This document shows, piece after piece, positions 1 to 64,000 of a stretch of 64,000 nt of DNA (positions are counted from its first letter, which is position 1; the number at the start of each line of letters is the position of its first letter). A program made the translations under genes and the position numbers. The notes beneath the pieces were generated by a model. The model searched no databases, was not told the DNA's origin, and was given only the letters and a program-made list of their open reading frames with translations. Origin of the DNA: Sedimentisphaera salicampi (lineage in GTDB: Bacteria; Planctomycetota; Phycisphaerae; Sedimentisphaerales; Sedimentisphaeraceae); NCBI RefSeq assembly GCF_002117005.1, contig NZ_CP021023.1:558001-622000 (forward strand), given 5' to 3'.

Positions 1-112
1 GAAGTGTCGTGTAGAGTCTGGACTGATATTTTTGGATAAGCTCCCCCAAGGCGTCCTTATCGCCTTGGCGGTAGCGCATCAGTAGGCTGCTGTCTTCTGG
101 ATTATTCTGCAC
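1..112 (-). CDS. ECF-type sigma-70 factor, N-terminal fragment (cut by window edge)
   Basis: Only the first 37 codons are inside the window. From a GTG at 112 the reading frame gives VQNNPEDSSLLMRYRQGDKD, followed by ALGELIQKYQSRLYTTL. The pattern L-x-x-R-Y-R-x-G-D-x-x-A-L-x-x-L-I-x-x-Y-x-x-x-L-Y is the usual start of sigma-70 region 2 in extracytoplasmic-function sigma factors, which direct RNA polymerase to stress or envelope promoters. The GTG lies one base past the stop of the upstream lipoprotein gene, so the two are probably translationally coupled. A TTG at 121 overlapping that stop is an alternative start. No clear Shine-Dalgarno is seen. The subgroup cannot be assigned from this fragment. 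Confidence 0.7.
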   Translation of the reverse strand, partial: MQNNPEDSSLLMRYRQGDKDALGELIQKYQSRLYTTL

Positions 113-113
113 T

Positions 114-602
114 TTAATCAATCTGCAAAGTTTTCTGAGTATTCAGCATACCGGTTTCCGAGATAAAAGTAACCTCAATAACGCATTCTGATAGTGCAGA
201 GCCTTTCTCGGGCATTTGAAGGTGAAATGAGTAGGAACGCATCATATCTCTCCAATAACTGTTGTTATCCTTTGCTGAAACAGCATTTATATCGTCCCAT
301 TTAAAGATTCTTTCCGCCTTTGAAACAGCAGAGAGCTTTTTAGGTCTGTAGGCCTCAATCCTGAACACCCCCGGGTGCTTGATATTCGAGCCGAAATTAT
401 CCTCCAGCTCAACATATACCTCAAATTGATAGCCTCCCGAAACCTTTGAGGCAGATGAAAGCGGAGAAACCCTTAAGACTTCCGGCTTGAAGCCGGCGTA
501 CTGGCTCTCACAGCTATGCTTGCATTCCTCAAGGCTTACGGAGGATGTAAAAACGCCGCAGCCGCCCGTAAAAATCAATATACAAACAATAAGCTTAACC
601 AA
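114..602 (-). CDS. Small putative lipoprotein
   Basis: The product has 162 residues: a short hydrophobic N-terminus (residues 1-15), a possible lipobox ending F-T-G-G-C, then a soluble domain with no family I recognise. The predicted start is TTG, directly after the ribBA stop (TAATTG), with a GGTGAGGA ribosome-binding site a few bases upstream inside ribBA; no ATG fits better. The soluble part contains Y-Q-F-E-V-Y-V-E-L-E-D and F-R-I-E-A-Y-R-P-K segments that suggest beta strands. It sits between ribBA and an ECF sigma gene with essentially no spacing, so it is probably cotranscribed. It may be an envelope component linked to the sigma factor, but that rests on position only. Confidence 0.6.
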   Translation of the reverse strand: MVKLIVCILIFTGGCGVFTSSVSLEECKHSCESQYAGFKPEVLRVSPLSSASKVSGGYQFEVYVELEDNFGSNIKHPGVFRIEAYRPKKLSAVSKAERIFKWDDINAVSAKDNNSYWRDMMRSYSFHLQMPEKGSALSECVIEVTFISETGMLNTQKTLQID

Positions 603-1820
603 TTACAGATCCTCACCTTTGAGTAAATGTCCGAAACGGTGCTTTTTTGTTCTCAAGTAGTTTACGTTGTACTCGCATGGCTGCATCTCAATAGGCATCT
701 GCTCGACAACCTCAATCCCGTAAACCTTGAGCCTCTCGATCTTCTTAGGGTTGTTGGTGAGGATTTTCACCTTGCTCACTCCCAAATCCCTGAGTATCTG
801 CGCTCCTATACCGTAATCACGCTTATCAGGGGCAAATCCCAGCTCCACATTCGCATCATAAGTATCAAGGCCGTCTTCTTGGAGCTTATAGGCCTTTAGC
901 TTATTAACAAGGCCTATCCCTCTTCCTTCCTGACGCAGATATACGAACACCCCTCTGCCCTCTTTCTGAATCATCTCAAGGGCCTTTTCCATTTGCTTGC
1001 CGCATTCACATCGCTTTGAATGAAACAAATCGCCTGTCATACATTCTGAGTGCATTCTGATAAGAACAGGTTCATCTGTTGTTAAATCACCTTTGCAAAG
1101 GGCAATATGAGGCTCTGTTGAGCCAAGGCTCTCATATCCAACAAGCTCAAATTCGCCGAAATCTGTAGGCATAGACACTGCCTGCATTCTTCGAACCTGA
1201 GTTTCCTTCTGCATCCTGTATTCAATTATATTGGCAACTGAAGTCATCTTTAGATCGTGCTCCCTGCAAAACTTCACCAGATCAGGGAAACGCTTCATAC
1301 TTCCGTCGTCGTTCATTATCTCGCAAATAACGCCCGCCGGCTTGAGACCTGCGATCCTTGCAAGGTCCACAGCACCTTCAGTTTGGCCTTCTCTGGTAAG
1401 AACGCCGCCTTCCTTTGCCCTCAGAGGAAAAATATGCCCGGGACGTGCAAGGTCATAAGGCTTTGTTTTATCATCAGATAGTACCTGAATCGTTTTGGAC
1501 CTGTCGGAAGCGCTCACTCCGGTTGTTATCCCGTCCTTTGCATCCACGCTTACAGTAAAGGCTGTGCCTAGCGAAGCGGTATTTACGAGAGACTGAGGGT
1601 GAAGCCCCAGTTTTTCGCATCTCTCAGCCTCAAGCGGAACGCATATAAGACCCCTGCCCCGAGTTACCATAAAATTCACAATCTCAGGGGTTATATGCTC
1701 TGCCGCGCAGACCAGATCGCCCTCGTTCTCGCGATCTTCATCGTCCACCAAAACAACCATCTTCCCGCTGCGAAGGTCTTCTGCTACTTCATCTATAGTG
1801 TTTAACTGCGTATCTTCCAT
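603..1820 (-). CDS. ribBA: Bifunctional DHBP synthase / GTP cyclohydrolase II
   Basis: This enzyme makes both riboflavin precursors: 3,4-dihydroxy-2-butanone 4-phosphate from ribulose 5-phosphate (N-terminal RibB half) and the pyrimidine precursor from GTP (C-terminal RibA half). The RibB half shows the acidic metal loop D26-D-E-D-R-E-N-E-G-D35 and the H-I-F-P-L ... G-V-L-x-R-x-G-Q-T-E-G substrate region. The RibA half shows the zinc cysteines in S-E-C-M-T-G-D-x-F-x-S-x-R-C-E-C-G and the catalytic L-R-Q-E-G-R-G-I-G-L motif. At 405 residues it is the normal length for the fusion. It is preceded by the ACT gene (13-bp gap) and followed directly by a lipoprotein gene. No FMN riboswitch is visible upstream, as expected inside an operon. 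Confidence 0.97.
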   Translation of the reverse strand: MEDTQLNTIDEVAEDLRSGKMVVLVDDEDRENEGDLVCAAEHITPEIVNFMVTRGRGLICVPLEAERCEKLGLHPQSLVNTASLGTAFTVSVDAKDGITTGVSASDRSKTIQVLSDDKTKPYDLARPGHIFPLRAKEGGVLTREGQTEGAVDLARIAGLKPAGVICEIMNDDGSMKRFPDLVKFCREHDLKMTSVANIIEYRMQKETQVRRMQAVSMPTDFGEFELVGYESLGSTEPHIALCKGDLTTDEPVLIRMHSECMTGDLFHSKRCECGKQMEKALEMIQKEGRGVFVYLRQEGRGIGLVNKLKAYKLQEDGLDTYDANVELGFAPDKRDYGIGAQILRDLGVSKVKILTNNPKKIERLKVYGIEVVEQMPIEMQPCEYNVNYLRTKKHRFGHLLKGEDL

Positions 1821-1833
1821 TTATATATTTCTG

Positions 1834-2268
1834 TCAAAGGTCTGTAAAATCTGAGCTGTCAAGCAGTTTGAAACCCTCTTTTTTGAGGTTGTCAACAGCG
1901 GCCTGCTTCAGGGTATCGTGTATCTCCATGCAGCAGACACCCAAATTACCGGGTTGAACAACAAAGCCGAATACATCGGCAATGTTTACATCATTCTCAT
2001 TCATAATTAATGTGAGCCGCTTCAAATTTCCCGGACTGTCTGGAACGCTCACAGCGGTGATATCTTTAAGTGCGCAGGCAAATCCCCTTTCTGAGAGCGC
2101 AAGCCTTGCCTCGTCTGGTTTATCCACTATCATCTTGATAAGGCCGTATTCGCCTCTGTCCTGCACGGTAAAGGCCTTGATGTCGATTTCGTTTTCGGTA
2201 AGAATATCAGTTACCCTGTAAACTCTGCCCGGCCTGTTTTCAACAAAAACATTAAGCTGCTTTATCAT
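1834..2268 (-). CDS. Tandem ACT-domain protein
   Basis: This 144-residue protein consists of two ACT-like modules, roughly residues 1-68 and 72-144. The first begins with the typical strand and turn V-F-V-E-N-R-P-G-R-V; the second has L-T-L-I-M-N-E-N-D-V-N-I-A-D-V. ACT domains bind small ligands, often amino acids, and no catalytic domain is attached. The ATG at 2268 has GGAG eight bases upstream. Its gene lies 15 bp after paaK, an arrangement seen in many anaerobes, where a stand-alone ACT protein accompanies phenylacetate-CoA ligase. It could sense an aromatic amino acid or arylacetate and modulate the ligase, which is inference. Confidence 0.85.
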   Translation of the reverse strand: MIKQLNVFVENRPGRVYRVTDILTENEIDIKAFTVQDRGEYGLIKMIVDKPDEARLALSERGFACALKDITAVSVPDSPGNLKRLTLIMNENDVNIADVFGFVVQPGNLGVCCMEIHDTLKQAAVDNLKKEGFKLLDSSDFTDL

Positions 2269-2283
2269 AATTAAAGCTCCAAT

Positions 2284-3594
2284 CTAAATTTCTTCCCGCA
2301 TATCAATCACCCTCTTTGCCTTGCCTTCAAAAGTAGGCAGGGTGCCGGGTTCGTGTATCTGAACAGCTGGATTAACAAATATTGATGCCTTCAGCTCCTC
2401 GCAAATTCTTTTATTCAGGCTGTCGAGCTGCGAGGCATCTCCGCTGAACATCTTTGAGTATATCTCAACCTTTACAATTACCTTGTCTATAGCCCCGCTC
2501 TTGGCAAGAACAATCTGGAAATTCGTTCCAACCTCGGGTATATTCATCACAACCTCCTCTATCTGAGAAGGGAATACATTCACGCCGTTGATTATCATCA
2601 TATCATCGGTTCTCCCCATAATACGGGAAAGCCGGCGGTGAGTTCTACCGCACGGGCAGTCTGAATCATAGATATGACACAAGTCTCTTGTTCTGTATCT
2701 TATAAGCGGCATAGCTGTTCTGGTAAGGTTTGTGAGAACAAGTTCGCCCTTTTCGCCGTCCGGAAGCACTTGGCCTGTTTCAGGGTCGATTATTTCTGCG
2801 ATGAAGCCGTCTTCCCAGATGTGCATTCCGTTTCTGTAAACGCATTCAAACGCTACTCCCGGCCCGTTCATTTCGCTTAGCCCGTAGGAATTGTAGCAAG
2901 GCATATTGTAAAGCTCTTCAAGTTTTTTTCGTGTCTGCTCAGTATGCGGCTCTGCGCCGGTGATAGCCCTTTTGAGATTCAAGTCTTCTATTTTCGTATT
3001 AAATTCATCCAGCTTCCCGTGGATGTGCAGAAGGTAGCTCGGGGTAATGTGCAGAGTTGTTGTTTTGAAATCCTGCATATATTTAACCTGCCGGATCGTG
3101 TTTCCACCGCCGATAGGGAGAACCGCCATCCCTACTCGCTCAGCCCCGTAATGCAGGCCTAAGCCGCCTGTAAACAGTCCGTATGTCATCATATTCTGGA
3201 ATATATCGCTCTTCGTGCAGCCTGTTGCAACAAGGCTCCTTGCAACCAGCTCAGTCCAGCAGTCCATATCCTCGGCCGAAAGATAGATTACCGTAGGAAC
3301 GCCTGTTGTCCCGCTGGAGGAATGAATTCTCACAACATCATCAAAATCCGATGCGAGCAGTCCTGTGGGGTAATTCTGCCTCAAATCGTTTTTTGTAGTG
3401 AAGGGGAATTTCTGAATATCCTCAAGAGTTTTAACATCTTCAGGGGTTTCTATGCCCGCCTTGTAAAACTTTTTCTTGTAGAATTCTGATTTAAAAGCAA
3501 GTCCCACAATCTTTTTGAGCCTTTGGAGCTGAATATCGTTTATCTCATCTCGGCTCGCCGTTTCGATCTGCTTATTCCAGAAGTTTATCTGCAT
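2284..3594 (-). CDS. paaK: Phenylacetate-CoA ligase family enzyme
   Basis: This ANL-superfamily adenylating enzyme activates an aryl acid, typically phenylacetate, to its CoA thioester using ATP. Seen directly: the phosphate-binding loop H-S-S-S-G-T-T-G-V-P-T, the adenine-site motif Y-G-L-S-E-M-N-G-P-G, and the hinge region G-R-T-D-D-M-M-I-I-N-G-V-N-V-F-P. I chose the ATG at 3594 (436 residues) because AAAGGCAG precedes it by eight bases; a TTG 36 bp further upstream lacks such a site. It is the first gene of a minus-strand operon with the ACT protein and ribBA. No indolepyruvate ferredoxin oxidoreductase genes, common partners in anaerobes, are nearby. Substrate specificity among aryl acids is uncertain. 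Confidence 0.92.
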   Translation of the reverse strand: MQINFWNKQIETASRDEINDIQLQRLKKIVGLAFKSEFYKKKFYKAGIETPEDVKTLEDIQKFPFTTKNDLRQNYPTGLLASDFDDVVRIHSSSGTTGVPTVIYLSAEDMDCWTELVARSLVATGCTKSDIFQNMMTYGLFTGGLGLHYGAERVGMAVLPIGGGNTIRQVKYMQDFKTTTLHITPSYLLHIHGKLDEFNTKIEDLNLKRAITGAEPHTEQTRKKLEELYNMPCYNSYGLSEMNGPGVAFECVYRNGMHIWEDGFIAEIIDPETGQVLPDGEKGELVLTNLTRTAMPLIRYRTRDLCHIYDSDCPCGRTHRRLSRIMGRTDDMMIINGVNVFPSQIEEVVMNIPEVGTNFQIVLAKSGAIDKVIVKVEIYSKMFSGDASQLDSLNKRICEELKASIFVNPAVQIHEPGTLPTFEGKAKRVIDMREEI

Positions 3595-3637
3595 TTGTTC
3601 TGCCTTTATAATTGTTTTAATTGGCCGCAAAAGCTAA

Positions 3638-3665
3638 AGTTTAGCAAAGACCGTAAAAATTTCAA
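3638..3665 (-). promoter_or_regulatory. Candidate sigma-70 promoter for the paaK operon
   Basis: On the minus strand, TTGAAA (3660-3665) and TAAACT (3638-3643) are separated by 16 bases. They lie about 45-70 bp before the paaK ATG. This matches a housekeeping promoter by eye only. Confidence 0.4.
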
Positions 3666-3863
3666 CTTACAAAAAGGCTCTCTTTATACTATTGCTCAAA
3701 TTCAATCATCTTCCAAGGCAGTCCGCAGGAATTTAGCCTCTCCATAAAAGGGTCTGGGCTGAACTGCTCCGTATAAAAAACCAACATTTGAATTTTTTTG
3801 AGGAAACAGGAATATGGCTCTTTCTGCTACAATATTTCAACTTCCAAAGGGGCTATTGAATCC
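3666..3863. other. Intergenic spacer without recognised features
   Basis: Together with the adjoining promoter and terminator this completes a roughly 330-bp stretch between paaK and the LamG gene. No gene with a credible start or ribosome-binding site was found in it. Confidence 0.6.
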
Positions 3864-3896
3864 AAAAAAAGCCCCCTCAAAAATTGAGGAGGCTTT
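3864..3896 (-). terminator. Rho-independent terminator after the LamG gene pair
   Basis: A 13-bp stem with one mismatch (3868-3880 pairing with 3884-3896) and a 3-base loop is followed on the minus strand by seven T residues. It lies 25 bp past the stop of the downstream LamG gene and so ends the minus-strand LamG transcript before paaK. Confidence 0.85.
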
Positions 3897-3921
3897 AATG
3901 TTTTAAAGGAGTCAGTAATGT

Positions 3922-6099
3922 TTAGTCAAGCTGTGGATACAGGTTAGACTCGTTCCAGTCGCCCGCCATCAGAGCGAAATCTGCAAGGTCAACTTTGCAG
4001 TCGCCGTTGAAATCGAACTGAAGCACGGGTGATTCAGGCTCTGTACAAACTGTTTCACCAGTTATCTGGTAATACTGCTCTGCTACTTCATCGCTTGAAA
4101 GTGCATAATTGTACATTTTTATCTCATCGAATACGCCGTATGTTGGCCGCCAGAGTGTGCCGTTTTCATCCCGCATATCACTCATAAGCTGCACAGGCAA
4201 TTCGTTTCTGCTGGTTTTGAAAGGCCCGCCAACAGCAGCAAGAGTACCGTTGACATAGAGCTTGCCCTGCTCATCTTCGTTGTTTACAAACGCTATATGA
4301 GCCCATTCACCTTCTGGCAGATAATACTCCTGAGGAGCTGTAACAGGGCCGTAATCCTGATGATTGATGTCAATCTGTCCGTCCGGACCGAGACCAAACC
4401 ACCAGTTATTATCTAGCTGCTGGTCTTTAGAGCAAACAAGGCCTGTCCAATCTGTAGGAGCAACACCAGAGCCTGCCCATTTGATCCAGAGGGTAATAGA
4501 AAGCCCGTTTGTGTACTCAGCAGGCACAAAGGCATCAGTTTCTGCGGCCACAAGAGCGTTAGGCTCAGTATCAAGTGCTTGGCCAGTCATTGCAGGGTCA
4601 ACACCGTCAACCCACTGACTTGCCAGAGGTGTAGTGTTTGGGTCTGCATGATGGCCTTCGCCTGAAGCGTCTGTATAGTCTCCATCAAGCGGCCAATAAC
4701 CTATCATACGCTTAACTCCCAGCATCGCAGAATCAGTATCTACAGTTCCGGCCGCATTGTTTGTCCTGCAGAAGTATTCACCCTCATCGGCTTTCTCAAA
4801 ATCAGCAATTGAAAGGCTTGTGGTGTAGCTGTCACCGTGCTGAGATACTCCGATTGTTACGTCAGGGTCGCTGTCGTCAAGAATAAGCTCAGGTTCACCT
4901 GCCTTCACCCAATTCACAGAAGCTGCAGACTTGCTGGTAAAAGAAGCATTTAAAGTTACTTCTGTGCCGGCAAAATCTGCCGTATCTTCAGGTGAAGCGG
5001 TAATTGCAGGGATTGCCGGCAGTGCTTCGAACTCCCATACAGGACCAGCAATGTTGCCCGGAGCGCCTTTTGAAGCACCGCTAACCTGCTCTTCAACCTG
5101 CCAAAATACCTCATCACCAAGGTTGAATGAGTAAGGAACCTGCACAGGATCACTGCCTGCCGGAACGAATGTATCAACTTCTGCCACATTGTTGTTCGGA
5201 TCTGCTGGGTCGAATGTTGAATAGATAGTAACAAAGTGCCCTGTAATGTCTGGGTTCGGATTTGAAGTGTCAGCGGGGTCGCCGGCAGTGTCAAACTGAA
5301 CAGAAGTTACGGCAGCAGGGTCAACATTAATCGCATTGTTGGCAGGCACTGGGTTTCTCGGGAAGGTTTCCAGATCTATCACGTCTTCAAAGATCTGCCC
5401 TCTAACATCAGAGCCTCCTTCGGTTTCCATAGCAACAGCGCAGCCGTCTGAGGTTACCAGCTCAATTGAAGGATACCAATCACGGCTCAAGCCACCCATT
5501 GAAGGGTAATTGTAGCTTTCTCCCTCAGCGGGAAACTGGCCAAGAACGCTTACTCTGCGATCGCCAGTGAGATTTGTTGAGCCTAATGTTCCTGTTATGG
5601 TTTCTTCATAGAGCCTTCCGTTAATCATAACTGCAAGCTCGCCGGTGTTCGCATTGAAAGAAGCAAAAGCTTCTGTTTCAACGCCCGGATATACTGGTCC
5701 CATTGCCACTGCAACGCCTTCATCACCTGAGGCATCGGTATCATCAAGGCTGGCTACATTTGCCTGCTCTCCGCCGGAGCCGCCGGCTCCCTTTGAGCAA
5801 AATGTTAGCATACCATCGCAGATATACAGACCTGTACCAAAGGTAGTTCCGCCTACCTCAATCACTATTACCGGCCCGTCTGTTTTAGTTGTGTCTGCTT
5901 CAGTCGGAGTAAATTTTGCTGAAAGTGTTATCAGCCCAGAGCTGTCTATTGGCGGACAAGTTTGGCTTTGAGCGGTTTTCTCAGAAAAATCTACCAAGGC
6001 ATCAGCGTCATCGAATCCGGGAACTATTTCTCCAGCCAGAGACACTGAACAGGCCGCTGCAAAGAACATTAATACAAGGATTTTATATACTTTCGTCAT
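3922..6099 (-). CDS. Secreted Ig-like / LamG protein with dockerin-like C-terminus (copy 1)
   Basis: From the ATG at 6099 the 725-residue product has a signal peptide ending near S-L-A-G. Next comes a roughly 220-residue N-terminal domain opening E-I-V-P-G-F-D-D-A-D-A-L-V-D, then a second beta-rich region. An Ig-like domain with the C-terminal hallmark E-G-E-Y-F-C follows, where the first disulfide cysteine seems absent. A LamG/concanavalin-like domain starts at G-Y-W-P-L-D-G-D. The end is a dockerin-like F-D-F-N-G-D-C-K-V-D-L-A-D-F-A...W module. I prefer 6099 to an ATG 15 bp upstream because that ATG is part of GGAGAAAAATAAAATG, which works as the ribosome-binding site. It follows its paralogue by about 40 bp. 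Likely extracellular glycan binding or attachment; no catalytic domain was recognised. Confidence 0.85.
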   Translation of the reverse strand: MTKVYKILVLMFFAAACSVSLAGEIVPGFDDADALVDFSEKTAQSQTCPPIDSSGLITLSAKFTPTEADTTKTDGPVIVIEVGGTTFGTGLYICDGMLTFCSKGAGGSGGEQANVASLDDTDASGDEGVAVAMGPVYPGVETEAFASFNANTGELAVMINGRLYEETITGTLGSTNLTGDRRVSVLGQFPAEGESYNYPSMGGLSRDWYPSIELVTSDGCAVAMETEGGSDVRGQIFEDVIDLETFPRNPVPANNAINVDPAAVTSVQFDTAGDPADTSNPNPDITGHFVTIYSTFDPADPNNNVAEVDTFVPAGSDPVQVPYSFNLGDEVFWQVEEQVSGASKGAPGNIAGPVWEFEALPAIPAITASPEDTADFAGTEVTLNASFTSKSAASVNWVKAGEPELILDDSDPDVTIGVSQHGDSYTTSLSIADFEKADEGEYFCRTNNAAGTVDTDSAMLGVKRMIGYWPLDGDYTDASGEGHHADPNTTPLASQWVDGVDPAMTGQALDTEPNALVAAETDAFVPAEYTNGLSITLWIKWAGSGVAPTDWTGLVCSKDQQLDNNWWFGLGPDGQIDINHQDYGPVTAPQEYYLPEGEWAHIAFVNNEDEQGKLYVNGTLAAVGGPFKTSRNELPVQLMSDMRDENGTLWRPTYGVFDEIKMYNYALSSDEVAEQYYQITGETVCTEPESPVLQFDFNGDCKVDLADFALMAGDWNESNLYPQLD

Positions 6100-6142
6100 T
6101 TTATTTTTCTCCATAATATTTAATTATCACTTACAAACCGAA

Positions 6143-8287
6143 TTACTCGCCCGCTGCGGGATAAAGCATACTGTTCAGCCAGTCAACCGACCATTCAGCA
6201 AAATCTTCAAGGCCTACGGTGCAGTCTCCGTTTATATCATAAGCGAGATTTTCAGCATTCGGCTCAACGCATATTTGTTCGCCGGTTACATCATAGTACA
6301 AGCCGGCAATATCCTCTGGAGGCATAGCATAATTGTAGAGCCTAACTTCATCAAATATCGCCTCGGTGCAGAAATCGAGGTTATCAAGCTGGTTTGTTCC
6401 GAGGAATACAGGCACACTTGCAGTATTGATGCTGTACCTGCCCGGATTTGTCTGGTCAATTTCAGAGCCGTTTACATAGAACGTGGCAACTTCATCGGCG
6501 GATGAGGTTACCGCAAGATGAACCCACTCGCTCTTTGGAAGATTGTAATATCCGTATGGTGCGTATCCCGGGGCATTTACAGTAAGCCAGCCTGTTCTCT
6601 GATCAAACTCCCAAAACCAGTTATTCTGACTTGAGTCACGTGAGCTGAATATAGTACGTAAATGATTATTTGCAGGGTGGCTGTCCGCTCCCGGCCAATA
6701 AATCCACATAGACATAGTAACTTCATCGGTGTATTCAGCGGCCGCAAAAGGCTCTGTCTGAGCAACCGTATCTCTGTGTTCTATTGTACTCAGAGCCTGA
6801 CCGGTTACTGCAGGGGCGACGCCGTCAACCCATTGTTCTGTTATCGGTTCTTCATAAGGTGTAAGGTGATTCTCTTCGCCGGAATAGTCCTGATAGTCTC
6901 CGTCGAGAGGCCAGTATCCAACCATACGCTTAACAGCAAGAGAAGCAGAATCAGACTGAGTATCGCCCGCTGTGTTTGCTGCAATGCAGTAGTAATAACC
7001 TTGATCAGCCACCTCTGCATTATTGATGTAGAGCGTTGAGGTGAATTCATCGCCGTTCTGGGCAAGATCAATGGTTATGTCAGGATCGGATTCGAGCAGT
7101 TCTGTGTCAGGGTCGCCTTCCTTATACCATGCTGAGCTTGCTGCTGATTTGCTTGTGAAGGTGTATTCAAATACCGCCTGCTCACCTGCAAATACGGCCT
7201 CATCTACAGGCTGAGAAACAGCAGCCGGAGTAGCGGGCAGAGTTTCAAAGTTCCACAGAGGCCCAACTATATTTGCAGAATCGCCTTCCGGTGCTCCGCT
7301 CATCTGTTCTTCAACGTTCCAGAAAACCTCTTGCCCGAGCTCGAGCTCGAATGTTTCAGGCGTATTGACCGGCACTGTAATAGGATCTGCTCCTGCTGAA
7401 ACGAAGGTTTCATAAAGCGGGGCCATGCCAAGATTAGGATCGCCGTCCATTCCGCGATAGAAAGTTACAAAATGACCTGTTACGTCAGAATTCTGAGAGC
7501 CCGCATTTTCCGGATCTTCAGCAGTGTCAAAACTAACTTCTGTAAAGGTGTCGGGGTCGATATTCTCAGCTCTTACCGCAGGAGAAGGGTCGTGAGGAAG
7601 AAGCGTAGGATCTACGGCTTCTCCAAAAATCTGTCCTCTCACGGTAGTGCCGGATACGGTAGTCATTCCCCACGTATTTTCTGCATTAAGCAGGGGCTCA
7701 TTTGCTCCATTCAAGCCGCCCATTGAGCCTGTATCAATAGTACCTGCTCCGAGAAATGTAACAGTTTGGTTACCTGTCAGATTTGTTGAGGTGGGGAAAG
7801 TGTCCAGATAGACGATTCTTCTAACTCCATTAACTGAAGAAAGAACTATACCTGAATTCAAATCGACAGAAACCCACGCATTTACTTCTTGTTCTGCCTC
7901 AATATCGCCCATTTTTACTGCACCAGCACCATCTGCAAATTCGAAATCTTGAAAGGTGCGGTCGTTATTTCCGCTAACATTTGCCCTGAAGGCGTAGTGA
8001 AGCTCGCCGTTGCAGATCCAAATGCCGCTGCCGAAGGTGGTACCGCCGGTTTCAATTACAGCCACCGGGCCGCTGTCTTCTGTAACATCGGCCACTGAAG
8101 GTGTGAATTTTGCGGCGAAGGTGATAGTGCTGCCCGGGTTCAGGGCTGTAATATCGCCGAAATCTCCATCTCTGGCAGCGGTATAATCCACCAGGGCATC
8201 GCCGTCATCGAACCAAGGGACTATCTCCCCTGCCCAGACGGACGCCGCAACTGAACAACAGAAAAGAATTAAAAACACTTTTTTCAT
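6143..8287 (-). CDS. Secreted Ig-like / LamG protein with dockerin-like C-terminus (copy 2)
   Basis: This 714-residue paralogue of the neighbouring gene has the same domain order. A signal peptide (M-K-K-V-F-L-I-L-F ... V-W-A-G) is followed by the domain opening E-I-V-P-W-F-D-D-G-D-A-L-V-D-Y. An Ig-like domain ends Q-G-Y-Y-Y-C, a LamG domain opens G-Y-W-P-L-D-G-D-Y, and the C-terminus is D-I-N-G-D-C-T-V-G-L-E-D-F-A-E-W. Sequence between shared motifs has diverged, so the duplication is not recent. GGAG lies about nine bases before the ATG. It is the first gene of the pair, and an insertion sequence sits 124 bp upstream of its start. Probable role is surface or secreted carbohydrate binding. 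Confidence 0.85.
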   Translation of the reverse strand: MKKVFLILFCCSVAASVWAGEIVPWFDDGDALVDYTAARDGDFGDITALNPGSTITFAAKFTPSVADVTEDSGPVAVIETGGTTFGSGIWICNGELHYAFRANVSGNNDRTFQDFEFADGAGAVKMGDIEAEQEVNAWVSVDLNSGIVLSSVNGVRRIVYLDTFPTSTNLTGNQTVTFLGAGTIDTGSMGGLNGANEPLLNAENTWGMTTVSGTTVRGQIFGEAVDPTLLPHDPSPAVRAENIDPDTFTEVSFDTAEDPENAGSQNSDVTGHFVTFYRGMDGDPNLGMAPLYETFVSAGADPITVPVNTPETFELELGQEVFWNVEEQMSGAPEGDSANIVGPLWNFETLPATPAAVSQPVDEAVFAGEQAVFEYTFTSKSAASSAWYKEGDPDTELLESDPDITIDLAQNGDEFTSTLYINNAEVADQGYYYCIAANTAGDTQSDSASLAVKRMVGYWPLDGDYQDYSGEENHLTPYEEPITEQWVDGVAPAVTGQALSTIEHRDTVAQTEPFAAAEYTDEVTMSMWIYWPGADSHPANNHLRTIFSSRDSSQNNWFWEFDQRTGWLTVNAPGYAPYGYYNLPKSEWVHLAVTSSADEVATFYVNGSEIDQTNPGRYSINTASVPVFLGTNQLDNLDFCTEAIFDEVRLYNYAMPPEDIAGLYYDVTGEQICVEPNAENLAYDINGDCTVGLEDFAEWSVDWLNSMLYPAAGE

Positions 8288-8410
8288 AATGAAATACTCC
8301 GAAATAAATTTAACTTATTAACTATATGCAGCAACCAAAGCTGCAACTTCCATTTAAAAATTTTCTTCAGTGAATTAATAAGAAGGAGCCAATCTTTTTA
8401 CAAAAAAAAT
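8288..8410 (-). other. Upstream leader of the LamG pair, with a small hairpin
   Basis: This AT-rich stretch between the LamG gene and the insertion sequence holds a short inverted repeat, TGCAGC (8327-8332) and GCTGCA (8340-8345) with a 7-base loop, about 40-60 bp before the ATG. It may be a leader hairpin or operator. The original promoter should lie here or beyond the insertion point. Confidence 0.4.
8402..8410. repeat. Target-site duplication, left copy
   Basis: AAAAAAAAT directly abuts the left terminal repeat of the insertion sequence and is repeated exactly at the right end (9919-9927). Nine bp suits the IS4 group, although an A-tract is low-complexity evidence. Confidence 0.75.
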
Positions 8411-8426
8411 CACAGCCATCCCATAG
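8411..8426 (+). repeat. Left terminal inverted repeat of the insertion sequence
   Basis: CACAGCCATCCCATAG is the exact reverse complement of the right end. Confidence 0.93.
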
Positions 8427-8590
8427 GTCCATAGATTTATCGTTGAGGGCTTGTTTATTGTATTAAAACGCCCTTTTCCTGAAGGATTTCAATCACCCCA
8501 GTTTGCATTTTTTTGGCTATTGTTCAATTGTCAGTTATTTGCTCAATACTGCCCACTCTTTTTTCACCTCTTTCTTTGCGTAAAATCTTG

Positions 8591-9814
8591 CTACATATTA
8601 AAACCTGGCAAATAAGCCTGCTGAGGGCTTGCAACCATACGCGGTGAACCACGTGCTGTCCCACAGGCAGCCATAACGCTAAAAACATCCAGCCGGCTGA
8701 ATAATACACCCCTCAGCAAAGTAAACAATCGACTGAATGTTCCTTTCCATTTGCCGAGGAAACCTATATACCGTATTAAAATATAAGCAAGCATTGCCGT
8801 CCATACTTGCCATAGAATCGCTTCTTGGCTATGCCCTAGGAAATCGCTTAGCTGCAAAGTCTGCTTTATTTGCTTGAAAAACACCTCTATGCCCCATCGG
8901 CATTTATATAGGCCGCAGATACTGCTCGGCGCCCACTGAGTATTGTTAGTGATAAATTTCATAAGCTTTTTCTCGCCGTTAACTTCCACATAAGCCTTAA
9001 CCAAACGGAGCTGCTTCGGGTAGGCCTCATAGCTTTTCGGCATTTCAAGTTCAATTAATGCATCGTATTGGATATCACCTTTTGGTTCTGTATTCTGTTT
9101 AACAAAACGATATTTCATATTGTCTTTGGCTCTGGTAACCCAGAATAATTCTCGCCTGTCAAGATCAGCCAGATGCTTAAAATCCACGTAAGCCTTGTCA
9201 AAAACCGCTATTTCGCCGCTTTTAAGGTTCTGACAGAGCTGATAAGCCTCTGTCGAATCATGGGTTGAGGCTTCTTTTACAATAGCAAATTGAGGCAGGA
9301 ATGTCTGGAGATTAAGCTGCATGTGGCACTTTGCAGCGGCTTTGCGTCTGCGATGTTTAGCCCAGTCAATACAGTTGGCTACAAGCTGAATCGTTGTTGA
9401 ATCAACCGCATATATTGCTCTCTTAAAACGCCTTGGAAGGCCGGAGTATTTATGACCTCTGCCAAAATTAGGATGCTGGGCTTGGATATGGGACAGCACC
9501 TCCCAGAAGAGAGTCTCTGCCATACGAGGATCTCGAACCCTGTTTGCATGAGAAAGCCCATTCCTGCTTGGTGGGGTTGCACGGCGAATAGGAATCAAAG
9601 CTCCGGAATGATTACGCAATGTGTCGGCAACGTCGTTCAGCGAGAGGCTGTGAGCAATCTGGACATGAAGCATAGATACAATGTGAGACCAGCACGAAAA
9701 TGTTCGTGATTGCTTGTCAATACCGTAAAACCGGGATAATTTTGAAACAAGATAAGCAGGAATATATTGGCATATCTGCTTGAGAACTGTATATTGATGC
9801 TTAGCGGGTGTCAT
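8591..9814 (-). CDS. IS4-family DDE transposase
   Basis: This 407-residue transposase catalyses cut-and-paste movement of the surrounding element. The N-terminal part (F-S-C-W-S-H-I-V-S-M-L ... S-L-N-D-V-A) resembles the DUF4372-type DNA-binding region found in many IS4 elements. The catalytic core shows Y-A-V-D-S-T-T-I-Q-L (first Asp), then F-D-K-A-Y-V-D-F (second Asp), then Y-K-C-R-W-G-I-E-V-F-F-K-Q-I-K-Q (the Y-x2-R-x3-E-x6-K signature with the catalytic Glu). No frameshift or internal stop is present. The start ATG is about 90 bp inside the right terminal repeat. Confidence 0.95.
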   Translation of the reverse strand: MTPAKHQYTVLKQICQYIPAYLVSKLSRFYGIDKQSRTFSCWSHIVSMLHVQIAHSLSLNDVADTLRNHSGALIPIRRATPPSRNGLSHANRVRDPRMAETLFWEVLSHIQAQHPNFGRGHKYSGLPRRFKRAIYAVDSTTIQLVANCIDWAKHRRRKAAAKCHMQLNLQTFLPQFAIVKEASTHDSTEAYQLCQNLKSGEIAVFDKAYVDFKHLADLDRRELFWVTRAKDNMKYRFVKQNTEPKGDIQYDALIELEMPKSYEAYPKQLRLVKAYVEVNGEKKLMKFITNNTQWAPSSICGLYKCRWGIEVFFKQIKQTLQLSDFLGHSQEAILWQVWTAMLAYILIRYIGFLGKWKGTFSRLFTLLRGVLFSRLDVFSVMAACGTARGSPRMVASPQQAYLPGFNM

Positions 9815-9902
9815 GAGTTACTCCTAATTTTTGGTTAGTTTGTTGAAATTAGTGTAACTCATACCCCGCTATTTTCAAAGAAACATCTTATATTTTGTTC
9901 TT

Positions 9903-9918
9903 CTATGGGATGGCTGTG
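9903..9918 (-). repeat. Right terminal inverted repeat of the insertion sequence
   Basis: CTATGGGATGGCTGTG is the exact reverse complement of the left end at 8411-8426. Confidence 0.93.
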
Positions 9919-9927
9919 AAAAAAAAT
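9919..9927. repeat. Target-site duplication, right copy
   Basis: AAAAAAAAT immediately follows the right terminal repeat and matches 8402-8410. From here to the trkH-like stop there is only AT-rich spacer. Confidence 0.75.
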
Positions 9928-10006
9928 TATTTTTTTTTAATTTTCTTACTGAATTTGTCAGCATATCTATCAAGTTAGAATATTGCTCTAAAAAACCATA
10001 AAAATA

Positions 10007-11770
10007 TCAGCCTATAATCAGAGGCTCTTCCGGATAATTGTATTTAGCTGTCTTAAATCTGAGCAGCAAAGAGGAAAGGATCGTAAGAGGGCCTAACCTG
10101 CCTAAGAGCATAGTGAATATCAGCAGCACCTTGCCTGAGACAGAAAGCTCAGATGTAATGCCTGAAGAAAGCCCTACAGTAGCAAGTGCGCTTGCCCCTT
10201 CGAACATCAAATCAATGGCCTCAAAAGAATTGCTTCTTTCGGTTATCATAAGCCCGAATACAACGATTATGTATGCGGTAATATAGAAAAAAGCCACTGT
10301 AATCGCCCTGCCAATTATTGCTGTTCTAACGCTGCGTCGGAAAGCCTCCACCTCTTTTTTCTTGGTAACAGCGGCCAAAACTGCGAGTATTATAACCACA
10401 AGAGTAACTGTTTTCATACCGCCTGCTGCTGAACCCGGCGAACCTCCTATGAGCATAAGTATAATCGAAAAAAGCTTGCCTGCCTCGCTCATCTGGGCTA
10501 CCTCAATGGTATTAAAGCCGGCAGTTCGCGTTGTAACGCTCATAAAAAAAGCATCCTTGAGGCTGGAGATTTCGCAGGTTTCAAAGATATAACCAAAAGT
10601 GATGTATCCTGCTGTGCCGGCTGCAAGAAGAGCGAGAGTTGCCCAAACTGCAATTTTTGTCTGCAGGCTGGTATATCCGGAAGGCAATTTATTGAAAACT
10701 GTAGGCGGGATGAATAAAGAGCGGAATAAATTGCGGATTTTGCAGGCTGTCATTTCGCTGATATTGTATAGAACGGTAAAACCGAGCCCCCCGAGGATAA
10801 TCAGCGGGCACACTACCGCATAAATCTGCGGTGAGGCCTTGAAAGAGGTGAAGCTGTCAGTAAAGAGCGAAAAGCCTGCGTTGCAGAATGCACTGACTGA
10901 ATGGAATATACTGCAGAAAAGCCTTCTGCCGGCCTCAAATCTTGCGCTTTCAAGCTCCCACATACCCCATAGGCCCGCAGCTCCAAGAGCCTCAGCTATA
11001 ATGGTGAAAGCGAAGATAAAGCCTATCATCCTCTTAATCCGGCCAACTGTTTCAGTACTCAGTAGATCCTGCAATGCTACTGATTCCTGCACCGAAAACG
11101 CTTTGCCGAAAAGCAGAGCAAATATTGCACCGAATATAATTATTCCCAATCCGCCGAGCTGCATAAGCGTTAAGATCACAAACTGACCCAGAATCGTAAA
11201 ATCGCTGCCGGTATCTTTTACTATCAGTCCAGTAACGCAGACTGCACTGGTTGTTGTAAAGCATGCATCTACAAAGCTAAACTGCTCACATTTATGAAAA
11301 GTGGGGAGCTTAAGAAAAATCGCCCCGATAATTATGAAAGCTATAAAGCTCAGAACAAAAGTTCGCATCGGGTTTCGCCCAGTAGCCGCAACCTTAACAA
11401 TAAACCTGCAAACAGAATCTACAACCTGAACTATAAGGTAGATATTCAGGACAAGAAGAATGCCTTCCACGGGATGATCGCTGAAAAATCTCTGAGAAGC
11501 GAGGATAAAAAACAGTACCAGAGCCAAAAGCAGCGGAATCTGAAACCAGTTTCTCCGGGCGTATGCAAGCTTGTTTTTTGCACGTATAAAGCCGGCTGCG
11601 TGGCTCACAAAGAAATATATAAATGCGAGTATTTGAATAATGTGCAGAGCTGCAGGACTTACCAGCGGCTCATAAAAGCCGAAAAGCAAGATAAAACTTG
11701 CAACCACCAACAGGCACACACTAATATGGACCCATTGTTGGGGGGTTAGCTTTACACTGCCGTTCTTCAT
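10007..11770 (-). CDS. TrkH/KtrB-type potassium uptake membrane protein
   Basis: This 587-residue integral membrane protein belongs to the K+ transporter superfamily with four pore-loop repeats. The filter-like segments are visible in order: T-T-S-A-V-C-V-T-G-L-I, S-V-S-A-F-C-N-A-G-F-S-L-F, S-V-T-T-R-T-A-G-F-N-T and S-A-L-A-T-V-G-L-S-S-G. G-G-S-P-G-S-A-A-G-G-M-K-T follows the third repeat. It is longer at the N-terminus than a minimal TrkH, with about three extra hydrophobic helices within residues 1-150. The regulatory RCK partner (TrkA/KtrA) is not adjacent, so it may be encoded elsewhere. The gene appears monocistronic. TrkH versus KtrB cannot be settled by eye. Confidence 0.92.
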   Translation of the reverse strand: MKNGSVKLTPQQWVHISVCLLVVASFILLFGFYEPLVSPAALHIIQILAFIYFFVSHAAGFIRAKNKLAYARRNWFQIPLLLALVLFFILASQRFFSDHPVEGILLVLNIYLIVQVVDSVCRFIVKVAATGRNPMRTFVLSFIAFIIIGAIFLKLPTFHKCEQFSFVDACFTTTSAVCVTGLIVKDTGSDFTILGQFVILTLMQLGGLGIIIFGAIFALLFGKAFSVQESVALQDLLSTETVGRIKRMIGFIFAFTIIAEALGAAGLWGMWELESARFEAGRRLFCSIFHSVSAFCNAGFSLFTDSFTSFKASPQIYAVVCPLIILGGLGFTVLYNISEMTACKIRNLFRSLFIPPTVFNKLPSGYTSLQTKIAVWATLALLAAGTAGYITFGYIFETCEISSLKDAFFMSVTTRTAGFNTIEVAQMSEAGKLFSIILMLIGGSPGSAAGGMKTVTLVVIILAVLAAVTKKKEVEAFRRSVRTAIIGRAITVAFFYITAYIIVVFGLMITERSNSFEAIDLMFEGASALATVGLSSGITSELSVSGKVLLIFTMLLGRLGPLTILSSLLLRFKTAKYNYPEEPLIIG

Positions 11771-11881
11771 TTCAGGCTGTCTCTGTAAACTTAAGGAGTT
11801 TTTGCTTTCAACTGATGATTATACTGAAGTCATTAAGGATAGCTACCGGCCGTTTTAGAAATTTCCGCCTTATTCATATGC

Positions 11882-11917
11882 AAAAACAAAAGGGGCTAAG
11901 CTGGAAACTCGCCCCTT
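11882..11917 (-). terminator. Rho-independent terminator after serA
   Basis: AAGGGGC (11890-11896) pairs with GCCCCTT (11911-11917) around a 14-base loop. On the minus strand a T-rich tract follows. It lies about 30 bp past the serA stop. Confidence 0.75.
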
Positions 11918-11947
11918 AAAATTTCAAGTTGAATCTATCTGCTGATT

Positions 11948-13531
11948 TTACTCAAAATCACAAACTGTGTATTTTTCAACGGATTCTACTTCATCAAGAG
12001 CTTTCTGCGCTTCCTTGCCCAAATTCTGGTCAAGGCTCAGAGCCATCATTGCCTTGCCGCCTTTACGGCCTACGCTCATAGTACCGATGTTGATCTGGTA
12101 TTTCCCGCAGGCTGTTCCGATAGAACCGATGACCCCTGGCCTGTCTTTATAAAGTGCCAGCATAATCAGGCCGCTCGGAGTAAATTCAGTTTCATAACCG
12201 TTTATACTAACAATCTTCATTATGTTGTCGTCAAACAACGTGCCTGTTACAGAATAATCGCCTATTTCTGTTGACACTTTCGCTGTGAAGCAGGAGGAGA
12301 AGTTTGTGCAGTCTTCGTTTTTCACTTCATCAATAGAGATTCCTCTTTCTCTTGCAAGGAAGCCTGCATTTACGATATTAACCTGCACATCGAAATTCTG
12401 CTGGAGCAGTCCGATAGAGAATGAAGTTTTCAGCGGAGTAACATCCTCATTTGCTATAGTCCCGCGGTACTCAAGCACAACCTTCTTAATCCTGCCTGCC
12501 TTGAGAACGTTCATAAGCCTTCCTACCTTTTGAGCAAGTTCGCTGTAAGATTTGATAATCTTCGGAGCCGATTCACTTACGGCAGGTGCATTAATAGCGT
12601 TCTTAATCGGGCCGCCTTTAATCGAATCCATCAGCACTTCCGCCGCCTCTACTGCCACTCCAATCTGAGCTTCCTCTGTGCTGGCGCCGAGGTGCGGTGT
12701 TACAAGGCTGTTCTCGAGTTTCTCAAACCTTCTGTTCTCAGGGGGCTCTTCATTGTAAACATCCAGAGCTGCGCCCGCAATAACGTTATTCTCAAGGGCA
12801 TCGTAAAGGTCATCTTCATTTATTATCCCGCCCCTTGCACAGTTTACAATCCTCGCAGTTGGCTTCATCATCTCAAGCTGCTCTTTGGAGATGAGGTTTT
12901 CTGTATTTTTGTTCCTCGGGATGTGCATTGTAAGATAATCGGCGTTTTTGTAGATCTCTTCGAGAGAATCTGTAATCTGAACACCGAAATTTTCTGCCTG
13001 AGTGGGGATTGAGAATGGGTCGTAACCCATTATTTTCATATTAAATCCGGAAGCCATTCTGATAACTGCCATCCCGATTCTTCCAAGCCCTATAACACCG
13101 AGCACCTTGTTGTTGAGCTGATTTCCAACGTAGAGTTTTCTGTCCCAGCCGCCGGATTTCATCTTGTTGCACGCCGGCACAACATTCCTGCTCAAAGCCA
13201 GCATAAGAGCCATGGTATGCTCTGCAGCGCTTAGCGTGTTTCCGCCTGGGGTATTCATCACCAGAACGCCCTTGCGGGTTGCCTCGGGGATATTTATATT
13301 ATCAACCCCTACGCCTGCTCTGGCAACGCCCTTTAGATTGCCAGTGTTTTCCAGAACCTTTTCGGTTACCTGCGTAGCGCTTCTTACTATAAGCCCATCA
13401 TAATCACCGATTATAGAGGAGAGTTCTTCCTCACTGATGCCCGTTTTCACAACGGCTTCAAAGCCTTCAGTGGCATTGATCAAATCGATTCCCTGCTGGG
13501 CTAACTTGTCTGCAATAAGTATCTTATACAT
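11948..13531 (-). CDS. serA: D-3-phosphoglycerate dehydrogenase
   Basis: This enzyme oxidises 3-phosphoglycerate to 3-phosphohydroxypyruvate with NAD+, the first step of serine synthesis. The 527-residue length is that of the long form: catalytic and nucleotide-binding domains (about 1-315), an intervening ASB domain, and a C-terminal ACT domain that senses serine. Motifs seen are V-A-R-A-G-V-G-V-D-N-I, the Rossmann G-L-G-R-I-G, N-C-A-R-G-G-I-I-N-E, P-H-L-G-A-S-T-E-E-A-Q, and an ACT segment opening L-A-L-Y-K-D-R-P-G-V-I-G. GGAG lies eight bases before the ATG. A terminator follows it. It is downstream of a lipoprotein gene with a 41-bp gap, so cotranscription is possible. Confidence 0.97.
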   Translation of the reverse strand: MYKILIADKLAQQGIDLINATEGFEAVVKTGISEEELSSIIGDYDGLIVRSATQVTEKVLENTGNLKGVARAGVGVDNINIPEATRKGVLVMNTPGGNTLSAAEHTMALMLALSRNVVPACNKMKSGGWDRKLYVGNQLNNKVLGVIGLGRIGMAVIRMASGFNMKIMGYDPFSIPTQAENFGVQITDSLEEIYKNADYLTMHIPRNKNTENLISKEQLEMMKPTARIVNCARGGIINEDDLYDALENNVIAGAALDVYNEEPPENRRFEKLENSLVTPHLGASTEEAQIGVAVEAAEVLMDSIKGGPIKNAINAPAVSESAPKIIKSYSELAQKVGRLMNVLKAGRIKKVVLEYRGTIANEDVTPLKTSFSIGLLQQNFDVQVNIVNAGFLARERGISIDEVKNEDCTNFSSCFTAKVSTEIGDYSVTGTLFDDNIMKIVSINGYETEFTPSGLIMLALYKDRPGVIGSIGTACGKYQINIGTMSVGRKGGKAMMALSLDQNLGKEAQKALDEVESVEKYTVCDFE

Positions 13532-13572
13532 ACGTTCTCCATTAAAACTTTTGAAAAAAGCTGCTGCTAAAC

Positions 13573-14253
13573 TTACCAGTCACTAAAATCTGTATCAACA
13601 GCTTCCTCAGCAATTTTGAATTTGTTTTTCTTACATTTATAGAAGTGCCTTAATATACAATGTGCGTTTGCAGTTGCAAGTCTTGAGCCGAGTTTTTCAG
13701 CACCTTTTTCGCACTCTATATCATATTTCAGCACCTTATATTCACTTCCTGCCGGCCAGAGCTTCTTATCCTTGGTGATATCATAATACAATGCCCCGAT
13801 CTTCATTTCTGCAGAGTAGTATCCAAACTGGTGAGACAGGCGGATTATATCAAGGCCCTGAATCTCTATGTAAAACATTTTCTTCGCTCCAAGCTTTTCC
13901 GCTGCCCCTGATGGATCCAGATCTGCAGAGTTCGTATCAGCAAAAGGCGCATCTTCGTATGTCAGGATATTTTCAGGAACGTAATCTTTCTTGAAACTCA
14001 CCTTTATATAGGCCTTCATTTTGTCTGCAATATCCTGCCTTATATTTACAGGAGTATCAATCCATGCCGGCTGAGAAACGAAAATATATATCTTCTCTTT
14101 AAGATCCGGTTTCAGGTCATATTCAGGAAGTATATACTGCTTTGAAGGGCCTGCTGCAAGTATGCCGGCAAGCTTGCAGCCTCCGGTAAAAATCGCCGCA
14201 GAAACAAACAAAATTAAAACTATGTTTTTTTTATTCATAAATAATCGTTTCAT
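13573..14253 (-). CDS. Putative lipoprotein of unknown function
   Basis: The product has 226 residues with an N-terminal hydrophobic stretch and a possible lipobox ending F-T-G-G-C at about residue 26. The rest looks like a mixed alpha/beta soluble domain rich in Lys, Asp and Tyr, with no recognised family. The F-T-G-G-C end is shared with the lipoprotein at 114-602. The start at 14253 is supported by GGAAG nine bases upstream and overlaps the end of the DUF2752 gene by 23 bp; an ATG at 14238 is a second option. The overlap implies coexpression with the DUF2752 membrane protein. Confidence 0.65.
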   Translation of the reverse strand: MKRLFMNKKNIVLILFVSAAIFTGGCKLAGILAAGPSKQYILPEYDLKPDLKEKIYIFVSQPAWIDTPVNIRQDIADKMKAYIKVSFKKDYVPENILTYEDAPFADTNSADLDPSGAAEKLGAKKMFYIEIQGLDIIRLSHQFGYYSAEMKIGALYYDITKDKKLWPAGSEYKVLKYDIECEKGAEKLGSRLATANAHCILRHFYKCKKNKFKIAEEAVDTDFSDW

Positions 14254-14674
14254 AGAAAATCTTCCAGCCCCAGGAAAGTAAGATTATAACCAAAGCAGCT
14301 AATAATAAAACCCGTAATTTCCACTTTATAAAAAAGCTTCTTTTTCTCCGTACCGCAGGGATAAGCAGTATTGCAGATTCAACCCAAACAGCAATACTGA
14401 ATATGCATAATATAAAACCTGCCGGCTGAGCTTTGAGAGAGTCCAAAAAATTCCCTTCAAGGAATAATTTTGCTGAAGTTGTCATCCCGCAAAATGGGCA
14501 GGGTAAATCGTGCTTCTGCCTGAATCCGCAGATCCCGAATACAGATTCGCCGCTGATGATTTCGCTGCCCATAAGCCATATTAAAAACCAGCCAAAGGGC
14601 ACGCAGATAAAAACTATCCATCTCCAAACGGCAAATGTCCCTGAATTTTGAATTTCAGCGGGTTTGTGATTCAA
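14231..14674 (-). CDS. DUF2752 family membrane protein
   Basis: This 147-residue protein has about three hydrophobic segments (near residues 18-36, 78-98 and 118-140). It carries the family signature C-G-F-R-Q-K-H-D-L-P-C-P-F-C-G-M-T-T-S, where the C-P-x-C-G-x-T core defines DUF2752. The function of this family is not established; the cysteine motif could bind metal or form disulfides. The best start is a TTG at 14674, close after the preceding gene's stop and downstream of GAGGAG. It overlaps the following lipoprotein gene. Confidence 0.8.
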   Translation of the reverse strand: MNHKPAEIQNSGTFAVWRWIVFICVPFGWFLIWLMGSEIISGESVFGICGFRQKHDLPCPFCGMTTSAKLFLEGNFLDSLKAQPAGFILCIFSIAVWVESAILLIPAVRRKRSFFIKWKLRVLLLAALVIILLSWGWKIFYETIIYE

Positions 14675-14680
14675 ATTCTG

Positions 14681-17002
14681 CTAATACTCCTCCTCGGCAG
14701 CCTCAGGCACAGCGCCAGCTATAAGAGCCATCTTGCGAATAAGTTCCTGTTCGTCCGCCTGATACATCCAGTCTATTACCTTTTGGAAATCGCTGCTTTG
14801 GGGGATATTAGTAAGTGCGTATAAAGACAGCAGACGCACAGGCCAATGATCATCATCAAGGGCGTTGGAGAATTTCTCCTTCGCATCGAGCAGATCGGAT
14901 GCGCCTCTCAGCACATTGAGCATAAGGAATTTCACCTGCCAGTTCATATCAGCAAGGCTTATATCAAAGGCCTCTTTGAGCACTGAATCTGGAAGAGCGT
15001 TTCTCTTATAAACAACGCCGTAATTCTTTGCGGCCTTTCGCTCAGCTACAAGTCCGTTAAGAAGCCTGAGAGTGTTAATTTTCTGACCCGCATAACCTTC
15101 TTGAAGGGACTGAATTCTCTTTTCAAGCAAATCTTCAGTGAGCACTACCCCAAGCCTTTTGGCTGTTGTTGTAGCGGGGACGATCTTGCTGGCAAGTTCG
15201 CCGGACTCATTTTCATAAGAATCGAAATATGCCTGAAACGTAATAACCAAATTTGCCTGCGGGAATCTCTCAAGGATCCTGTCTAAGGTTGGGGCTGCTG
15301 TTTTAATCGGCATTGGAACAGCGAGAGTTCCGCCCGGACGAATAGGTGATACAGGGGTAATCTTCTTCCTTATCTCAATCGGCTTTGCACCTTCTATATC
15401 GCCCGCAACTTTAGCCTTAACTAAAATATTCCCCTTGAAGAACGCATTTTCATTTACAACTATCGGCTGTCTTCCGTTGTTTGTGATTATCACATAAAGC
15501 CCAAGTTTTGCACCGTAACTGAATTCTACACCATTCAGGCTCAGCTTTGTTGTAATCACATCTTCAGGACGGTAGAATTTGGGAATCAGGGAATCGCCAA
15601 ATGCCTTTTCGAGATTCTGCCTGAGAGTGAAGGCATCATAAGCGGGAACATAGTTAGATTCATTCTCCCGCATTACTTCCTTGGCTTTATGAGAAATCAG
15701 CTCTCCGGGCTGCATCTCTATACAAGAACGAAGCAGCTTCATCGCCTCGCTTTCGTTGTTTTCCTCAAGGCTGATCATCGCTCCGGTGTAGGCGGCAATC
15801 TGATTGTAAGTTTTAATCTCTTCAACAATCTGCTTGGCTGATTCCATATCGCCGGACTCAAAGAGCGAATAGGCGTAAAGAGCTCTCACGTCCACCGAAT
15901 CGGCGTTTCTAGCGTATGCCCTTTTTGCCATTTCAATACCCTTTTGGGTGTTTCTGTTTAGGAAGAAATAAAAGAATGCAAGCTGCTGCTCTGTAACCAT
16001 AGGGTTGTTTGTTTCGAGCATCTGCTCGCCTGTCTCAGCAAGCCCTGAGAGCTTGTCCATACGCTCTGAACGCGAGAGCGGCTCTGACATAATAGAAATA
16101 TATTCAACGTAGATATTGAAATCGCCCTGCTGGCGGATCCTGTTGATAATCTTAATGCACTTTGCCTCGCCATGCTCAACATTGTAGGCACTGATAACCC
16201 ACGGCATATAAACCCTTTGAGGAATTTTTTGATCGGGGTTTTCATAAACAAACAGGTCTGCTGCATATTCATAGGTGTCACGGGCTATTTTAAACAGACC
16301 GTATTTGAATGCATAGTCAGCAAAATCAAGGGTAAGCTCAAGGCTGTATGGGTCTAATACAATCTTCCTTCTGAGATAAGGCCCCATATTAACCACGTTC
16401 ACGCTTTCAGGATCTATCTCAGAGAGCTTCTCAAAGGCCACAACGTTGTAAGGGTCTTTCTCGTAGGCAAGCTTAAACTGCCTTGAAGCCCGCTTAAAAT
16501 CGCCCGTTTCAGCAATCAGAGAGCCCAGAAATGTGCTGAGTCTTGAAGAAAACTGCTCATTAGTTGAGCCGATGTCGCTGTTGAAGGCATCCAGAATCTC
16601 TTCCCTTCTTTCTCGGGTGGGCGCCTGATTCAATAGGTATGAAATGCCCCGCATAGCAAGCTCCGAGTCGCTTGAGGCTGTAACATATCGATAAAGAAGC
16701 TTCTTTACGAAATCCGAATGATCTGTCTCTTCGTCTATCTCAACTGCATCCAGAAGCTGAGGAAGCATATTGTTCATAGTTTCATCAAGCCGGTGCGCAG
16801 CTTTGATCAGGACAATGGCCTCTTTCGCATCGCGTACGCTCACATACTCCGGTTCAAGAATATCGCATGCAATATTATGGAACGTCTGAGCGGTTTGCGG
16901 TGAATATATTCTGTCGAGCTTTTCGGCCTCAAGCTCTGCTGCGTGCAGGCTGAAACTCAAAACCAATAATGCAGTTATACTTCGTAATATCAATTTCACC
17001 AT
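14681..17002 (-). CDS. Large secreted TPR/HEAT-repeat protein
   Basis: From the ATG at 17002 the product has 773 residues. It opens with a clear signal peptide (M-V-K-L-I-L-R-S-I-T-A-L-L-V-L-S-F-S-L-H-A-A) that would be buried 30 residues in if the longer frame were used. The first two thirds consist of helical pairs such as F-K-R-A-S-R-Q-F-K-L-A-Y-E-K-D-P-Y-N and M-A-K-R-A-Y-A-R-N-A-D, typical of tetratricopeptide repeats. The last part (L-L-D-A-K-E-K-F-S-N-A-L-D-D-D-H-W-P-V-R-L-L-S-L-Y-A-L) resembles HEAT repeats. A beta-rich segment lies between. It is probably a periplasmic scaffold; no enzymatic motif is seen. Confidence 0.75.
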   Translation of the reverse strand: MVKLILRSITALLVLSFSLHAAELEAEKLDRIYSPQTAQTFHNIACDILEPEYVSVRDAKEAIVLIKAAHRLDETMNNMLPQLLDAVEIDEETDHSDFVKKLLYRYVTASSDSELAMRGISYLLNQAPTRERREEILDAFNSDIGSTNEQFSSRLSTFLGSLIAETGDFKRASRQFKLAYEKDPYNVVAFEKLSEIDPESVNVVNMGPYLRRKIVLDPYSLELTLDFADYAFKYGLFKIARDTYEYAADLFVYENPDQKIPQRVYMPWVISAYNVEHGEAKCIKIINRIRQQGDFNIYVEYISIMSEPLSRSERMDKLSGLAETGEQMLETNNPMVTEQQLAFFYFFLNRNTQKGIEMAKRAYARNADSVDVRALYAYSLFESGDMESAKQIVEEIKTYNQIAAYTGAMISLEENNESEAMKLLRSCIEMQPGELISHKAKEVMRENESNYVPAYDAFTLRQNLEKAFGDSLIPKFYRPEDVITTKLSLNGVEFSYGAKLGLYVIITNNGRQPIVVNENAFFKGNILVKAKVAGDIEGAKPIEIRKKITPVSPIRPGGTLAVPMPIKTAAPTLDRILERFPQANLVITFQAYFDSYENESGELASKIVPATTTAKRLGVVLTEDLLEKRIQSLQEGYAGQKINTLRLLNGLVAERKAAKNYGVVYKRNALPDSVLKEAFDISLADMNWQVKFLMLNVLRGASDLLDAKEKFSNALDDDHWPVRLLSLYALTNIPQSSDFQKVIDWMYQADEQELIRKMALIAGAVPEAAEEEY

Positions 17003-17164
17003 AATATCCACATAATATTTGTTTACAAAACTTTTTCCCTCAATAATCCAGTTATCAAGGCCTGATATATAATAAGATGCTATTCTACACAATAGAGCTA
17101 AACATCAAAGCTAAAATATTTCAGAAAAGCCGCTCGAAATATATTTTCGCTTGCCGATAAGCAG

Positions 17165-19345
17165 CTAATCCAAACATTCAAGCTTGGCATATTTTTGAAT
17201 TAGGGTTTTAATCTGCCCCTTATCGAATTTAACGGTAATCACGCTGTTTTCGCCCAAATCGAGGTATTCTTTAACCACACCAGCGCCGAATTTCCTGTGG
17301 CTCACCCTCTGGCCGGCAAAGTATGCAGGGCTTCCAGAAGGTTTGCCTTTGCCTGCAAATTCTCTTTCAGCTTTCCGGGAGCTCCGCATGCTTTCTTGAA
17401 TTCTATCGTTTACAGCAGAATATTTTTCGGTTTTAAGACCGCATTCAAAGATAAACTTTGAAGGCATAGTTCTTATTTCCCTGCCCCATATAGTTCGATA
17501 TTTCGTCTGACTTATAAAGAGATTTAGCCTTGCCCGAGTGATCCCAACGAAAAACAGCCTTCGCTCTTCCTCGAGCTGAGATTCTGACTCACTGCTTCTC
17601 TCATGGGGAAGTATGCCCTCTTCGAGCCCAATTATAAATACGTTGTCAAACTCCAAGCCCTTAGCGGCGTGGAGAGTCATAAGAGAAACCTTTCCGCTTC
17701 CCGGGTCGTAAGCATCCGCATCGCTGTATAGCGAGATCATCTGAAGATAGTCATCGAGGCCGCCGAGCTGTCCTTCCTCCTGCTGAGCAGCATCGAAAAA
17801 TGCGGCGTTGTTTATGAGCTCCTCTATATTTTCAACAGCATCCTCCTGCTCTGAGGATTTTTTAAGGGCGGCTTTAAAACCCGAGGATTCGAATATATCT
17901 TCTATTAAATCTGAAACTGCAAAGCTATCCTGCCCACAAAAATTCTGAAAGCCTCTTATCATCTTCGTAAATTCTAAAACCTTTGCCGCCGCAGTCTTGC
18001 TTAAAAGCTCCACCTTGTCTGCCTCACAGGCGGCCTGCCAAAGGGAGATTCCCTTCTTCGAGGCATAACTCTTGATCCTTTCCATTGTAGTTTTGCCTAT
18101 GCCCCTCGCTGGCGTATTTATTATCCGTTCAAGTGCAACAGAGTCAGAGGGGTTAGAAATAAGCTTGAGATATGCAAGCATATCACGAATTTCTTTTCTG
18201 TTGTAAAACTCTACTCCCCGAACAATAAGATAGGGCACTTTCTCACGTATGAATGCCTCTTCGATTGAGCGGCTCATAGAATTGGTTCTGTACAGAACGG
18301 CGATTTCATTGGGATTGTGCCCCTGCTGGATAAGCTCGTTAATCTTCCCGGCTATTGAGAGTCCCTCTTCCCGCTGGTCTTCAAAGGGCGAGAAAACAAT
18401 ATCCTTCTTCTCACTGCGGACGGCCTTGAGATTTTTCTCTTTCCTTTCCCTGTTGTGCGATATGAGCCTGTCTGCAAGGTTAAGGACTGCCGGGCAAGAC
18501 CGGAAATTCTCCTCCAGCTTTACTACTCTGGCATTTGGCCAGTCTTTTTCGAAGGCCATAATATTCCTTATATCAGCTCCCCGCCAGCGATAAATAGACT
18601 GGTCTGGATCGCCTGTTACGCAGATATTGCCATGCTCGAGAGCAAGGCCTTTTGCGATTTGATACTGGGCGTGGTTTGTATCCTGATACTCATCTACGAG
18701 GATATATTTATATCTTTCGCTGAGACGCTTTCGAATATCGGGATAATTCTTTATGAGAAATGCAGTTTTAGTGAGCAGATCGTCAAAATCAAGTGCGTTG
18801 TTTTGTACGAGGCGGTTCTGGTATCGCTTGTATAATTTTGCCACCATCTTCTGCTGAAAATTGTCTGCCATTTTATGGGCTTCGTCAGGATCGAAGAGGT
18901 CGTTTTTGAAGTTTGAAATATATGACAGGATTTTGGCAGGCGGAAAATTCTTTGTGGACTGATTGCTAGCCTTGATTACTTCTTTGATACAAGTTTTCTG
19001 CTCGGCATCTGAATAAATGCTGAAAGTACTCTTAATGCCCGCGTAATCGGCAAACTCCCGAAGAATCCTAACGCAAAGTGAGTGAAACGTGCTTATCTGC
19101 GTGCCTCTCGGGACGCCCATCTCGCGAACCCTCTGCTTCATCTCATCAGCCGCTTTATTGGTGAATGTAATAGCGCAGATGCTCCAAGGCGAAACGCCCT
19201 TCTCTACAAGCCTTGCAATGCGGCAGGTTACAGTACGGGTTTTCCCGCTGCCCGGGCCGGCTATTATCAGAAGAGGGCCATCCTTGTGCTCTATTGCTTC
19301 TTTCTGTGATTGGGTTAGCTGGTCAAAAGAGAATGAGTGGGACAT
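17165..19345 (-). CDS. pcrA: ATP-dependent DNA helicase, UvrD/PcrA type
   Basis: This superfamily 1A 3'-5' helicase acts in DNA repair and replication. In 726 residues it shows the Q-motif F-D-Q-L-T-x-x-Q, Walker A A-G-P-G-S-G-K-T, the Walker B region L-V-D-E-Y-Q-D-T-N, G-D-P-D-Q-S-I-Y-R-W-R-G-A-D, and the late motifs M-T-L-H-A-A-K-G-L-E-F and G-I-T-R-A-R. The C-terminus (F-A-G-Q-R-V-S-H-R-K-F-G-A-G-V-V) is the Tudor-like domain of PcrA proteins. I placed the start at 19345 because TGAGGA precedes that ATG; an upstream in-frame TTG has weaker support. It is the last gene of a long minus-strand run, 32 bp after a planctomycete-type membrane protein. Confidence 0.95.
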   Translation of the reverse strand: MSHSFSFDQLTQSQKEAIEHKDGPLLIIAGPGSGKTRTVTCRIARLVEKGVSPWSICAITFTNKAADEMKQRVREMGVPRGTQISTFHSLCVRILREFADYAGIKSTFSIYSDAEQKTCIKEVIKASNQSTKNFPPAKILSYISNFKNDLFDPDEAHKMADNFQQKMVAKLYKRYQNRLVQNNALDFDDLLTKTAFLIKNYPDIRKRLSERYKYILVDEYQDTNHAQYQIAKGLALEHGNICVTGDPDQSIYRWRGADIRNIMAFEKDWPNARVVKLEENFRSCPAVLNLADRLISHNRERKEKNLKAVRSEKKDIVFSPFEDQREEGLSIAGKINELIQQGHNPNEIAVLYRTNSMSRSIEEAFIREKVPYLIVRGVEFYNRKEIRDMLAYLKLISNPSDSVALERIINTPARGIGKTTMERIKSYASKKGISLWQAACEADKVELLSKTAAAKVLEFTKMIRGFQNFCGQDSFAVSDLIEDIFESSGFKAALKKSSEQEDAVENIEELINNAAFFDAAQQEEGQLGGLDDYLQMISLYSDADAYDPGSGKVSLMTLHAAKGLEFDNVFIIGLEEGILPHERSSESESQLEEERRLFFVGITRARLNLFISQTKYRTIWGREIRTMPSKFIFECGLKTEKYSAVNDRIQESMRSSRKAEREFAGKGKPSGSPAYFAGQRVSHRKFGAGVVKEYLDLGENSVITVKFDKGQIKTLIQKYAKLECLD

Positions 19346-19377
19346 AAATTCCTCAGCAAACAAATCAATACAGGACC

Positions 19378-21216
19378 TTACTCGTTTTTCAGTTTTCCTT
19401 CCGGGGGAGCTTCCTTCTGCACTTTCTCTCGCTCTGAAGTAAGCTTCTCGTAGAGATCAGGTCTGTTATTTTTTATTCGGGCAAGCAGGTTCTGCTTGAG
19501 GTTGTCCGGGTATCGGCCGTCGTTTAGAAAATCCATCAGCGCCATATATCTGAGCTTCGGGAAATCTGCAAGCATTGCCCTGTCAACGTCTTCCTGGCCG
19601 GATGTCTTCTGGTAGTAGTCTGCTACTGACCTGGCCATCTTCTCTCTTGCTGAGCTCATATCATCATCGCCCACAGCAAAACGGAAATAAGACTCCTTGA
19701 GCATCATCGTTACCATTTCGCGGGCATCTGTTATAGTGAGCCCGTCGAGCTCGTTCTGCATTCTGTTTCGGCAGAACTGCTTGAGAGGCATGTCATTTTC
19801 TTCTCTGGGATAGAGTTCTTTGAGCTGCTTGAACGCCTCGGCAGCCTTCTCGCGGTGCCCTGCCATATAGAGCGTAAAGATAGCATCGTTCAAGATATTT
19901 CTGTGGCCGTTTTTAAGCGGTCTCAGATTCGCCTCTTCAAATTCCCTGTACTTTTCAATACGGTCTAAATGGGCTTGATTGTATGCATCAAACATTCGAA
20001 GATCGGGAAGCATATAAAGCGTTTTGCCCACCTTATATTCAGGCTCCTCCTGCGGTTTATCTAAATTGCCCTGCTGCTTGTCTGTATCAGAGCGCGGCAG
20101 CTTTAGCGGCACATTGTATATCACATACTTGCCCATTCTGTAAAGATTTTTGAGGCTGTGAAACACAATTCTGTCTGTATTGAGCTCGTCTGTTGAATAA
20201 TCGCCTTTTCGACCGGCCGTTTCCAGCCCCTTTTCTGCCCAGAAAATAGCATGCGCATCGGGATGCTCCCAGTTTAATGGGAGCCTGTCGCCTGTTTTGA
20301 GATCAACAGGGCCATAGCGTTCATTCACCTTTCTCATAAGGTCTATATCGAATTTCCACTCCTGCCTGAGTTTGCAGGCTTGGCAGAAATTTCGAAGCTT
20401 TTCAAATCTTTGCGTTTCTATCTCTGCCCGCACAAATTCAACGAGCTTTTCGGGGTATCCCTCTCCTGCTGAATCCAGCAGAGCAAAGAAAACGCCTGCA
20501 AATTCCAGATCAGTAAGTTCTTCGCTGAAAACTTCAGGTGCAAACTCTCTCATCTTAGAGACAAGTTCAGCGACCTGCTCATCAGATCCAATGAGCTCAG
20601 AAAGCGAGTCCGGGGTGTTTGAGAGCTTTTTGAAATGCTCATTAGTTAAAGGCGAGATCAAAGGCCGCATCGATAATGCGAGCTGAATCTTGTAGTACTT
20701 ATGCACATCATCAGTAACTCCGCTGATCTTGTGCTGGAATATCCAAGCAAGAGATCTGTAGAGTATTATAGAATTTGGGTTCTGCGGTATGCCCTTGTCT
20801 CTTAGAAGCTCATAACCGTTTCGCACCCACTTCCATCTCTCCTCCGGCTGGGAGGCGGGCATAGCCACCGATATATTGTAGGCCATATTCCAAGACTGAA
20901 AATCCCATACCGCGCTGAAGCGGGGCTGAAGTACTGTAATCCATTCAGCAAGCTGCTTGGCATCGAAAAACTTGCCTTCCTCCTTCAGGGCATCAGCCCT
21001 CATCCAGAGGATGTCAACCACAAGGCCGCGAAATGCCCCCATTGCTACCGTTGCAAAAGCAAGGGCAGGCGGAGCATTCTCAAGCGGCTTATTTGCCACT
21101 AAATCCAAGTCTTTGCGGGATTTATTTAAATCATCAAGCTGCAGGGAGGATGTAAACAGTATGCTGCATCCCACTGCAAAGAGCATTATAGTTATTATTA
21201 TATTTTTATATGCCAT
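19378..21216 (-). CDS. Membrane-anchored, probably TPR-like protein of the ABC transporter operon
   Basis: The 612-residue product has one N-terminal membrane helix (about residues 5-24, I-I-I-T-I-M-L-F-A-V-G-C-S-I-L-F) and a mostly helical soluble region. That region opens L-A-F-A-T-V-A-M-G-A-F-R-G-L-V-V-D-I-L-W-M-R-A-D and contains K-Q-L-A-E-W-I-T-V-L-Q-P-R-F-S-A-V-W-D-F-Q-S-W-N-M-A-Y-N. Degenerate repeats near the end (H-R-E-K-A-A-E-A-F-K-Q-L-K-E-L-Y-P) look like TPR units. No family name is certain. It begins 7 bp after the ABC permease stop, so it is almost certainly a partner of that transporter, perhaps an accessory subunit facing the periplasm. Confidence 0.7.
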   Translation of the reverse strand: MAYKNIIITIMLFAVGCSILFTSSLQLDDLNKSRKDLDLVANKPLENAPPALAFATVAMGAFRGLVVDILWMRADALKEEGKFFDAKQLAEWITVLQPRFSAVWDFQSWNMAYNISVAMPASQPEERWKWVRNGYELLRDKGIPQNPNSIILYRSLAWIFQHKISGVTDDVHKYYKIQLALSMRPLISPLTNEHFKKLSNTPDSLSELIGSDEQVAELVSKMREFAPEVFSEELTDLEFAGVFFALLDSAGEGYPEKLVEFVRAEIETQRFEKLRNFCQACKLRQEWKFDIDLMRKVNERYGPVDLKTGDRLPLNWEHPDAHAIFWAEKGLETAGRKGDYSTDELNTDRIVFHSLKNLYRMGKYVIYNVPLKLPRSDTDKQQGNLDKPQEEPEYKVGKTLYMLPDLRMFDAYNQAHLDRIEKYREFEEANLRPLKNGHRNILNDAIFTLYMAGHREKAAEAFKQLKELYPREENDMPLKQFCRNRMQNELDGLTITDAREMVTMMLKESYFRFAVGDDDMSSAREKMARSVADYYQKTSGQEDVDRAMLADFPKLRYMALMDFLNDGRYPDNLKQNLLARIKNNRPDLYEKLTSEREKVQKEAPPEGKLKNE

Positions 21217-21223
21217 AAAAACC

Positions 21224-22594
21224 TTACACGGTTACTTTAGCCAGCTCGCGTCTGTTGAATACAAGTGCGCCGGCAGCCAAAAGCCCGCCGGACTTAAGAA
21301 TTATCGTTATGCCTGTTTTCTCCAAAAGGAACAGAGAGCCTATCATCCGTGCAGAGAGTATCTTGCCGGATGGATTGCTCTGCCCGTCGAAACTGGGCAG
21401 AAGGTGAAGCAGGGGCTTAACGGTAAACATATAGAAAAGCCCTACTCCTTGAGTAAGCGAATCTATCGCCCCAACTATAAATCCGTTTACCATTCCGGTA
21501 AAATATACCACAAGAGATACGAATATCGCTACAGGAAACGAAAGCCATGTTGTAAGGAAGATTCCCATGGCTGCGAGGAAGAAAAGCCGGATTAAAATCA
21601 GAACATTGGCTTTGAAGTAGTTCATTCCAAATGAGCCGGATTTATAGAGCAGCTCTATTTCCCTCGGTATTACTGTTGTTTTATTGAAATATAAATTCTG
21701 GAATTCAACCGTAAGCTGCCCGTCTTCCGGCACAACCGATGCAGGAATTTTGATCTCGTGGAATGTTTTAACTGCATCTTTCCTCACATAGCTGTCATAA
21801 ATCGGAGTCTGCACCTTTTTAGCCTGTTCCAGCTGTCGTTTATCACCAATCAGCCACCTGCCCGCTATCATATTATCCGGCGGCGGCGTAGAGGCTTCGT
21901 ACTTAAATCTCAGATAAATAGAACCGTTTTGTTTGTCCTGCGGATTTAAGCCTGTGAAAGTCCAGTCTTTCATTTCTCCGGCCGCAACAGAAACCGCCTG
22001 ATACTTCTTCTGATTAACATACTCATTTATGTATTCCCGCATGGTTTTATCCTGCGGGACCTGCCCCTCGCTGCGTAAGCGTGAGTATTCTTTTCTGGCC
22101 TCTTCGCGGAACTTCGTTTCATCCATTTTTGGCGTAACACCGGTTCTTGCATTGAAGAATTCATCCTCTACCTGCTCAAGTTCCTGCGCGTCAGCTTCAG
22201 TATATTTAGGCAGGCTCACTGTAAGGAAATATGATATGCTCCCGAACACTAATAAAAATACCAGATTCACAATCATTACCCCGCCAAATTTGCCGAGGAG
22301 AATTTCATATCTCTGAACGGGCTTTGTAGCGAGGCTGAATATCTGCTTATTCCTGATATCGCTTGAAAGGGCGTAGCAGGAGAGGGTGATTGTAAGCATA
22401 CAAAGAAGAAGGCTCACAAGCGAAATGCCGTAGCTCGAGAAGGTTTGAAGCTTACCGAGAAGCGTCCCGTCTCCGACCGCCTGTACAGCCATAAACGGGA
22501 TAAGTGCGAGCAGCAGTAGAATAACAATTACCGCCACCTTCATCCTGATAAGCTGCGAGAAGGTGTTAAGAGCAATAATGCGAATATTACGCAT
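21224..22594 (-). CDS. ABC-2 type transporter permease with large extracytoplasmic domain
   Basis: This 456-residue permease has a first membrane helix at about residues 17-37, a cluster of helices to about 120, a soluble loop of roughly 200 residues, and further helices from about 330. The cytoplasmic element F-S-L-A-T-K-P-V-Q-R-Y-E-I-L-L-G-K-F-G-G is typical of ABC-2 permeases. The loop includes a beta-rich stretch with K-T-F-H-E-I-K-I-P-A-S-V-V-P-E-D-G-Q-L. Three ATG codons are consecutive; I chose the third because GGGGG stands six bases before it. It overlaps the end of the ATPase gene by 8 bp, so the two subunits form one transporter. The substrate is unknown. Confidence 0.85.
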   Translation of the reverse strand: MRNIRIIALNTFSQLIRMKVAVIVILLLLALIPFMAVQAVGDGTLLGKLQTFSSYGISLVSLLLCMLTITLSCYALSSDIRNKQIFSLATKPVQRYEILLGKFGGVMIVNLVFLLVFGSISYFLTVSLPKYTEADAQELEQVEDEFFNARTGVTPKMDETKFREEARKEYSRLRSEGQVPQDKTMREYINEYVNQKKYQAVSVAAGEMKDWTFTGLNPQDKQNGSIYLRFKYEASTPPPDNMIAGRWLIGDKRQLEQAKKVQTPIYDSYVRKDAVKTFHEIKIPASVVPEDGQLTVEFQNLYFNKTTVIPREIELLYKSGSFGMNYFKANVLILIRLFFLAAMGIFLTTWLSFPVAIFVSLVVYFTGMVNGFIVGAIDSLTQGVGLFYMFTVKPLLHLLPSFDGQSNPSGKILSARMIGSLFLLEKTGITIILKSGGLLAAGALVFNRRELAKVTV

Positions 22595-23780
22595 CATCAT
22601 CCCCCATCAAATCCTTCAAAACATCATCTTTTACCGGTTTCTGCTTTTTCTTTTCTTCCTTGGCGGGAGTTAGCTCATCATCTGCCTGTTTTGTCTTTTC
22701 TTCTTTAGATTCATCTTCCTTAACAAGTTCGCTCAACACCTGCTTATTCTCCTCAGGTTCGGCCTGCCTTGTTTCTGGTTCAGGGCGTGTTTTTTCGGTT
22801 TCTTCCTGTTTTGCAACATCTGCTGAGACAAGCTCATCAAGCACTTTATCAGTTTTATCTTCCTGCTGTTTTTCCCCAAGGAAGCTGCCGATTTTACCAG
22901 TGCTGTACGCTCCGCCTGTTGCCACTTTTTCATTCTGCGCCTTCTCTACAACCTCTATAAAGAGATCCTCAAGGCGGAACTGAGGAGAGCTTACCTCGCA
23001 AGACCCGCCGGCCTGCTGTATCACACTGCAAGCCTGCTCCAAAGCTTCTTCCTGAATATTCTCGGCTATAATCTGTTTCTTTCCAGTCTGCCTGAGAAGG
23101 TCTTTAACAATCCCCTCGCACTGCACTCTTCCGCCGTACAAAACACATATCCTATCGCAAACGTCCTCAACATCAGCAAGCAGATGGCTGCACATAAGCA
23201 CTGTTTTCCCGCGTCCGGCCAGCTTTTTGATCAAATCTTTTATCTGTCTTGTACCGATTGGATCCAGTCCGGAAGTTGGTTCATCAAGGATCAGAACGTC
23301 AGGATCATTTACTAAAGCCTGAGCGAGACCGATCCTTCTCTGCATTCCCTTTGAAAATGTACCTATAGGCCTGTTGGCAACTGCCGAAAGCCCTACCATA
23401 TCCAGCAGGGATTCAATACGCATATTAAGGACCTTTGAAGGTATGCCGAAAAGATTGCCATAGAATTTCAAAGTTTCTTTTGCCGAAAGATACTTGTACA
23501 GATAAGATTCTTCAGGCAGAAATCCTATACGCTCTGCAATGCGTTTCTCCCTGCTGTCTCCGCCGAGTATAAAGGATTTGCCCTTCGTCGGATGAAGCAG
23601 AGACAAGAGAACCTTTATTGTTGTGCTCTTACCGGAACCGTTGGGACCGAGCAGACCGTAAACCTCATTTCGTTTTATCTTGAGGTTCAGATCATCCACT
23701 GCCAGAACCTTGGTTCTGCCCCACCAGTCTTTGAAAGCCTTGGTAAGAGATATTGTTTCTATTGCATATTGCTCACTCAA
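22587..23780 (-). CDS. ABC transporter ATP-binding protein with repeat-bearing acidic/basic tail
   Basis: The ATPase domain (about residues 1-240) shows Walker A G-L-L-G-P-N-G-S-G-K-S-T-T, the signature F-S-K-G-M-Q-R-R-I, Walker B V-L-I-L-D-E-P-T-S-G-L-D-P and the H-loop C-S-H. It drives the adjoining ABC-2 permease. The unusual part is a charged, probably disordered tail of about 95 residues. It carries three similar short motifs, V-L-D-E-L-V (near 313), V-L-S-E-L-V (near 348) and V-L-K-D-L-M (near 387), spaced 35-39 residues apart by Glu/Lys-rich linkers. The start is TTG at 23780 with GAGGAG seven bases upstream. It follows the metal ATPase gene by 35 bp. Confidence 0.93.
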   Translation of the reverse strand: MSEQYAIETISLTKAFKDWWGRTKVLAVDDLNLKIKRNEVYGLLGPNGSGKSTTIKVLLSLLHPTKGKSFILGGDSREKRIAERIGFLPEESYLYKYLSAKETLKFYGNLFGIPSKVLNMRIESLLDMVGLSAVANRPIGTFSKGMQRRIGLAQALVNDPDVLILDEPTSGLDPIGTRQIKDLIKKLAGRGKTVLMCSHLLADVEDVCDRICVLYGGRVQCEGIVKDLLRQTGKKQIIAENIQEEALEQACSVIQQAGGSCEVSSPQFRLEDLFIEVVEKAQNEKVATGGAYSTGKIGSFLGEKQQEDKTDKVLDELVSADVAKQEETEKTRPEPETRQAEPEENKQVLSELVKEDESKEEKTKQADDELTPAKEEKKKQKPVKDDVLKDLMGDDDA

Positions 23781-23815
23781 AATTACTCCTCATCACAAAA
23801 TAAGAGCAAATGTGA

Positions 23816-25810
23816 TTATTCATTATTATTTTCTTCCCCGACGCTGATTTTATCACGGGCCACAACAGCTTCGTGTGTGTCTAGATATTCGCCGTAGCGA
23901 ACTAAGCGGGCGCTGTTGAAGATTACGAAAAGTGAACCGACAAAATGAAGCGGAGCTGCAAGAGCCGCTGAAACAATGCCTGAGAGTGTAAGGGCGATGC
24001 CTATAACAATAAAGAGACTCCCGAAAAGCAGGTTCTGCGTGATAACTGTCCTTGTTTTTCTGGAAAGGTTCACAAGGAAAGGAAGCCTTTCAAGGTCGTT
24101 GTTCATCAGTGCGATGGAGGCTGAGTTGATCGCCACATCACTTCCTGCTGCTCCCATTGCGATTCCCAGATCGCCTTCAGCAAGAGCTGGGGCATCATTG
24201 ATTCCATCTCCGATTACCGCAACCACATGGCCTTCATCTCTGATTTTACGAACGATTGAGAGCTTGTCCTGAGGCAGGCAGCTGGCTCTGAAATCTGTAC
24301 AACCCAGCTCAGATGCCACTCTGTTCGCCACTTCTTTACGGTCTCCAGTGAGCATAGTAACTCGCTTGAGGCCTGAATCGAGCAGTTTTTTTACAGCTTC
24401 TCTGGCCTCGGGCCTTGTCTTATCCTGCATACCTATCCAGCCGAGGCAAACCCCATCTTTAGCTATGTAAAGTGTGCTGAAGCCCTCTTCTTCGTGAAGG
24501 GCAGGGTCGGATACAACCGAAAGATCAATGCTGCTGTCTTTGAGGAAGCTGTCTCTGCCAATAAGAACCTTGCTGCCCTCTACGACAGCCTGAACCCCTT
24601 TACCCGGAACTTCTTCAAAGCTCTCGCTTTCCTGCAGAGAAACGTTAGCCTCTTTAGCAAGCCCCATCAAGGCCCTTGCTGCCGGGTGCTTACTCATCTT
24701 CTCGGCAGAGGCTGCGGTTCGAAGCAGATCTGCCGGTTCCACCCCTTCAGCAGGCTCAAGCTTTGTTACATACAGCCGGCCTGTGGTCAGCGTACCTGTT
24801 TTATCGAACACCATTGAAGTGAGCTTACCGGCAATCTCAAGGTCTGCAACGTTTTTCACGAAAATACCGAGCCTTGCTGCAGCTGATATTGCTGCTACCA
24901 TAGCTGTAGGTGTTGCAAGAATAAGGGCGCACGGACAGGAGACAACAAGAACCGCTATAGACCTGTCAAGGTGTTTGGTGAAAAACCAAGCTATAGCTGC
25001 TATCATCAGGATCGTGGGTATGTACCACTTTATATACTTATCCATAATCCTCATAATAGGGATTTTGGTTTTCTCTGCCTGCATTATCAGCTCTTGAACC
25101 TTGCCAAGAGTGGTCTGAGAGCCTACCTTAGTAACCTTAACATCAATCCCGCCAGTAAGATTTGTTGTACCTGCGAAGACCTGCATTCCCGGAACTTTAT
25201 CAACAGGCAGAGACTCGCCAGTGATAGTGGCTTCGTTTATGCTTGTAAGGCCTGATATAACCTCGCCGTCTGCGGCTACATTATCGCCCGGACGGATACG
25301 TATTACATCATCCTTGCTGAGCTCGGATACCTTAACTTCCTTCTCTTCGCCGTTTGATTCTACCTTAACCGCCCTTTTCGGTGTAAGCTTTATCAGGGAT
25401 TCGATTGAGGCTCTTGCCCCGAGGGCAGTTCTTGTTTCCATAAGCTCGCTGAGCAGAAGGAAGAAAGATACAATACCAGCCTCTTTATACTGACCTGTTG
25501 CAAATGCAGCGATAATCGCAAGCGCAACAAGCTCATCCATATGCATTTGGCCTTTGATTATATTCTTCACGGAATGAATTATCACCGGAAGACCGAGCAG
25601 GATAGCGCCGAACATTGCGCTTAGTTCAACAACAGGACTGTCTGCCCCGTATAAGAAAGGCAGGCCGCTGAGATAGCTGTTCAGCAGGAGCACTCCGCCG
25701 GCCAAGGTAGCAATCAGTGCAAGGCTGACTCTGCGAACCTTTCCCGCTTCCTTGAGCCCTTCCTGATTATCAAACTCTAATTGTTCTATATGAAGGTGGT
25801 CATGTGCCAT
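23816..25810 (-). CDS. P1B-type heavy-metal translocating ATPase
   Basis: This 664-residue cation pump has the transport motif S-C-P-C-A-L-I-L-A-T-P-T-A, the phosphorylation site D-K-T-G-T-L-T, T-G-E-S-L-P in the actuator domain, the nucleotide-domain K-H-P-A motif, and G-D-G-I-N-D-A-P-A-L. The N-terminus is a short histidine-containing segment (M-A-H-D-H-L-H-I) rather than a full metal-binding domain. The last helix reads A-P-L-H-F-V-G-S-L-F-V-I-F-N-S-A-R-L, where a Zn or Co pump would often have H-E-G, so the metal is unclear. It is embedded between the HflK-like gene (20-bp gap) and the ABC ATPase, unlike the usual metal-resistance contexts. Confidence 0.92.
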   Translation of the reverse strand: MAHDHLHIEQLEFDNQEGLKEAGKVRRVSLALIATLAGGVLLLNSYLSGLPFLYGADSPVVELSAMFGAILLGLPVIIHSVKNIIKGQMHMDELVALAIIAAFATGQYKEAGIVSFFLLLSELMETRTALGARASIESLIKLTPKRAVKVESNGEEKEVKVSELSKDDVIRIRPGDNVAADGEVISGLTSINEATITGESLPVDKVPGMQVFAGTTNLTGGIDVKVTKVGSQTTLGKVQELIMQAEKTKIPIMRIMDKYIKWYIPTILMIAAIAWFFTKHLDRSIAVLVVSCPCALILATPTAMVAAISAAARLGIFVKNVADLEIAGKLTSMVFDKTGTLTTGRLYVTKLEPAEGVEPADLLRTAASAEKMSKHPAARALMGLAKEANVSLQESESFEEVPGKGVQAVVEGSKVLIGRDSFLKDSSIDLSVVSDPALHEEEGFSTLYIAKDGVCLGWIGMQDKTRPEAREAVKKLLDSGLKRVTMLTGDRKEVANRVASELGCTDFRASCLPQDKLSIVRKIRDEGHVVAVIGDGINDAPALAEGDLGIAMGAAGSDVAINSASIALMNNDLERLPFLVNLSRKTRTVITQNLLFGSLFIVIGIALTLSGIVSAALAAPLHFVGSLFVIFNSARLVRYGEYLDTHEAVVARDKISVGEENNNE

Positions 25811-25830
25811 TGTAGATTGCGCCTTATTTA

Positions 25831-27108
25831 TTACTGATTGCCATTCTGGTTTTCATCACTGCCGCTTTTCTTATCTTTGATTGAGGGGTTTCTGTTTATC
25901 AGCACCCTGAATTCTCTCTCTTTGCCCTCTTTTGCGGGCTGAACGATAATCTTTTCGTCAACAGTGTCCAATATTTGTTCCATATTATCCTGATAGATCC
26001 TCTCTATCACGAGCTCCGGCCTCTTCCTGTATTCTGGAAGGAGCTGCCTTAGATAATTTGCGTTTGCCTTTGCGGTTTCAATCACCTTAGTCTTGTAAGA
26101 CCGTGCCTCGCTGAGGTTCTTGCTGGCCTGACCTGTGAGGTCTGAATACGCCATACGAATTTCTGCCTCTGTGGAGCTTTCATCAAGAAGCACCTCAAGC
26201 GATTCTTCCGCTCTCGGGCCGCCTGCTTCGTTGAGGGTCTTCTCGTAATAGGTCCAAGCTTCAGTTTCAATGCTGCTTCGGTTCTGTCCGGCCTTTATCG
26301 ATGCAAGGAAAGCCTGATCAACCTGACGTGGCCAAGTTATTTTCAGGATCTGCATATCTCGAACTCTAATGCCCGTTGAAAGCTCTCTGAGCCTTTCCTG
26401 GACTAGTGCAGTAACTTCCCGTGTGATATTGGATTTCGATGTTGTAACGGCCTGATCAATGCTGTATTTTGCCAGCGTACGCACTATTGCATCATCAGTT
26501 ACTGTTGTAAGCAACGGCTCAACGCTCTCGGAGATAACGTCTCTATAGAGCTCTCCTGGCTTTACAGGGCGTACTTTTACATTTCTGAAAAATGCGTAAG
26601 GGTCGTCTTCGATTGTCCAGTTCAGCTGCCATTTGCAGTGGACGATGTTATAGTCGGTTGCAAGCTGGTCTTCATAGCCCTGCACCTCTTCATTTCGCGT
26701 GAGGCAGTAACCGTCTCTTATCGGATTGAGGGTTCGTCCGGGCCTGCTGCCCTGTTCGGGGTCAAAATACCAGAAATCATCGATCTCGAGTTTTTGCGTA
26801 GCTGTTACCGGAACCTTGACAATCTCATCAATCGGATAGGGAAGAGCCCAGTGAAGTCCGGGTTCTTTGAGAGCAGTTCCTGACGCGTCACGAACCACCT
26901 TGCCGAAACGCAGAACTATTGCCTTTTCATTTTTTTCTACTGTATAAACTCCTGAGGCAAAAAACAGGATTATAAGAACAATCATTATGAGCTTTAGAAC
27001 AGCAAAGCTTATCTTAAGCGCATCAGCGAGCGCCTTGCTGCCTGAATCCATACCAGCTGTAATGTCCTGCTTATTTTCAGGGTTTTTATTTTCTATCTCA
27101 TTCATCAA
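25831..27108 (-). CDS. SPFH/band-7 protein, HflK-like
   Basis: The 425-residue protein has a cytoplasmic N-terminus, one membrane helix (about 34-55, L-K-L-I-M-I-V-L-I-I-L-F-F-A-S-G), and then a band-7 domain. That domain opens V-E-K-N-E-K-A-I-V-L-R-F-G-K and has the family phrase G-L-H-W-A-L-P-Y-P-I-D-E. A long helical region follows and the tail is charged. HflK and HflC normally form a membrane complex around the FtsH protease. It lies 15 bp after the HflC-like gene and 20 bp before the P-type ATPase gene. No ftsH is in the window, so the partner protease is not shown. Confidence 0.88.
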   Translation of the reverse strand: MMNEIENKNPENKQDITAGMDSGSKALADALKISFAVLKLIMIVLIILFFASGVYTVEKNEKAIVLRFGKVVRDASGTALKEPGLHWALPYPIDEIVKVPVTATQKLEIDDFWYFDPEQGSRPGRTLNPIRDGYCLTRNEEVQGYEDQLATDYNIVHCKWQLNWTIEDDPYAFFRNVKVRPVKPGELYRDVISESVEPLLTTVTDDAIVRTLAKYSIDQAVTTSKSNITREVTALVQERLRELSTGIRVRDMQILKITWPRQVDQAFLASIKAGQNRSSIETEAWTYYEKTLNEAGGPRAEESLEVLLDESSTEAEIRMAYSDLTGQASKNLSEARSYKTKVIETAKANANYLRQLLPEYRKRPELVIERIYQDNMEQILDTVDEKIIVQPAKEGKEREFRVLINRNPSIKDKKSGSDENQNGNQ

Positions 27109-27123
27109 GACAGCTCCGAGATT

Positions 27124-28065
27124 TTACTTTTCTTTGTTTTCACTATCTTGCTGAGACGCCTTGGAGTCTTTTGGTTTGGAAGACTCTAGCTCGGGCACCT
27201 CGCGAAGCAGTTTCATTGGATCAGTTTCTGCCCCGAGAACAACAGTTGACCTATTCTCAAGAATCTTGGCAAGAGCTTCCAGATCCCTTAAATACATGGC
27301 AAGTTCCGGGTCGTCCTGAAGCATCTTATAATACTTTGCTGCTCCGGCATCACCCTCACCTTTGATAGCAATCACGCGGGACTCAACAGCGGCCAGAAGC
27401 TGCTGCTTTTTCTTGTCGGCATCAGTTCTGATTCTCGTAGCAGTTGAGCGGCCTTCGCCAAGAATATCTTCCTTCTTGCGCTGCCTGTCCGCACGCATTC
27501 TCTCAAAGACTGCTTGTGTTACCTCTTCATTGAGTTCAAGCTTCTTAATGCCCACTGAATCCACAGTAATGCCGTATTCGTCTTCGGTGGATTCCTTGAG
27601 TGCCTGGAGAAGTTCATTTTCAATCTGATCGAATTTGATCTTGTCCGGATCAGTGTTCACAAACTCGCTGAAATAATGCTTTCCTACCACTGCATTGGCA
27701 TGATTTCGAAGCTGGCTCAAAAGAAACTTCTGCACCTCAACGTCAGTTGAAACTCTCTCAAAGAAGTGCTGGGGCTGAGAGATCTTCCAGATCATATAAG
27801 GAGTAATGATAACCGGCTCGCCGCCTTTAGTTGTTGTTTCCTCCTGCTGGCCTTCAAAGACCTGCAGGCGGGAATCGAATTTATGGACAACATCAAACGG
27901 CGTGGGGAGTTTGAAGTAGAGCCCGGGTTCGGTTTTTTCCGCTATAGGTTTTCCGAACCTCGTTATCAATGCAGACTCTGTTTCCCTGACCTGATAGCTG
28001 CACAGCTTGAATCCAAGCAGCACTACGATTGCTGTTACAAGAATCAGCTTTGGTAATCTTCTCAT
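27124..28065 (-). CDS. SPFH/band-7 protein, HflC-like
   Basis: This 313-residue protein has one N-terminal membrane helix (residues 6-24) and a band-7 domain beginning V-R-E-T-E-S-A-L-I-T-R-F-G-K-P and G-L-Y-F-K-L-P-T-P-F-D. The stalk motif M-R-A-D-R-Q-R-K-K-E-D-I-L-G-E-G is characteristic of HflC, and the tail is Lys/Ser/Glu-rich. It would assemble with the HflK-like proteins on either side into a membrane ring or cage. It is the second gene of the SPFH triad, 44 bp after the seven-helix member. Confidence 0.9.
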   Translation of the reverse strand: MRRLPKLILVTAIVVLLGFKLCSYQVRETESALITRFGKPIAEKTEPGLYFKLPTPFDVVHKFDSRLQVFEGQQEETTTKGGEPVIITPYMIWKISQPQHFFERVSTDVEVQKFLLSQLRNHANAVVGKHYFSEFVNTDPDKIKFDQIENELLQALKESTEDEYGITVDSVGIKKLELNEEVTQAVFERMRADRQRKKEDILGEGRSTATRIRTDADKKKQQLLAAVESRVIAIKGEGDAGAAKYYKMLQDDPELAMYLRDLEALAKILENRSTVVLGAETDPMKLLREVPELESSKPKDSKASQQDSENKEK

Positions 28066-28109
28066 TTTTATTCTGCCTTAAATACCTTAGTATCAATATT
28101 CAATTTCAA

Positions 28110-30161
28110 TTATTCCTCAGGTAGCTCTAAGTCGTATATATCGGGGTTGAGCTTCTGCTTGAGATCAACAATCATAACCTCGCTGTCGCCTTCCCCGGAA
28201 ACAACGATGTACTTCCTGACATCTTCAAGAGACCTTTCCAGAGTTAGCAGTCTTTCATTCTGCAGGTAAATCTTTGGCGCTGCCCTGTAAGCCTTAAGCT
28301 GGCTCTTGAACCTTTCGCCGGAGGCCTTTGAAAGACGCTTCTTCTTGAAAGCATACTGCTCTGCATCAAAGATCTTTTCAGCAATCTGTCCCCGAGCCTC
28401 AAGGAAAGCCTTATCGAGCTCAGCAAGCCTTTCTTTACGTGCAGACTCAGACAACTCGTCCTTCTCCTGCTCATAATCAGAAAGCATTTTATAGAGACCA
28501 TTTACCTGCTCTAGTGATCCGCCCAGCTCGGTAAGTGTTTTGTTCCTCTCGGCAAGGGCTGAAAGTATTGATTCCTGCCTCTTCTGGACTGCCCCTATAA
28601 CCTCTTCATAATCTGAGGCCACATCGAGCGGGGGATGAATGCCCTGAAGGCCCACTGTTACAATCTCAACACCGAGCCCGAGCTCATCAGCTCTTGTCTG
28701 TATAATTTGTGTCAGCTCTTCGCTGGCTTCTTTTCTGCCAGCACCGAGCACGCTTTCATTATCCTGTATATCGCCGCCGAAGATATCCGTTTCGAGCTTG
28801 GCACTTGCCATATATCGTGCAATCTCTCTGTAAGACACATTTTTCAGGATAACTTCGGGATCTTTATGGTTGTATAAGAATTGGTAGAGGTCTTTCACCC
28901 TGTACTGTACCGGAACTGCGGCTACTATCAAACTTACAGGGGGCGCATCCTCATTGCTGATATTCTTGGAAGATTCGGTTGCAACAACGAGACGGAATTC
29001 GACTTCCTGGTGCTTCTGTCCCCAAAGAAGGGGCTTTTTAACAATCTCATCGGTTTCTTCATTTATATCTGGGGCATTCATAATGCCGATATTGAGCTGC
29101 TGAATTCTTTCAGTATCGTGAATATATGCCTTGTCGAAAGGCGCAGGCCATTTGAAGTGCATCCCCGGGCCTACTATCCTTCTGCCGTTGTCTGTAGAGC
29201 CGAGATGTTCGATCGCTGCCTTTTTACCCGGACCTACAACCACAAAACAGCTCATCAGATACATGCACAAAATAAGCAGGAAAAGAAGCGGAAGGATTGC
29301 CTTTTCAAGAAGCCTGTAGAACCAAGTCTGGGATACCTTAAAGCCGAACTGATAATCAATTGTGCTTGCCGCTGTATGAAGCATACTCCCCGGCTGGCTG
29401 ATAATACCAAGCAGGCGGCTGTCTAAGCCCGGCCTGTGATAGGCACCTTTGATTCTTGGACGATAGATATCCAGAACTGTGTTCAAAATAGTCTCGGCTC
29501 CAAAAAGGAGCATAATTACAGGTACAATCCAGCTTGCTGCAACTATGGGCAGATCATAATGGAAAAACCGTATTCCAAGGGCTATTGCCACAATAAGCGA
29601 GCCGGCTGAGGAAGAAATCAGATAGCTGCCTCCTGCCCTTAATGGCTGCCAGTCTTTTTCAGAAGACATCCCTGAGGCGTACTTAGCGAGAAGGAAGCTT
29701 GCAAACCATGCTACTATCATAGCCGATGCCCCTGCAAGGGGGTTCTTTCCAACTAATTCACTCGTTTCTCTGAGTCTGGATATGAGCCAGAGGCCGATTG
29801 TTATGCTGTATGCGGCTGAGAGAACGGAAAAAACGATGCCTCCCCACCGCTGAAATATTTTGAACCGCTTGCGTGCGACAGAGAACATAGCCTGTCTTTG
29901 CTGGGAATCCTGAAAGATTGTCTCATCCTGAGATTTTAGGATAGCCTCATCGCGCTTTTCACGTTCTGCAAGGCCAAAGTTGTGGTAATAGATAATTAAG
30001 TAGAGCCATATAATTGCTGCGCCGAGCAGATGCCAGGCTATAAACTGCACCGGAAGGATGCTTGTAATAATTCCGGTAAGCAGGCATCCCAAAAAGCCTA
30101 TCAAAGACAGGATCAGTCCGCCGAGAGCAACGTTCATCGCCTTTCTGGAGGAGTCTTTCAT
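28110..30161 (-). CDS. Large SPFH protein with seven predicted membrane helices (HflK-like fusion)
   Basis: The 683-residue product joins an N-terminal polytopic region (about residues 1-310, with hydrophobic segments near 10-33, 40-60, 107-130, 143-163, 181-201, 206-230 and 286-310) to a band-7 domain. The domain opens F-V-V-V-G-P-G-K-K-A-A-I-E-H-L-G and contains G-M-H-F-K-W-P-A-P-F-D-K-A-Y. A long coiled-coil stalk follows (about 525-645). Normal HflK has a single membrane helix, so the polytopic part is extra. AGGAAATAAAATG gives a good start. It is the first gene of an eight-gene minus-strand run. Function is inferred only from the SPFH domain and neighbours. Confidence 0.85.
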   Translation of the reverse strand: MKDSSRKAMNVALGGLILSLIGFLGCLLTGIITSILPVQFIAWHLLGAAIIWLYLIIYYHNFGLAEREKRDEAILKSQDETIFQDSQQRQAMFSVARKRFKIFQRWGGIVFSVLSAAYSITIGLWLISRLRETSELVGKNPLAGASAMIVAWFASFLLAKYASGMSSEKDWQPLRAGGSYLISSSAGSLIVAIALGIRFFHYDLPIVAASWIVPVIMLLFGAETILNTVLDIYRPRIKGAYHRPGLDSRLLGIISQPGSMLHTAASTIDYQFGFKVSQTWFYRLLEKAILPLLFLLILCMYLMSCFVVVGPGKKAAIEHLGSTDNGRRIVGPGMHFKWPAPFDKAYIHDTERIQQLNIGIMNAPDINEETDEIVKKPLLWGQKHQEVEFRLVVATESSKNISNEDAPPVSLIVAAVPVQYRVKDLYQFLYNHKDPEVILKNVSYREIARYMASAKLETDIFGGDIQDNESVLGAGRKEASEELTQIIQTRADELGLGVEIVTVGLQGIHPPLDVASDYEEVIGAVQKRQESILSALAERNKTLTELGGSLEQVNGLYKMLSDYEQEKDELSESARKERLAELDKAFLEARGQIAEKIFDAEQYAFKKKRLSKASGERFKSQLKAYRAAPKIYLQNERLLTLERSLEDVRKYIVVSGEGDSEVMIVDLKQKLNPDIYDLELPEE

Positions 30162-30313
30162 TTTATTTCCTGAATGTTATAATTAATTTTTATTCCTTAA
30201 ATGTTGGCTAACTGTAATTGTTAAAAACAGTTTTGCAAAGAAACCGTATTAAACGAAGCGGCAAAAATTGACTTCAGCCTTTACTAAAAAGTTAAATCGT
30301 ATAAATTAACCGC

Positions 30314-30342
30314 TTGCAAAGCTCGAAAGTTTATATTATACA
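30314..30342 (+). promoter_or_regulatory. Candidate promoter for the orphan ABC-2 permease
   Basis: TTGCAA (30314-30319) and TATACA (30337-30342) are 17 bases apart, about 45 bp before the permease ATG. It lies in the AT-rich spacer shared with the divergent SPFH operon. Assigned by eye. Confidence 0.4.
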
Positions 30343-30386
30343 ATCAAAAAATCAACCTTGTTAAAATTTAATTTTAGGATTTATAA

Positions 30387-31352
30387 ATGTTTATAAAGCT
30401 TATCACTATCGCCAAAAACACCTTGGTAGAAACGCTCAGGCAGCCTGTATTTTCGATTATTCTTCTAATCTGCCTGATTATGCTGCTTATAAGCCCTTCC
30501 TTAACAATGTTTTCGATTGACGATGATAACAAACTCTTGCGAGAAATTTCGTATTCTACGATTTTCATCTCAGGGTTGTTCATAGCAGTATTTTCCGCAT
30601 CAGGTGCTATTACGCAGGAAGTGGAATCAAAAACTGCTGCAACAGTTTTGAGCAAGCCTGTTTCGCGTATAACTTTTGTGCTGGGTAAATTTTTTGGAAT
30701 ATCCGGAGCTGTGGCTTTGTGCCACTTCTTAAGCTCTGCAGTAATGATGATGATTATAAGGCACGGTGTACTGCAAACCGCCAGAGACGAGGTTGACTGG
30801 ACGGTAATAACCGCCCTTTCGGTAATTTTTCTGCTGGGGATTATCGTGGGCGCTCTCGCAAACTACTCTTGGGACTGGAACTTCGCCTCGACTGCAATCC
30901 TGACATCATCAATCACAGCGGCGGCAGCATTTATAACACTCAGCTTCATAGATAAGCAGTGGCAGTTTAACCCGGCTGAAAATAACTTTTCCGCATTCGA
31001 CTTATACAGCTCTGCACTGATTTTCTTAGCAATAATCGTTCTGGTGTCTCTTGCAGTGCTATTCTCCACCCGCTGCAATATGGTGCTAACACTGCTTTTA
31101 TGTATTGGCGTATTTCTTCTCGGTCTCATAAGCGACTACATATTCGGCCGATTCGCAGCAGATAATATCTTTGCAAAAATCGCTTACTCAGCAGTACCGA
31201 ACCTTCAGGTATTCTGGATCAGCGACGCCATATACCTCGACAGCACCGTACCTTTTCAATACGTACTGAAATGCGGGGCATATTCACTGAGTTATGCAGC
31301 TGGCGTTATAGCGTTGGCAGCATCCTTCTTCCAGAGAAGGGAAGTTGGGTAG
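30387..31352 (+). CDS. ABC-2 type permease without an adjacent ATPase
   Basis: The 321-residue product has six to eight hydrophobic segments and the ABC-2 permease layout. An N-terminal helix (Q-P-V-F-S-I-I-L-L-I-C-L-I-M-L-L) is followed by the element T-V-L-S-K-P-V-S-R-I-T-F-V-L-G-K-F-F-G. That element parallels T-K-P-V-Q-R-Y-E-I-L-L-G-K-F-G-G in the permease at 21224-22594, but this protein lacks the large external loop. AGGA precedes the ATG. No ATPase gene is beside it. It may use the ATPase encoded across the divergent promoter region or one elsewhere. Confidence 0.8.
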   Translation: MFIKLITIAKNTLVETLRQPVFSIILLICLIMLLISPSLTMFSIDDDNKLLREISYSTIFISGLFIAVFSASGAITQEVESKTAATVLSKPVSRITFVLGKFFGISGAVALCHFLSSAVMMMIIRHGVLQTARDEVDWTVITALSVIFLLGIIVGALANYSWDWNFASTAILTSSITAAAAFITLSFIDKQWQFNPAENNFSAFDLYSSALIFLAIIVLVSLAVLFSTRCNMVLTLLLCIGVFLLGLISDYIFGRFAADNIFAKIAYSAVPNLQVFWISDAIYLDSTVPFQYVLKCGAYSLSYAAGVIALAASFFQRREVG

Positions 31353-31391
31353 GCCTTTTGTTCAAGCCGACAGCAGAGGCTTACAAAACGG

Positions 31392-31419
31392 TTGCAAAAG
31401 ATCAGCGGCTTATTATAAT
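31392..31419 (+). promoter_or_regulatory. Candidate sigma-70 promoter for the TPR/alpha-CTD gene
   Basis: TTGCAA (31392-31397) and a consensus TATAAT (31414-31419) are separated by 16 bases. The expected transcript start is near 31426, giving a 5' leader of about 70 bases. Confidence 0.55.
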
Positions 31420-31495
31420 CAATCGCAATATTGTTTATAATTGAAGAAAGAAAAGAATTTCGTTATCAGCGAATAATTACGGGCGAACATTAAAT

Positions 31496-32821
31496 ATGCA
31501 AGAAAACACAGAAAAAATTTGGGACAATCTATTTTCCTCTAAATCTGCACCTACTTTAGAGGATTACAATCAAATCAACCTCTCGGTGAACAACTCTGAG
31601 CGAAACAAAATGAAATTTGTTGAGAAGGTCGATAAAATTGCAGGCAGCAGTAAAAAGAACTCCGCTTTGAAAGCAGGAATCGGATACTGCATTGCAGGCA
31701 GATATAGGGACGCTATCGAAAACCTCGAGAAGGCAGGCGATTCGGGGATCAAAAACTACTGCATTGCCAAATCTTACCTTGGAGTAGGCAGGAAATCCGA
31801 AGCTGTTGAACATTTCCAGAAAGCAGTTAACGAGATAGACAATCCCACTATTGCTGAGCTTGAGAGGATTAAAGTTCTTATAGATGGGAGAGACTACCGC
31901 GCGGGAGAAAATGCCCTCAAGAATCTGTCCAAGGTTTTAAAGGGCAAAAACGCTAAGTATCACTGCGTTTACGGAAACCTCTACGATGCTCAAGGGGAAT
32001 TTGACAAGGCCGCTAGTGAGTATGAAAAGGCTCTAAACATAGATCCGGAGCATGAGCCTACCCTTCTGAGCTTTGCATATATGCTTGACCTGCACGGAAA
32101 CCCTGTTCAGGCCATGAAGCTCTATAAGAGAATTGTTCAGAATAATCCGATAAGCGTTAATGTGCTTTTGAATATGGCAGTAATATATGAGGACAACGAA
32201 GAATACGACAACGCTGCAAACTGCATTGATCTTATACTGAAGTACTATCCAAACCACGAACAGGCAAGGATGTACAAAAAGGATATTGAGAGCTCAAGAG
32301 ATATGCTCTACGACGAGGAGCAGGAGCAGAGAAAGAGCACGAGAAGCAGGATTCTCGAAAAGCCGATCAGCGAATACGAGCTTTCAGTGAGAAGCAGAAA
32401 CTGCCTCAAGAAGATGAATATAAACACGATAGGCGATCTGCTTAGAATCAGCGAGCAGGAACTTCTTTCCTACAAGAATTTCGGAGAAACAAGCCTTACA
32501 GAAATTAGGGCAATACTCGAAAGCGAAGGCCTGAGGCTTGGGCAGTTTAATGAAGACGGAACAGAAAACACCTCCCAGAAAAGCGAATCAGAGAAGAAAA
32601 AGGCCGATAATGAGCTGCTATCCAAGCCGATCTCAGAACTTGAGCTTTCAGTTAGAGCAAGAAGAGCTATAGACAGACTCAGCCTGAAAACATTCGGTGA
32701 AGTGGTTGAAAAAACTGAAGAAGAGCTGCTCAACTGCAAGAATTTCGGTGTTACAAGCCTAACCGAGATAAAAGAGAAGCTTGCAAAATACAATCTGACA
32801 CTCAAACAATCCGAAGAATGA
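31496..32821 (+). CDS. TPR protein with two RNA polymerase alpha C-terminal domains
   Basis: Residues about 55-265 form tetratricopeptide repeats, for example F-D-K-A-A-S-E-Y-E-K-A-L-N-I-D-P-E-H. Two copies of the RNAP alpha-subunit C-terminal helix-hairpin-helix domain follow. Copy 1 reads E-L-S-V-R-S-R-N-C-L-K-K then F-G-E-T-S-L-T-E-I. Copy 2 reads E-L-S-V-R-A-R-R-A-I-D-R then F-G-V-T-S-L-T-E-I. Against the E. coli alpha domain, copy 1 keeps the DNA-contact residues equivalent to R265, N268 and C269, while copy 2 keeps only R265; both have Thr at the K298 position. In RNAP this domain binds UP elements and activators. No RNAP core domain is present. Its stop overlaps the next gene's ATG (ATGA). 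Confidence 0.9.
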   Translation: MQENTEKIWDNLFSSKSAPTLEDYNQINLSVNNSERNKMKFVEKVDKIAGSSKKNSALKAGIGYCIAGRYRDAIENLEKAGDSGIKNYCIAKSYLGVGRKSEAVEHFQKAVNEIDNPTIAELERIKVLIDGRDYRAGENALKNLSKVLKGKNAKYHCVYGNLYDAQGEFDKAASEYEKALNIDPEHEPTLLSFAYMLDLHGNPVQAMKLYKRIVQNNPISVNVLLNMAVIYEDNEEYDNAANCIDLILKYYPNHEQARMYKKDIESSRDMLYDEEQEQRKSTRSRILEKPISEYELSVRSRNCLKKMNINTIGDLLRISEQELLSYKNFGETSLTEIRAILESEGLRLGQFNEDGTENTSQKSESEKKKADNELLSKPISELELSVRARRAIDRLSLKTFGEVVEKTEEELLNCKNFGVTSLTEIKEKLAKYNLTLKQSEE

Positions 32822-34059
32822 CCGCCCGCATTAGAATAAAGAAAACCTTCAGGCTGCTTTTATACGGCAGCCTGTTTTTTTGCATACTAAACTTTCAAAG
32901 CTGTAAACCCAAGCCGAAAGATTTTAAGGATGTGCGTAAGGAATTTGAGAGCAAGGGCAGGGTCGTAAAGGTTCTTCTCACGAAATCAAAAACGATTGAG
33001 ATAAACTGTGAGGGAAGTTTTCAGCTTTGCGATATTAACGGGGATAAGATTGTAATGTTCCCAAAATCAGCTTCGAACATAACTATCCGCTTCAATGACG
33101 GCCGAATAGATGTTGGCGGGAAAGCAGAATTTGAAGCAGGAATAGAACTCTATACTCATAAGGAAAGTTTTTCAGTAAACAGCAGAGATTATCGGGGCCG
33201 GCTCAAGATAATACAATACCCTGAAAGCGGTAGAATTGCTGCGATTAACGAGATACCTCTGGAGCTGTATCTCGCAGGGGTCATATCTTCGGAAATGCCG
33301 GCAAGATGGCCTGAAGAAACGCTCAAAGCGCAGGCTGTGGCCTCGAGAAGCTACGCCCTTTTTCAGGCAAATCACAGGAAAAACGAAAATTGGCATTTGA
33401 GAACTACTCAGGCAAATCAGGTTTACAGGGGGATTGAAGCTGAAAAGAAAAAGATTTGGAGAATTCTTCTCAAAACTCAGGGAGAAGCCTTGCTCCAGAA
33501 AAAAAGCGAAGAAGTTCTCCCTGCATATTTCAGTTCCACCTGCGGCGGAGCAACCTTTAAGGCTTCAGAAGTTTTCGGTGGAGAGGATTTCAGTATATTA
33601 GGTGTTAAATGCCCTTACTGCAAGAAGACAGCAAAAGAAGATTACCTGAACTGGCCGGAATTTGAAATCAGCCTTAAAGAGCTTAGAAAAAAACTAATCA
33701 GAAACTACCCTTCAATGGAGAAGCTCGGGAAAATCAAGGATATCCGCCCTGCTGAAACGATCAAAAACTCCGGCATTGAAAAGATAACTAAAGTTCGAAT
33801 TATATGCGAGAACGACAGCGAGATTCTCCGCGGTGAAGACCTCCGCCTCACTGCAGACCCTACCGGCGTAAAATTTCGCAGCACAGTATGCTCGCTTGAA
33901 ATTCAAGACGGCATACTCAAAGCATCAAACGGCAAAGGATTCGGACATAACGTGGGTATGTGCCAGTATGGAGCAAAGCAGATGGCAGACGAGGGGAAGA
34001 ATTACAGGCAGATATTAAAACACTATTATCCCAAGGCGGATCTTGAAAGGATTTACTGA
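32818..34059 (+). CDS. SpoIID/LytB-domain protein, membrane-anchored or lipoprotein
   Basis: The 413-residue product has an N-terminal hydrophobic stretch (about 12-28) ending F-Q-S-C, a weak lipobox. The SpoIID domain follows, with the hallmarks I-P-L-E-L-Y-L-A-G-V-I-S-S-E-M-P-A-R-W, L-K-A-Q-A-V-A-S-R-S-Y-A-L and G-F-G-H-N-V-G-M-C-Q-Y-G-A. Members are peptidoglycan lytic transglycosylases that cut denuded glycan. SpoIID is best known from sporulation, but the domain is widespread in non-sporulating diderms. It overlaps the TPR/alpha-CTD gene by 4 bp and is followed one base later by tgt, so all three are translationally coupled. Confidence 0.88.
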   Translation: MTARIRIKKTFRLLLYGSLFFCILNFQSCKPKPKDFKDVRKEFESKGRVVKVLLTKSKTIEINCEGSFQLCDINGDKIVMFPKSASNITIRFNDGRIDVGGKAEFEAGIELYTHKESFSVNSRDYRGRLKIIQYPESGRIAAINEIPLELYLAGVISSEMPARWPEETLKAQAVASRSYALFQANHRKNENWHLRTTQANQVYRGIEAEKKKIWRILLKTQGEALLQKKSEEVLPAYFSSTCGGATFKASEVFGGEDFSILGVKCPYCKKTAKEDYLNWPEFEISLKELRKKLIRNYPSMEKLGKIKDIRPAETIKNSGIEKITKVRIICENDSEILRGEDLRLTADPTGVKFRSTVCSLEIQDGILKASNGKGFGHNVGMCQYGAKQMADEGKNYRQILKHYYPKADLERIY

Positions 34060-34060
34060 G

Positions 34061-35191
34061 TTGGGAAAAATTTTTGAAGTAAAATCGAGAGACGAATCTT
34101 CTAATGCCAGAACAGCCGTTCTTAAAACTAACCACGGAGCGATACAAACGCCTGTATTTATGCCGGTGGGAACTAGGGGCAGCGTTAAAGGGCTCACCCC
34201 TGATCAGATTACCGAAACTGGCTCTCAGATTATCCTGGCCAATACGTACCATATGATGCTCCGCCCGGGAGCGGATATTGTTGCTGAACTCGGCGGCCTT
34301 CATAAGCTCATGGCATGGGATAAACCCATCCTCACCGACAGTGGGGGATATCAAGTATTTTCCCTGAATACCCTCAACAAGATAAACGATAACGGGGTTG
34401 AGTTTGCAAGTCATATAGACGGGAAAAAATATATGCTTGGGCCGAAGGATTCAATCGGAATTCAAAACAAGCTTGGCGCTGATATTATAATGGCCTTTGA
34501 TGAATGCACTCCCTTCCCCTGCCCTGAGGACAGACTGAAGACAGCAGTAGAAAAAAGCATAAGGTGGGCAGAGCAAAGCCTCAATGCTCACGACAGAGAA
34601 GAACAGCTGCTTTTTGGGATAGTACAGGGCGGGATTGATCTCGACCTTCGCAGCCGATGCGCAGAGGAGCTTGTATCCATGGATTTCCCCGGCTATGCGA
34701 TAGGAGGGCTGAGCGTCGGGGAAGGACATAAGAATATGATCCGCGCAGTTAACCACACTGCGCCCCTGCTCCCGGAAAACAAACCCCGCTACCTTATGGG
34801 CGTTGGTATGCCGCCGGATGTAATCGCAGCAGTGAAAGCGGGCGTGGATATGTTCGACTGCGTCCTGCCCACTCGAAACGGCAGAAACGCATTTGCTTTC
34901 ACGCAATCGGGAGCTGTACGACTAAGAAACTCTATACACACTAAAGATAAATCACCAATAGAAGAGGGCTGCGACTGCTATGCTTGCAGAAATTTCTCAA
35001 GAGCAGCAATCAGGCACTTCTTTAACGTTGGCGAAATGCTCGGACCGACGCTTGTGTCAATCCACAACATTCGCTTCTTCCAGAGACTTATCCATTCTAT
35101 AAGAGAGAAAATAGAAGAGGGGAACTTCTCGAGCTGGGCGGATGAACAGATAGAGAATTATCAGAAATGCGGCCTGTGCCGTGATTTTTAA
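34061..35191 (+). CDS. tgt: tRNA-guanine (queuine) transglycosylase
   Basis: This enzyme exchanges guanine-34 of GUN-anticodon tRNAs for preQ1 on the way to queuosine. Seen are Q-T-P-V-F-M-P-V-G-T-R-G-S-V-K, L-T-D-S-G-G-Y-Q-V-F-S-L with the catalytic-pocket Asp, F-D-E-C-T-P-F-P, G-I-V-Q-G-G, and the zinc cysteines in C-D-C-Y-A-C. I set the start at TTG 34061 (376 residues) because AAAGGA ends nine bases before it; an upstream TTG at 34043 lies inside the preceding gene and overlaps that ribosome-binding site. No other queuosine genes lie nearby. Confidence 0.96.
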   Translation: MGKIFEVKSRDESSNARTAVLKTNHGAIQTPVFMPVGTRGSVKGLTPDQITETGSQIILANTYHMMLRPGADIVAELGGLHKLMAWDKPILTDSGGYQVFSLNTLNKINDNGVEFASHIDGKKYMLGPKDSIGIQNKLGADIIMAFDECTPFPCPEDRLKTAVEKSIRWAEQSLNAHDREEQLLFGIVQGGIDLDLRSRCAEELVSMDFPGYAIGGLSVGEGHKNMIRAVNHTAPLLPENKPRYLMGVGMPPDVIAAVKAGVDMFDCVLPTRNGRNAFAFTQSGAVRLRNSIHTKDKSPIEEGCDCYACRNFSRAAIRHFFNVGEMLGPTLVSIHNIRFFQRLIHSIREKIEEGNFSSWADEQIENYQKCGLCRDF

Positions 35192-35281
35192 AAGCGAGAG
35201 ATCTTCGGAAAACTTGAATAAAAGTGAGCCGGAGATATAATCCTTTTTTTGGATAAGCATTTATAAACTACAGGATAAAAA

Positions 35282-36064
35282 ATGAGTAAGATTAAAGGCT
35301 TAGTTCTGCGTGCAGCAGGGATTAACTGCGATGTAGAAACACAATACGCTCTTGAGCTTGCAGGCTTTGAGGCCGAGAGAGTACATATAAACGAGCTGCT
35401 GAAAAATAAATCGATACTGGAGGAAAATCAGATTCTCGTTTTTCCTGGCGGCTTCAGCTATGGAGACGACGTAGCTGCGGGCAGAATTTTGGCGAACCAG
35501 ATTGAGCATCATCTGTTCGAAAAGGTTGAAGAATTTGTGGGAGCAGGCAAGCTGGTACTCGGAATCTGCAACGGATTTCAGGTGCTCGTAAAATCCGGCC
35601 TTCTTCCCGCCTCGCCTCAGATTGGCTGCCGCAGCGTAAGCATTACACACAACGATATCCCCCAATTTTACGATAACTGGGTCTATCTTCAGCCCGGCAC
35701 AGAAAAGTGCGTTTTTATAAATCCCGAACAGCGGATTTATCTGCCCATGGCACACGGTGAGGGGAAAGTGGTAACCAAAGACGCAAGAACGCTCAGCACT
35801 TTGCAGAAAGACGGGCATATTGCATTCAGATACGTGGATAAAGACGGCAAAACAGGCGATTACCCGATCAATCCCAACGGAGCAGTAGATTCTATCGCAG
35901 GCCTAACCGATTCCACAGGGCGAGTGCTCGGGCTTATGCCGCATCCGGAAAGGTTTATAAGACGCATACAGCACCCGCAATGGACAAGGCTTCCTGAAGA
36001 TATTGAAGCAGACGGAATGACAATTTTCAAAAATGCTGCTGAATATGTGCAGAATAATTTATAG
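35282..36064 (+). CDS. purQ: Phosphoribosylformylglycinamidine synthase, glutaminase subunit
   Basis: This class I glutamine amidotransferase supplies ammonia to PurL in the fourth step of purine synthesis. The 260-residue protein shows the nucleophile region L-G-I-C-N-G-F-Q, the oxyanion-side F-P-G-G-F-S-Y-G-D-D, and the catalytic His and Glu in M-P-H-P-E-R. AGGA precedes the ATG. purL and purS are not adjacent, so the complex is encoded at separate loci. The length is slightly above the short PurQ type of about 230 residues. Confidence 0.95.
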   Translation: MSKIKGLVLRAAGINCDVETQYALELAGFEAERVHINELLKNKSILEENQILVFPGGFSYGDDVAAGRILANQIEHHLFEKVEEFVGAGKLVLGICNGFQVLVKSGLLPASPQIGCRSVSITHNDIPQFYDNWVYLQPGTEKCVFINPEQRIYLPMAHGEGKVVTKDARTLSTLQKDGHIAFRYVDKDGKTGDYPINPNGAVDSIAGLTDSTGRVLGLMPHPERFIRRIQHPQWTRLPEDIEADGMTIFKNAAEYVQNNL

Positions 36065-36184
36065 AAATGGACTCAGCCGCATAATAATTAGCAGTGAGAT
36101 TTATGAGAACGGCCAAGGAAAATGTGAGAATAGTATAATGCTTGAAAATTATACCGAGGTTGTTAAATGTTAGAAAGGAGACTT

Positions 36185-37522
36185 ATGAGTAAGCTTTTTG
36201 TACTGCTGGTGGTGTTTGCTGCAGCGTGCGGGTTGTATGGTGATAATCATAACACTCATAAGGAAGAACGTGAATTAAAAATTGAGACTGTCGGGGATTT
36301 CAAAACCACCAAACCGGACATCTCAATTGCCAACCTCAAAAGCCTTCTAAAACCTCTTAGAAAAGCACAGATAGAAAAAGAAGCTGAAGGGTGGATGAAT
36401 ATTCTTCAGAATAACATAAAGCAGATTTCAACTTCAGAAATTGCTGATGCCCCGCCCGAAGAGCTCTCTAAACTTCACGAGCAGAGAACAAACATAATCG
36501 ACCGTCTCTCAACAGTCTTACAAGAGCTGAAGCAAAAAGGCGGAGAAGCTGAAGAATACGAAAAATACATTTCTGCCGTTTCCAAGGCCAATGTGGATGT
36601 ATCAGATGTAAACGGAACATCCAAAATGCTGATGAGCTGGCTCAAATCACCAAACGGGGGAATTCGCTGGGGAATTCGAATAGGCTCGTTTATTGCTGTG
36701 CTGATCGCCTTTTACATCCTAGCCGCCTTTCTCGGGGGTATAGTAAGACGTGCTGCACAGATGAACAAAAAGGCTTCTGAACTGCTGCGAAATTTCTTTG
36801 TAAATATGGTAAAGAAAATTGTAGTGGTAATTGGATGGGTAGTTGCTCTTTCAACGCTGGGCTTAAACGTTGCTCCGCTTATCGCAGGGATCGGGGCTGT
36901 CGGTTTTATTGTTGGATTTGCCCTGCAGGGGACTTTGAACAATTTTGCCGCGGGGATAATGATACTACTCCACCGCCCTTACGATATCGGAGACGTTGTG
37001 AATACTGCAGGAGTTTCCGGAGTGGTAGAATCAATGAGCCTCAATACAACAACAATAAAGAGCTTCGACAATCAGATAGTCGTTGTGCCGAACGGTTCAA
37101 TCTGGGGTGATGTTATCACAAATGTTACCGGCAGCGATATAAGGCGTGTGGATATGGTTTTTGGAATCTCATACGATTCAGACATCTCTAAAGCGCAGGA
37201 AATACTGCTGAGCCTTGTAAAATCGCACAGCCTCGTTCTTGACACCCCTGAACCGAATATTCAGGTTCATGAACTCGCTGACTCTTCAGTTAATCTTATC
37301 TGCAGACCTTGGGTGAAAACAGGCGATTACTGGACGGTTTACTGGAACCTTATGCGTACGGTGAAAGAAGAGTTTGATAAGGCGGGTATCAGCATCCCGT
37401 TCCCTCAAACAGATGTGCATCTATACAGCGAACTGAAAAAGAATAAAAATGAATCATCTCGGCCAAATGCTCAAATGCAGGGTAAAAGAGAAAACTCTAC
37501 AGATATGGACGAAGAGCAGTAG
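36185..37522 (+). CDS. MscS-family mechanosensitive channel
   Basis: The 445-residue channel releases solutes during osmotic downshock. A signal peptide (M-S-K-L-F-V-L-L-V-V-F-A-A-A-C-G) and a helical periplasmic region of about 140 residues come first. Membrane helices follow, and then the pore helix and MscS core G-A-V-G-F-I-V-G-F-A-L-Q-G-T-L-N-N-F-A-A-G-I and H-R-P-Y-D-I-G-D-V-V. I start at 36185 because AAGGAG stands four bases before that ATG; an ATG 18 bp upstream has no such site. The tail is polar and rich in Asn, Glu and Lys. It is followed 44 bp later by the DUF481 gene. Confidence 0.93.
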   Translation: MSKLFVLLVVFAAACGLYGDNHNTHKEERELKIETVGDFKTTKPDISIANLKSLLKPLRKAQIEKEAEGWMNILQNNIKQISTSEIADAPPEELSKLHEQRTNIIDRLSTVLQELKQKGGEAEEYEKYISAVSKANVDVSDVNGTSKMLMSWLKSPNGGIRWGIRIGSFIAVLIAFYILAAFLGGIVRRAAQMNKKASELLRNFFVNMVKKIVVVIGWVVALSTLGLNVAPLIAGIGAVGFIVGFALQGTLNNFAAGIMILLHRPYDIGDVVNTAGVSGVVESMSLNTTTIKSFDNQIVVVPNGSIWGDVITNVTGSDIRRVDMVFGISYDSDISKAQEILLSLVKSHSLVLDTPEPNIQVHELADSSVNLICRPWVKTGDYWTVYWNLMRTVKEEFDKAGISIPFPQTDVHLYSELKKNKNESSRPNAQMQGKRENSTDMDEEQ

Positions 37523-37566
37523 GCTCATTCAAGAATTACTAATTTAAAAGTAATAAGGGGAAATTT

Positions 37567-38592
37567 ATGAAAAAATTGCTAACTATCGCGGCCTTGGCTC
37601 TGTTTGCAGCATCAGTGAATGCAGATGTAGTGTATTTAACCAACGGTGATAAGATCAGCGGAAAAGTGCAAACTGTTGGCGGCGGAAAAATGAAAATTGC
37701 CTCAGAACTTGCAGGGGATATCGAAATTGCTCTGGAAAATGTTTCCTCATTTGAAACAAAAGAGCCTGTAGATATGCATTTGAAAGACGGAAGCACTCTC
37801 AATCAGCCTGTAGAAAAGGGCTCGGAAGGCTGCATTCAAACCAAAGAGACAGAACTTCTGAAGCCGCAAAAACTCAAGATTGACTCGATATCTTCCGTTA
37901 ATCCGCCTGCTCCTGAGAAACCAAGATGGAAGGGAAGCATTTCAGGCGGTGTTTCTGTAAGCAGGGGCAACACAGACAAAACTGACTACAATCTAAGCGC
38001 TTATATGCAGAAACGCACAGAGCAGGACAGAATCACCCTTTCAGCGGACTACGCACAGAGCGAACAGACCAATGATGATACCGGCGAGGAAAGAACTACT
38101 GAGGAATGGTGGAAGACACGTGCCAAATTCGACTACTTCTTGAGTAAGAAGCTTTATGCATTTATAGACGGACGCTACGAAACCGACAAAATCGCAGACC
38201 TGGACCGGAGAGTTCTAATAGGCGGCGGTCTTGGTTATCAGTGGATAGAGTCCGCTGCAATGAATTTCTCCACAGATCTTGGTGTTGCCTCGAGATACGA
38301 AAAATACGACAATGAGCCCGACAGCAGCACAGAGCTTTCAGGTCAGGCAAGCTATCACTTCGACAAACAGATGATGGATAATCTTATGTTTATCCACGAG
38401 CTTACCTTTTACCCAAGCTTCGAAAGCCTGAGCGATGAATATTATGTATCAACATTCGCAGAGCTGAAATATCAGATGACAGATGCAATATTTGCGAGCT
38501 TCAAATCTATTCTTGATTATGATAAATCTCCAGCAGCAGGCACTGAAAGCACAGACAAAAAGTATATGTTCAGCATAGGTGTAGATTTTTAG
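37567..38592 (+). CDS. DUF481 outer-membrane barrel protein with N-terminal beta domain
   Basis: The 341-residue product has a signal peptide (residues 1-19, ending S-V-N-A). An N-terminal domain to about residue 115 opens D-V-V-Y-L-T-N-G-D-K-I-S-G-K-V and resembles a small SH3/Sm-like barrel. A C-terminal region of alternating strands (W-K-G-S-I-S-G-G-V-S-V-S-R-G-N-T-D, then many aromatic-ended strands) matches DUF481. It ends with phenylalanine (S-I-G-V-D-F), as outer-membrane barrels usually do. AGGGG precedes the ATG. Function is unknown, but it indicates a diderm envelope. Confidence 0.85.
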   Translation: MKKLLTIAALALFAASVNADVVYLTNGDKISGKVQTVGGGKMKIASELAGDIEIALENVSSFETKEPVDMHLKDGSTLNQPVEKGSEGCIQTKETELLKPQKLKIDSISSVNPPAPEKPRWKGSISGGVSVSRGNTDKTDYNLSAYMQKRTEQDRITLSADYAQSEQTNDDTGEERTTEEWWKTRAKFDYFLSKKLYAFIDGRYETDKIADLDRRVLIGGGLGYQWIESAAMNFSTDLGVASRYEKYDNEPDSSTELSGQASYHFDKQMMDNLMFIHELTFYPSFESLSDEYYVSTFAELKYQMTDAIFASFKSILDYDKSPAAGTESTDKKYMFSIGVDF

Positions 38593-38650
38593 ATTAGAAC
38601 AAGTTTTTTGTGAAAAACTCTTTAGTTAAAGTCAAAGAGAGGTTTTAAAT

Positions 38651-39598
38651 ATGACAGAGTCAGGAGAGCCCGATAAAAGGACTGTAGTTACTGCCTGCGA
38701 TGAAGGTTATCTGTGGGGCGCATTTTTGCTCACAGCATCATTGCGAAGGTTCAATGTTGACTGCGATATAAATATAAGAGGCTTTGACCTTCCCAGCATA
38801 TCAGCCTCTCTTCTTGAGCAGTTCAAAAGGGTGAGAGTAATTCAGGGCAACGAAGATATGGCCTTCAACGGGAAGATAGCAGCATTAAAAACAGCGAGTG
38901 AGGGCTCTGTAACATGGATGGATGCAGACTGCATGGTTAACGGAGATGTTACCGGCTATCTTAACGTGCCTGAAGACGGGATTAGGATACGCTTTAGAAG
39001 CAAAGAAGAAAATATCCACCGCTTCCAAGGCGACTACCAGCCCGGCGAAAACCACGGGACTGTGCCAAAGATTTACACAGACAACTGGCGTAAAGATGTG
39101 GGCGAGCTTGATCTGCGCCGCACTGAATCAGTTGCTTCAAACTGCGCTTTTACAATTCACGCCTCCAGTATGGGTTTTGTGGATAAGTGGAATAAATTTA
39201 TGGAACAGATTAGGGAAAGCGGCAGCCAGTCTCCAGCATATTCGCTTGGTATGAGCGGAAAAAGAATGAGCGATGAGCTTGCCCTGAACGCCCTTCTGGC
39301 CTTTGCTGAAGATGCCCCGGAAATCCATCCGCACCTTCTCTCACACGACCCGGAAGCTCTTGTAGTACATTTCTACGAACGAAAAAAACCATGGACTATA
39401 TGGACAAACTCACAGATAAGGCATTATTCACTTGTTATTGAAACTCTTGAATGGGTAAAGCAGCAGGGTCTTGAGCTGCCTGAAAATCTGCCTTGGACTT
39501 TCCGCAAATCGCTTAAACCTGCAGCCTACGGCTCAGCTCATCTTTTCAAGGCGTACACTGAGTTCAAGCAGGTTGTCAAAAAAATAATAGGTAAGTAA
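38651..39598 (+). CDS. Putative GT-A-fold glycosyltransferase-like protein
   Basis: The 315-residue protein starts V-V-T-A-C-D-E-G-Y-L-W-G-A-F-L-L-T-A-S-L-R-R-F, a layout like family 8-type sugar transferases (nucleotide-sugar site near the N-terminus). It carries W-M-D-A-D-C-M-V, a D-x-D metal motif, near residue 98. A Lys (F-N-G-K-I-A-A-L-K) in the conserved position precedes it. No membrane helix is seen, and the C-terminal helix is basic. GAGAGG precedes the ATG. The exact family and substrate are not recognised. It ends at a shared terminator facing tkt. Confidence 0.6.
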   Translation: MTESGEPDKRTVVTACDEGYLWGAFLLTASLRRFNVDCDINIRGFDLPSISASLLEQFKRVRVIQGNEDMAFNGKIAALKTASEGSVTWMDADCMVNGDVTGYLNVPEDGIRIRFRSKEENIHRFQGDYQPGENHGTVPKIYTDNWRKDVGELDLRRTESVASNCAFTIHASSMGFVDKWNKFMEQIRESGSQSPAYSLGMSGKRMSDELALNALLAFAEDAPEIHPHLLSHDPEALVVHFYERKKPWTIWTNSQIRHYSLVIETLEWVKQQGLELPENLPWTFRKSLKPAAYGSAHLFKAYTEFKQVVKKIIGK

Positions 39599-39634
39599 AA
39601 AAGCCCGAGGCAGCTAATTGCTTTCCCGGGCTTT
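39597..39634. terminator. Bidirectional terminator between the glycosyltransferase-like gene and tkt
   Basis: AAAGCCCG (39600-39607) pairs with CGGGCTTT (39627-39634). The left side is preceded by A residues, giving six T on the minus strand after the hairpin, and a shorter T-rich tail follows on the plus strand. It serves the two convergent genes. Confidence 0.85.
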
Positions 39635-39654
39635 ATTCATTTGCTTTAATTGAG

Positions 39655-41646
39655 CTATAAATTGCTCTTCACGGCTTCAACCGCCGCTTGAGAAGTGATG
39701 CCGAAATGCTCAAAGCACTGATTGCACGGTGCGCTTGTTCCGAAGCCTTTCATACCGATGAAGATTCCGTCTTCACCGATATATTTGCGCCAGCCCATCT
39801 CAACGCCCGCCTCCATTGCGATTCTTACCTTAATCTCAGGGCTCAGCACGGAACGTTTATATTCTTCATCCTGCTGCTCAAATATCTCCCAGCTCGGCAT
39901 ACTGACAACCCTAATTTCAATACTTTCTGCAGCGAGTTTATCGACAGCATCAAGGGCTTTCTCCACCTCCGAGCCGCTTGCAAAAATTATCGCCTTTGGG
40001 TTTTCAGGACAGTTCAGAGTGTAAGCCCCTTTCATCGCCCCTTGCGCAGGAGCGTATTTTATTCTGTCCAAGGTTGTGAGCTTCTGTCTTGTTAAAAACA
40101 TAGCCACAGGGCCGTCATTGTGAGTAAGAGCATATTTCCATGCCATAGCAGTTTCGTTTGCATCTGCCGGACGAATGCAGGTAAGCCCTGGCATTGCCCT
40201 CAGAGCCGACAGCTGTTCGACGGGCTGATGTGTCGGGCCGTCTTCGCCAACGCCTATGCTGTCGTGCGTGAATACGTAGATTGAAGGATAGCCGCTTATT
40301 GCTGCCACCCTCAATGAACCCCGCATATAATCGCTGAAAACGAGGAACGTTCCTCCGTAGCACCGGAGCGGCTTTGTAAGAGAGATGCCGTTGAGGATTG
40401 CCCCCATTGCATGCTCGCGAACGCCGTAGCGAATATACCTTCCGTTAGGAGCATCTTTTTGAAAACTCACCATATCAGGGAAATCTGTGTTGTTTGAAGG
40501 GGTAAGGTCCGCGGATCCTCCAAGTACCAGCGGCATCTTCGGCATAAATCCGGCAATAGCCTTACCCGAAGCTTTCCTCGAAGCAAGAGCCTTCCCTGCT
40601 TCAAATTCAGGGAGCACATCATCAATATTAACAGGAAGATTGCCCTTCATTGCCTGCTCATATTCCTCAGCAAGCTCCGGGTATTTTTCTTTGTAGCTGC
40701 GGAAGAGCTCGTTCCAGTTTTTCTCGAGCTTTTCGCCCTTCTCAATGCAGCCGTGCATATATTCTTTAACTTCTTCAGGCACATGGAAATGTTTATCAGG
40801 ATCCCAGCCGTGATTGGATTTCATCTGGGTTATCTCATCATGACCCAGCGGAGCGCCGTGTGATTTGCTTGTGCCTTCAAGGGTTGGAGCCCCGAACCCG
40901 ATTTTCGTCTGAAGCTTTATCATGCTCGGCTTTCCTTTGCATTTTTTCGCATTCTCCAGAGCTTGGCTTATCTTATCTAAATCGCCGCCGTCACCGGTAA
41001 CTTCCTGAACATCCCAGCCGTAGGCACGGAATCTCTCTGCCACATCCTCAGTGAAAGAAAGGCCTGTATCTCCATCAATAGTGATGCTGTTGTCGTCATA
41101 AATCAGCACGAGATTATCAAGCCCGAGATGGCCGGCAAGCGAGCAAGCCTCGCTGGAAATGCCTTCCTGCATGCAGCCGTCTCCTGAAACGACGTATATA
41201 TTATAATCGAATAGATTGAAGCCTTCTTTATTGTATCTTGATGCGAGATACTTTTGGGCGATTGCCATTCCAACCCCGTTGGAAAGACCCTGTCCGAGAG
41301 GACCTGTCGTAGCTTCTACGCCGGCAGTTTTCCCATATTCCGGATGGCCCGGGGTAAGGCTGCCCAGCTGGCGAAATCTCTTGAGATCTTCAAGAGGCAG
41401 GTCGTAGCCAGTTAGATGAAGAAGCGAATAAAGCAGCATAGAGCCGTGCCCGGCAGAAAGTATGAATCTGTCTCTGTTTGGCCACTGCGGATTTTGGGGG
41501 CTGTGGTTCATATGCTCAGTCCAGAGCTTTACTCCCAGAGCTGCCATTCCCATCGCCATGCCGGGATGACCGGACTTGGCCGCCTGAACGCCTTCTGCGC
41601 TTAAAAATCTTACAGTTTCAACGCACTTATTTTCAATTTTTCCCAT
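39655..41646 (-). CDS. tkt: Transketolase
   Basis: This thiamine-diphosphate enzyme moves two-carbon units between sugar phosphates in the pentose phosphate pathway. In 663 residues it shows K-S-G-H-P-G-M-A-M-G, the cofactor motif G-D-G-C-M-Q-E-G with the following N-S segment, G-H-G-S-M-L-L-Y, H-D-S-I-G-V-G-E-D-G-P-T-H-Q-P-V-E-Q-L with the active-site His, and a C-terminal domain to G-F-G-T-S-A-P. AGGA precedes the ATG. It is a stand-alone gene. Full length with no unusual features. Confidence 0.97.
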   Translation of the reverse strand: MGKIENKCVETVRFLSAEGVQAAKSGHPGMAMGMAALGVKLWTEHMNHSPQNPQWPNRDRFILSAGHGSMLLYSLLHLTGYDLPLEDLKRFRQLGSLTPGHPEYGKTAGVEATTGPLGQGLSNGVGMAIAQKYLASRYNKEGFNLFDYNIYVVSGDGCMQEGISSEACSLAGHLGLDNLVLIYDDNSITIDGDTGLSFTEDVAERFRAYGWDVQEVTGDGGDLDKISQALENAKKCKGKPSMIKLQTKIGFGAPTLEGTSKSHGAPLGHDEITQMKSNHGWDPDKHFHVPEEVKEYMHGCIEKGEKLEKNWNELFRSYKEKYPELAEEYEQAMKGNLPVNIDDVLPEFEAGKALASRKASGKAIAGFMPKMPLVLGGSADLTPSNNTDFPDMVSFQKDAPNGRYIRYGVREHAMGAILNGISLTKPLRCYGGTFLVFSDYMRGSLRVAAISGYPSIYVFTHDSIGVGEDGPTHQPVEQLSALRAMPGLTCIRPADANETAMAWKYALTHNDGPVAMFLTRQKLTTLDRIKYAPAQGAMKGAYTLNCPENPKAIIFASGSEVEKALDAVDKLAAESIEIRVVSMPSWEIFEQQDEEYKRSVLSPEIKVRIAMEAGVEMGWRKYIGEDGIFIGMKGFGTSAPCNQCFEHFGITSQAAVEAVKSNL

Positions 41647-41897
41647 AAATTAATCCTGTACTTACAATAGTAATCTCTAATTTCTAACCGATGCTCAAAG
41701 GATATTTATACACAAAATAAATGCAAGAAAATACATCTCACAAATCCTCTGAAAACAAAATATTAAAAGTTCTGACAAATTTACCAAATCATTACAGTTT
41801 CCATATCTATGGGATAGCTGCAATGCTTAAGAAAAATATTTTACATAACATAGCTAAACGCACAGATAAAAAAAACAAAAAATTGAAGAAAAAACTC
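41647..41897. other. AT-rich spacer upstream of tRNA-Gly with a possible IS-end relic
   Basis: No credible gene is present; a 64-codon Lys/Asn-rich frame at 41721-41915 has no ribosome-binding site. At 41806-41820 the sequence TCTATGGGATAGCTG matches 14 of 15 bases of the right end of the insertion sequence at 9902-9916. A matching left end was not found nearby, so this may be a decayed remnant or chance. Confidence 0.4.
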
Positions 41898-41925
41898 TTG
41901 CATTCCAAAAGTTGAAATATAGAAT
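41898..41925 (+). promoter_or_regulatory. Candidate promoter for tRNA-Gly
   Basis: TTGCAT (41898-41903) and TAGAAT (41920-41925) are 16 bases apart. The predicted start is about 28 bases before the mature tRNA. Confidence 0.4.
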
Positions 41926-41959
41926 TCTCTTTCTCTCAGGCAGCAGAAAGCTCCTGAAT

Positions 41960-42031
41960 GCGGGTGTAGCTCAGTGGTAGAGCGTCACGTTGCCAACGTG
42001 AATGTCGTGAGTTCGAATCTCATCACCCGCT
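41960..42031 (+). tRNA. tRNA-Gly (anticodon GCC)
   Basis: The 72-base cloverleaf has acceptor stem GCGGGTG/CACCCGC, D arm GCTC-AGTGGTA-GAGC, anticodon stem TCACG/CGTGA around loop TTGCCAA with GCC at the anticodon, five-base variable region, T arm GTGAG-TTCGAAT-CTCAT, and discriminator T. CCA is not encoded. Confidence 0.97.
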
Positions 42032-42062
42032 TTTAGATTAAAATAATCTCGACGAGTTATCG

Positions 42063-42077
42063 GGCAAAGCGTTTGCC
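42063..42077 (+). other. Short hairpin between tRNA-Gly and the tig leader terminator
   Basis: GGCAAA (42063-42068) pairs with TTTGCC (42072-42077) around GCG. Together with the terminator 38 bp further it forms an orderly structured segment of about 110 bases after the tRNA. It could be a tRNA trailer, a small RNA or an attenuator. Confidence 0.5.
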
Positions 42078-42114
42078 TGGCGCTGGTCGGCGGGATGTTC
42101 AGATAGGTTAAACC

Positions 42115-42146
42115 AAGACTGCGGACGTCTCCGCAGTCTTTTTTTT
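42115..42146 (+). terminator. Strong terminator between tRNA-Gly and trigger factor
   Basis: AAGACTGCGGA (42115-42125) pairs perfectly with TCCGCAGTCTT (42130-42140) around a 4-base loop, followed by an eight-T run. It ends the tRNA transcript only 19 bp before the tig ATG. If tig is read from the tRNA promoter, this stem would act as an attenuator. Confidence 0.9.
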
Positions 42147-42164
42147 ATTGAAGGGAAAATTGAA

Positions 42165-43574
42165 ATGTCAGAAGAAACAGCTAACAAATTAGATATCAAC
42201 GTATCTACTGAAAAAGTTGGCCCGTGCAGGATGAAGGTTACGATTGAGGTTCCGGAAGACACAATCAAGAATGTTCTTTCAGAACAGTATTCAGACCTTC
42301 AGAAAGAGGTTGTTCTCCCTGGTTTCAGGCGGGGAAGAGCCCCGAGAAGGCTTATTCAGAAACGTTTCGGCAGCGAGATACAAGAGCAGGCAAAGCTGAA
42401 GCTGCTTTCAGACTGCACCGACCAGGCACTTGAAGAGGAGAATCTTGAAACACTCGGCGAGCCTGATATAGACCACGAAAATCTTGAGCTCCCGGAGGAA
42501 GGGGCTTTTACATACGATTTTGAGGTAAATGTGCGGCCTGAAATTGAGCTGCCGGAGATTGAAGGCATTGAGATTGAAAAACCTGTACACAAGATGGCAG
42601 ATGATTTCGTTGACAATCAGCTTGAGCAGATTCAAAAGAGGTTTGCTGAATGGGTAAATCGAGATGAAAATGAACCGGTTGAAAAAGACGACCAGATAAT
42701 CGCTGATATTGTGGTTACCCCTGAAGGAGAAGAGCCGGTTACTGCGGAAGAATCTGAGCTGTTTGTTTCAAGCGGACAGGGATTTTCAGGCAAGGTGCCG
42801 GTGGAAGATCTTGATAAACTGCTCGCCGGAAAAAAAATCGGCGAGGAAGCTGAAACCGAAACAGATGTACCGGAAGATTTCTTCAACGATCAATTCAAAG
42901 GCAAGAAGTGCAAGGTTAAGATCAAGATCAAAGAGATCAAATACAACAAACTCCCAGAGCTGAACGATGAGTTTGCCGCTAAGATTGGCTTTGATAGCAT
43001 GGATCAGGTTAAAGAACGTATAGCCGAATATGGAAAGCAGGATGCAGAGAGACAAACCCAATCAGCTCTCAGTCAGAACGTTAAGGATTATCTGCTTGAA
43101 AACTGCGAATTTGAGCTGCCGGAAAATCTCGTCTCCGAGCAAGCAGATTCTGTGATGAAGCGTGAATATACAAGGCTGATGATGCAGGGATACGGCGAGG
43201 AAGAGCTCAAACGCCAGCTTGAGCAAATTCAAGCCAGAAGCAAAGATAACGCACGTAATATGCTTAAGTCTGTATTTATAATGGACGCAATTGCTGACAA
43301 GTACGATATAGAAGTTACACAGGAAGAGATGAACGGATATATCGCTCAAACCGCAGCACAGCAGGGAAGAAGACCTGAGAAGGTGCGGGAAGAGCTTTAT
43401 AAAGACGGCTCTCTTCAGGAGTTCACTATGCAGGCAAGAGAGCAGAAGTGTATTGACATGATCATCGAAAAAGCCAACGTTAAAGAAGTGTCGCCGGAAG
43501 AAAACACTGACGAAAACCAGCAGGAAAGCGAGGGCGAAAATTCGCAGGAAAACTCTCAAGAAGACTCAGAATAA
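42165..43574 (+). CDS. tig: Trigger factor, ribosome-associated chaperone
   Basis: This chaperone binds nascent chains at the ribosome exit and has peptidyl-prolyl isomerase activity. The ribosome-binding signature G-F-R-R-G-R-A-P appears at about residue 46 in the N-terminal domain. A PPIase-like middle domain (about 150-245) and the helical C-terminal substrate cradle follow. The last 25 residues are an acidic Glu/Ser/Asn tail. At 469 residues it is of usual length. AAGGG precedes the ATG. A terminator immediately upstream and another downstream suggest a monocistronic transcript whose promoter would have to lie in or before the structured leader. Confidence 0.95.
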   Translation: MSEETANKLDINVSTEKVGPCRMKVTIEVPEDTIKNVLSEQYSDLQKEVVLPGFRRGRAPRRLIQKRFGSEIQEQAKLKLLSDCTDQALEEENLETLGEPDIDHENLELPEEGAFTYDFEVNVRPEIELPEIEGIEIEKPVHKMADDFVDNQLEQIQKRFAEWVNRDENEPVEKDDQIIADIVVTPEGEEPVTAEESELFVSSGQGFSGKVPVEDLDKLLAGKKIGEEAETETDVPEDFFNDQFKGKKCKVKIKIKEIKYNKLPELNDEFAAKIGFDSMDQVKERIAEYGKQDAERQTQSALSQNVKDYLLENCEFELPENLVSEQADSVMKREYTRLMMQGYGEEELKRQLEQIQARSKDNARNMLKSVFIMDAIADKYDIEVTQEEMNGYIAQTAAQQGRRPEKVREELYKDGSLQEFTMQAREQKCIDMIIEKANVKEVSPEENTDENQQESEGENSQENSQEDSE

Positions 43575-43594
43575 GCATTAAAACACGCAAATCT

Positions 43595-43634
43595 ACGGGG
43601 AAAGCTGAAGATAAGGCTTTCCCCGTTTTATTTT
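43595..43634 (+). terminator. Rho-independent terminator after tig
   Basis: ACGGGGAAAGC (43595-43605) pairs perfectly with GCTTTCCCCGT (43616-43626), followed by TTTATTTT. Confidence 0.92.
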
Positions 43635-43694
43635 GAGCAAAGTTAGATAAAATATACGCAGTCTTGCTAACTTTTGCTTTGGGATATAACAGTA

Positions 43695-45062
43695 ATGTAT
43701 GATTTGAGAGATACGATCTGCGCACTGAGCAGCGGCAGCCTTGATGCGCCAAGGCATATAATCAGGCTATCCGGCTCTAAATGTGAAATCGGCCTTGATA
43801 AACTCGTTGATAATAGAATCTTGGATCGTGGAATTGAGAAACGAAATGCCGCCCTTAGCTTCAGGGGAGGCAAGATAGAGTTTTCAGCATTTGTATATTC
43901 ATTCCCTGAAGGTGCTTCATACACGCTTGAAAGGCTTATTGAGATTCACGCGTATTGCCCCCTGCCCGCAGCGGAAGAAATAATCAATGCCATAACACAG
44001 GTAGATGGGATAAGACTTGCCGGCCCGGGCGAGTTTACATACAGGGCATTTATGAACGGCAGGCTCAGCCTAGCACAATCAGAGGCCGTTTCGCAGATTG
44101 TCTCTGGGAGCAGCGTTTATCATATTCAAGCAGCTCAGAAACTTATGAAAGGCGATTTGACAAACCGCCTTGAACAAATAAAAAATTCTATAGTGGAGCT
44201 TCTCGGCCTATTCGAGGCCGGGCTTGATTTTTCCAGCGAAGATATTGTGTTTATTCAGCCTGAAGAGGCCAAAAAAAGAACGGAAGAGATAAAGAAAACT
44301 CTCAGTGAAATTATAGACAGCAACCTCGCCTACGAAAGGATGCTCGGGCTGGCTTCTGTTGCTGCTGCGGGACCGCCTAATGCAGGAAAGAGCTCGCTGG
44401 TGAATGCTCTGCTCGGCTCTGAAAGGGCTATTGTTTCAGCAAAACAGGCCACAACGAGGGATATTTTGAGCGCTGTATGTTCGCTGGAATATCAGGATTG
44501 CGTTTTGAGCGACTGCGCCGGGTTGATGGCGGCTTCTTTCGATGATAAGATTGAGCTTGCCGCCCAGGAACTTGCGGGCGAGTATATACTCTCTTCGGAT
44601 TTGATACTGTTCTGTGTAGAATCGGGTAAGATGGACTATACTGAAGAGAAAAGGGTATTTGAAAAGATAAGAAATAAGAATATCCTCGGTGTTGCGACAA
44701 AATGTGACTTAGCAAGCAGCAAAGAGGCTCTTGAGGATATTTTTGGAATAAGTTTTGTGGAATTCAGCATCAAGCAGCGGGAAAAACTGACAGCAATGAA
44801 AACTGAAATCCAGAACCGGCTAAGCGAGCTCGTTCCTGCTGGTGAGCAGATTACAGCAGTAAACAAAAGACACAGAGATTCAGTTTTCCAATGCCTTAAA
44901 GATTTGGACAAGGCTGCTGAACTCTTTGCTGGAGGGGATGAGGAGCTGGCGGCATTATGCCTTCGCGAGGGTTACAGCAAAATAGCCGATATAGACCAGC
45001 AGAAGGATCTAGACGAGAGAGTTTTATCGAGTATTTTTCAGAACTTTTGTATTGGCAAGTAA
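43695..45062 (+). CDS. mnmE: tRNA modification GTPase MnmE, divergent
   Basis: With MnmG this GTPase modifies the wobble uridine (cmnm5U) of several tRNAs. The 455-residue protein has the N-terminal tetrahydrofolate-binding domain (Y-D-L-R-D-T-I-C-A-L-S-S-G; G-P-G-E-F-T-Y-R-A-F-M-N-G-R-L), a helical domain, an embedded G domain, and the C-terminal F-C-I-G-K catalytic cysteine motif. The G domain is unusual: G1 is G-P-P-N-A-G-K-S-S, G3 is D-C-A-G-L-M where D-T-A-G-x-R is expected, G4 is T-K-C-D instead of N-K-x-D, and the S-A-K G5 motif is not evident. The start is the ATG at 43695. The next gene starts 11 bp after its stop. Confidence 0.88.
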   Translation: MYDLRDTICALSSGSLDAPRHIIRLSGSKCEIGLDKLVDNRILDRGIEKRNAALSFRGGKIEFSAFVYSFPEGASYTLERLIEIHAYCPLPAAEEIINAITQVDGIRLAGPGEFTYRAFMNGRLSLAQSEAVSQIVSGSSVYHIQAAQKLMKGDLTNRLEQIKNSIVELLGLFEAGLDFSSEDIVFIQPEEAKKRTEEIKKTLSEIIDSNLAYERMLGLASVAAAGPPNAGKSSLVNALLGSERAIVSAKQATTRDILSAVCSLEYQDCVLSDCAGLMAASFDDKIELAAQELAGEYILSSDLILFCVESGKMDYTEEKRVFEKIRNKNILGVATKCDLASSKEALEDIFGISFVEFSIKQREKLTAMKTEIQNRLSELVPAGEQITAVNKRHRDSVFQCLKDLDKAAELFAGGDEELAALCLREGYSKIADIDQQKDLDERVLSSIFQNFCIGK

Positions 45063-45073
45063 GGACGCTTCAA

Positions 45074-46027
45074 TTGGAGATAAGATTTTCAGGCACAGGT
45101 TACAGCTCTTCGATAAGCATTAATTCATTTTTTGCCGGCAAGGAAAACAGAATACTGGAGCCGGCAAAGGATGTGATTTACAACTGCAACAAAAACCGCA
45201 ATGAAGACAAGTCCCCATTGCGTGATATGCCCTACAATCAGGACAACTTTGACTGGGTATTGAGAATTTCCGATGAGTATAACTTAAAGGGCAAACGGAT
45301 GCTCTTGTTTGCATATTCAAAAGAAATCGAGCAGATGATGGGCTTGCCGTTAAGCAGGATTTCCGCAATCAGACTGGACAGCAGCGAAGAAGAGGCGAAA
45401 CAGAAGGCAGAAAATTTTACGTCAGCAGACAACGAGGCCGGGATAATATATATTCCCCCTGCAGGCAATGAGAAGGCCTTTTCCATTCTCGAAAGACTTG
45501 CAAAGCTCGATTCAAATACTTTCGTATTCTCTGAGAACTTCTCAGAGCGGATTAAAAGCTTTGAAAGCAAAAAGATTGTTCTGAAAAAGATAAGACTCTT
45601 CAGCCCCCTCGGGCTTCCAGGGCTTCTTGCTGGAGCCTTTTCAGGAATTGACATAGACCAGCTCCTTTCCGGCGCAAGGCGGATAGACAGTTTCCTTGGC
45701 AGGGAATATCCGCAAAAAAACCCTGCCGCTATTTTCGCATCGAAAATATTTCACAGCAATCCGGAGAAAAACGGCGTGAAGTTTGAGTGCAAGAACGACA
45801 GCCTAAAGGGGATCTGCAAAATGTGCAATGCCATGATGGAAAATTACATAAACTGCAGCGGCACAGAGGCACTGTCTGTTTCATTTGGGATCAAAGAACC
45901 CGGGCAAAGCGATATAAATCTTGTCATAGATGAGCTCACTGAATACAAACTTGGTATGCTGATATACTTCCTTCAAACAGCTTCAACAATGCTTGGGGAA
46001 TTCTCTAATCTGAGACGAGATCTATAA
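45074..46027 (+). CDS. Divergent glucose-6-phosphate isomerase-like (SIS fold) protein
   Basis: From a TTG at 45074, with AAGGA eight bases upstream, the product has 317 residues. Segment K-K-I-R-L-F-S-P-L-G-L-P-G-L-L-A-G-A-F-S-G-I-D-I-D-Q-L-L-S-G-A resembles the phosphoglucose isomerase signature around V-G-L-L-P-A ... G-I-D-I-x-x-L-L-x-G-A. The end (E-L-T-E-Y-K-L-G-M-L-I-Y-F-L-Q-T) aligns with the C-terminal T-L-G-x-L-I-x-x-Y-E helix. The protein is shorter than bacterial isomerases (about 420-550) and ends before the N-P-F-x-Q-x-G-V-E region. The usual G-G-S/G-I-G-G-S loop near the N-terminus is not recognisable. Activity is doubtful; a sugar-phosphate-binding role is possible. Confidence 0.5.
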   Translation: MEIRFSGTGYSSSISINSFFAGKENRILEPAKDVIYNCNKNRNEDKSPLRDMPYNQDNFDWVLRISDEYNLKGKRMLLFAYSKEIEQMMGLPLSRISAIRLDSSEEEAKQKAENFTSADNEAGIIYIPPAGNEKAFSILERLAKLDSNTFVFSENFSERIKSFESKKIVLKKIRLFSPLGLPGLLAGAFSGIDIDQLLSGARRIDSFLGREYPQKNPAAIFASKIFHSNPEKNGVKFECKNDSLKGICKMCNAMMENYINCSGTEALSVSFGIKEPGQSDINLVIDELTEYKLGMLIYFLQTASTMLGEFSNLRRDL

Positions 46028-47137
46028 TCAGCCCTGCTTTTGAAAGGCTTCTTCTTCCTCATGCTTTTTATCCATGCAGATACTGGTAAACCAGCCTCCC
46101 CACACGCCGAGACAGCCGTAAATTATAAACTGAAAAGGAAGAACAGCGGTCATCGGAGAATTAAAGTAGTTTGGAGGGAGGAATTTATTTATAGTTTCCA
46201 GATTTGATTCCTTTGCTAGAAATACGTAAGTAAAAAATGCAGCTACTGCTACCGAGAGATATAGAATCTCTACAGAAGATTTGAAATGCTTTCTTACAAG
46301 GTATGCAGCTATTCCAAAACCGGTTATCAGGCCGAAAGCTATCTGCTGAGCCAGCGGCTGATGATGAACAATTCCGAAATTTTCCACGGGCAGCATAATG
46401 CCTAAAACAAGGTATCTGGAAATAATATAGCCTGCTATCGAGCATACCGCAAGAGGCACTATAAAGGCCTTTTCTGTCCAGTTGAACATTACTTCCGGCT
46501 GAGGTGTATGCAGTCTTTTCGAGCCAAAGAGCCTGGCGGTTAAGAAACTTCCGTAATGAGCTGCAAGCACTGCAGCGAGCCAGAAGAATATCTCCCAGCG
46601 GAATGAGGTATATACCTGTGCCTGCTGTTCAGCAGAACTGCTGTACATCAAAAGACTGCTCAGATCGCCAGTCCTTAGTCCCCAGAGGCCGAAGCCGGTT
46701 AGAGCTGCAAGGCTTCCGTACATCGGAGTTGAAGGCCAGCCTAAAGCGCATCCTGCCATACCAGCAAGAAAAGCTGCGGCTATAACAAGGATCGAGCTCT
46801 TCAGGGTAAGCGTTCCTCCTATAAAACAGATTGCATCGAATCTGCTGCTACCGGCTGCAATTGGCCAGAGAAGCATACCAATCGCCACCATCCCCGTAAT
46901 GCACACGATAATCATTCGAAGCTTATTAGCAACCTTGAGTTCGGTGAAGAATACTATAAAAAACATTGCTATAAACGCACCTACAACCTTACTTTCTGCA
47001 AAATTGTAAGATATAGCAAAAGGATCAGAAACAGCCCTGTTATAGACAAATATTCCGGCAATTGCAAGAATCACCAGCGCAGCAGCCGGATAGATCACAT
47101 TCTTAAGATTTATTTTAGGTGTATCTTCATCAATCAT
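46028..47137 (-). CDS. Multi-pass membrane protein of unknown function
   Basis: The 369-residue product has about ten hydrophobic helices, starting near residues 16-32 (I-Y-P-A-A-A-L-V-I-L-A-I-A-G-I-F-V-Y), with short polar loops and an acidic C-terminal tail. A distinctive stretch is G-C-A-L-G-W-P-S-T-P-M-Y-G-S-L-A-A-L-T-G-F-G-L-W-G-L-R. I do not recognise the family. I chose the ATG at 47137 (AGGGC eight bases before) over the TTG two codons upstream. Its stop abuts the stop of the convergent PGI-like gene with no spacer, so no terminator separates them. Confidence 0.7.
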   Translation of the reverse strand: MIDEDTPKINLKNVIYPAAALVILAIAGIFVYNRAVSDPFAISYNFAESKVVGAFIAMFFIVFFTELKVANKLRMIIVCITGMVAIGMLLWPIAAGSSRFDAICFIGGTLTLKSSILVIAAAFLAGMAGCALGWPSTPMYGSLAALTGFGLWGLRTGDLSSLLMYSSSAEQQAQVYTSFRWEIFFWLAAVLAAHYGSFLTARLFGSKRLHTPQPEVMFNWTEKAFIVPLAVCSIAGYIISRYLVLGIMLPVENFGIVHHQPLAQQIAFGLITGFGIAAYLVRKHFKSSVEILYLSVAVAAFFTYVFLAKESNLETINKFLPPNYFNSPMTAVLPFQFIIYGCLGVWGGWFTSICMDKKHEEEEAFQKQG

Positions 47138-47381
47138 TTTCAAGCCCTGATAACATTTTCAATTTGGCAGGTTATTTTATTCGAAGCAGGTAAAATTAAA
47201 AGAAGAAACGCAGGAATTTATCACGTCAGTAAAAAACTAATTTAAGATATAAACCTTATGTCCTCATTTCATTACTGAAAGAAGAACTAATTTTTGGCTT
47301 TTTTTGGGTGCTTATTTTAATATAATAACGACCGATTTGGAGCCGTCAAACGATCGTTATAGCAATTATGAGGTTTAATCA
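47138..47381 (+). other. AT-rich leader of the pyrophosphorylase gene with an inverted repeat
   Basis: ATAACGACCG (47325-47334) and CGATCGTTAT (47351-47360) form an inverted repeat with one mismatch and a 16-base loop, 22 bp before the ATG. AACGATCGTT (47349-47358) is itself a perfect palindrome. TATAAT at 47321-47326 could be a -10 element, which would put the repeat at the transcript start as an operator or leader hairpin. Nothing else was seen. Confidence 0.45.
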
Positions 47382-48806
47382 ATGAGCTTAACTGAGAAAT
47401 ACGAAAAACTTAAACACAAACTGAACAGGATTGGCCAGGAGCAGCTTCTTAGGTTTTGGGAAGAACTTGAGGAAACCAAAAGAGAAAGGCTTCTGAGAGA
47501 TATTGAACAGCTTGAGTTTGAAAATATCCCCAGATGGGTTGAAAAATACGTGAAGCGGGAGCATTCTGTGGAATTGCCCAGCGAATTCGATCCTGCCCCC
47601 TATTTCAAAGCGGAGCCCCCGAAAGGTCAAGAAGAAACTTATGCGGATGCAAAAGCTGTTGGCGAGGACTTAATCCGCCAAGGTAAAGTTGGTGCGTTTG
47701 TAGTAGCCGGCGGCCAGGGCACAAGGCTCGGCTTCGGCGGGCCGAAAGGCTGCTACCCAGTGAGCCCGGTTAAAAACAAAACCCTTTTCCAGATATTTGC
47801 TGAAACAATACTCTTTGCAAACCGAAAATACGGGGCTAAGATTCCTTGGTATGTAATGACTAGCCCGCTCAACCATAACGCCACTGTTCAGGCATTTGAA
47901 GAAAACAACTACTTCGGCTTGGACAAAAATGATGTATATATGTTTGAGCAGGGAACAATGCCTAATTTCCAGTTTGACGGAAAGATTTTCCTTTCCGAAA
48001 AAGATGAAATCGCCAAGAGCCCCGACGGCCACGGCGGGAGCCTCAAAGCACTTTACGCAAGAGGTGCTGTGGCGGATATGCAGAAACGGGGAATTGAGCA
48101 TTTGAGCTATTTTCAGGTGGATAATCCGCTTATCCAAATTATGGATCCGCTCTTTATCGGGCTGCATGCCAAAGCGGATGCGGAGATGTCTTCAAAGGCT
48201 CTGATTAAGGGCTATCCCAAGGAAAAGGTAGGCAATTTCTGCCTTGTAAACGGCCGAGTTAATGTAATTGAATACAGCGACCTGCCGGATGAAGAAGCCG
48301 AGAAGAAAAATCCAGACGGAAGCCTTGTTTTCCAGCTTGGTTCTATTGCAATACACATCATTAGCAGAAGCTTTATTGAGGATATCAATTCCGAGGGCTT
48401 TGCTCTTCCGTTCCACAGAGCGGTTAAGAAGATTCCCCACGTAAATAAAGTTGGCGAGAAGGTTAAGCCCGAAGAGAAGAACGGTATCAAACTCGAAACA
48501 TTCGTATTTGATGCCCTGCCGATGGCGGGAGAATCTGTGATCCTTGAAACGCTCAGAGAGGAAGAATTCGCTCCGGTTAAGAACAAGGAAGGCGTTGACA
48601 GCCCCGCTGTTACAAGAGAGATGATGACCGAACGGGCAGCCAAATGGCTCGAAGCAGCGGGCGTTGATATTCCACGCACCCCCGAAGGCAAGGCAGACTG
48701 CATTATTGAGATGAGCCCCCTTTTTGCAGCCTGCATAAATGATATAATTGAAAAGAAGAGCGAACTGCCCGAATTCGAAGCGGGCAAAACTTACTATTTA
48801 GAGTAA
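47382..48806 (+). CDS. Eukaryote-type UDP-sugar pyrophosphorylase (UAP/UGP family)
   Basis: This enzyme makes a UDP-sugar, most likely UDP-N-acetylglucosamine, from UTP and the sugar 1-phosphate. The 474-residue protein has the UDPGP-family loop G-G-Q-G-T-R-L-G-F-G-G-P-K-G-C-Y-P-V and then T-L-F-Q-I-F-A-E, M-T-S-P-L-N-H and F-E-Q-G-T-M-P, as in eukaryotic UAP1, rather than the GlmU or GalU type common in bacteria. L-L-R-D-I-E-Q-L-E-F-E-N-I at the N-terminus also resembles the UAP1 leader. GAGG precedes the ATG. The neighbouring galE suggests a route to UDP-GalNAc or UDP-Gal. Sugar specificity is inferred. Confidence 0.88.
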   Translation: MSLTEKYEKLKHKLNRIGQEQLLRFWEELEETKRERLLRDIEQLEFENIPRWVEKYVKREHSVELPSEFDPAPYFKAEPPKGQEETYADAKAVGEDLIRQGKVGAFVVAGGQGTRLGFGGPKGCYPVSPVKNKTLFQIFAETILFANRKYGAKIPWYVMTSPLNHNATVQAFEENNYFGLDKNDVYMFEQGTMPNFQFDGKIFLSEKDEIAKSPDGHGGSLKALYARGAVADMQKRGIEHLSYFQVDNPLIQIMDPLFIGLHAKADAEMSSKALIKGYPKEKVGNFCLVNGRVNVIEYSDLPDEEAEKKNPDGSLVFQLGSIAIHIISRSFIEDINSEGFALPFHRAVKKIPHVNKVGEKVKPEEKNGIKLETFVFDALPMAGESVILETLREEEFAPVKNKEGVDSPAVTREMMTERAAKWLEAAGVDIPRTPEGKADCIIEMSPLFAACINDIIEKKSELPEFEAGKTYYLE

Positions 48807-48816
48807 GGAATTTGTT

Positions 48817-49389
48817 ATGAAGCCTGAAAGCCTAAAAACAAGATTCAGCGTTTTCCTGAAAGCTATTACCGCAGCGGTTATTGCAGCAGCCATATTTGCG
48901 GCTTCCGGCTGCTCGCAGGGATTAAGGTTTGAAGAGCCCGCGGAGATGAGCGAGGCTGCAAACAACTACAATTGTTCCAAGAAAGAAGCGATGAACAAGC
49001 TTAAGGAAGAACTTGAAGAGACGGGCTTTAAGATAGACAAATTCGACACTGAAAAGGGCTACCTGCTCACAGCACCACTTCGCGGCGGTCAGTTTTTCGA
49101 GCTTTGGCGCAGAGACAACATGACACTTCAAGCTGCAGGTTACAGCAATATCCAGAGCATTGTTCGGATAGGTGAATTTGAATTTGCAGAAGGCAGCGTA
49201 CAGGGCAATGTCCTTGTTAAACAGCTTCGGATAGATAAGGATTATGAAGGCCTTATTTCAGATATTAATAACGTTTTCACGCAAAGAAGCGGAATGCTTG
49301 CAGGCCTTGAACTGCCTAAAGAAGGTGTTGAGTGGAGCATCGTAGGCAGGGATAAGGCCCTCGAAAAACGCTTTTTGACTTGTTTTTAA
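48817..49389 (+). CDS. Putative lipoprotein between the pyrophosphorylase and galE
   Basis: The 190-residue product has a long signal segment (residues 12-33) ending in a good lipobox, A-A-S-G-C. The mature part is mostly alpha/beta: a helix A-M-N-K-L-K-E-E-L-E-E-T-G-F-K-I is followed by strands such as G-Y-L-L-T-A-P-L-R-G-G-Q-F-F-E-L-W. No family was recognised. AAGGA precedes the ATG 10 bp after the upstream stop, and galE follows after 22 bp. All three are likely one transcript ending at the terminator after galE. Confidence 0.7.
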   Translation: MKPESLKTRFSVFLKAITAAVIAAAIFAASGCSQGLRFEEPAEMSEAANNYNCSKKEAMNKLKEELEETGFKIDKFDTEKGYLLTAPLRGGQFFELWRRDNMTLQAAGYSNIQSIVRIGEFEFAEGSVQGNVLVKQLRIDKDYEGLISDINNVFTQRSGMLAGLELPKEGVEWSIVGRDKALEKRFLTCF

Positions 49390-49411
49390 CCTTTAGAGAA
49401 CGGATAGATTT

Positions 49412-50398
49412 ATGAATGTATTAGTATGCGGCGGAGCCGGCTATATAGGCAGTAATATGACAGCAATGCTCGCTGAAAACGGGCATAAGGCTTATGTTTA
49501 CGATAACCTGAGCAAGGGGCACATCGAAGCAGTAGTACCCGAAGCGGAGTTTATCTATGGAGACCTTGCAGACTATGACAAGCTTGTTCGGGTTATTCGT
49601 GATAAAAAAATTGATGCCGTTATGCACTTTGCAGCCTTTATTGAGGTTGGCGAGAGCGTTAAAGACCCGCTCGGCTACTACAACAACAACTTCTGCAACA
49701 CACACAACCTGCTCAGGGCAATGGACTTTATGGGTGTTAATAAGTTCGTGTTCAGCTCAACAGCAGCAACATACGGGATGCCCGATGAGGTACCAATTGT
49801 AGAAACGCTCCCTAAAGAGCCGATAAATCCTTACGGCGAGAGCAAGTGGGCAGTTGAAAGGATGTGCCACTTCCAAAGCCAAACCGGGCGGCTGAATTAC
49901 GCTGCACTTAGATATTTCAATGCCTGCGGCGCAGGACGAAACAGCCAGTTAGGCGAAGACCACAAACCCGAATCTCATCTTATTCCGCTTATCATTCAGG
50001 CAGCACTCGGGCAAAGAGAAGACATCAAGATTTTCGGCACAGACTACAACACTAAAGACGGAACTTGTGTTCGTGATTATATTCACATTGAAGATCTTTG
50101 CTCTGCGCACCTTTTGGCTCTGGAAAAACTCTCAACAGAAAGCGAGATTGTTTTCAATCTTGGAAACGGAAACGGCTATACAGTTCGAGAGGTTATCGAA
50201 ACTGTGAAGAAAGTTTCAGGGAAGGATTTCAAGGTAACTGAAACCGACCGCCGAGCGGGAGACCCTGCCGTGCTCACAGCCGATTCTGCGAAGGCACAAA
50301 CCCAGCTTGGCTGGAAGCCCAAATGGACAAATCTTGAGGATATCGTAGAAACCGCTTGGAAATTCCACTCTGCCCGCCCAAACGGCTACAGCGGCTAA
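49412..50398 (+). CDS. galE: UDP-glucose 4-epimerase
   Basis: This short-chain dehydrogenase-type enzyme interconverts UDP-Glc and UDP-Gal, and in some members the N-acetyl forms. In 328 residues it shows the NAD loop G-G-A-G-Y-I-G-S-N, D-N-L-S-K-G-H, the catalytic S-S-T-A-A-T-Y-G and Y-G-E-S-K (Tyr/Lys pair), and R-Y-F-N-A-C-G-A. Its association with a UAP-type pyrophosphorylase suggests it may act on UDP-GlcNAc, but the residue that sets this preference was not assessed. A strong terminator follows. Confidence 0.95.
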   Translation: MNVLVCGGAGYIGSNMTAMLAENGHKAYVYDNLSKGHIEAVVPEAEFIYGDLADYDKLVRVIRDKKIDAVMHFAAFIEVGESVKDPLGYYNNNFCNTHNLLRAMDFMGVNKFVFSSTAATYGMPDEVPIVETLPKEPINPYGESKWAVERMCHFQSQTGRLNYAALRYFNACGAGRNSQLGEDHKPESHLIPLIIQAALGQREDIKIFGTDYNTKDGTCVRDYIHIEDLCSAHLLALEKLSTESEIVFNLGNGNGYTVREVIETVKKVSGKDFKVTETDRRAGDPAVLTADSAKAQTQLGWKPKWTNLEDIVETAWKFHSARPNGYSG

Positions 50399-50430
50399 AA
50401 GCTGCAAATATTTCCCAAAAACAAACAAGT

Positions 50431-50459
50431 AAAGCCCCGCCGGAAAGCGGGGCTTTTTT
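50431..50459 (+). terminator. Rho-independent terminator after galE
   Basis: AAAGCCCCGC (50431-50440) pairs with GCGGGGCTTT (50447-50456), 6-base loop, with a six-T run (50454-50459) at its end. Confidence 0.93.
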
Positions 50460-50503
50460 AGTGGAGAATCTATTTTCTCTGAATCTTACGAATCAGTCTG
50501 CTG

Positions 50504-53068
50504 TTATTTGTAAGCAGAGCGGTAAAGTTCTTCTATCTCGCTGATAAGGGGGTATCTCGGATTCGTTCCGGTACACTGATCATCAAAAGCAGATTCGCTG
50601 AGCTTCTGTATTCGGCTGTTGAAGTCTTTCTCGCTCACGCCGCAGTCAGAGATTGTTTCAGGGATGTCAACCGCCCTGCTGAGCTCTTTTATTTTAGCAA
50701 TAAGCTTTTCAATCTTCTCATCTTCGCTCTTTCCGCCTAGGCAGAGGTAATCGGCAATTTTGGCGAACCGCATCTTAGCCACCGGGTGGGTGTACTGAGA
50801 GAATGCTGCCTGCTTGAGCGGCTTATCGGTAGCGTTATATCGGATTACGTGCGGTATCAAAATCGCATTTGCAACACCGTGCGGTATATGGAAGGCAGAG
50901 CCCAGCTTGTGCGCCATAGAGTGGCACAGACCGAGGAAGGCATTTGCAAAGGCCATACCCGCCATAGTAGCAGCGTTGTGAACCTTCTCCCTTGCCTTAA
51001 CGTTGGTATTGCCTTCGTTATATGCAATCGGCAGATACTTGAACAGAATACGCAGGCTCTCCATCGCAAGGCCGTTTGTATAGTCTGTTGCAGTAACCGC
51101 AGCGATCGCTTCAATTGCGTGAGTAACCGCATCAATACCTGATGCTGCCGTGAGTCCTTTGGGCATACTCATCACGAGCGCCGCATCCACAATCGCCATA
51201 TCCGGCGTGAGCTCGTAGTCGGCAATCGGATACTTAATCCCTTCGGTATCGTCGGTGATAACTGAGAACGGAGTTACCTCAGAGCCGGTGCCGCTGGTTG
51301 TTGGGATGGCCACCATAGTTGCCTTCTTGCCCATCTCGGGGAATTTAACAATCCTCTTGCGGATATCCATAAACCGCATTGCAAGGTCTTTGAACTGAAT
51401 ATCGGGATACTCATACATCATCCACATAATCTTTGCAGCATCTATTGGAGACCCGCCGCCCAAGGCGATTACTGTATCGGGCTTGAAGCTGTTGAATACA
51501 TCCAGCCCCCTGCGTACTGTAGAAAGATCTGGGTCGGGTTTAACATCATAGAAGATCTCGCATTCAATCCCGAGCTTTTCGAGCACGCTTGTTACCTTAT
51601 CGGTAATGCCAAGCTCAACAAGAGGTTTATCTGTAACGAGCACCGCACGTTTATGGTCGGCGATTTCTCCAAGGGCTGTCTCAAGGCAGTTATATTTGAA
51701 GTAAACCTGCGGCGGCACTTTAAACCAGAGCATATTTTCTCTCCTCTCAGCAATAGTTTTCACGTTCAACAGATGCTTTACACCCACATTCTCACTGACA
51801 CTGTTTCCGCCCCAGCTTCCGCAGCCAAGGGTTAGTGAAGGTTCAAGCTTGAAGTTGTATAGATCACCTATCGCACCCTGAGAAGAGGGCATATTGACAA
51901 GCGTTCTTCCTGTTTTCATCCGCCGGCCGAACTGCTGGATGCGGTCCTGATTTGCGGGGTCTGTATATAGAACAGAGGTATGCCCCATGCCGCCGTATTG
52001 AACCATAGCCTCTGCCTTTTCAAGGGCGTTAGCGTAGTTTTTGGCTCTGAACATACCCAGCACAGGAGATAGCTTTTCGCGGCTGAAGGGCTCGCTGTCT
52101 CCGATTTTCTCTGCCTCGGCAATCAGCACCTTGGCATCCTCGTTTACCTTCACACCGCCCATCTCGGCAATTTTTGCCGCAGGCTGGCCTACAATCTTCG
52201 TATTGAGTTTCCCGTCAATTACGATGGTATCAGCCATTAGCTTTTTATCTTTTTTGCTCAGAAGATGAGCCCCTCTTATCTCAAGCTCCTTCTTCACTTT
52301 ATCGTAAACCTCATCGCAAACGATTATTGCCTGCTCTGATGCACATATAAGCCCGTTATCAAAGGTTTTGCTCAACAGAACAGAGCTCACTGCCATTTCG
52401 ATATCGCAGGTTTCATCTATTACCACGGGAGTATTTCCGCTGCCCACGCCGATCGCAGGTTTACCGGAAGAATAAGCGGCCTTTACCATTCCGCCACCCC
52501 CTGTTGCGAGGATCATAGCAATATCAGGGTGAGTCATAAGCTCACGGCTGAGATCAACTGTGGGCTCTTCGATCCAGGCGATAAGCCCTTCCGGTGCGCC
52601 TGCTGAAACTGCCGCATTGAGAATGGTTTTGGCTGATTCTACAGTACATTTCTTCGCACGGGGGTGCGGAGAGAAGATGATGGCGTTTCTGGTTTTAAGC
52701 GCCAGAAGAGATTTGAAGATGGCTGTAGATGTGGGATTAGTTGTTGGGATAATCCCACCTATTACGCCCACAGGTTCCGCTACCTTCACGATACCGCTGT
52801 CTTCGTCCCTTTCGATTACGCCGCAGGTTTTGGTATCGCGGAATTTGTTGTAAACAAACTCGCTGGCAAAATGGTTTTTCAAAACCTTGTCTTCAAACAC
52901 ACCCATGCCCGTCTCCTCGGCGGCCATCTTGGCAAGCGGGATTCTTGCATCGTTTGCAGCAACTGCTGCCTTGTGGAAGATCTTGTCAACTTTTTCCTGA
53001 TCAAAGTCGGCAAAGGTCTCCTGAGCCTTTTTGGCTTTAGCGATAATTTTGTTCAGTGCTTCACTCAT
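50504..53068 (-). CDS. adhE: Bifunctional acetaldehyde/alcohol dehydrogenase
   Basis: This enzyme reduces acetyl-CoA to acetaldehyde and on to ethanol, recycling NADH in fermentation. The N-terminal aldehyde dehydrogenase half (about 1-440) has F-D-N-G-L-I-C-A-S-E-Q with the catalytic Cys, and the glycine loop A-T-G-G-G-G-M-V. The C-terminal iron-dependent half has G-G-G-S-P-I-D-A-A-K and G-L-C-H-S-M-A-H-K-L-G-S-A-F-H-I-P-H-G with the metal histidines. I chose the ATG at 53068 (854 residues) because AAAGGAAG stands before it; an in-frame start 33 bp upstream has weaker support. A Rex-like palindrome lies 68-85 bp upstream, consistent with control by NADH/NAD+. Confidence 0.97.
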   Translation of the reverse strand: MSEALNKIIAKAKKAQETFADFDQEKVDKIFHKAAVAANDARIPLAKMAAEETGMGVFEDKVLKNHFASEFVYNKFRDTKTCGVIERDEDSGIVKVAEPVGVIGGIIPTTNPTSTAIFKSLLALKTRNAIIFSPHPRAKKCTVESAKTILNAAVSAGAPEGLIAWIEEPTVDLSRELMTHPDIAMILATGGGGMVKAAYSSGKPAIGVGSGNTPVVIDETCDIEMAVSSVLLSKTFDNGLICASEQAIIVCDEVYDKVKKELEIRGAHLLSKKDKKLMADTIVIDGKLNTKIVGQPAAKIAEMGGVKVNEDAKVLIAEAEKIGDSEPFSREKLSPVLGMFRAKNYANALEKAEAMVQYGGMGHTSVLYTDPANQDRIQQFGRRMKTGRTLVNMPSSQGAIGDLYNFKLEPSLTLGCGSWGGNSVSENVGVKHLLNVKTIAERRENMLWFKVPPQVYFKYNCLETALGEIADHKRAVLVTDKPLVELGITDKVTSVLEKLGIECEIFYDVKPDPDLSTVRRGLDVFNSFKPDTVIALGGGSPIDAAKIMWMMYEYPDIQFKDLAMRFMDIRKRIVKFPEMGKKATMVAIPTTSGTGSEVTPFSVITDDTEGIKYPIADYELTPDMAIVDAALVMSMPKGLTAASGIDAVTHAIEAIAAVTATDYTNGLAMESLRILFKYLPIAYNEGNTNVKAREKVHNAATMAGMAFANAFLGLCHSMAHKLGSAFHIPHGVANAILIPHVIRYNATDKPLKQAAFSQYTHPVAKMRFAKIADYLCLGGKSEDEKIEKLIAKIKELSRAVDIPETISDCGVSEKDFNSRIQKLSESAFDDQCTGTNPRYPLISEIEELYRSAYK

Positions 53069-53135
53069 TCTATTTCTTCCTTTCATAACTGCTAAGTTCA
53101 AATTCTATCGATAAGCTGGCTGTTTCTTCATAAGT

Positions 53136-53153
53136 TTGATAATATCTTATCAA
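53136..53153. promoter_or_regulatory. Rex-like operator upstream of adhE
   Basis: TTGATAATATCTTATCAA is a perfect 7-4-7 inverted repeat of 18 bases. The redox sensor Rex binds an 18-base 7-4-7 palindrome of the form TTGTGAA-N4-TTCACAA with lineage variants, and adhE is a classical Rex target. The match is in architecture and outer TTG/CAA, not in every inner base. It lies 68 bp before the adhE start codon. Confidence 0.6.
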
Positions 53154-53389
53154 TGATATGTTCGTACGCAACACTTTTTTGTTTGAATTTTTTATTTTGT
53201 TGTTCTATATTTTCACATAAAGACAAAAGGAAGGACATAATATTTTAATATAAGTTGTTTAATAGATTATATTTACAAACTATAAAAGAGCATTTTAAGC
53301 AAACATATAATTTTTAACATTTTTCTTTATAAGTTCATAAAACTCTAAAAGTATTTGTTCATATGAAGAATTTTTATGGCAAACCTTCC

Positions 53390-53404
53390 ATTGGCTCAGT
53401 TGAT
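53390..53404 (+). repeat. Direct repeat, copy 1
   Basis: ATTGGCTCAGTTGAT matches 53474-53488 at 14 of 15 positions; the copies start 84 bp apart. Confidence 0.6.
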
Positions 53405-53443
53405 GTGTTCGACAATATTTTTTGGCAAAGCTTTTTAAAGTTG

Positions 53444-53492
53444 ATCTATCCGCTTGTTCTCCGCCTTCGGCGGATTGGCTCAGTTAATAGAT
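53444..53492 (+). repeat. Hairpin unit with TCCGCCTTCGGCGGA core
   Basis: The core TCCGCC-TTC-GGCGGA is a perfect hairpin in AT-rich DNA, framed by ATCTAT (53444-53449) and ATAGAT (53487-53492). The second direct-repeat copy lies within its right arm. It resembles small mobile or REP-like palindromes, but only one copy was seen here. Confidence 0.45.
53474..53488 (+). repeat. Direct repeat, copy 2
   Basis: ATTGGCTCAGTTAAT, one mismatch from 53390-53404. Confidence 0.6.
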
Positions 53493-53682
53493 AGCAATAA
53501 ATCCTGCAAAGTATTGCAGCTTGATGATTTGCATTTTGCCCAAAAAATTGTCGCACACCAGTTGATTTATAATTTGGAAAAAGCTTGAACAATGTACTTA
53601 AAATGTTAGTATACCAAAGAAGTATGACTGAATTGGTAATACTTAAATATTATCTAATTATAACCCACAGAGGAAAATTTAA

Positions 53683-54381
53683 ATGACTGCAGCAAAAACA
53701 AGAATTGTTATAGACGAGGAAAAATGCATTGGCTGCGAGCAGTGCGTCAATGTATGTCAGGGCGGGGCACTTGAGATGGTGAACGGGAAGGCCAAGCTGG
53801 TTAGAGAAGACTACTGCGACCATCTCGGGCGTTGCATCGGCAAATGCCCCGCAGGAGCAATTACTTTTGAAGAGGAGAAGGTTGATAATAAAAACAATAA
53901 AAAATCAAAAATCCGCCCTGAAGAAGGGGGCTGTCCATCTATGCAAAATAAGACCTTATCCGGAGGCCGCGGAGATACTGAGCCTTCTGCCGGCGGCGGA
54001 AAATCCGAACTCGGGGCATGGCCTATACAGCTTCACCTAATCCGCCCTGACGCCCCGCAGTTTTTAAATTCAGACGTGCTAATAGCGGCAAGCTGCACAG
54101 CTTTCTCGTTCGGGAACTTCCATCAATTCTTGCTCAGAGGCAAATCGCTTGTTATTGCCTGTCCCAAGCTGGACAAGACCGAAGGCTACGAGGAGAAATT
54201 AACCGAGCTCTTTGTACAAGCCCAGCCGCGGAGTATAACAATTGCAAGAATGGAGGTGCCCTGCTGCAGCGGACTGACCGCTTTAGCGGAAAATGCAAGA
54301 AACTCTGCAGAAACGGGAACTGTTTTGAGAGAGGTAACTATCGGACTTGATGGCAATCTAGTTGTAGAGAGGCATCTTTAG
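53683..54381 (+). CDS. 4Fe-4S ferredoxin-domain protein
   Basis: The 232-residue protein has an N-terminal two-cluster ferredoxin domain. The first cluster motif is C-I-G-C-E-Q-C-V-N-V-C. The second is the spaced form C-D-H-L-G-R-C-I-G-K-C-P. A poorly conserved Gly/Lys linker follows, then a C-terminal domain opening W-P-I-Q-L-H-L-I-R-P-D-A-P with further cysteines (A-S-C-T-A-F, I-A-C-P-K, P-C-C-S-G). Proteins of this layout are common in anaerobes, with an undefined electron-transfer or sensing role. GAGGA precedes the ATG. It is divergent from adhE, which fits a shared anaerobic theme. Confidence 0.88.
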   Translation: MTAAKTRIVIDEEKCIGCEQCVNVCQGGALEMVNGKAKLVREDYCDHLGRCIGKCPAGAITFEEEKVDNKNNKKSKIRPEEGGCPSMQNKTLSGGRGDTEPSAGGGKSELGAWPIQLHLIRPDAPQFLNSDVLIAASCTAFSFGNFHQFLLRGKSLVIACPKLDKTEGYEEKLTELFVQAQPRSITIARMEVPCCSGLTALAENARNSAETGTVLREVTIGLDGNLVVERHL

Positions 54382-54408
54382 AATTTTGCCTTTATCTGAG
54401 GACTTAAC

Positions 54409-55140
54409 TCATCCAAACCGATTTTTCCTCTTCCTCAGGGCCTCAAATGTTTCAAGGGCAGTTGCCTCGGGCATACCCAAAGCCTCCTTTACATCATCAT
54501 CAACTGCCCTGAGAAAAATGTTTGTGCGTTTTTCCTCGCCCACTGTCGAGGGCACAAGACCAATGCCTTCAATATCGGCTTTTCTTGCCTTCTGGAGCCT
54601 CTGCCTGACCAGCTCATTATCAGGCTGAACAGAAAGGGCAAATCGGCAGTTTTCTGCCGTGTAGTTGTGGCCGGGATAGATGAGGGTGTCTTCAGGGAGC
54701 GAGGCAATCCTTTCCAAAGACTGCCAGAGGGTCTTCGCTTTGCATTCGATTGGTCTGCCGCAGCCGCCTATAAACAGAGTATCGCCAGTGAAAAGCACAT
54801 CAGGACTGTTATCACGGCTTCTGACAAGAATACAAAGCGAGTCTTTTGTATGACCTGGAGCAGGTATCACCTCCACTCTGCATTCAGGCAGCTGTGGCGG
54901 CGAATCGATTTCGTCTGGGAAAATCCAGCTTTTAGTCTTTTTTCTGAGTTTGCCTATCCCGCCTGTATGATCGAGATGGTGGTGTGTGAGGAATATATAC
55001 CGCAGTCTCAGGCTGCAGGACTCAACCGCCTCAGAAACAGGCCTTTGACTGCCCGGGTCCACAACAAATGCCTCATCATTATTATACATATAGAGATAAA
55101 TATAATTATCTCCGGATGTTAGAGTTAGTACTCTCTCCAT
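54409..55140 (-). CDS. Metallo-beta-lactamase-fold hydrolase, glyoxalase II-like
   Basis: The 243-residue protein has the binuclear metal motif T-H-H-H-L-D-H-T-G-G and P-G-H-T-K-D-S, then F-T-G-D-T-L-F-I-G-G-C-G-R and Y-P-G-H-N-Y-T. The length and G-C-G-R phrase match hydroxyacylglutathione hydrolases, which split S-lactoylglutathione to lactate. Whether the organism makes glutathione is unknown, so the natural thioester may differ. I chose the ATG at 55140; a TTG 15 bp upstream is possible. It is 50 bp from dapA and same-strand. Confidence 0.85.
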   Translation of the reverse strand: MERVLTLTSGDNYIYLYMYNNDEAFVVDPGSQRPVSEAVESCSLRLRYIFLTHHHLDHTGGIGKLRKKTKSWIFPDEIDSPPQLPECRVEVIPAPGHTKDSLCILVRSRDNSPDVLFTGDTLFIGGCGRPIECKAKTLWQSLERIASLPEDTLIYPGHNYTAENCRFALSVQPDNELVRQRLQKARKADIEGIGLVPSTVGEEKRTNIFLRAVDDDVKEALGMPEATALETFEALRKRKNRFG

Positions 55141-55190
55141 AAAGCTTGCCGCCAAAAATAAGAGTTTCCAGCAGTATAACCTTTTCCTCT

Positions 55191-56063
55191 TTACAGAAGC
55201 CCGTAATCGCTAAGGGCCTGCTTGAGTTTTCCGCAGCTTTCCTGATCTAGATGGGTCATAGGCAGCCTGATCTCGTCTTCAATCATACCGAGCATAGCCA
55301 TAGCAGCTTTTACTGGTATCGGGTTTGTAGCGAGCCCGAGCATAGACTTGCTCAACTCGAAAAGCTTAAAGTGCCACTTTCTCGCACTTGCAAAATCGCC
55401 TTCCTGCACGAAATCCATAAACCTCTTTACATCCTTTGGAACGATATTAGCTGCAACACTTATCACCCCCTCACCTCCAACAGAACAAAGAGGGAGAGTG
55501 AGGGAATCATCGCCTGAGAGGATTGTTATATCACAGAGCGATTTTATTTTGCTAGCCTGATCCATACTTCCGGTAGCTTCTTTCACAGCAACCACATTCT
55601 TCAGTTCGCTGAGCTTTGCGATGGTCTCGGGGCTGAGTCCGCTGCCTCCTGTTCTGCCCGGTATATTGTAGAGCACAACCGGCAGATCTACATTTTCTGC
55701 AATTGCTTCGAAGTGTTTATAGAGGCCTTCCTGAGTTGGTTTGTTGTAGTATGGGCATACCTGAAGCGTGGCATCAGCGCCAACACTTGATGCAAACTCA
55801 GTTAGCTCTACGGCTTCCTGCGTGCTGTTTGAGCCTGCCCCCGCTATCACAGGCAGCCTGCCTGCTGATTTCTTAACAACAAATTCGATCACCTTTTTAT
55901 GCTCAGCATTAGTTAAAGTGGGTGATTCGCCTGTAGTTCCAACGGGAACAAGGGCGTCAGTACCTGCCTCAGCGTGCATCTCAATAAGCTTTTCGAGGCA
56001 CGTAAAATCCACCTGATTATTTTTGAAAGGAGTAACGATGGCTACCATTGAACCTTTAAACAT
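55191..56063 (-). CDS. dapA: 4-hydroxy-tetrahydrodipicolinate synthase
   Basis: This enzyme condenses pyruvate with aspartate semialdehyde at the start of lysine and diaminopimelate synthesis. The 290-residue TIM barrel shows V-G-T-T-G-E-S-P-T-L (substrate-binding Thr pair), V-L-Y-N-I-P-G-R-T (catalytic Tyr) and V-A-V-K-E-A-T-G (Schiff-base Lys). I set the start at 56063: GGAGAAGAATATG gives a ribosome-binding site made by an upstream in-frame ATGGAG, the same pattern as in the LamG gene at 6099. It is part of a minus-strand group with pdxJ, plsC and cmk. Confidence 0.96.
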   Translation of the reverse strand: MFKGSMVAIVTPFKNNQVDFTCLEKLIEMHAEAGTDALVPVGTTGESPTLTNAEHKKVIEFVVKKSAGRLPVIAGAGSNSTQEAVELTEFASSVGADATLQVCPYYNKPTQEGLYKHFEAIAENVDLPVVLYNIPGRTGGSGLSPETIAKLSELKNVVAVKEATGSMDQASKIKSLCDITILSGDDSLTLPLCSVGGEGVISVAANIVPKDVKRFMDFVQEGDFASARKWHFKLFELSKSMLGLATNPIPVKAAMAMLGMIEDEIRLPMTHLDQESCGKLKQALSDYGLL

Positions 56064-56102
56064 ATTCTTCTCCATTAAGCTCTATAATAAACTAATTACA
56101 AT

Positions 56103-56813
56103 TTACAGCAGAGCTGTCATATCCCTAACAGCCCTTTCCATGCCGGATATAACCGCCCTTGAAATGATGCTGTGTCCTATATTCAGCTCGCTTATACCTT
56201 CAATCGCCGAAACAGGAGCAACGTTTCGGTATGTAAGCCCGTGGCCTGCGTGAACCGTAAGACCAAGACCTCTGGCATAATCAACGGATGCCTTGATTCT
56301 ATCCAGCTCACCGTTTTTCTCAGCGGGCGACTCTGCCTCGGCGTAAGGGCCGGTATGAAGCTCCACAGCATCAAATCCTAAATCCAAAGCTGCCTTAATC
56401 TGCTCCCTTTCAGGTATAATAAAAGCGCTTGCAGAAATATTCTTATCAGTAATTTTCTGGATTTGTTTCTGTATATTCTGAAAATTTCCGGCGCAGTCCA
56501 AGCCGCCCTCAGTTGTGAGCTCCTGCCTGCGTTCGGGAACAATCGTAACCTGATCAGGAACAAGCTCAAGGGCTGTCTCAACAATATCCGTAGCTATGGA
56601 CATCTCAAGATTGAAAAGCGCTGCAACGGTTTCATTAAGGAGCCTTACATCCCTGTCGCATATATGCCTCCGGTCTTCCCGGAGGTGCGTTGTAATCCCG
56701 TTGGCACCTGCAAGCTCACATATTGAAGCTGCCCAGACTGGGTCCGGCTCGTCTGTCCCGCGTGCCTGACGAATCGTAGCCACGTGGTCTATATTTACGT
56801 TTAGCAATGCCAT
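56103..56813 (-). CDS. pdxJ: Pyridoxine 5'-phosphate synthase
   Basis: This TIM-barrel enzyme closes the pyridoxine 5'-phosphate ring from 1-deoxyxylulose 5-phosphate and 3-amino-2-oxopropyl phosphate. The 236-residue protein has N-I-D-H-V-A-T-I-R-Q-A-R-G, T-T-H-L-R-E-D-R-R-H-I-x-D-R-D, H-A-G-H-G-L-T-Y-R-N-V and E-L-N-I-G-H-S-I-I-S-R-A-V. GGAG precedes the ATG. Full length, no oddities. A 73-bp spacer without features separates it from plsC. Confidence 0.97.
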   Translation of the reverse strand: MALLNVNIDHVATIRQARGTDEPDPVWAASICELAGANGITTHLREDRRHICDRDVRLLNETVAALFNLEMSIATDIVETALELVPDQVTIVPERRQELTTEGGLDCAGNFQNIQKQIQKITDKNISASAFIIPEREQIKAALDLGFDAVELHTGPYAEAESPAEKNGELDRIKASVDYARGLGLTVHAGHGLTYRNVAPVSAIEGISELNIGHSIISRAVISGMERAVRDMTALL

Positions 56814-56886
56814 ATCATCTCCAAGCCTTCAAAATTGATATTTTATTGAAAAAAAGAAAAAATGCAAGATGCCCTGCAGCATAAAT

Positions 56887-57564
56887 TCAGCTAAGCCGCT
56901 CATAATCAAAAGGTTCTTTTCCCAGCTCAACCCTTGCATCGTTCTGCATTTGCCGAAGTTTATCGGTAAGCCATTTGGCGAAATTTTCTGCCCCCTGCTC
57001 CTGAATCTTCTCATAAGGCACAGGCTCGCCAATCTCCACCATAACCCTGCCTGAAAGATTCGGTTTGCTCTGGGTTTTAGGCCATATCTCGTGGAGACCC
57101 TCAATAACAAAGGGTATTACCGGAGCCTTGGTTTTTCTGGCAAGCAGCAGAAAGCCGGGCTTTATCTCTGAAATTCGTCCGTCGGGTGTCCTTGTGCCTT
57201 CGGGATAAATGCAGGTTCCGTATCCTCTCTGGAGTATGTCTATCATTGTGCGCATAGCCTTTAGATCGCTCTCGCCTCTTTTTACAGGCCTTGTATTGAG
57301 CTTTAAGAGGAGCTGGCCGAAAAGACCTTTGAAAAGCGTATCCCTTGCAAGAAAGAATAAAACCCTCCATGTGTACATCACAGCAAGCATAGGATCCAAA
57401 AAGCTCTGGTGGTTTGAAACCATAATAAATGCACCCTTCTCGGGAAAATTTTCCTTGCCCTTCACGCGAACACGATAAAAAATTCGCATAAATGATGTTG
57501 TAGAGAGCTTTGCAATCCAATAAAAGAAAAATGTTCTCTTAAAACGCACTCCAATGTTATTCAT
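56887..57564 (-). CDS. plsC: 1-acyl-sn-glycerol-3-phosphate acyltransferase
   Basis: This membrane-bound enzyme adds the second acyl chain to make phosphatidic acid. The 225-residue protein shows the H-x4-D acyltransferase motif S-N-H-Q-S-F-L-D-P-M, then Y-P-E-G-T-R-T-P-D and V-I-P-F-V-I-E-G. A hydrophobic N-terminal helix (about 11-29) would hold it at the membrane. AAAGGA precedes the ATG, which overlaps the cmk stop by 4 bp. The cmk-plsC pairing is common in bacteria. Confidence 0.93.
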   Translation of the reverse strand: MNNIGVRFKRTFFFYWIAKLSTTSFMRIFYRVRVKGKENFPEKGAFIMVSNHQSFLDPMLAVMYTWRVLFFLARDTLFKGLFGQLLLKLNTRPVKRGESDLKAMRTMIDILQRGYGTCIYPEGTRTPDGRISEIKPGFLLLARKTKAPVIPFVIEGLHEIWPKTQSKPNLSGRVMVEIGEPVPYEKIQEQGAENFAKWLTDKLRQMQNDARVELGKEPFDYERLS

Positions 57565-58232
57565 ATTTTTTCCTTTAATTCCGAGAGCATTTTCTCTGTT
57601 ACCTGTTTAATACTGATATTGCCGGTATCAATAATCACCGCTTCCTTCGGGCATACAAGGGGAGCGACCTCTCGCGATTTATCGGCCCTGTCTCTTTGCT
57701 CAATAGCCTTCATCACCTCTTGAAAATCCGCATTTTGACCTGCAGCTTCCAGCTCGGCGGCTCTTCTCTTGGCACGAATCTCTGCCGCCGCATCGAGATA
57801 AAATTTCACATCCGCATCCGGGAACACCACCGAGCCCTGATCCCTGCCTTCAGTAACAACATCTCCTGCCTTTTTGGCGAACTCTCTCTGCATCTCAACC
57901 ATAAGAGATCTCAAAAGAGGGCTTGAAGCTATTCGGCTCACAGAAGCAGTAACCTCCGGTCTTCTTATTTCAGAGGATATATCTCTGCCGTCAAGGAAAA
58001 CCTTTATCCCTTCGCTTTTGGGCATAAATTCGAAATTTTGCCTGCCTGCAAGCTTAGCAACGTCCTTCTCATCGGCAAGGTCCTGCCCTGCCTCAGCCGC
58101 AGCGAATGCCAGGGCGCGATACATTGCTCCAGTATCGAGGAAACTCCAGCCCAGCCTTCGGGCAAGCTCTCTTGAAACTGTGCTTTTACCGCTCCCTGCT
58201 GGGCCGTCGATCGTTATTATTCTGCTTTTCAA
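57561..58232 (-). CDS. cmk: Cytidylate kinase
   Basis: This enzyme phosphorylates CMP and dCMP. The protein has the P-loop I-D-G-P-A-G-S-G-K-S-T, the CMP-binding L-D-T-G-A-M-Y-R-A, and T-E-G-R-D-Q-G-S-V-V-F-P-D-A, where R-D-I-G-T-V-V is more usual. I chose TTG at 58232 (223 residues, opening M-K-S-R-I-I-T-I-D-G) with GGAG six bases upstream; a TTG 30 bp earlier adds an atypical leader. It overlaps plsC by 4 bp. A short spacer separates it from the divergent CDF gene. Confidence 0.94.
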   Translation of the reverse strand: MKSRIITIDGPAGSGKSTVSRELARRLGWSFLDTGAMYRALAFAAAEAGQDLADEKDVAKLAGRQNFEFMPKSEGIKVFLDGRDISSEIRRPEVTASVSRIASSPLLRSLMVEMQREFAKKAGDVVTEGRDQGSVVFPDADVKFYLDAAAEIRAKRRAAELEAAGQNADFQEVMKAIEQRDRADKSREVAPLVCPKEAVIIDTGNISIKQVTEKMLSELKEKI

Positions 58233-58326
58233 TAAATGCTCCGATAAACCCAGAAAGCTCAAAAGGCCTCGCTGAGCGTGATATTATTAGTTTTTCCAAT
58301 ACTTCAAAATCGATATAATAATAGCT

Positions 58327-59217
58327 ATGAAAGGCAAAAATGCAATTGCAGAAATATACCGCGTTACCATCTGGGGAACTGCGGGGAACCTCCTGCTTGC
58401 AGGGTGCAAAACCGCCGCAGGAATAATCGGAGGCTCCGCCGCAGTGCTCACAGACGGGCTGCATTCGCTCAGCGACCTTGCAACTGACGGGGCAGTTTTC
58501 GCAGGTGCAAAGCTCAGCGAAAAGGCTCCGGATAAGATGCACCCATACGGTCACCGCTGGTGGGAAACGCTCAGCACGCTTGCGATCTCGCTTGTATTGT
58601 TTGCAGCAGGCTTAGCGGCTGTGGTTAAGGCTTTCTCTTCCGGCAAAGTGAGCAGTTTCGAAAGCCCGGGGCTGGTTTATGCAGTAACTCTGTTTTCGAT
58701 AGGCGTTAAAGAGGCCCTTTTCAGAATAACTGAGCGGGCGGGCAGGAAAACCTCAAGCTCCGCCCTCCACGCAAATGCATGGCACCACCGAAGCGATGCT
58801 ATGAGCTCTATAGCTGTGCTTGGGGGACTGATTATGACAAATATGGGCATAGCTTATGCAGACAGCATAGCTGCAGGTCTTGTGGGGCTTATGATTATAA
58901 TCGCCTCCTTGAAGCTTATAGGCGGGGTTTTCAGGGAATTTTCAAACACAGCAGCAGGACGAAAAACCCTCGAAACCGTAAAGAAAATCAGCCGAGAAGA
59001 CCCCGAGGTAGGCCAGATACACAAGCTTCGGTCTAGAAACATAGGCAGAGAAATCTTTCTTGATTTCCATATGCTCGTTGACCCTCAGATGAGCGTACGA
59101 AAAGCCCACGAAATTACAGACCGCATTGAGAAAAAGATTTCTGAGAGTCTCACTGTGCCTGTAAATATTACCATCCACATTGAGCCTGATCTGGAGGATA
59201 AGCGAAAAGATGAATAA
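58327..59217 (+). CDS. Cation diffusion facilitator family transporter
   Basis: The 296-residue protein exports divalent metals such as zinc, cobalt or iron using a cation/proton gradient. Helices begin near residue 14. The transport site is visible in helix 2 (L-T-D-G-L-H-S-L-S-D) and helix 5 (H-A-N-A-W-H-H-R-S-D-A-M-S). A cytoplasmic C-terminal domain ends with the strand V-P-V-N-I-T-I-H-I-E-P-D. Metal specificity is unknown. Its stop overlaps the start of the next gene by 8 bp. Confidence 0.93.
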   Translation: MKGKNAIAEIYRVTIWGTAGNLLLAGCKTAAGIIGGSAAVLTDGLHSLSDLATDGAVFAGAKLSEKAPDKMHPYGHRWWETLSTLAISLVLFAAGLAAVVKAFSSGKVSSFESPGLVYAVTLFSIGVKEALFRITERAGRKTSSSALHANAWHHRSDAMSSIAVLGGLIMTNMGIAYADSIAAGLVGLMIIIASLKLIGGVFREFSNTAAGRKTLETVKKISREDPEVGQIHKLRSRNIGREIFLDFHMLVDPQMSVRKAHEITDRIEKKISESLTVPVNITIHIEPDLEDKRKDE

Positions 59218-60040
59218 CCCCGAGAAGCTCAGAAAAATCCTTGAAGGTCTATACCAGAAATACAATACTCCAGAATATATCAGCTCTGATCCGGTTATGT
59301 TTGTCCATCGTTACAGAAGTCGGGAAGATATGGAAATAGCTGCTTTTATCGCTTCCTCACTTGCATACGGACGTGTTGCGCAGGTGAAAAAATCTGTGGA
59401 CAATCTTCTCTCAAGGATGGGCAAAAGCCCGAGAGATTTCATTGAAAGCTTCAGCAGGAAAGAGGCAGATAAGCTCTCAGGCTTCAAACACAGATTTAAT
59501 ACAGGCGAGGATTTTGCCTTGCTGTTCAGCGGATTCAAGGAACTTATTGCTCAATTCGCAAGCCTGGAAAACGCCTTTAACCACTGTATTGAACAAGACG
59601 ATCGAAACGTTATCCCGGCTTTAACAAAATTCACTCATTTGCTTAGGGAAAGAGCAGGCAAAAAGAAATCAAGGGGGTTCAGCTATCTAATCGCAGATCC
59701 TGAATCTAAGAGCCCCTGCAAACGGCTGAATATGTTTCTTCGCTGGACAGTACGCAAAGACGGCGTTGATCCCGGGCCTTGGGAAAAAATCGGGGCTGAA
59801 AGGCTTATAATCCCGCTGGACACCCATCTAATCAGGCTGTGCAGGATCCTATGCCTTCATAAAAGCAACAATCCTACTCTGAAAACCGCAAGGGAAGTTA
59901 CAGAACAATTTGCCCTTATCTGCCCTGAAGATCCCGTAAAATACGACTTTGCACTCAGCAGAATCGGTATCGTTGAAAACTGCAACGGCTCAGGCTGCAC
60001 ATACTGCGGGACCTGTGAGCTGAAGAGCTACTGCGGCTGA
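59210..60040 (+). CDS. TIGR02757 family protein (DUF2400)
   Basis: The 276-residue protein matches TIGR02757 by eye: D-P-V-M-F-V-H-R-Y, D-M-E-I-A-A-F-I-A-S-S-L-A-Y-G-R-V, R-W-T-V-R-K-D-G-V-D-P-G-P-W, and a cysteine-rich end with C-N-G-S-G-C-T-Y-C-G-T-C. The cysteines may bind a metal or cluster, in the manner of helix-hairpin-helix DNA glycosylases, but the function is not established. The ATG at 59210 overlaps the CDF stop; an ATG 30 bp upstream lies deeper in that gene. Confidence 0.88.
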   Translation: MNNPEKLRKILEGLYQKYNTPEYISSDPVMFVHRYRSREDMEIAAFIASSLAYGRVAQVKKSVDNLLSRMGKSPRDFIESFSRKEADKLSGFKHRFNTGEDFALLFSGFKELIAQFASLENAFNHCIEQDDRNVIPALTKFTHLLRERAGKKKSRGFSYLIADPESKSPCKRLNMFLRWTVRKDGVDPGPWEKIGAERLIIPLDTHLIRLCRILCLHKSNNPTLKTAREVTEQFALICPEDPVKYDFALSRIGIVENCNGSGCTYCGTCELKSYCG

Positions 60041-60046
60041 GCAGGC

Positions 60047-60814
60047 TTAGAAGCTGTAGCTTACGCCCATCATCGTGCTTACAGAATAATCCCTGCCAAC
60101 TATCGGACTCTCGCGAACGGTATCATCTGCAAACTGAATTGATGCCGAGCCGAATACAGACCACTTCTCGTTTAATGAATACTGGGCGAAAACAGAGCCG
60201 TATGGGCTTACACTGCCAGACGGAGAATACTCCTGCCTGCCAGCCTTTGCCTCACCCTCAAGCACGCCATAGTAGTAGCGATTGTAGTTGTCGTCGTAAA
60301 CATTTAACCCAAGCTTTGGGAGAACCATAAGGTTCGCCTGCCTGAAAAGCCTGCCTGCATATATATCCGCATAATAGCCCTGATGCTCTGAGAGCAGATC
60401 AGCAAACGCCGAAATTCCAAGGACATATTTGCCCGTTGTGAATTTAGCTGCAAGGCCTCCTTCAAGCGTGGAGTTGCGGTCAAGCCCCTCAAGGGCGTCG
60501 CTGTAGTATGTCTCAAAAGGCTCGCCTCGGTATTTAAATACCGCATCAAGCTGCATTTCCCTGGTTTTGGCGAAGGTATAGCCGAAGGATCGTCCGCTGA
60601 TGAAAACATCGCCGAACTCGGCTGTTATCGCCGGCACCGGCTCGCCGCGGGTGTCTGTACCTTTGTAGAGGTCTCTATAAACCACGGCTCCAACGCCTAC
60701 TGATACCTTTGAGTCAGACAGAAAACTCTCCCAGTCTGCCATGTCTGCGGAACGGTCTGTGGAGGCGAGGCCTGCAGAAACGGTTAGTATTAAAGCTGCA
60801 AATGTTAATCTCAT
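60047..60814 (-). CDS. MipA/OmpV family outer-membrane protein
   Basis: The 255-residue product has a signal peptide (M-R-L-T-F-A-A-L-I-L-T-V-S-A-G-L-A). Beta strands typical of MipA/OmpV follow: V-S-V-G-V-G-A-V-V-Y-R-D-L-Y-K-G, F-G-D-V-F-I-S-G-R-S-F-G-Y, and G-L-D-R-N-S-T-L-E-G-G. The chain ends G-V-S-Y-S-F with a C-terminal Phe. GGGAG precedes the ATG. Family members are outer-membrane barrels linked to murein enzyme scaffolds or porin-like roles. It is convergent with the TIGR02757 gene with only 6 bp between stops. Confidence 0.8.
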   Translation of the reverse strand: MRLTFAALILTVSAGLASTDRSADMADWESFLSDSKVSVGVGAVVYRDLYKGTDTRGEPVPAITAEFGDVFISGRSFGYTFAKTREMQLDAVFKYRGEPFETYYSDALEGLDRNSTLEGGLAAKFTTGKYVLGISAFADLLSEHQGYYADIYAGRLFRQANLMVLPKLGLNVYDDNYNRYYYGVLEGEAKAGRQEYSPSGSVSPYGSVFAQYSLNEKWSVFGSASIQFADDTVRESPIVGRDYSVSTMMGVSYSF

Positions 60815-60917
60815 AATATTCTCCCTAATTGATGTTTGAGGTTAATCTAACAGATACTATACCTGTCTGCAAGAGAAAAATGGAGATAAACAACAACTCT
60901 TGCTTAAAATCGATTCT

Positions 60918-60944
60918 TTGCAATGAGCCGGTGAGTGGTATAAT
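60918..60944 (+). promoter_or_regulatory. Candidate promoter for the M60-like peptidase gene
   Basis: TATAAT lies at 60939-60944 and TTGCAA at 60918-60923, with a short 15-base spacer. The start codon is 75 bp downstream. Confidence 0.4.
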
Positions 60945-61019
60945 GTGCTGAATGGATTATAATTTACCGCTGGTTTGCATCATTGATTTAAATCTAAATT
61001 TATGAATAAAGGGCGAAAT

Positions 61020-63203
61020 ATGATAAAGAAAGCGATTACAGCGTCTCTACTGCTCTCTGCAGTATGTTTAGGGGGTTATGGAGAGCTGCTCAAGCAGGAT
61101 TTTGCCAAGCTCACCGAAAACGTTGAGGAGGTTGCCTCTCCCGGCGTGCCGGGGCCTGTTTGTATATTCCGTCCATACACGATTCCGCTTTGCTTAAGCG
61201 GAAATTACGGCGGGCAGAAGGTGGCAGCAGCGGCCGGACGTACAAGGGAAGGCCGGTTTGTATGCTTCGGCCACGGAGGATACCTCAACCCATCTGAGAT
61301 TGAGAAGGCAGATACTTCTGTGCTGTTTGAGAACTGCGTTAAATGGCTCGCCAGCACGGAAGGCAGGGCAAAAGTTGCGGTGGTGGGGAATAAGCCGCTT
61401 TGCGAACTTTTTGAGAAATCACACTACGATGCGAGAAACCTCAACTTTTCAGATACCGAAAAAATTATGGACTCAGACCTGCTCGTTTTTGATGCGGGAA
61501 AGCTGAAGAAAGAGCAATTCGAGCTTTTGGATAAATACCTCAAACAGGGAAACGGAATTATGACCGCAATGCTGGGCTGGGGCTGGAAACAGATTCACGG
61601 CGGCAAAGACTTGAGGGAAGACTGCCCTGCCAACGAGTTCTTTTCTCAGTATGGGGTTGTATGGGCGGACGGATATCTCGAGCCGAACGAAAACGGGCAT
61701 ATGGCGGCAGCGGATGAACTCAAAGAGAGCCACAACAGCCTCTTGGCTTTTGAACAGATGAAAAAGCTCAAAGAGAGCGAAAATAAGCTCAAAATCCGTC
61801 AGATCGGGGAATCAATCGAACTTGCAGCTCTTTCCCTTCCGAGCGAGGAACCTGCTCTGATGCGTGAACTAAAACGTATTGCCCGCTCACGTTCGGTAAT
61901 ACCCTCAGGCGAAAATCCAGTAACAGCGAATGATGTGGCTTCGAGAGCTGCGATTACAGTATTCAGCCGAACACTGGAAGAAAGCAGACCAGAGCAGATT
62001 AAGCCGCACCCTTCCGCCAAAAAATTCCCGGGGGCTGTAAAAGAATCTGCCGGCAAAGTAATTCAAGAATTGGAGATTGATCTTTCTGTCCCGAGGTGGC
62101 ATTCTACTGGTCTGTACGCCCCTGCCGGCGAAGTAATAGAGGCGGTTTTGCCCGCTGAGCTCACCAAGAAAGGACTGAGCCTTCGGATAGGCTCCCATAA
62201 AGACAAGCTCTGGCACAAGGATGCCTGGAAAAGATTTCCCGATATAAGCAGAAGCTTCAGTCTCAGCTCCGAGAATACAAAATGCGCCTCCGCTTTTGGC
62301 GGGCTTATCTATATAAAAGTACCGAAAGATGCTCATGGTAAATCGAAAATTATTCTGAAAGGCCCAGCTCGGGCTCCATACTTCAAGCTTGGCAAGACAA
62401 GCGGTAAGCAATGGGAAGAACTTCGCAAAAGGCCTGCTCCATGGGGCGAGCTTGAGGGTAAGAACGTTGTAATAACCGTTCCCTCAGACAGGCTCAGGAA
62501 ACTGGAAAATCCTGAAGCTCTTATGAAAAAATGGGATGAGGTTCTTGATGCCTGCGCAGAGCTGAGGGGAGCTCCAATTCCAAGAAAGAGCCCGGAGAGA
62601 ATCGTGCCGGACGTGCAGATAAGCGCAGGTTATATGCATTCGGGATACCCGATAATGACACAGTCCGACCAGTTCGATACGCTTGCAGATATCAACACGT
62701 TAAAAAACGGCAGCTGGGGGCTTTTCCACGAAATTGGACATAATCACCAACGAAAGGCCTGGACTTTTTCCGGGGCCGGCGAGGTTACGGTAAATATTTT
62801 CACGGTTTACGTGTTTGATAAGGTCTGCGGGATTGACCCCCTTGAGGGCAGAATGAATGCCCGCAAAAGGCAGCAGCTAAAGGATGAATTCAAAGAAAAC
62901 GGCGGAACATTCGAATACTGGAAGAAAAACCCCTTCGTGGGGCTTTTATGCTATATGGAGCTTCAGGAGGAATTCGGCTGGGAGCCCTATAAAAAGGTTT
63001 TCAGGAAGTATGAAAAGATGAACCCCGAGGATCTACCGAAAAATGATTCCGAGAGGATAAACCGCTGGGTGCTTCTTTTCTCGCAAACTGTAGAAAAGAA
63101 TTTAGTCCCATTCTTCCGCGGCTGGGGATGGCCGGTATCAAATAAAACTGCTGAAAAGCTCAACAGCCTTCCTGTATGGCCGGAGTTAGAGAAAACGGAA
63201 TGA
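61020..63203 (+). CDS. Secreted M60-like zinc metallopeptidase
   Basis: From the ATG at 61020 (AGGG seven bases before) the 727-residue product begins with a signal peptide ending near G-G-Y-G. The first 220 residues resemble a class I amidotransferase-like fold (R-F-V-C-F-G-H-G-G-Y-L). The catalytic gluzincin motif is H-E-I-G-H-N-H-Q near residue 570, with a downstream Glu in G-A-G-E-V, matching the peptidase M60/enhancin pattern. Such enzymes cut glycoproteins, often mucin-like, with O-glycans near the cut site. The following sulfatase gene, 87 bp on, suggests coordinated attack on sulfated glycoproteins or glycans. Confidence 0.85.
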   Translation: MIKKAITASLLLSAVCLGGYGELLKQDFAKLTENVEEVASPGVPGPVCIFRPYTIPLCLSGNYGGQKVAAAAGRTREGRFVCFGHGGYLNPSEIEKADTSVLFENCVKWLASTEGRAKVAVVGNKPLCELFEKSHYDARNLNFSDTEKIMDSDLLVFDAGKLKKEQFELLDKYLKQGNGIMTAMLGWGWKQIHGGKDLREDCPANEFFSQYGVVWADGYLEPNENGHMAAADELKESHNSLLAFEQMKKLKESENKLKIRQIGESIELAALSLPSEEPALMRELKRIARSRSVIPSGENPVTANDVASRAAITVFSRTLEESRPEQIKPHPSAKKFPGAVKESAGKVIQELEIDLSVPRWHSTGLYAPAGEVIEAVLPAELTKKGLSLRIGSHKDKLWHKDAWKRFPDISRSFSLSSENTKCASAFGGLIYIKVPKDAHGKSKIILKGPARAPYFKLGKTSGKQWEELRKRPAPWGELEGKNVVITVPSDRLRKLENPEALMKKWDEVLDACAELRGAPIPRKSPERIVPDVQISAGYMHSGYPIMTQSDQFDTLADINTLKNGSWGLFHEIGHNHQRKAWTFSGAGEVTVNIFTVYVFDKVCGIDPLEGRMNARKRQQLKDEFKENGGTFEYWKKNPFVGLLCYMELQEEFGWEPYKKVFRKYEKMNPEDLPKNDSERINRWVLLFSQTVEKNLVPFFRGWGWPVSNKTAEKLNSLPVWPELEKTE

Positions 63204-63290
63204 GAGAATGTATATTCTTCTGCCGGAAGAGGCGAGGATGTTATATGAACGCGGCAAGTAAACGTTTTAATTTTTATGAGGAATTATCAA

Positions 63291-64000
63291 ATGAGCACCA
63301 GACGAGAATTTATGAAAAGTACAGCTGGGATTTTAGCTTCTTATGCTCTAACAGCCGCAGCTTCTGAAGCCCCAGTTAAAGACAAGCCAAATATCCTGCT
63401 GATTATGGCAGATGATATGGGTTATTCTGATGCCGAATGCTATGGAGGTGAAGTTCGCACGCCGAATTTATCTGCCCTTGCCGATAACGGCCTGCGTTTT
63501 ACCCAGCACTACTCTTCCGGCCGCTGCTGGCCTTCCCGCGCTTGCCTGCTAACTGGATACTATGCACAACATATACGCCGCGACAGCCTTCCGGGCATTA
63601 AAAAAGGGAAAAGACCCTCTTGGGCACCGACAGCACCTCATTTCTTGAAGCACGGTGGGTATAAATCTTACCACAGCGGGAAGTGGCACATTGACGGAAG
63701 TCCTGAGGAAGGCGGCTTCGACCGTACTTGGGGAAACCACAATAACGGCTGCGACTGGGACAGATTTTTTGACTCAAAACAATGGCAGGAAGGCGACCTG
63801 AAAGCCCCTGTAGAGAAAGGCGAAAAGTATTATTCCACTACAGCAATTGCAGACCACGCTATCGCCTGCTTAAAACTGCACAAGAAAAATAACCCTGACA
63901 AACCATTTTTCCAGTATATGGCTTTTTATTCGCCGCACTTCCCATTGCAGGCAATCCAAAAAGACATCGAATCATATCATGGTGTTTACCGAAAAGGCTG
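63291..64000 (+). CDS. Formylglycine-dependent sulfatase, N-terminal part (cut by window end)
   Basis: The open frame runs from the ATG at 63291 (GAGG nine bases before) to the window edge, 236 codons. The N-terminus carries a twin-arginine-like signal (S-T-R-R-E-F-M-K-S-T-A-G-I-L-A). The sulfatase fold starts P-N-I-L-L-I-M-A-D-D-M-G with the metal Asp pair. The signature C-W-P-S-R-A-C-L-L-T-G has Cys79, which is converted to formylglycine. G-K-W-H and S-P-H-F-P-L follow at expected places. It hydrolyses sulfate esters, probably on polysaccharide; the substrate cannot be told from this part. Confidence 0.95.
   Translation, partial: MSTRREFMKSTAGILASYALTAAASEAPVKDKPNILLIMADDMGYSDAECYGGEVRTPNLSALADNGLRFTQHYSSGRCWPSRACLLTGYYAQHIRRDSLPGIKKGKRPSWAPTAPHFLKHGGYKSYHSGKWHIDGSPEEGGFDRTWGNHNNGCDWDRFFDSKQWQEGDLKAPVEKGEKYYSTTAIADHAIACLKLHKKNNPDKPFFQYMAFYSPHFPLQAIQKDIESYHGVYRKG

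Follow-up and report, generated by a model that had tools for sequence, protein, structure and literature searches.

The window analysed here, a stretch of 64,000 nucleotides from Sedimentisphaera salicampi (contig NZ_CP021023.1, positions 558,001 to 622,000 of the forward strand), carries a closely spaced series of genes on its reverse strand. The series begins with gene A (28110..30161; 683 aa), in which a membrane domain resembling the CDF transporters is joined to an HflK-type SPFH subunit, and continues with gene B (27124..28065; 313 aa), an HflC-like SPFH protein, and gene C (25831..27108; 425 aa), a second HflK-like SPFH protein. These are followed by gene P (23816..25810; 664 aa), a P1B heavy-metal ATPase, gene T (22587..23780; 397 aa), the ATPase of an ABC transporter with a long charged tail, and gene M (21224..22600; 458 aa), an ABC-2 type permease whose gene overlaps T by 14 bases. 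The spacings A-B, B-C, C-P and P-T are 44, 15, 20 and 35 bases. On the forward strand, a second ABC-2 type permease, gene N (30387..31352), is divergent from the series and adjoins A in 78 of 80 loci. The same strand also carries a 441-aa open reading frame (31496-32821) with TPR-like repeats followed by two helix-hairpin segments, identified by eye, which we take to resemble the C-terminal domain of the RNA polymerase alpha subunit.

Gene A is an uninterrupted single frame from an ATG start to a TAA stop. On the reverse strand, residues 1-237 (29451..30161) form the six-helix CDF-like domain, residues 238-279 (29325..29450) a linker whose invariant columns include the segment DYQFGFxVSxTWF directly ahead of helix 7, residues 280-304 (29250..29324) helix 7 itself, the counterpart of the lone HflK anchor, and residues 305-646 (28224..29249) the SPFH/Band 7 domain with C-terminal helices. 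The Band_7 match, at residues 308-535, scores 46.3 bits against a cut-off of 23.6, which places the protein in the SPFH/Band 7 superfamily. Hydropathy averaged over 30 homologues gives six hydrophobic segments ahead of the one entering the Band_7 domain, and AlphaFold2 (AF2) models place helices 1-6 at 5-33, 36-78, 95-132, 141-165, 174-200 and 204-233, followed by a linker with short helices, the helix at 280-304 and the SPFH domain (full-length model: pLDDT 86.7, pTM 0.54). The initial annotation of this locus had described an SPFH protein with six extra helices before the helix that leads into the band-7 domain, and the hydropathy, the models and the Band_7 match all bear this out. Its estimate of about 310 residues ahead of that helix fits the SPFH domain, which about 305 residues precede, and not helix 7, which only about 279 precede. 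Charge bias, together with the outward position of the SPFH domain in HflK, suggests a seven-helix topology with the N-terminus inside, which would put the linker at 238-279 on the cytoplasmic side.

A fusion of this kind could be an artefact of sequencing or assembly, and in two distant loci (L169 and L171) gene A is indeed read as two overlapping frames with the N-terminal piece separate, through either a sequencing error or a genuine split. The protein is matched in 38 of 40 related genomes, however, and all 30 related loci that were read out carry both parts in a single frame of 662-695 aa, as do plasmids of another phylum. Because the single frame is conserved, we consider an artefact already refuted and the idea almost certainly wrong, and the concern raised at the outset, that the N-terminal region might be a separate gene joined by a sequencing error, can be set aside. 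A profile of the N-terminal part built from 22 sequences (A2) has matches in 53 of 294 genomes sampled from the phylum, and a wider one from 87 sequences (A4) in 230 of 298 genomes sampled from the class. Some genomes, G149 and G220 among them, show the N-terminal match in two pieces, possibly owing to sequencing errors. A scan of GTDB contigs with the gene A alignment returned 544 relatives, the best 80 of which were retained; the same scan with the single gene A protein as query gave no match.

The N-terminal part has no Pfam or NCBIfam domain over cut-off, and the HMM search proposed for it in the initial annotation names no family; structure models and the comparison of profile with profile connect it to the CDF transporters. 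The curated cut-off of the CDF family PF01545 is not reached by gene A, and 4 of the 87 members match it weakly (best E 0.025). Of the 87, 38 members showed weak Pfam matches to Caveolin, 10 to Proton_antipo_N and 4 to Cation_efflux, none of which was used alone, and the best match by sequence in the PDB was V-ATPase c' at E 0.2, which was rejected. An AF2 model of residues 1-312, built from 87 sequences (mean pLDDT 86.7, pTM 0.78), superposes with VIA-align on YiiP at Z 20.3 and an rmsd of 2.8 A over 201 residues (model residues 2-238). The first 35 of the 50 VIA-align rows are CDF proteins, and the row after these has Z 8.1; the full-length model likewise matches CDF proteins at Z 20.0 over residues 2-237. 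Foldseek returned nothing under E 0.001 for the 1-312 model against the PDB, and its top 20 rows, the best at E 0.014, consist entirely of CDF transporters for zinc or manganese. In hhalign, A4 matches a profile of CDFs, drawn from 23 loci of relatives together with E. coli FieF and ZitB, at 69.3% (E 4.3e-5) over 188 collinear columns. A4 gave 0.1-0.8% against four unrelated membrane profiles, 0.3% against reversed profiles and at most 7.3% against 20 block-shuffled CDF profiles. Against FieF and ZitB alone the value is 2.9%, and against planctomycete CDFs alone 32.1%. That the six extra helices adopt the six-helix membrane fold of YiiP and ZnT is thus well supported by structure and hhalign together, and common descent with the CDF transporters is likely. 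The window also holds an ordinary CDF transporter gene (about 58378-58920, forward strand; PF01545, E 5.7e-39), the only one found in the genome.

The fold is shared with CDF transporters such as YiiP/FieF and ZnT, as is the collinear profile match. CDF proteins carry metal ligands in helix 2 and helix 5; we take the YiiP residues to be D45, D49, H153 and D157. The matching positions of gene A, with those of helix 5 placed by eye on the basis of the hhalign block, hold D, E, H or C in 11, 2, 1 and 2 of 87 members, respectively, so the gene A family lacks a conserved helix 2/helix 5 metal site. Where CDF proteins have a cytoplasmic C-terminal domain, gene A has its SPFH part instead. Since the four positions are not conserved as ligands, the domain is probably, on the strength of this alignment, a repurposed CDF fold that does not transport. 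An alternative is that it still moves a cation through another site, for instance around Glu223 in helix 6, with the SPFH ring gathering many copies. The CDF fold is compatible with this, and all 87 members retain Glu223, the sole acidic residue so conserved inside a helix of the N-terminal part. The canonical ligand positions, however, are not retained as D, E, H or C and a ferredoxin-like domain is missing after helix 6, and we give an active transporter little credence. Returning to a non-transporting domain, conservation extends to residues in its loops (E68, F83, W171, R175, D247, S248, R249 and the DYQFGFxVSxTWF segment), and we infer that these loops lie on the cytoplasmic side. The outer loops of the six-helix part measure merely 2-8 residues in the segment table, and any binding face of the N-terminal part would therefore have to be intramembrane or cytoplasmic.

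The initial annotation had also proposed a three-component SPFH set formed with HflC-like and HflK-like neighbours. The identity of the neighbours holds, with scores slightly under the curated cut-offs (gene B, TIGR01932: 125.4 bits, cut-off 134.4; gene C, TIGR01933: 137.9 bits, cut-off 159.4). Gene A itself scores 81.8 bits and stays below the same TIGR01933 equivalog cut-off of 159.4; residues 288-655 of its full-length model superpose on HflK/C chains at Z 15.8. A tree of 61 SPFH rows, made by a quick method with SH-aLRT support only, separates A (98) from HflK (97) and from C (92), with A next to the HflK group and not branching inside it, and puts B with HflC (97). A is a single group across Planctomycetota and Proteobacteria, and so is C; the five plasmid rows make one group inside each of A, B and C. 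These groups, the placement of B with HflC and the constant gene order lend support to a three-component set; because the groups are common to both phyla and the same gene order has been retained, A, B and C have evolved as a unit. The further suggestion that the gene A subunit could bind membrane clients directly is plausible.

The kinship with HflK and HflC raises another reading, that A, B and C are a second regulator of FtsH of the HflK/C type, in which the CDF-like domain would present particular membrane proteins to FtsH and the pump would be a substrate or a passenger. The branching of A and C with HflK and of B with HflC agrees with it, as do the single FtsH in the genome and the published enclosure of FtsH by HflK/C (PMC12048511). 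Yet the same genome holds, at 991-992 kb, an HflK/HflC pair that passes both curated cut-offs, and at the examined loci neither annotation nor search finds an FtsH gene, while a P1B ATPase is present there. We regard a second FtsH regulator as unlikely, though not negligibly so.

What the initial annotation missed, besides the CDF fold, is the P1B ATPase and, in Planctomycetota, the ABC transporter. In every one of the 80 loci, which are the best of the 544 relatives and biased to close kin, the genes present are arranged as A-B-C-P-T-M along a single strand, and all seven genes are found in 60. A occurs in 80, N in 78 (divergent in 78 of 78), B in 76, C in 72, P in 70, T in 64 and M in 62, and in all 20 loci that lack genes the contig breaks off on the side where these would be. 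Gene C is split in one locus (L092). Among 29 more distant loci (L148-L176), drawn from further genomes in the order, class and phylum and some of them cut by contig ends, B is present in 28, C in 27, N in 25, T and M in 23 each and P in 21; gene A stands alone in L176. The ATPase does not adjoin A in L160, L161, L164, L166 and L172. The genomes of these five (G311, G303, G133, G285 and G276) encode, away from A, an ATPase to which the module ATPase profile gives 677-878 bits, against at most 498 bits for their other matches, an assignment of orthology made by score only.

The genome has a single TIGR01525 match, gene P, which scores 561.1 bits against a cut-off of 346.25 and bears the CPx, DKTGT and TGE motifs of a P1B ATPase. 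DKTGT and TGE are found in 65 of 65 module ATPases and CPC in most. The two CPC cysteines are present in 64 and 59 of the 65 and a histidine of the last helix in 63, and the start of the protein is often rich in histidine. The best solved match of gene P is 7qbz, labelled as cadmium-translocating, which is presumably of the P1B-4 class. In a tree of 26 ATPases with a small outside sample, from which CadA is absent, the 20 module ATPases cluster as a single clade (100/99) that excludes ZntA, CopA and four further P1B ATPases. Among the plasmid matches listed, staphylococcal CadA scores 379-381 bits, above the module plasmid ATPases at 357-360.

The same association occurs in a second phylum. 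A tblastn search of plasmids found polytopic proteins annotated as 'protease modulator HflK', and the series A-B-C-P can be read from the annotation of plasmids of Burkholderia ubonensis, Paraburkholderia sprentiae, Rhizobium tumorigenes (two plasmids) and Klebsiella aerogenes; in Rhizobium sp. T1473, three SPFH genes and a P-type ATPase are likewise found from open reading frames. The hosts of this four-gene core thus belong to the alpha-, beta- and gamma-proteobacteria. Among the matches listed, at least the ten plasmid ATPases best matching Klebsiella P (100 to 52.7% identity) each have a polytopic HflK match no more than about 5 kb away. The N-terminal parts of six Proteobacterial sequences match the window family over helices 3-7 at 96.7% (E 3.7e-10, 201 columns); compared with the CDF profile by themselves they give 0.4% and are not recognisable as CDF. 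Because the plasmid rows group by SPFH subunit and the ATPases form one clade, A, B, C and P share a history: the subunits and the pump have descended together. The Rhizobium protein had no match in phages, the Klebsiella protein none in viral contigs, and the Klebsiella gene no blastn match in E. coli genomes. On a Klebsiella michiganensis plasmid (NZ_CP106839.1, about 48478-49635), a match to the module ATPase in three pieces, with 54.8% identity over 58% of the query, is possibly a decayed copy of the module.

The plasmids also bear on whether, in Planctomycetota, the block chiefly serves membrane maintenance or ABC export, with the pump an old neighbour that has no joint function. In keeping with such a unit, the ABC genes remain with A-B-C in the five distant loci where the ATPase does not adjoin. 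Against it, those five genomes retain a high-scoring ATPase of the module type elsewhere, and the four-gene core stands on Proteobacterial plasmids without ABC genes, none of which directly follows it on those examined. A unit without the pump therefore strikes us as improbable.

The intergenic region between N and A (30162-30386 in the window) was considered for signs of metal-dependent control. The sequence CTTTACA, directed towards N, occurs in 55 of 78 orthologous regions, mostly with a TATAAC- or TAAAAT-like box about 17 bases on, and together these are a predicted conserved sigma-70-like promoter of the divergent permease N, of which the window has a diverged form only. A Zur/Fur operator was a candidate here, as a Zur-like pattern with at most three mismatches is found in 18 of the 78 regions, where simple shuffles would lead one to expect 3.9. 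We claim no operator, because the outstanding k-mers are those of the N promoter and its TATAAC also feeds the Zur-like score.

Taken together, we put at about an even chance the hypothesis that the fusion of a degenerate CDF with HflK acts with B and C as an SPFH assembly dedicated to metal transport, with the P1B ATPase as its constant partner. In such an arrangement, A, B and C would form a three-subunit assembly at the inner membrane with a periplasmic dome, like HflK/C around FtsH, and the shell would resemble that of HflK/C but include HflK-like subunits of two kinds. In the membrane at the ring would sit the CDF-like part, with its conserved face to the cytoplasm, where P would be the likeliest partner, and the domain and its conserved linker could dock the pump there. 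The dome, in turn, might retain metal ions or shield the pump from FtsH, and in Planctomycetota an ABC transporter would have been added to the SPFH/P1B set. A bolder version, which we offer as speculation and rate as doubtful, is that in both phyla the dome cages the ATPase, the dead CDF holds the pump, and a private periplasmic chamber feeds it metal for uptake. If so, an ATPase whose family normally exports could serve uptake, as an SPFH-caged metal importer of Planctomycetota and plasmid-bearing Proteobacteria. This would offer a route to asking how a P1B ATPase might import. The genes of ring subunits accompany one clade of metal pumps across two phyla, a linkage that names a testable candidate, besides FtsH, for what SPFH rings enclose. 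The fusion has been hidden by its automatic annotation as 'protease modulator HflK'. New here are the CDF fold and the metal pump as a constant partner, while HflK/C-like SPFH assemblies and hmtA-like clusters were known; in the literature searched, neither an SPFH-CDF fusion nor a complex of SPFH proteins with a P1B ATPase was found.

A close structural reference is the HflK/HflC-FtsH system of E. coli. HflK/C is described as an assembly in the periplasm in which 24 subunits alternate and an opening can admit membrane proteins (PMC12048511). Gene A shares with this system the helix, the SPFH domain and the C-terminal helices, and an HflC-like gene lies adjacent. However, E. coli has one HflK, whereas here there are two HflK-like subunits, one of them with six added helices; the gene neighbour is a metal ATPase and not FtsH, and A falls below the TIGR01933 cut-off. 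Another E. coli locus, QmcA-YbbJ beside FetA-FetB, also has an SPFH gene adjoining a putative iron ABC exporter, as judged by annotation. Unlike gene A, QmcA is a stomatin-type SPFH protein with an NfeD partner, is divergent from the ABC genes and has no fusion.

The four-gene core likely corresponds, by published order and annotation, to the hmtA cluster of Pseudomonas aeruginosa (PA2439-PA2435), in which a member of the HflK family, HflC and a member of the HflC family precede a P-type ATPase in the same order as in the window (PMC4542158). In that cluster one further gene, PA2436, which is absent from the window block, separates the SPFH genes from the ATPase; the available part of the account names no ABC genes and describes no fusion or CDF fold. 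PaFlo5-6-7, an operon of strain PA14 with three SPFH genes whose deletion had only mild phenotypes (PMC13086221), is probably the PA14 name for the SPFH genes of this cluster; 'ATPase' does not occur at the start of a word in the main text available for that study. By the same analogy, HmtA is likely the studied example of the module ATPase clade. It is described as a zinc/copper importer (PMC8456098), while a review calls for confirmation of import (PMC10393844). Evidence on zinc control is mixed: Zur with zinc shifted the PA2439 promoter in a study that saw no repression of hmtA mRNA by zinc (PMC8531726), whereas, against that shift, the review has Zur binding every zinc-uptake promoter but that of hmtA (PMC10393844). 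Under zinc depletion the PA2434-PA2439 proteins rose, significantly for PA2438 by one method (PMC11761036). In a znuA mutant PA2434-PA2439 were up, with PA2437, PA2438 and PA2439, of the HflC and HflK families, at 14.4, 10.6 and 9.0 fold and hmtA at 5.6 fold (PMC4542158). An SPFH assembly built around the metal pump would account for the presence, in the P. aeruginosa hmtA cluster, of three 'HflC/HflK' genes that go up on zinc starvation.
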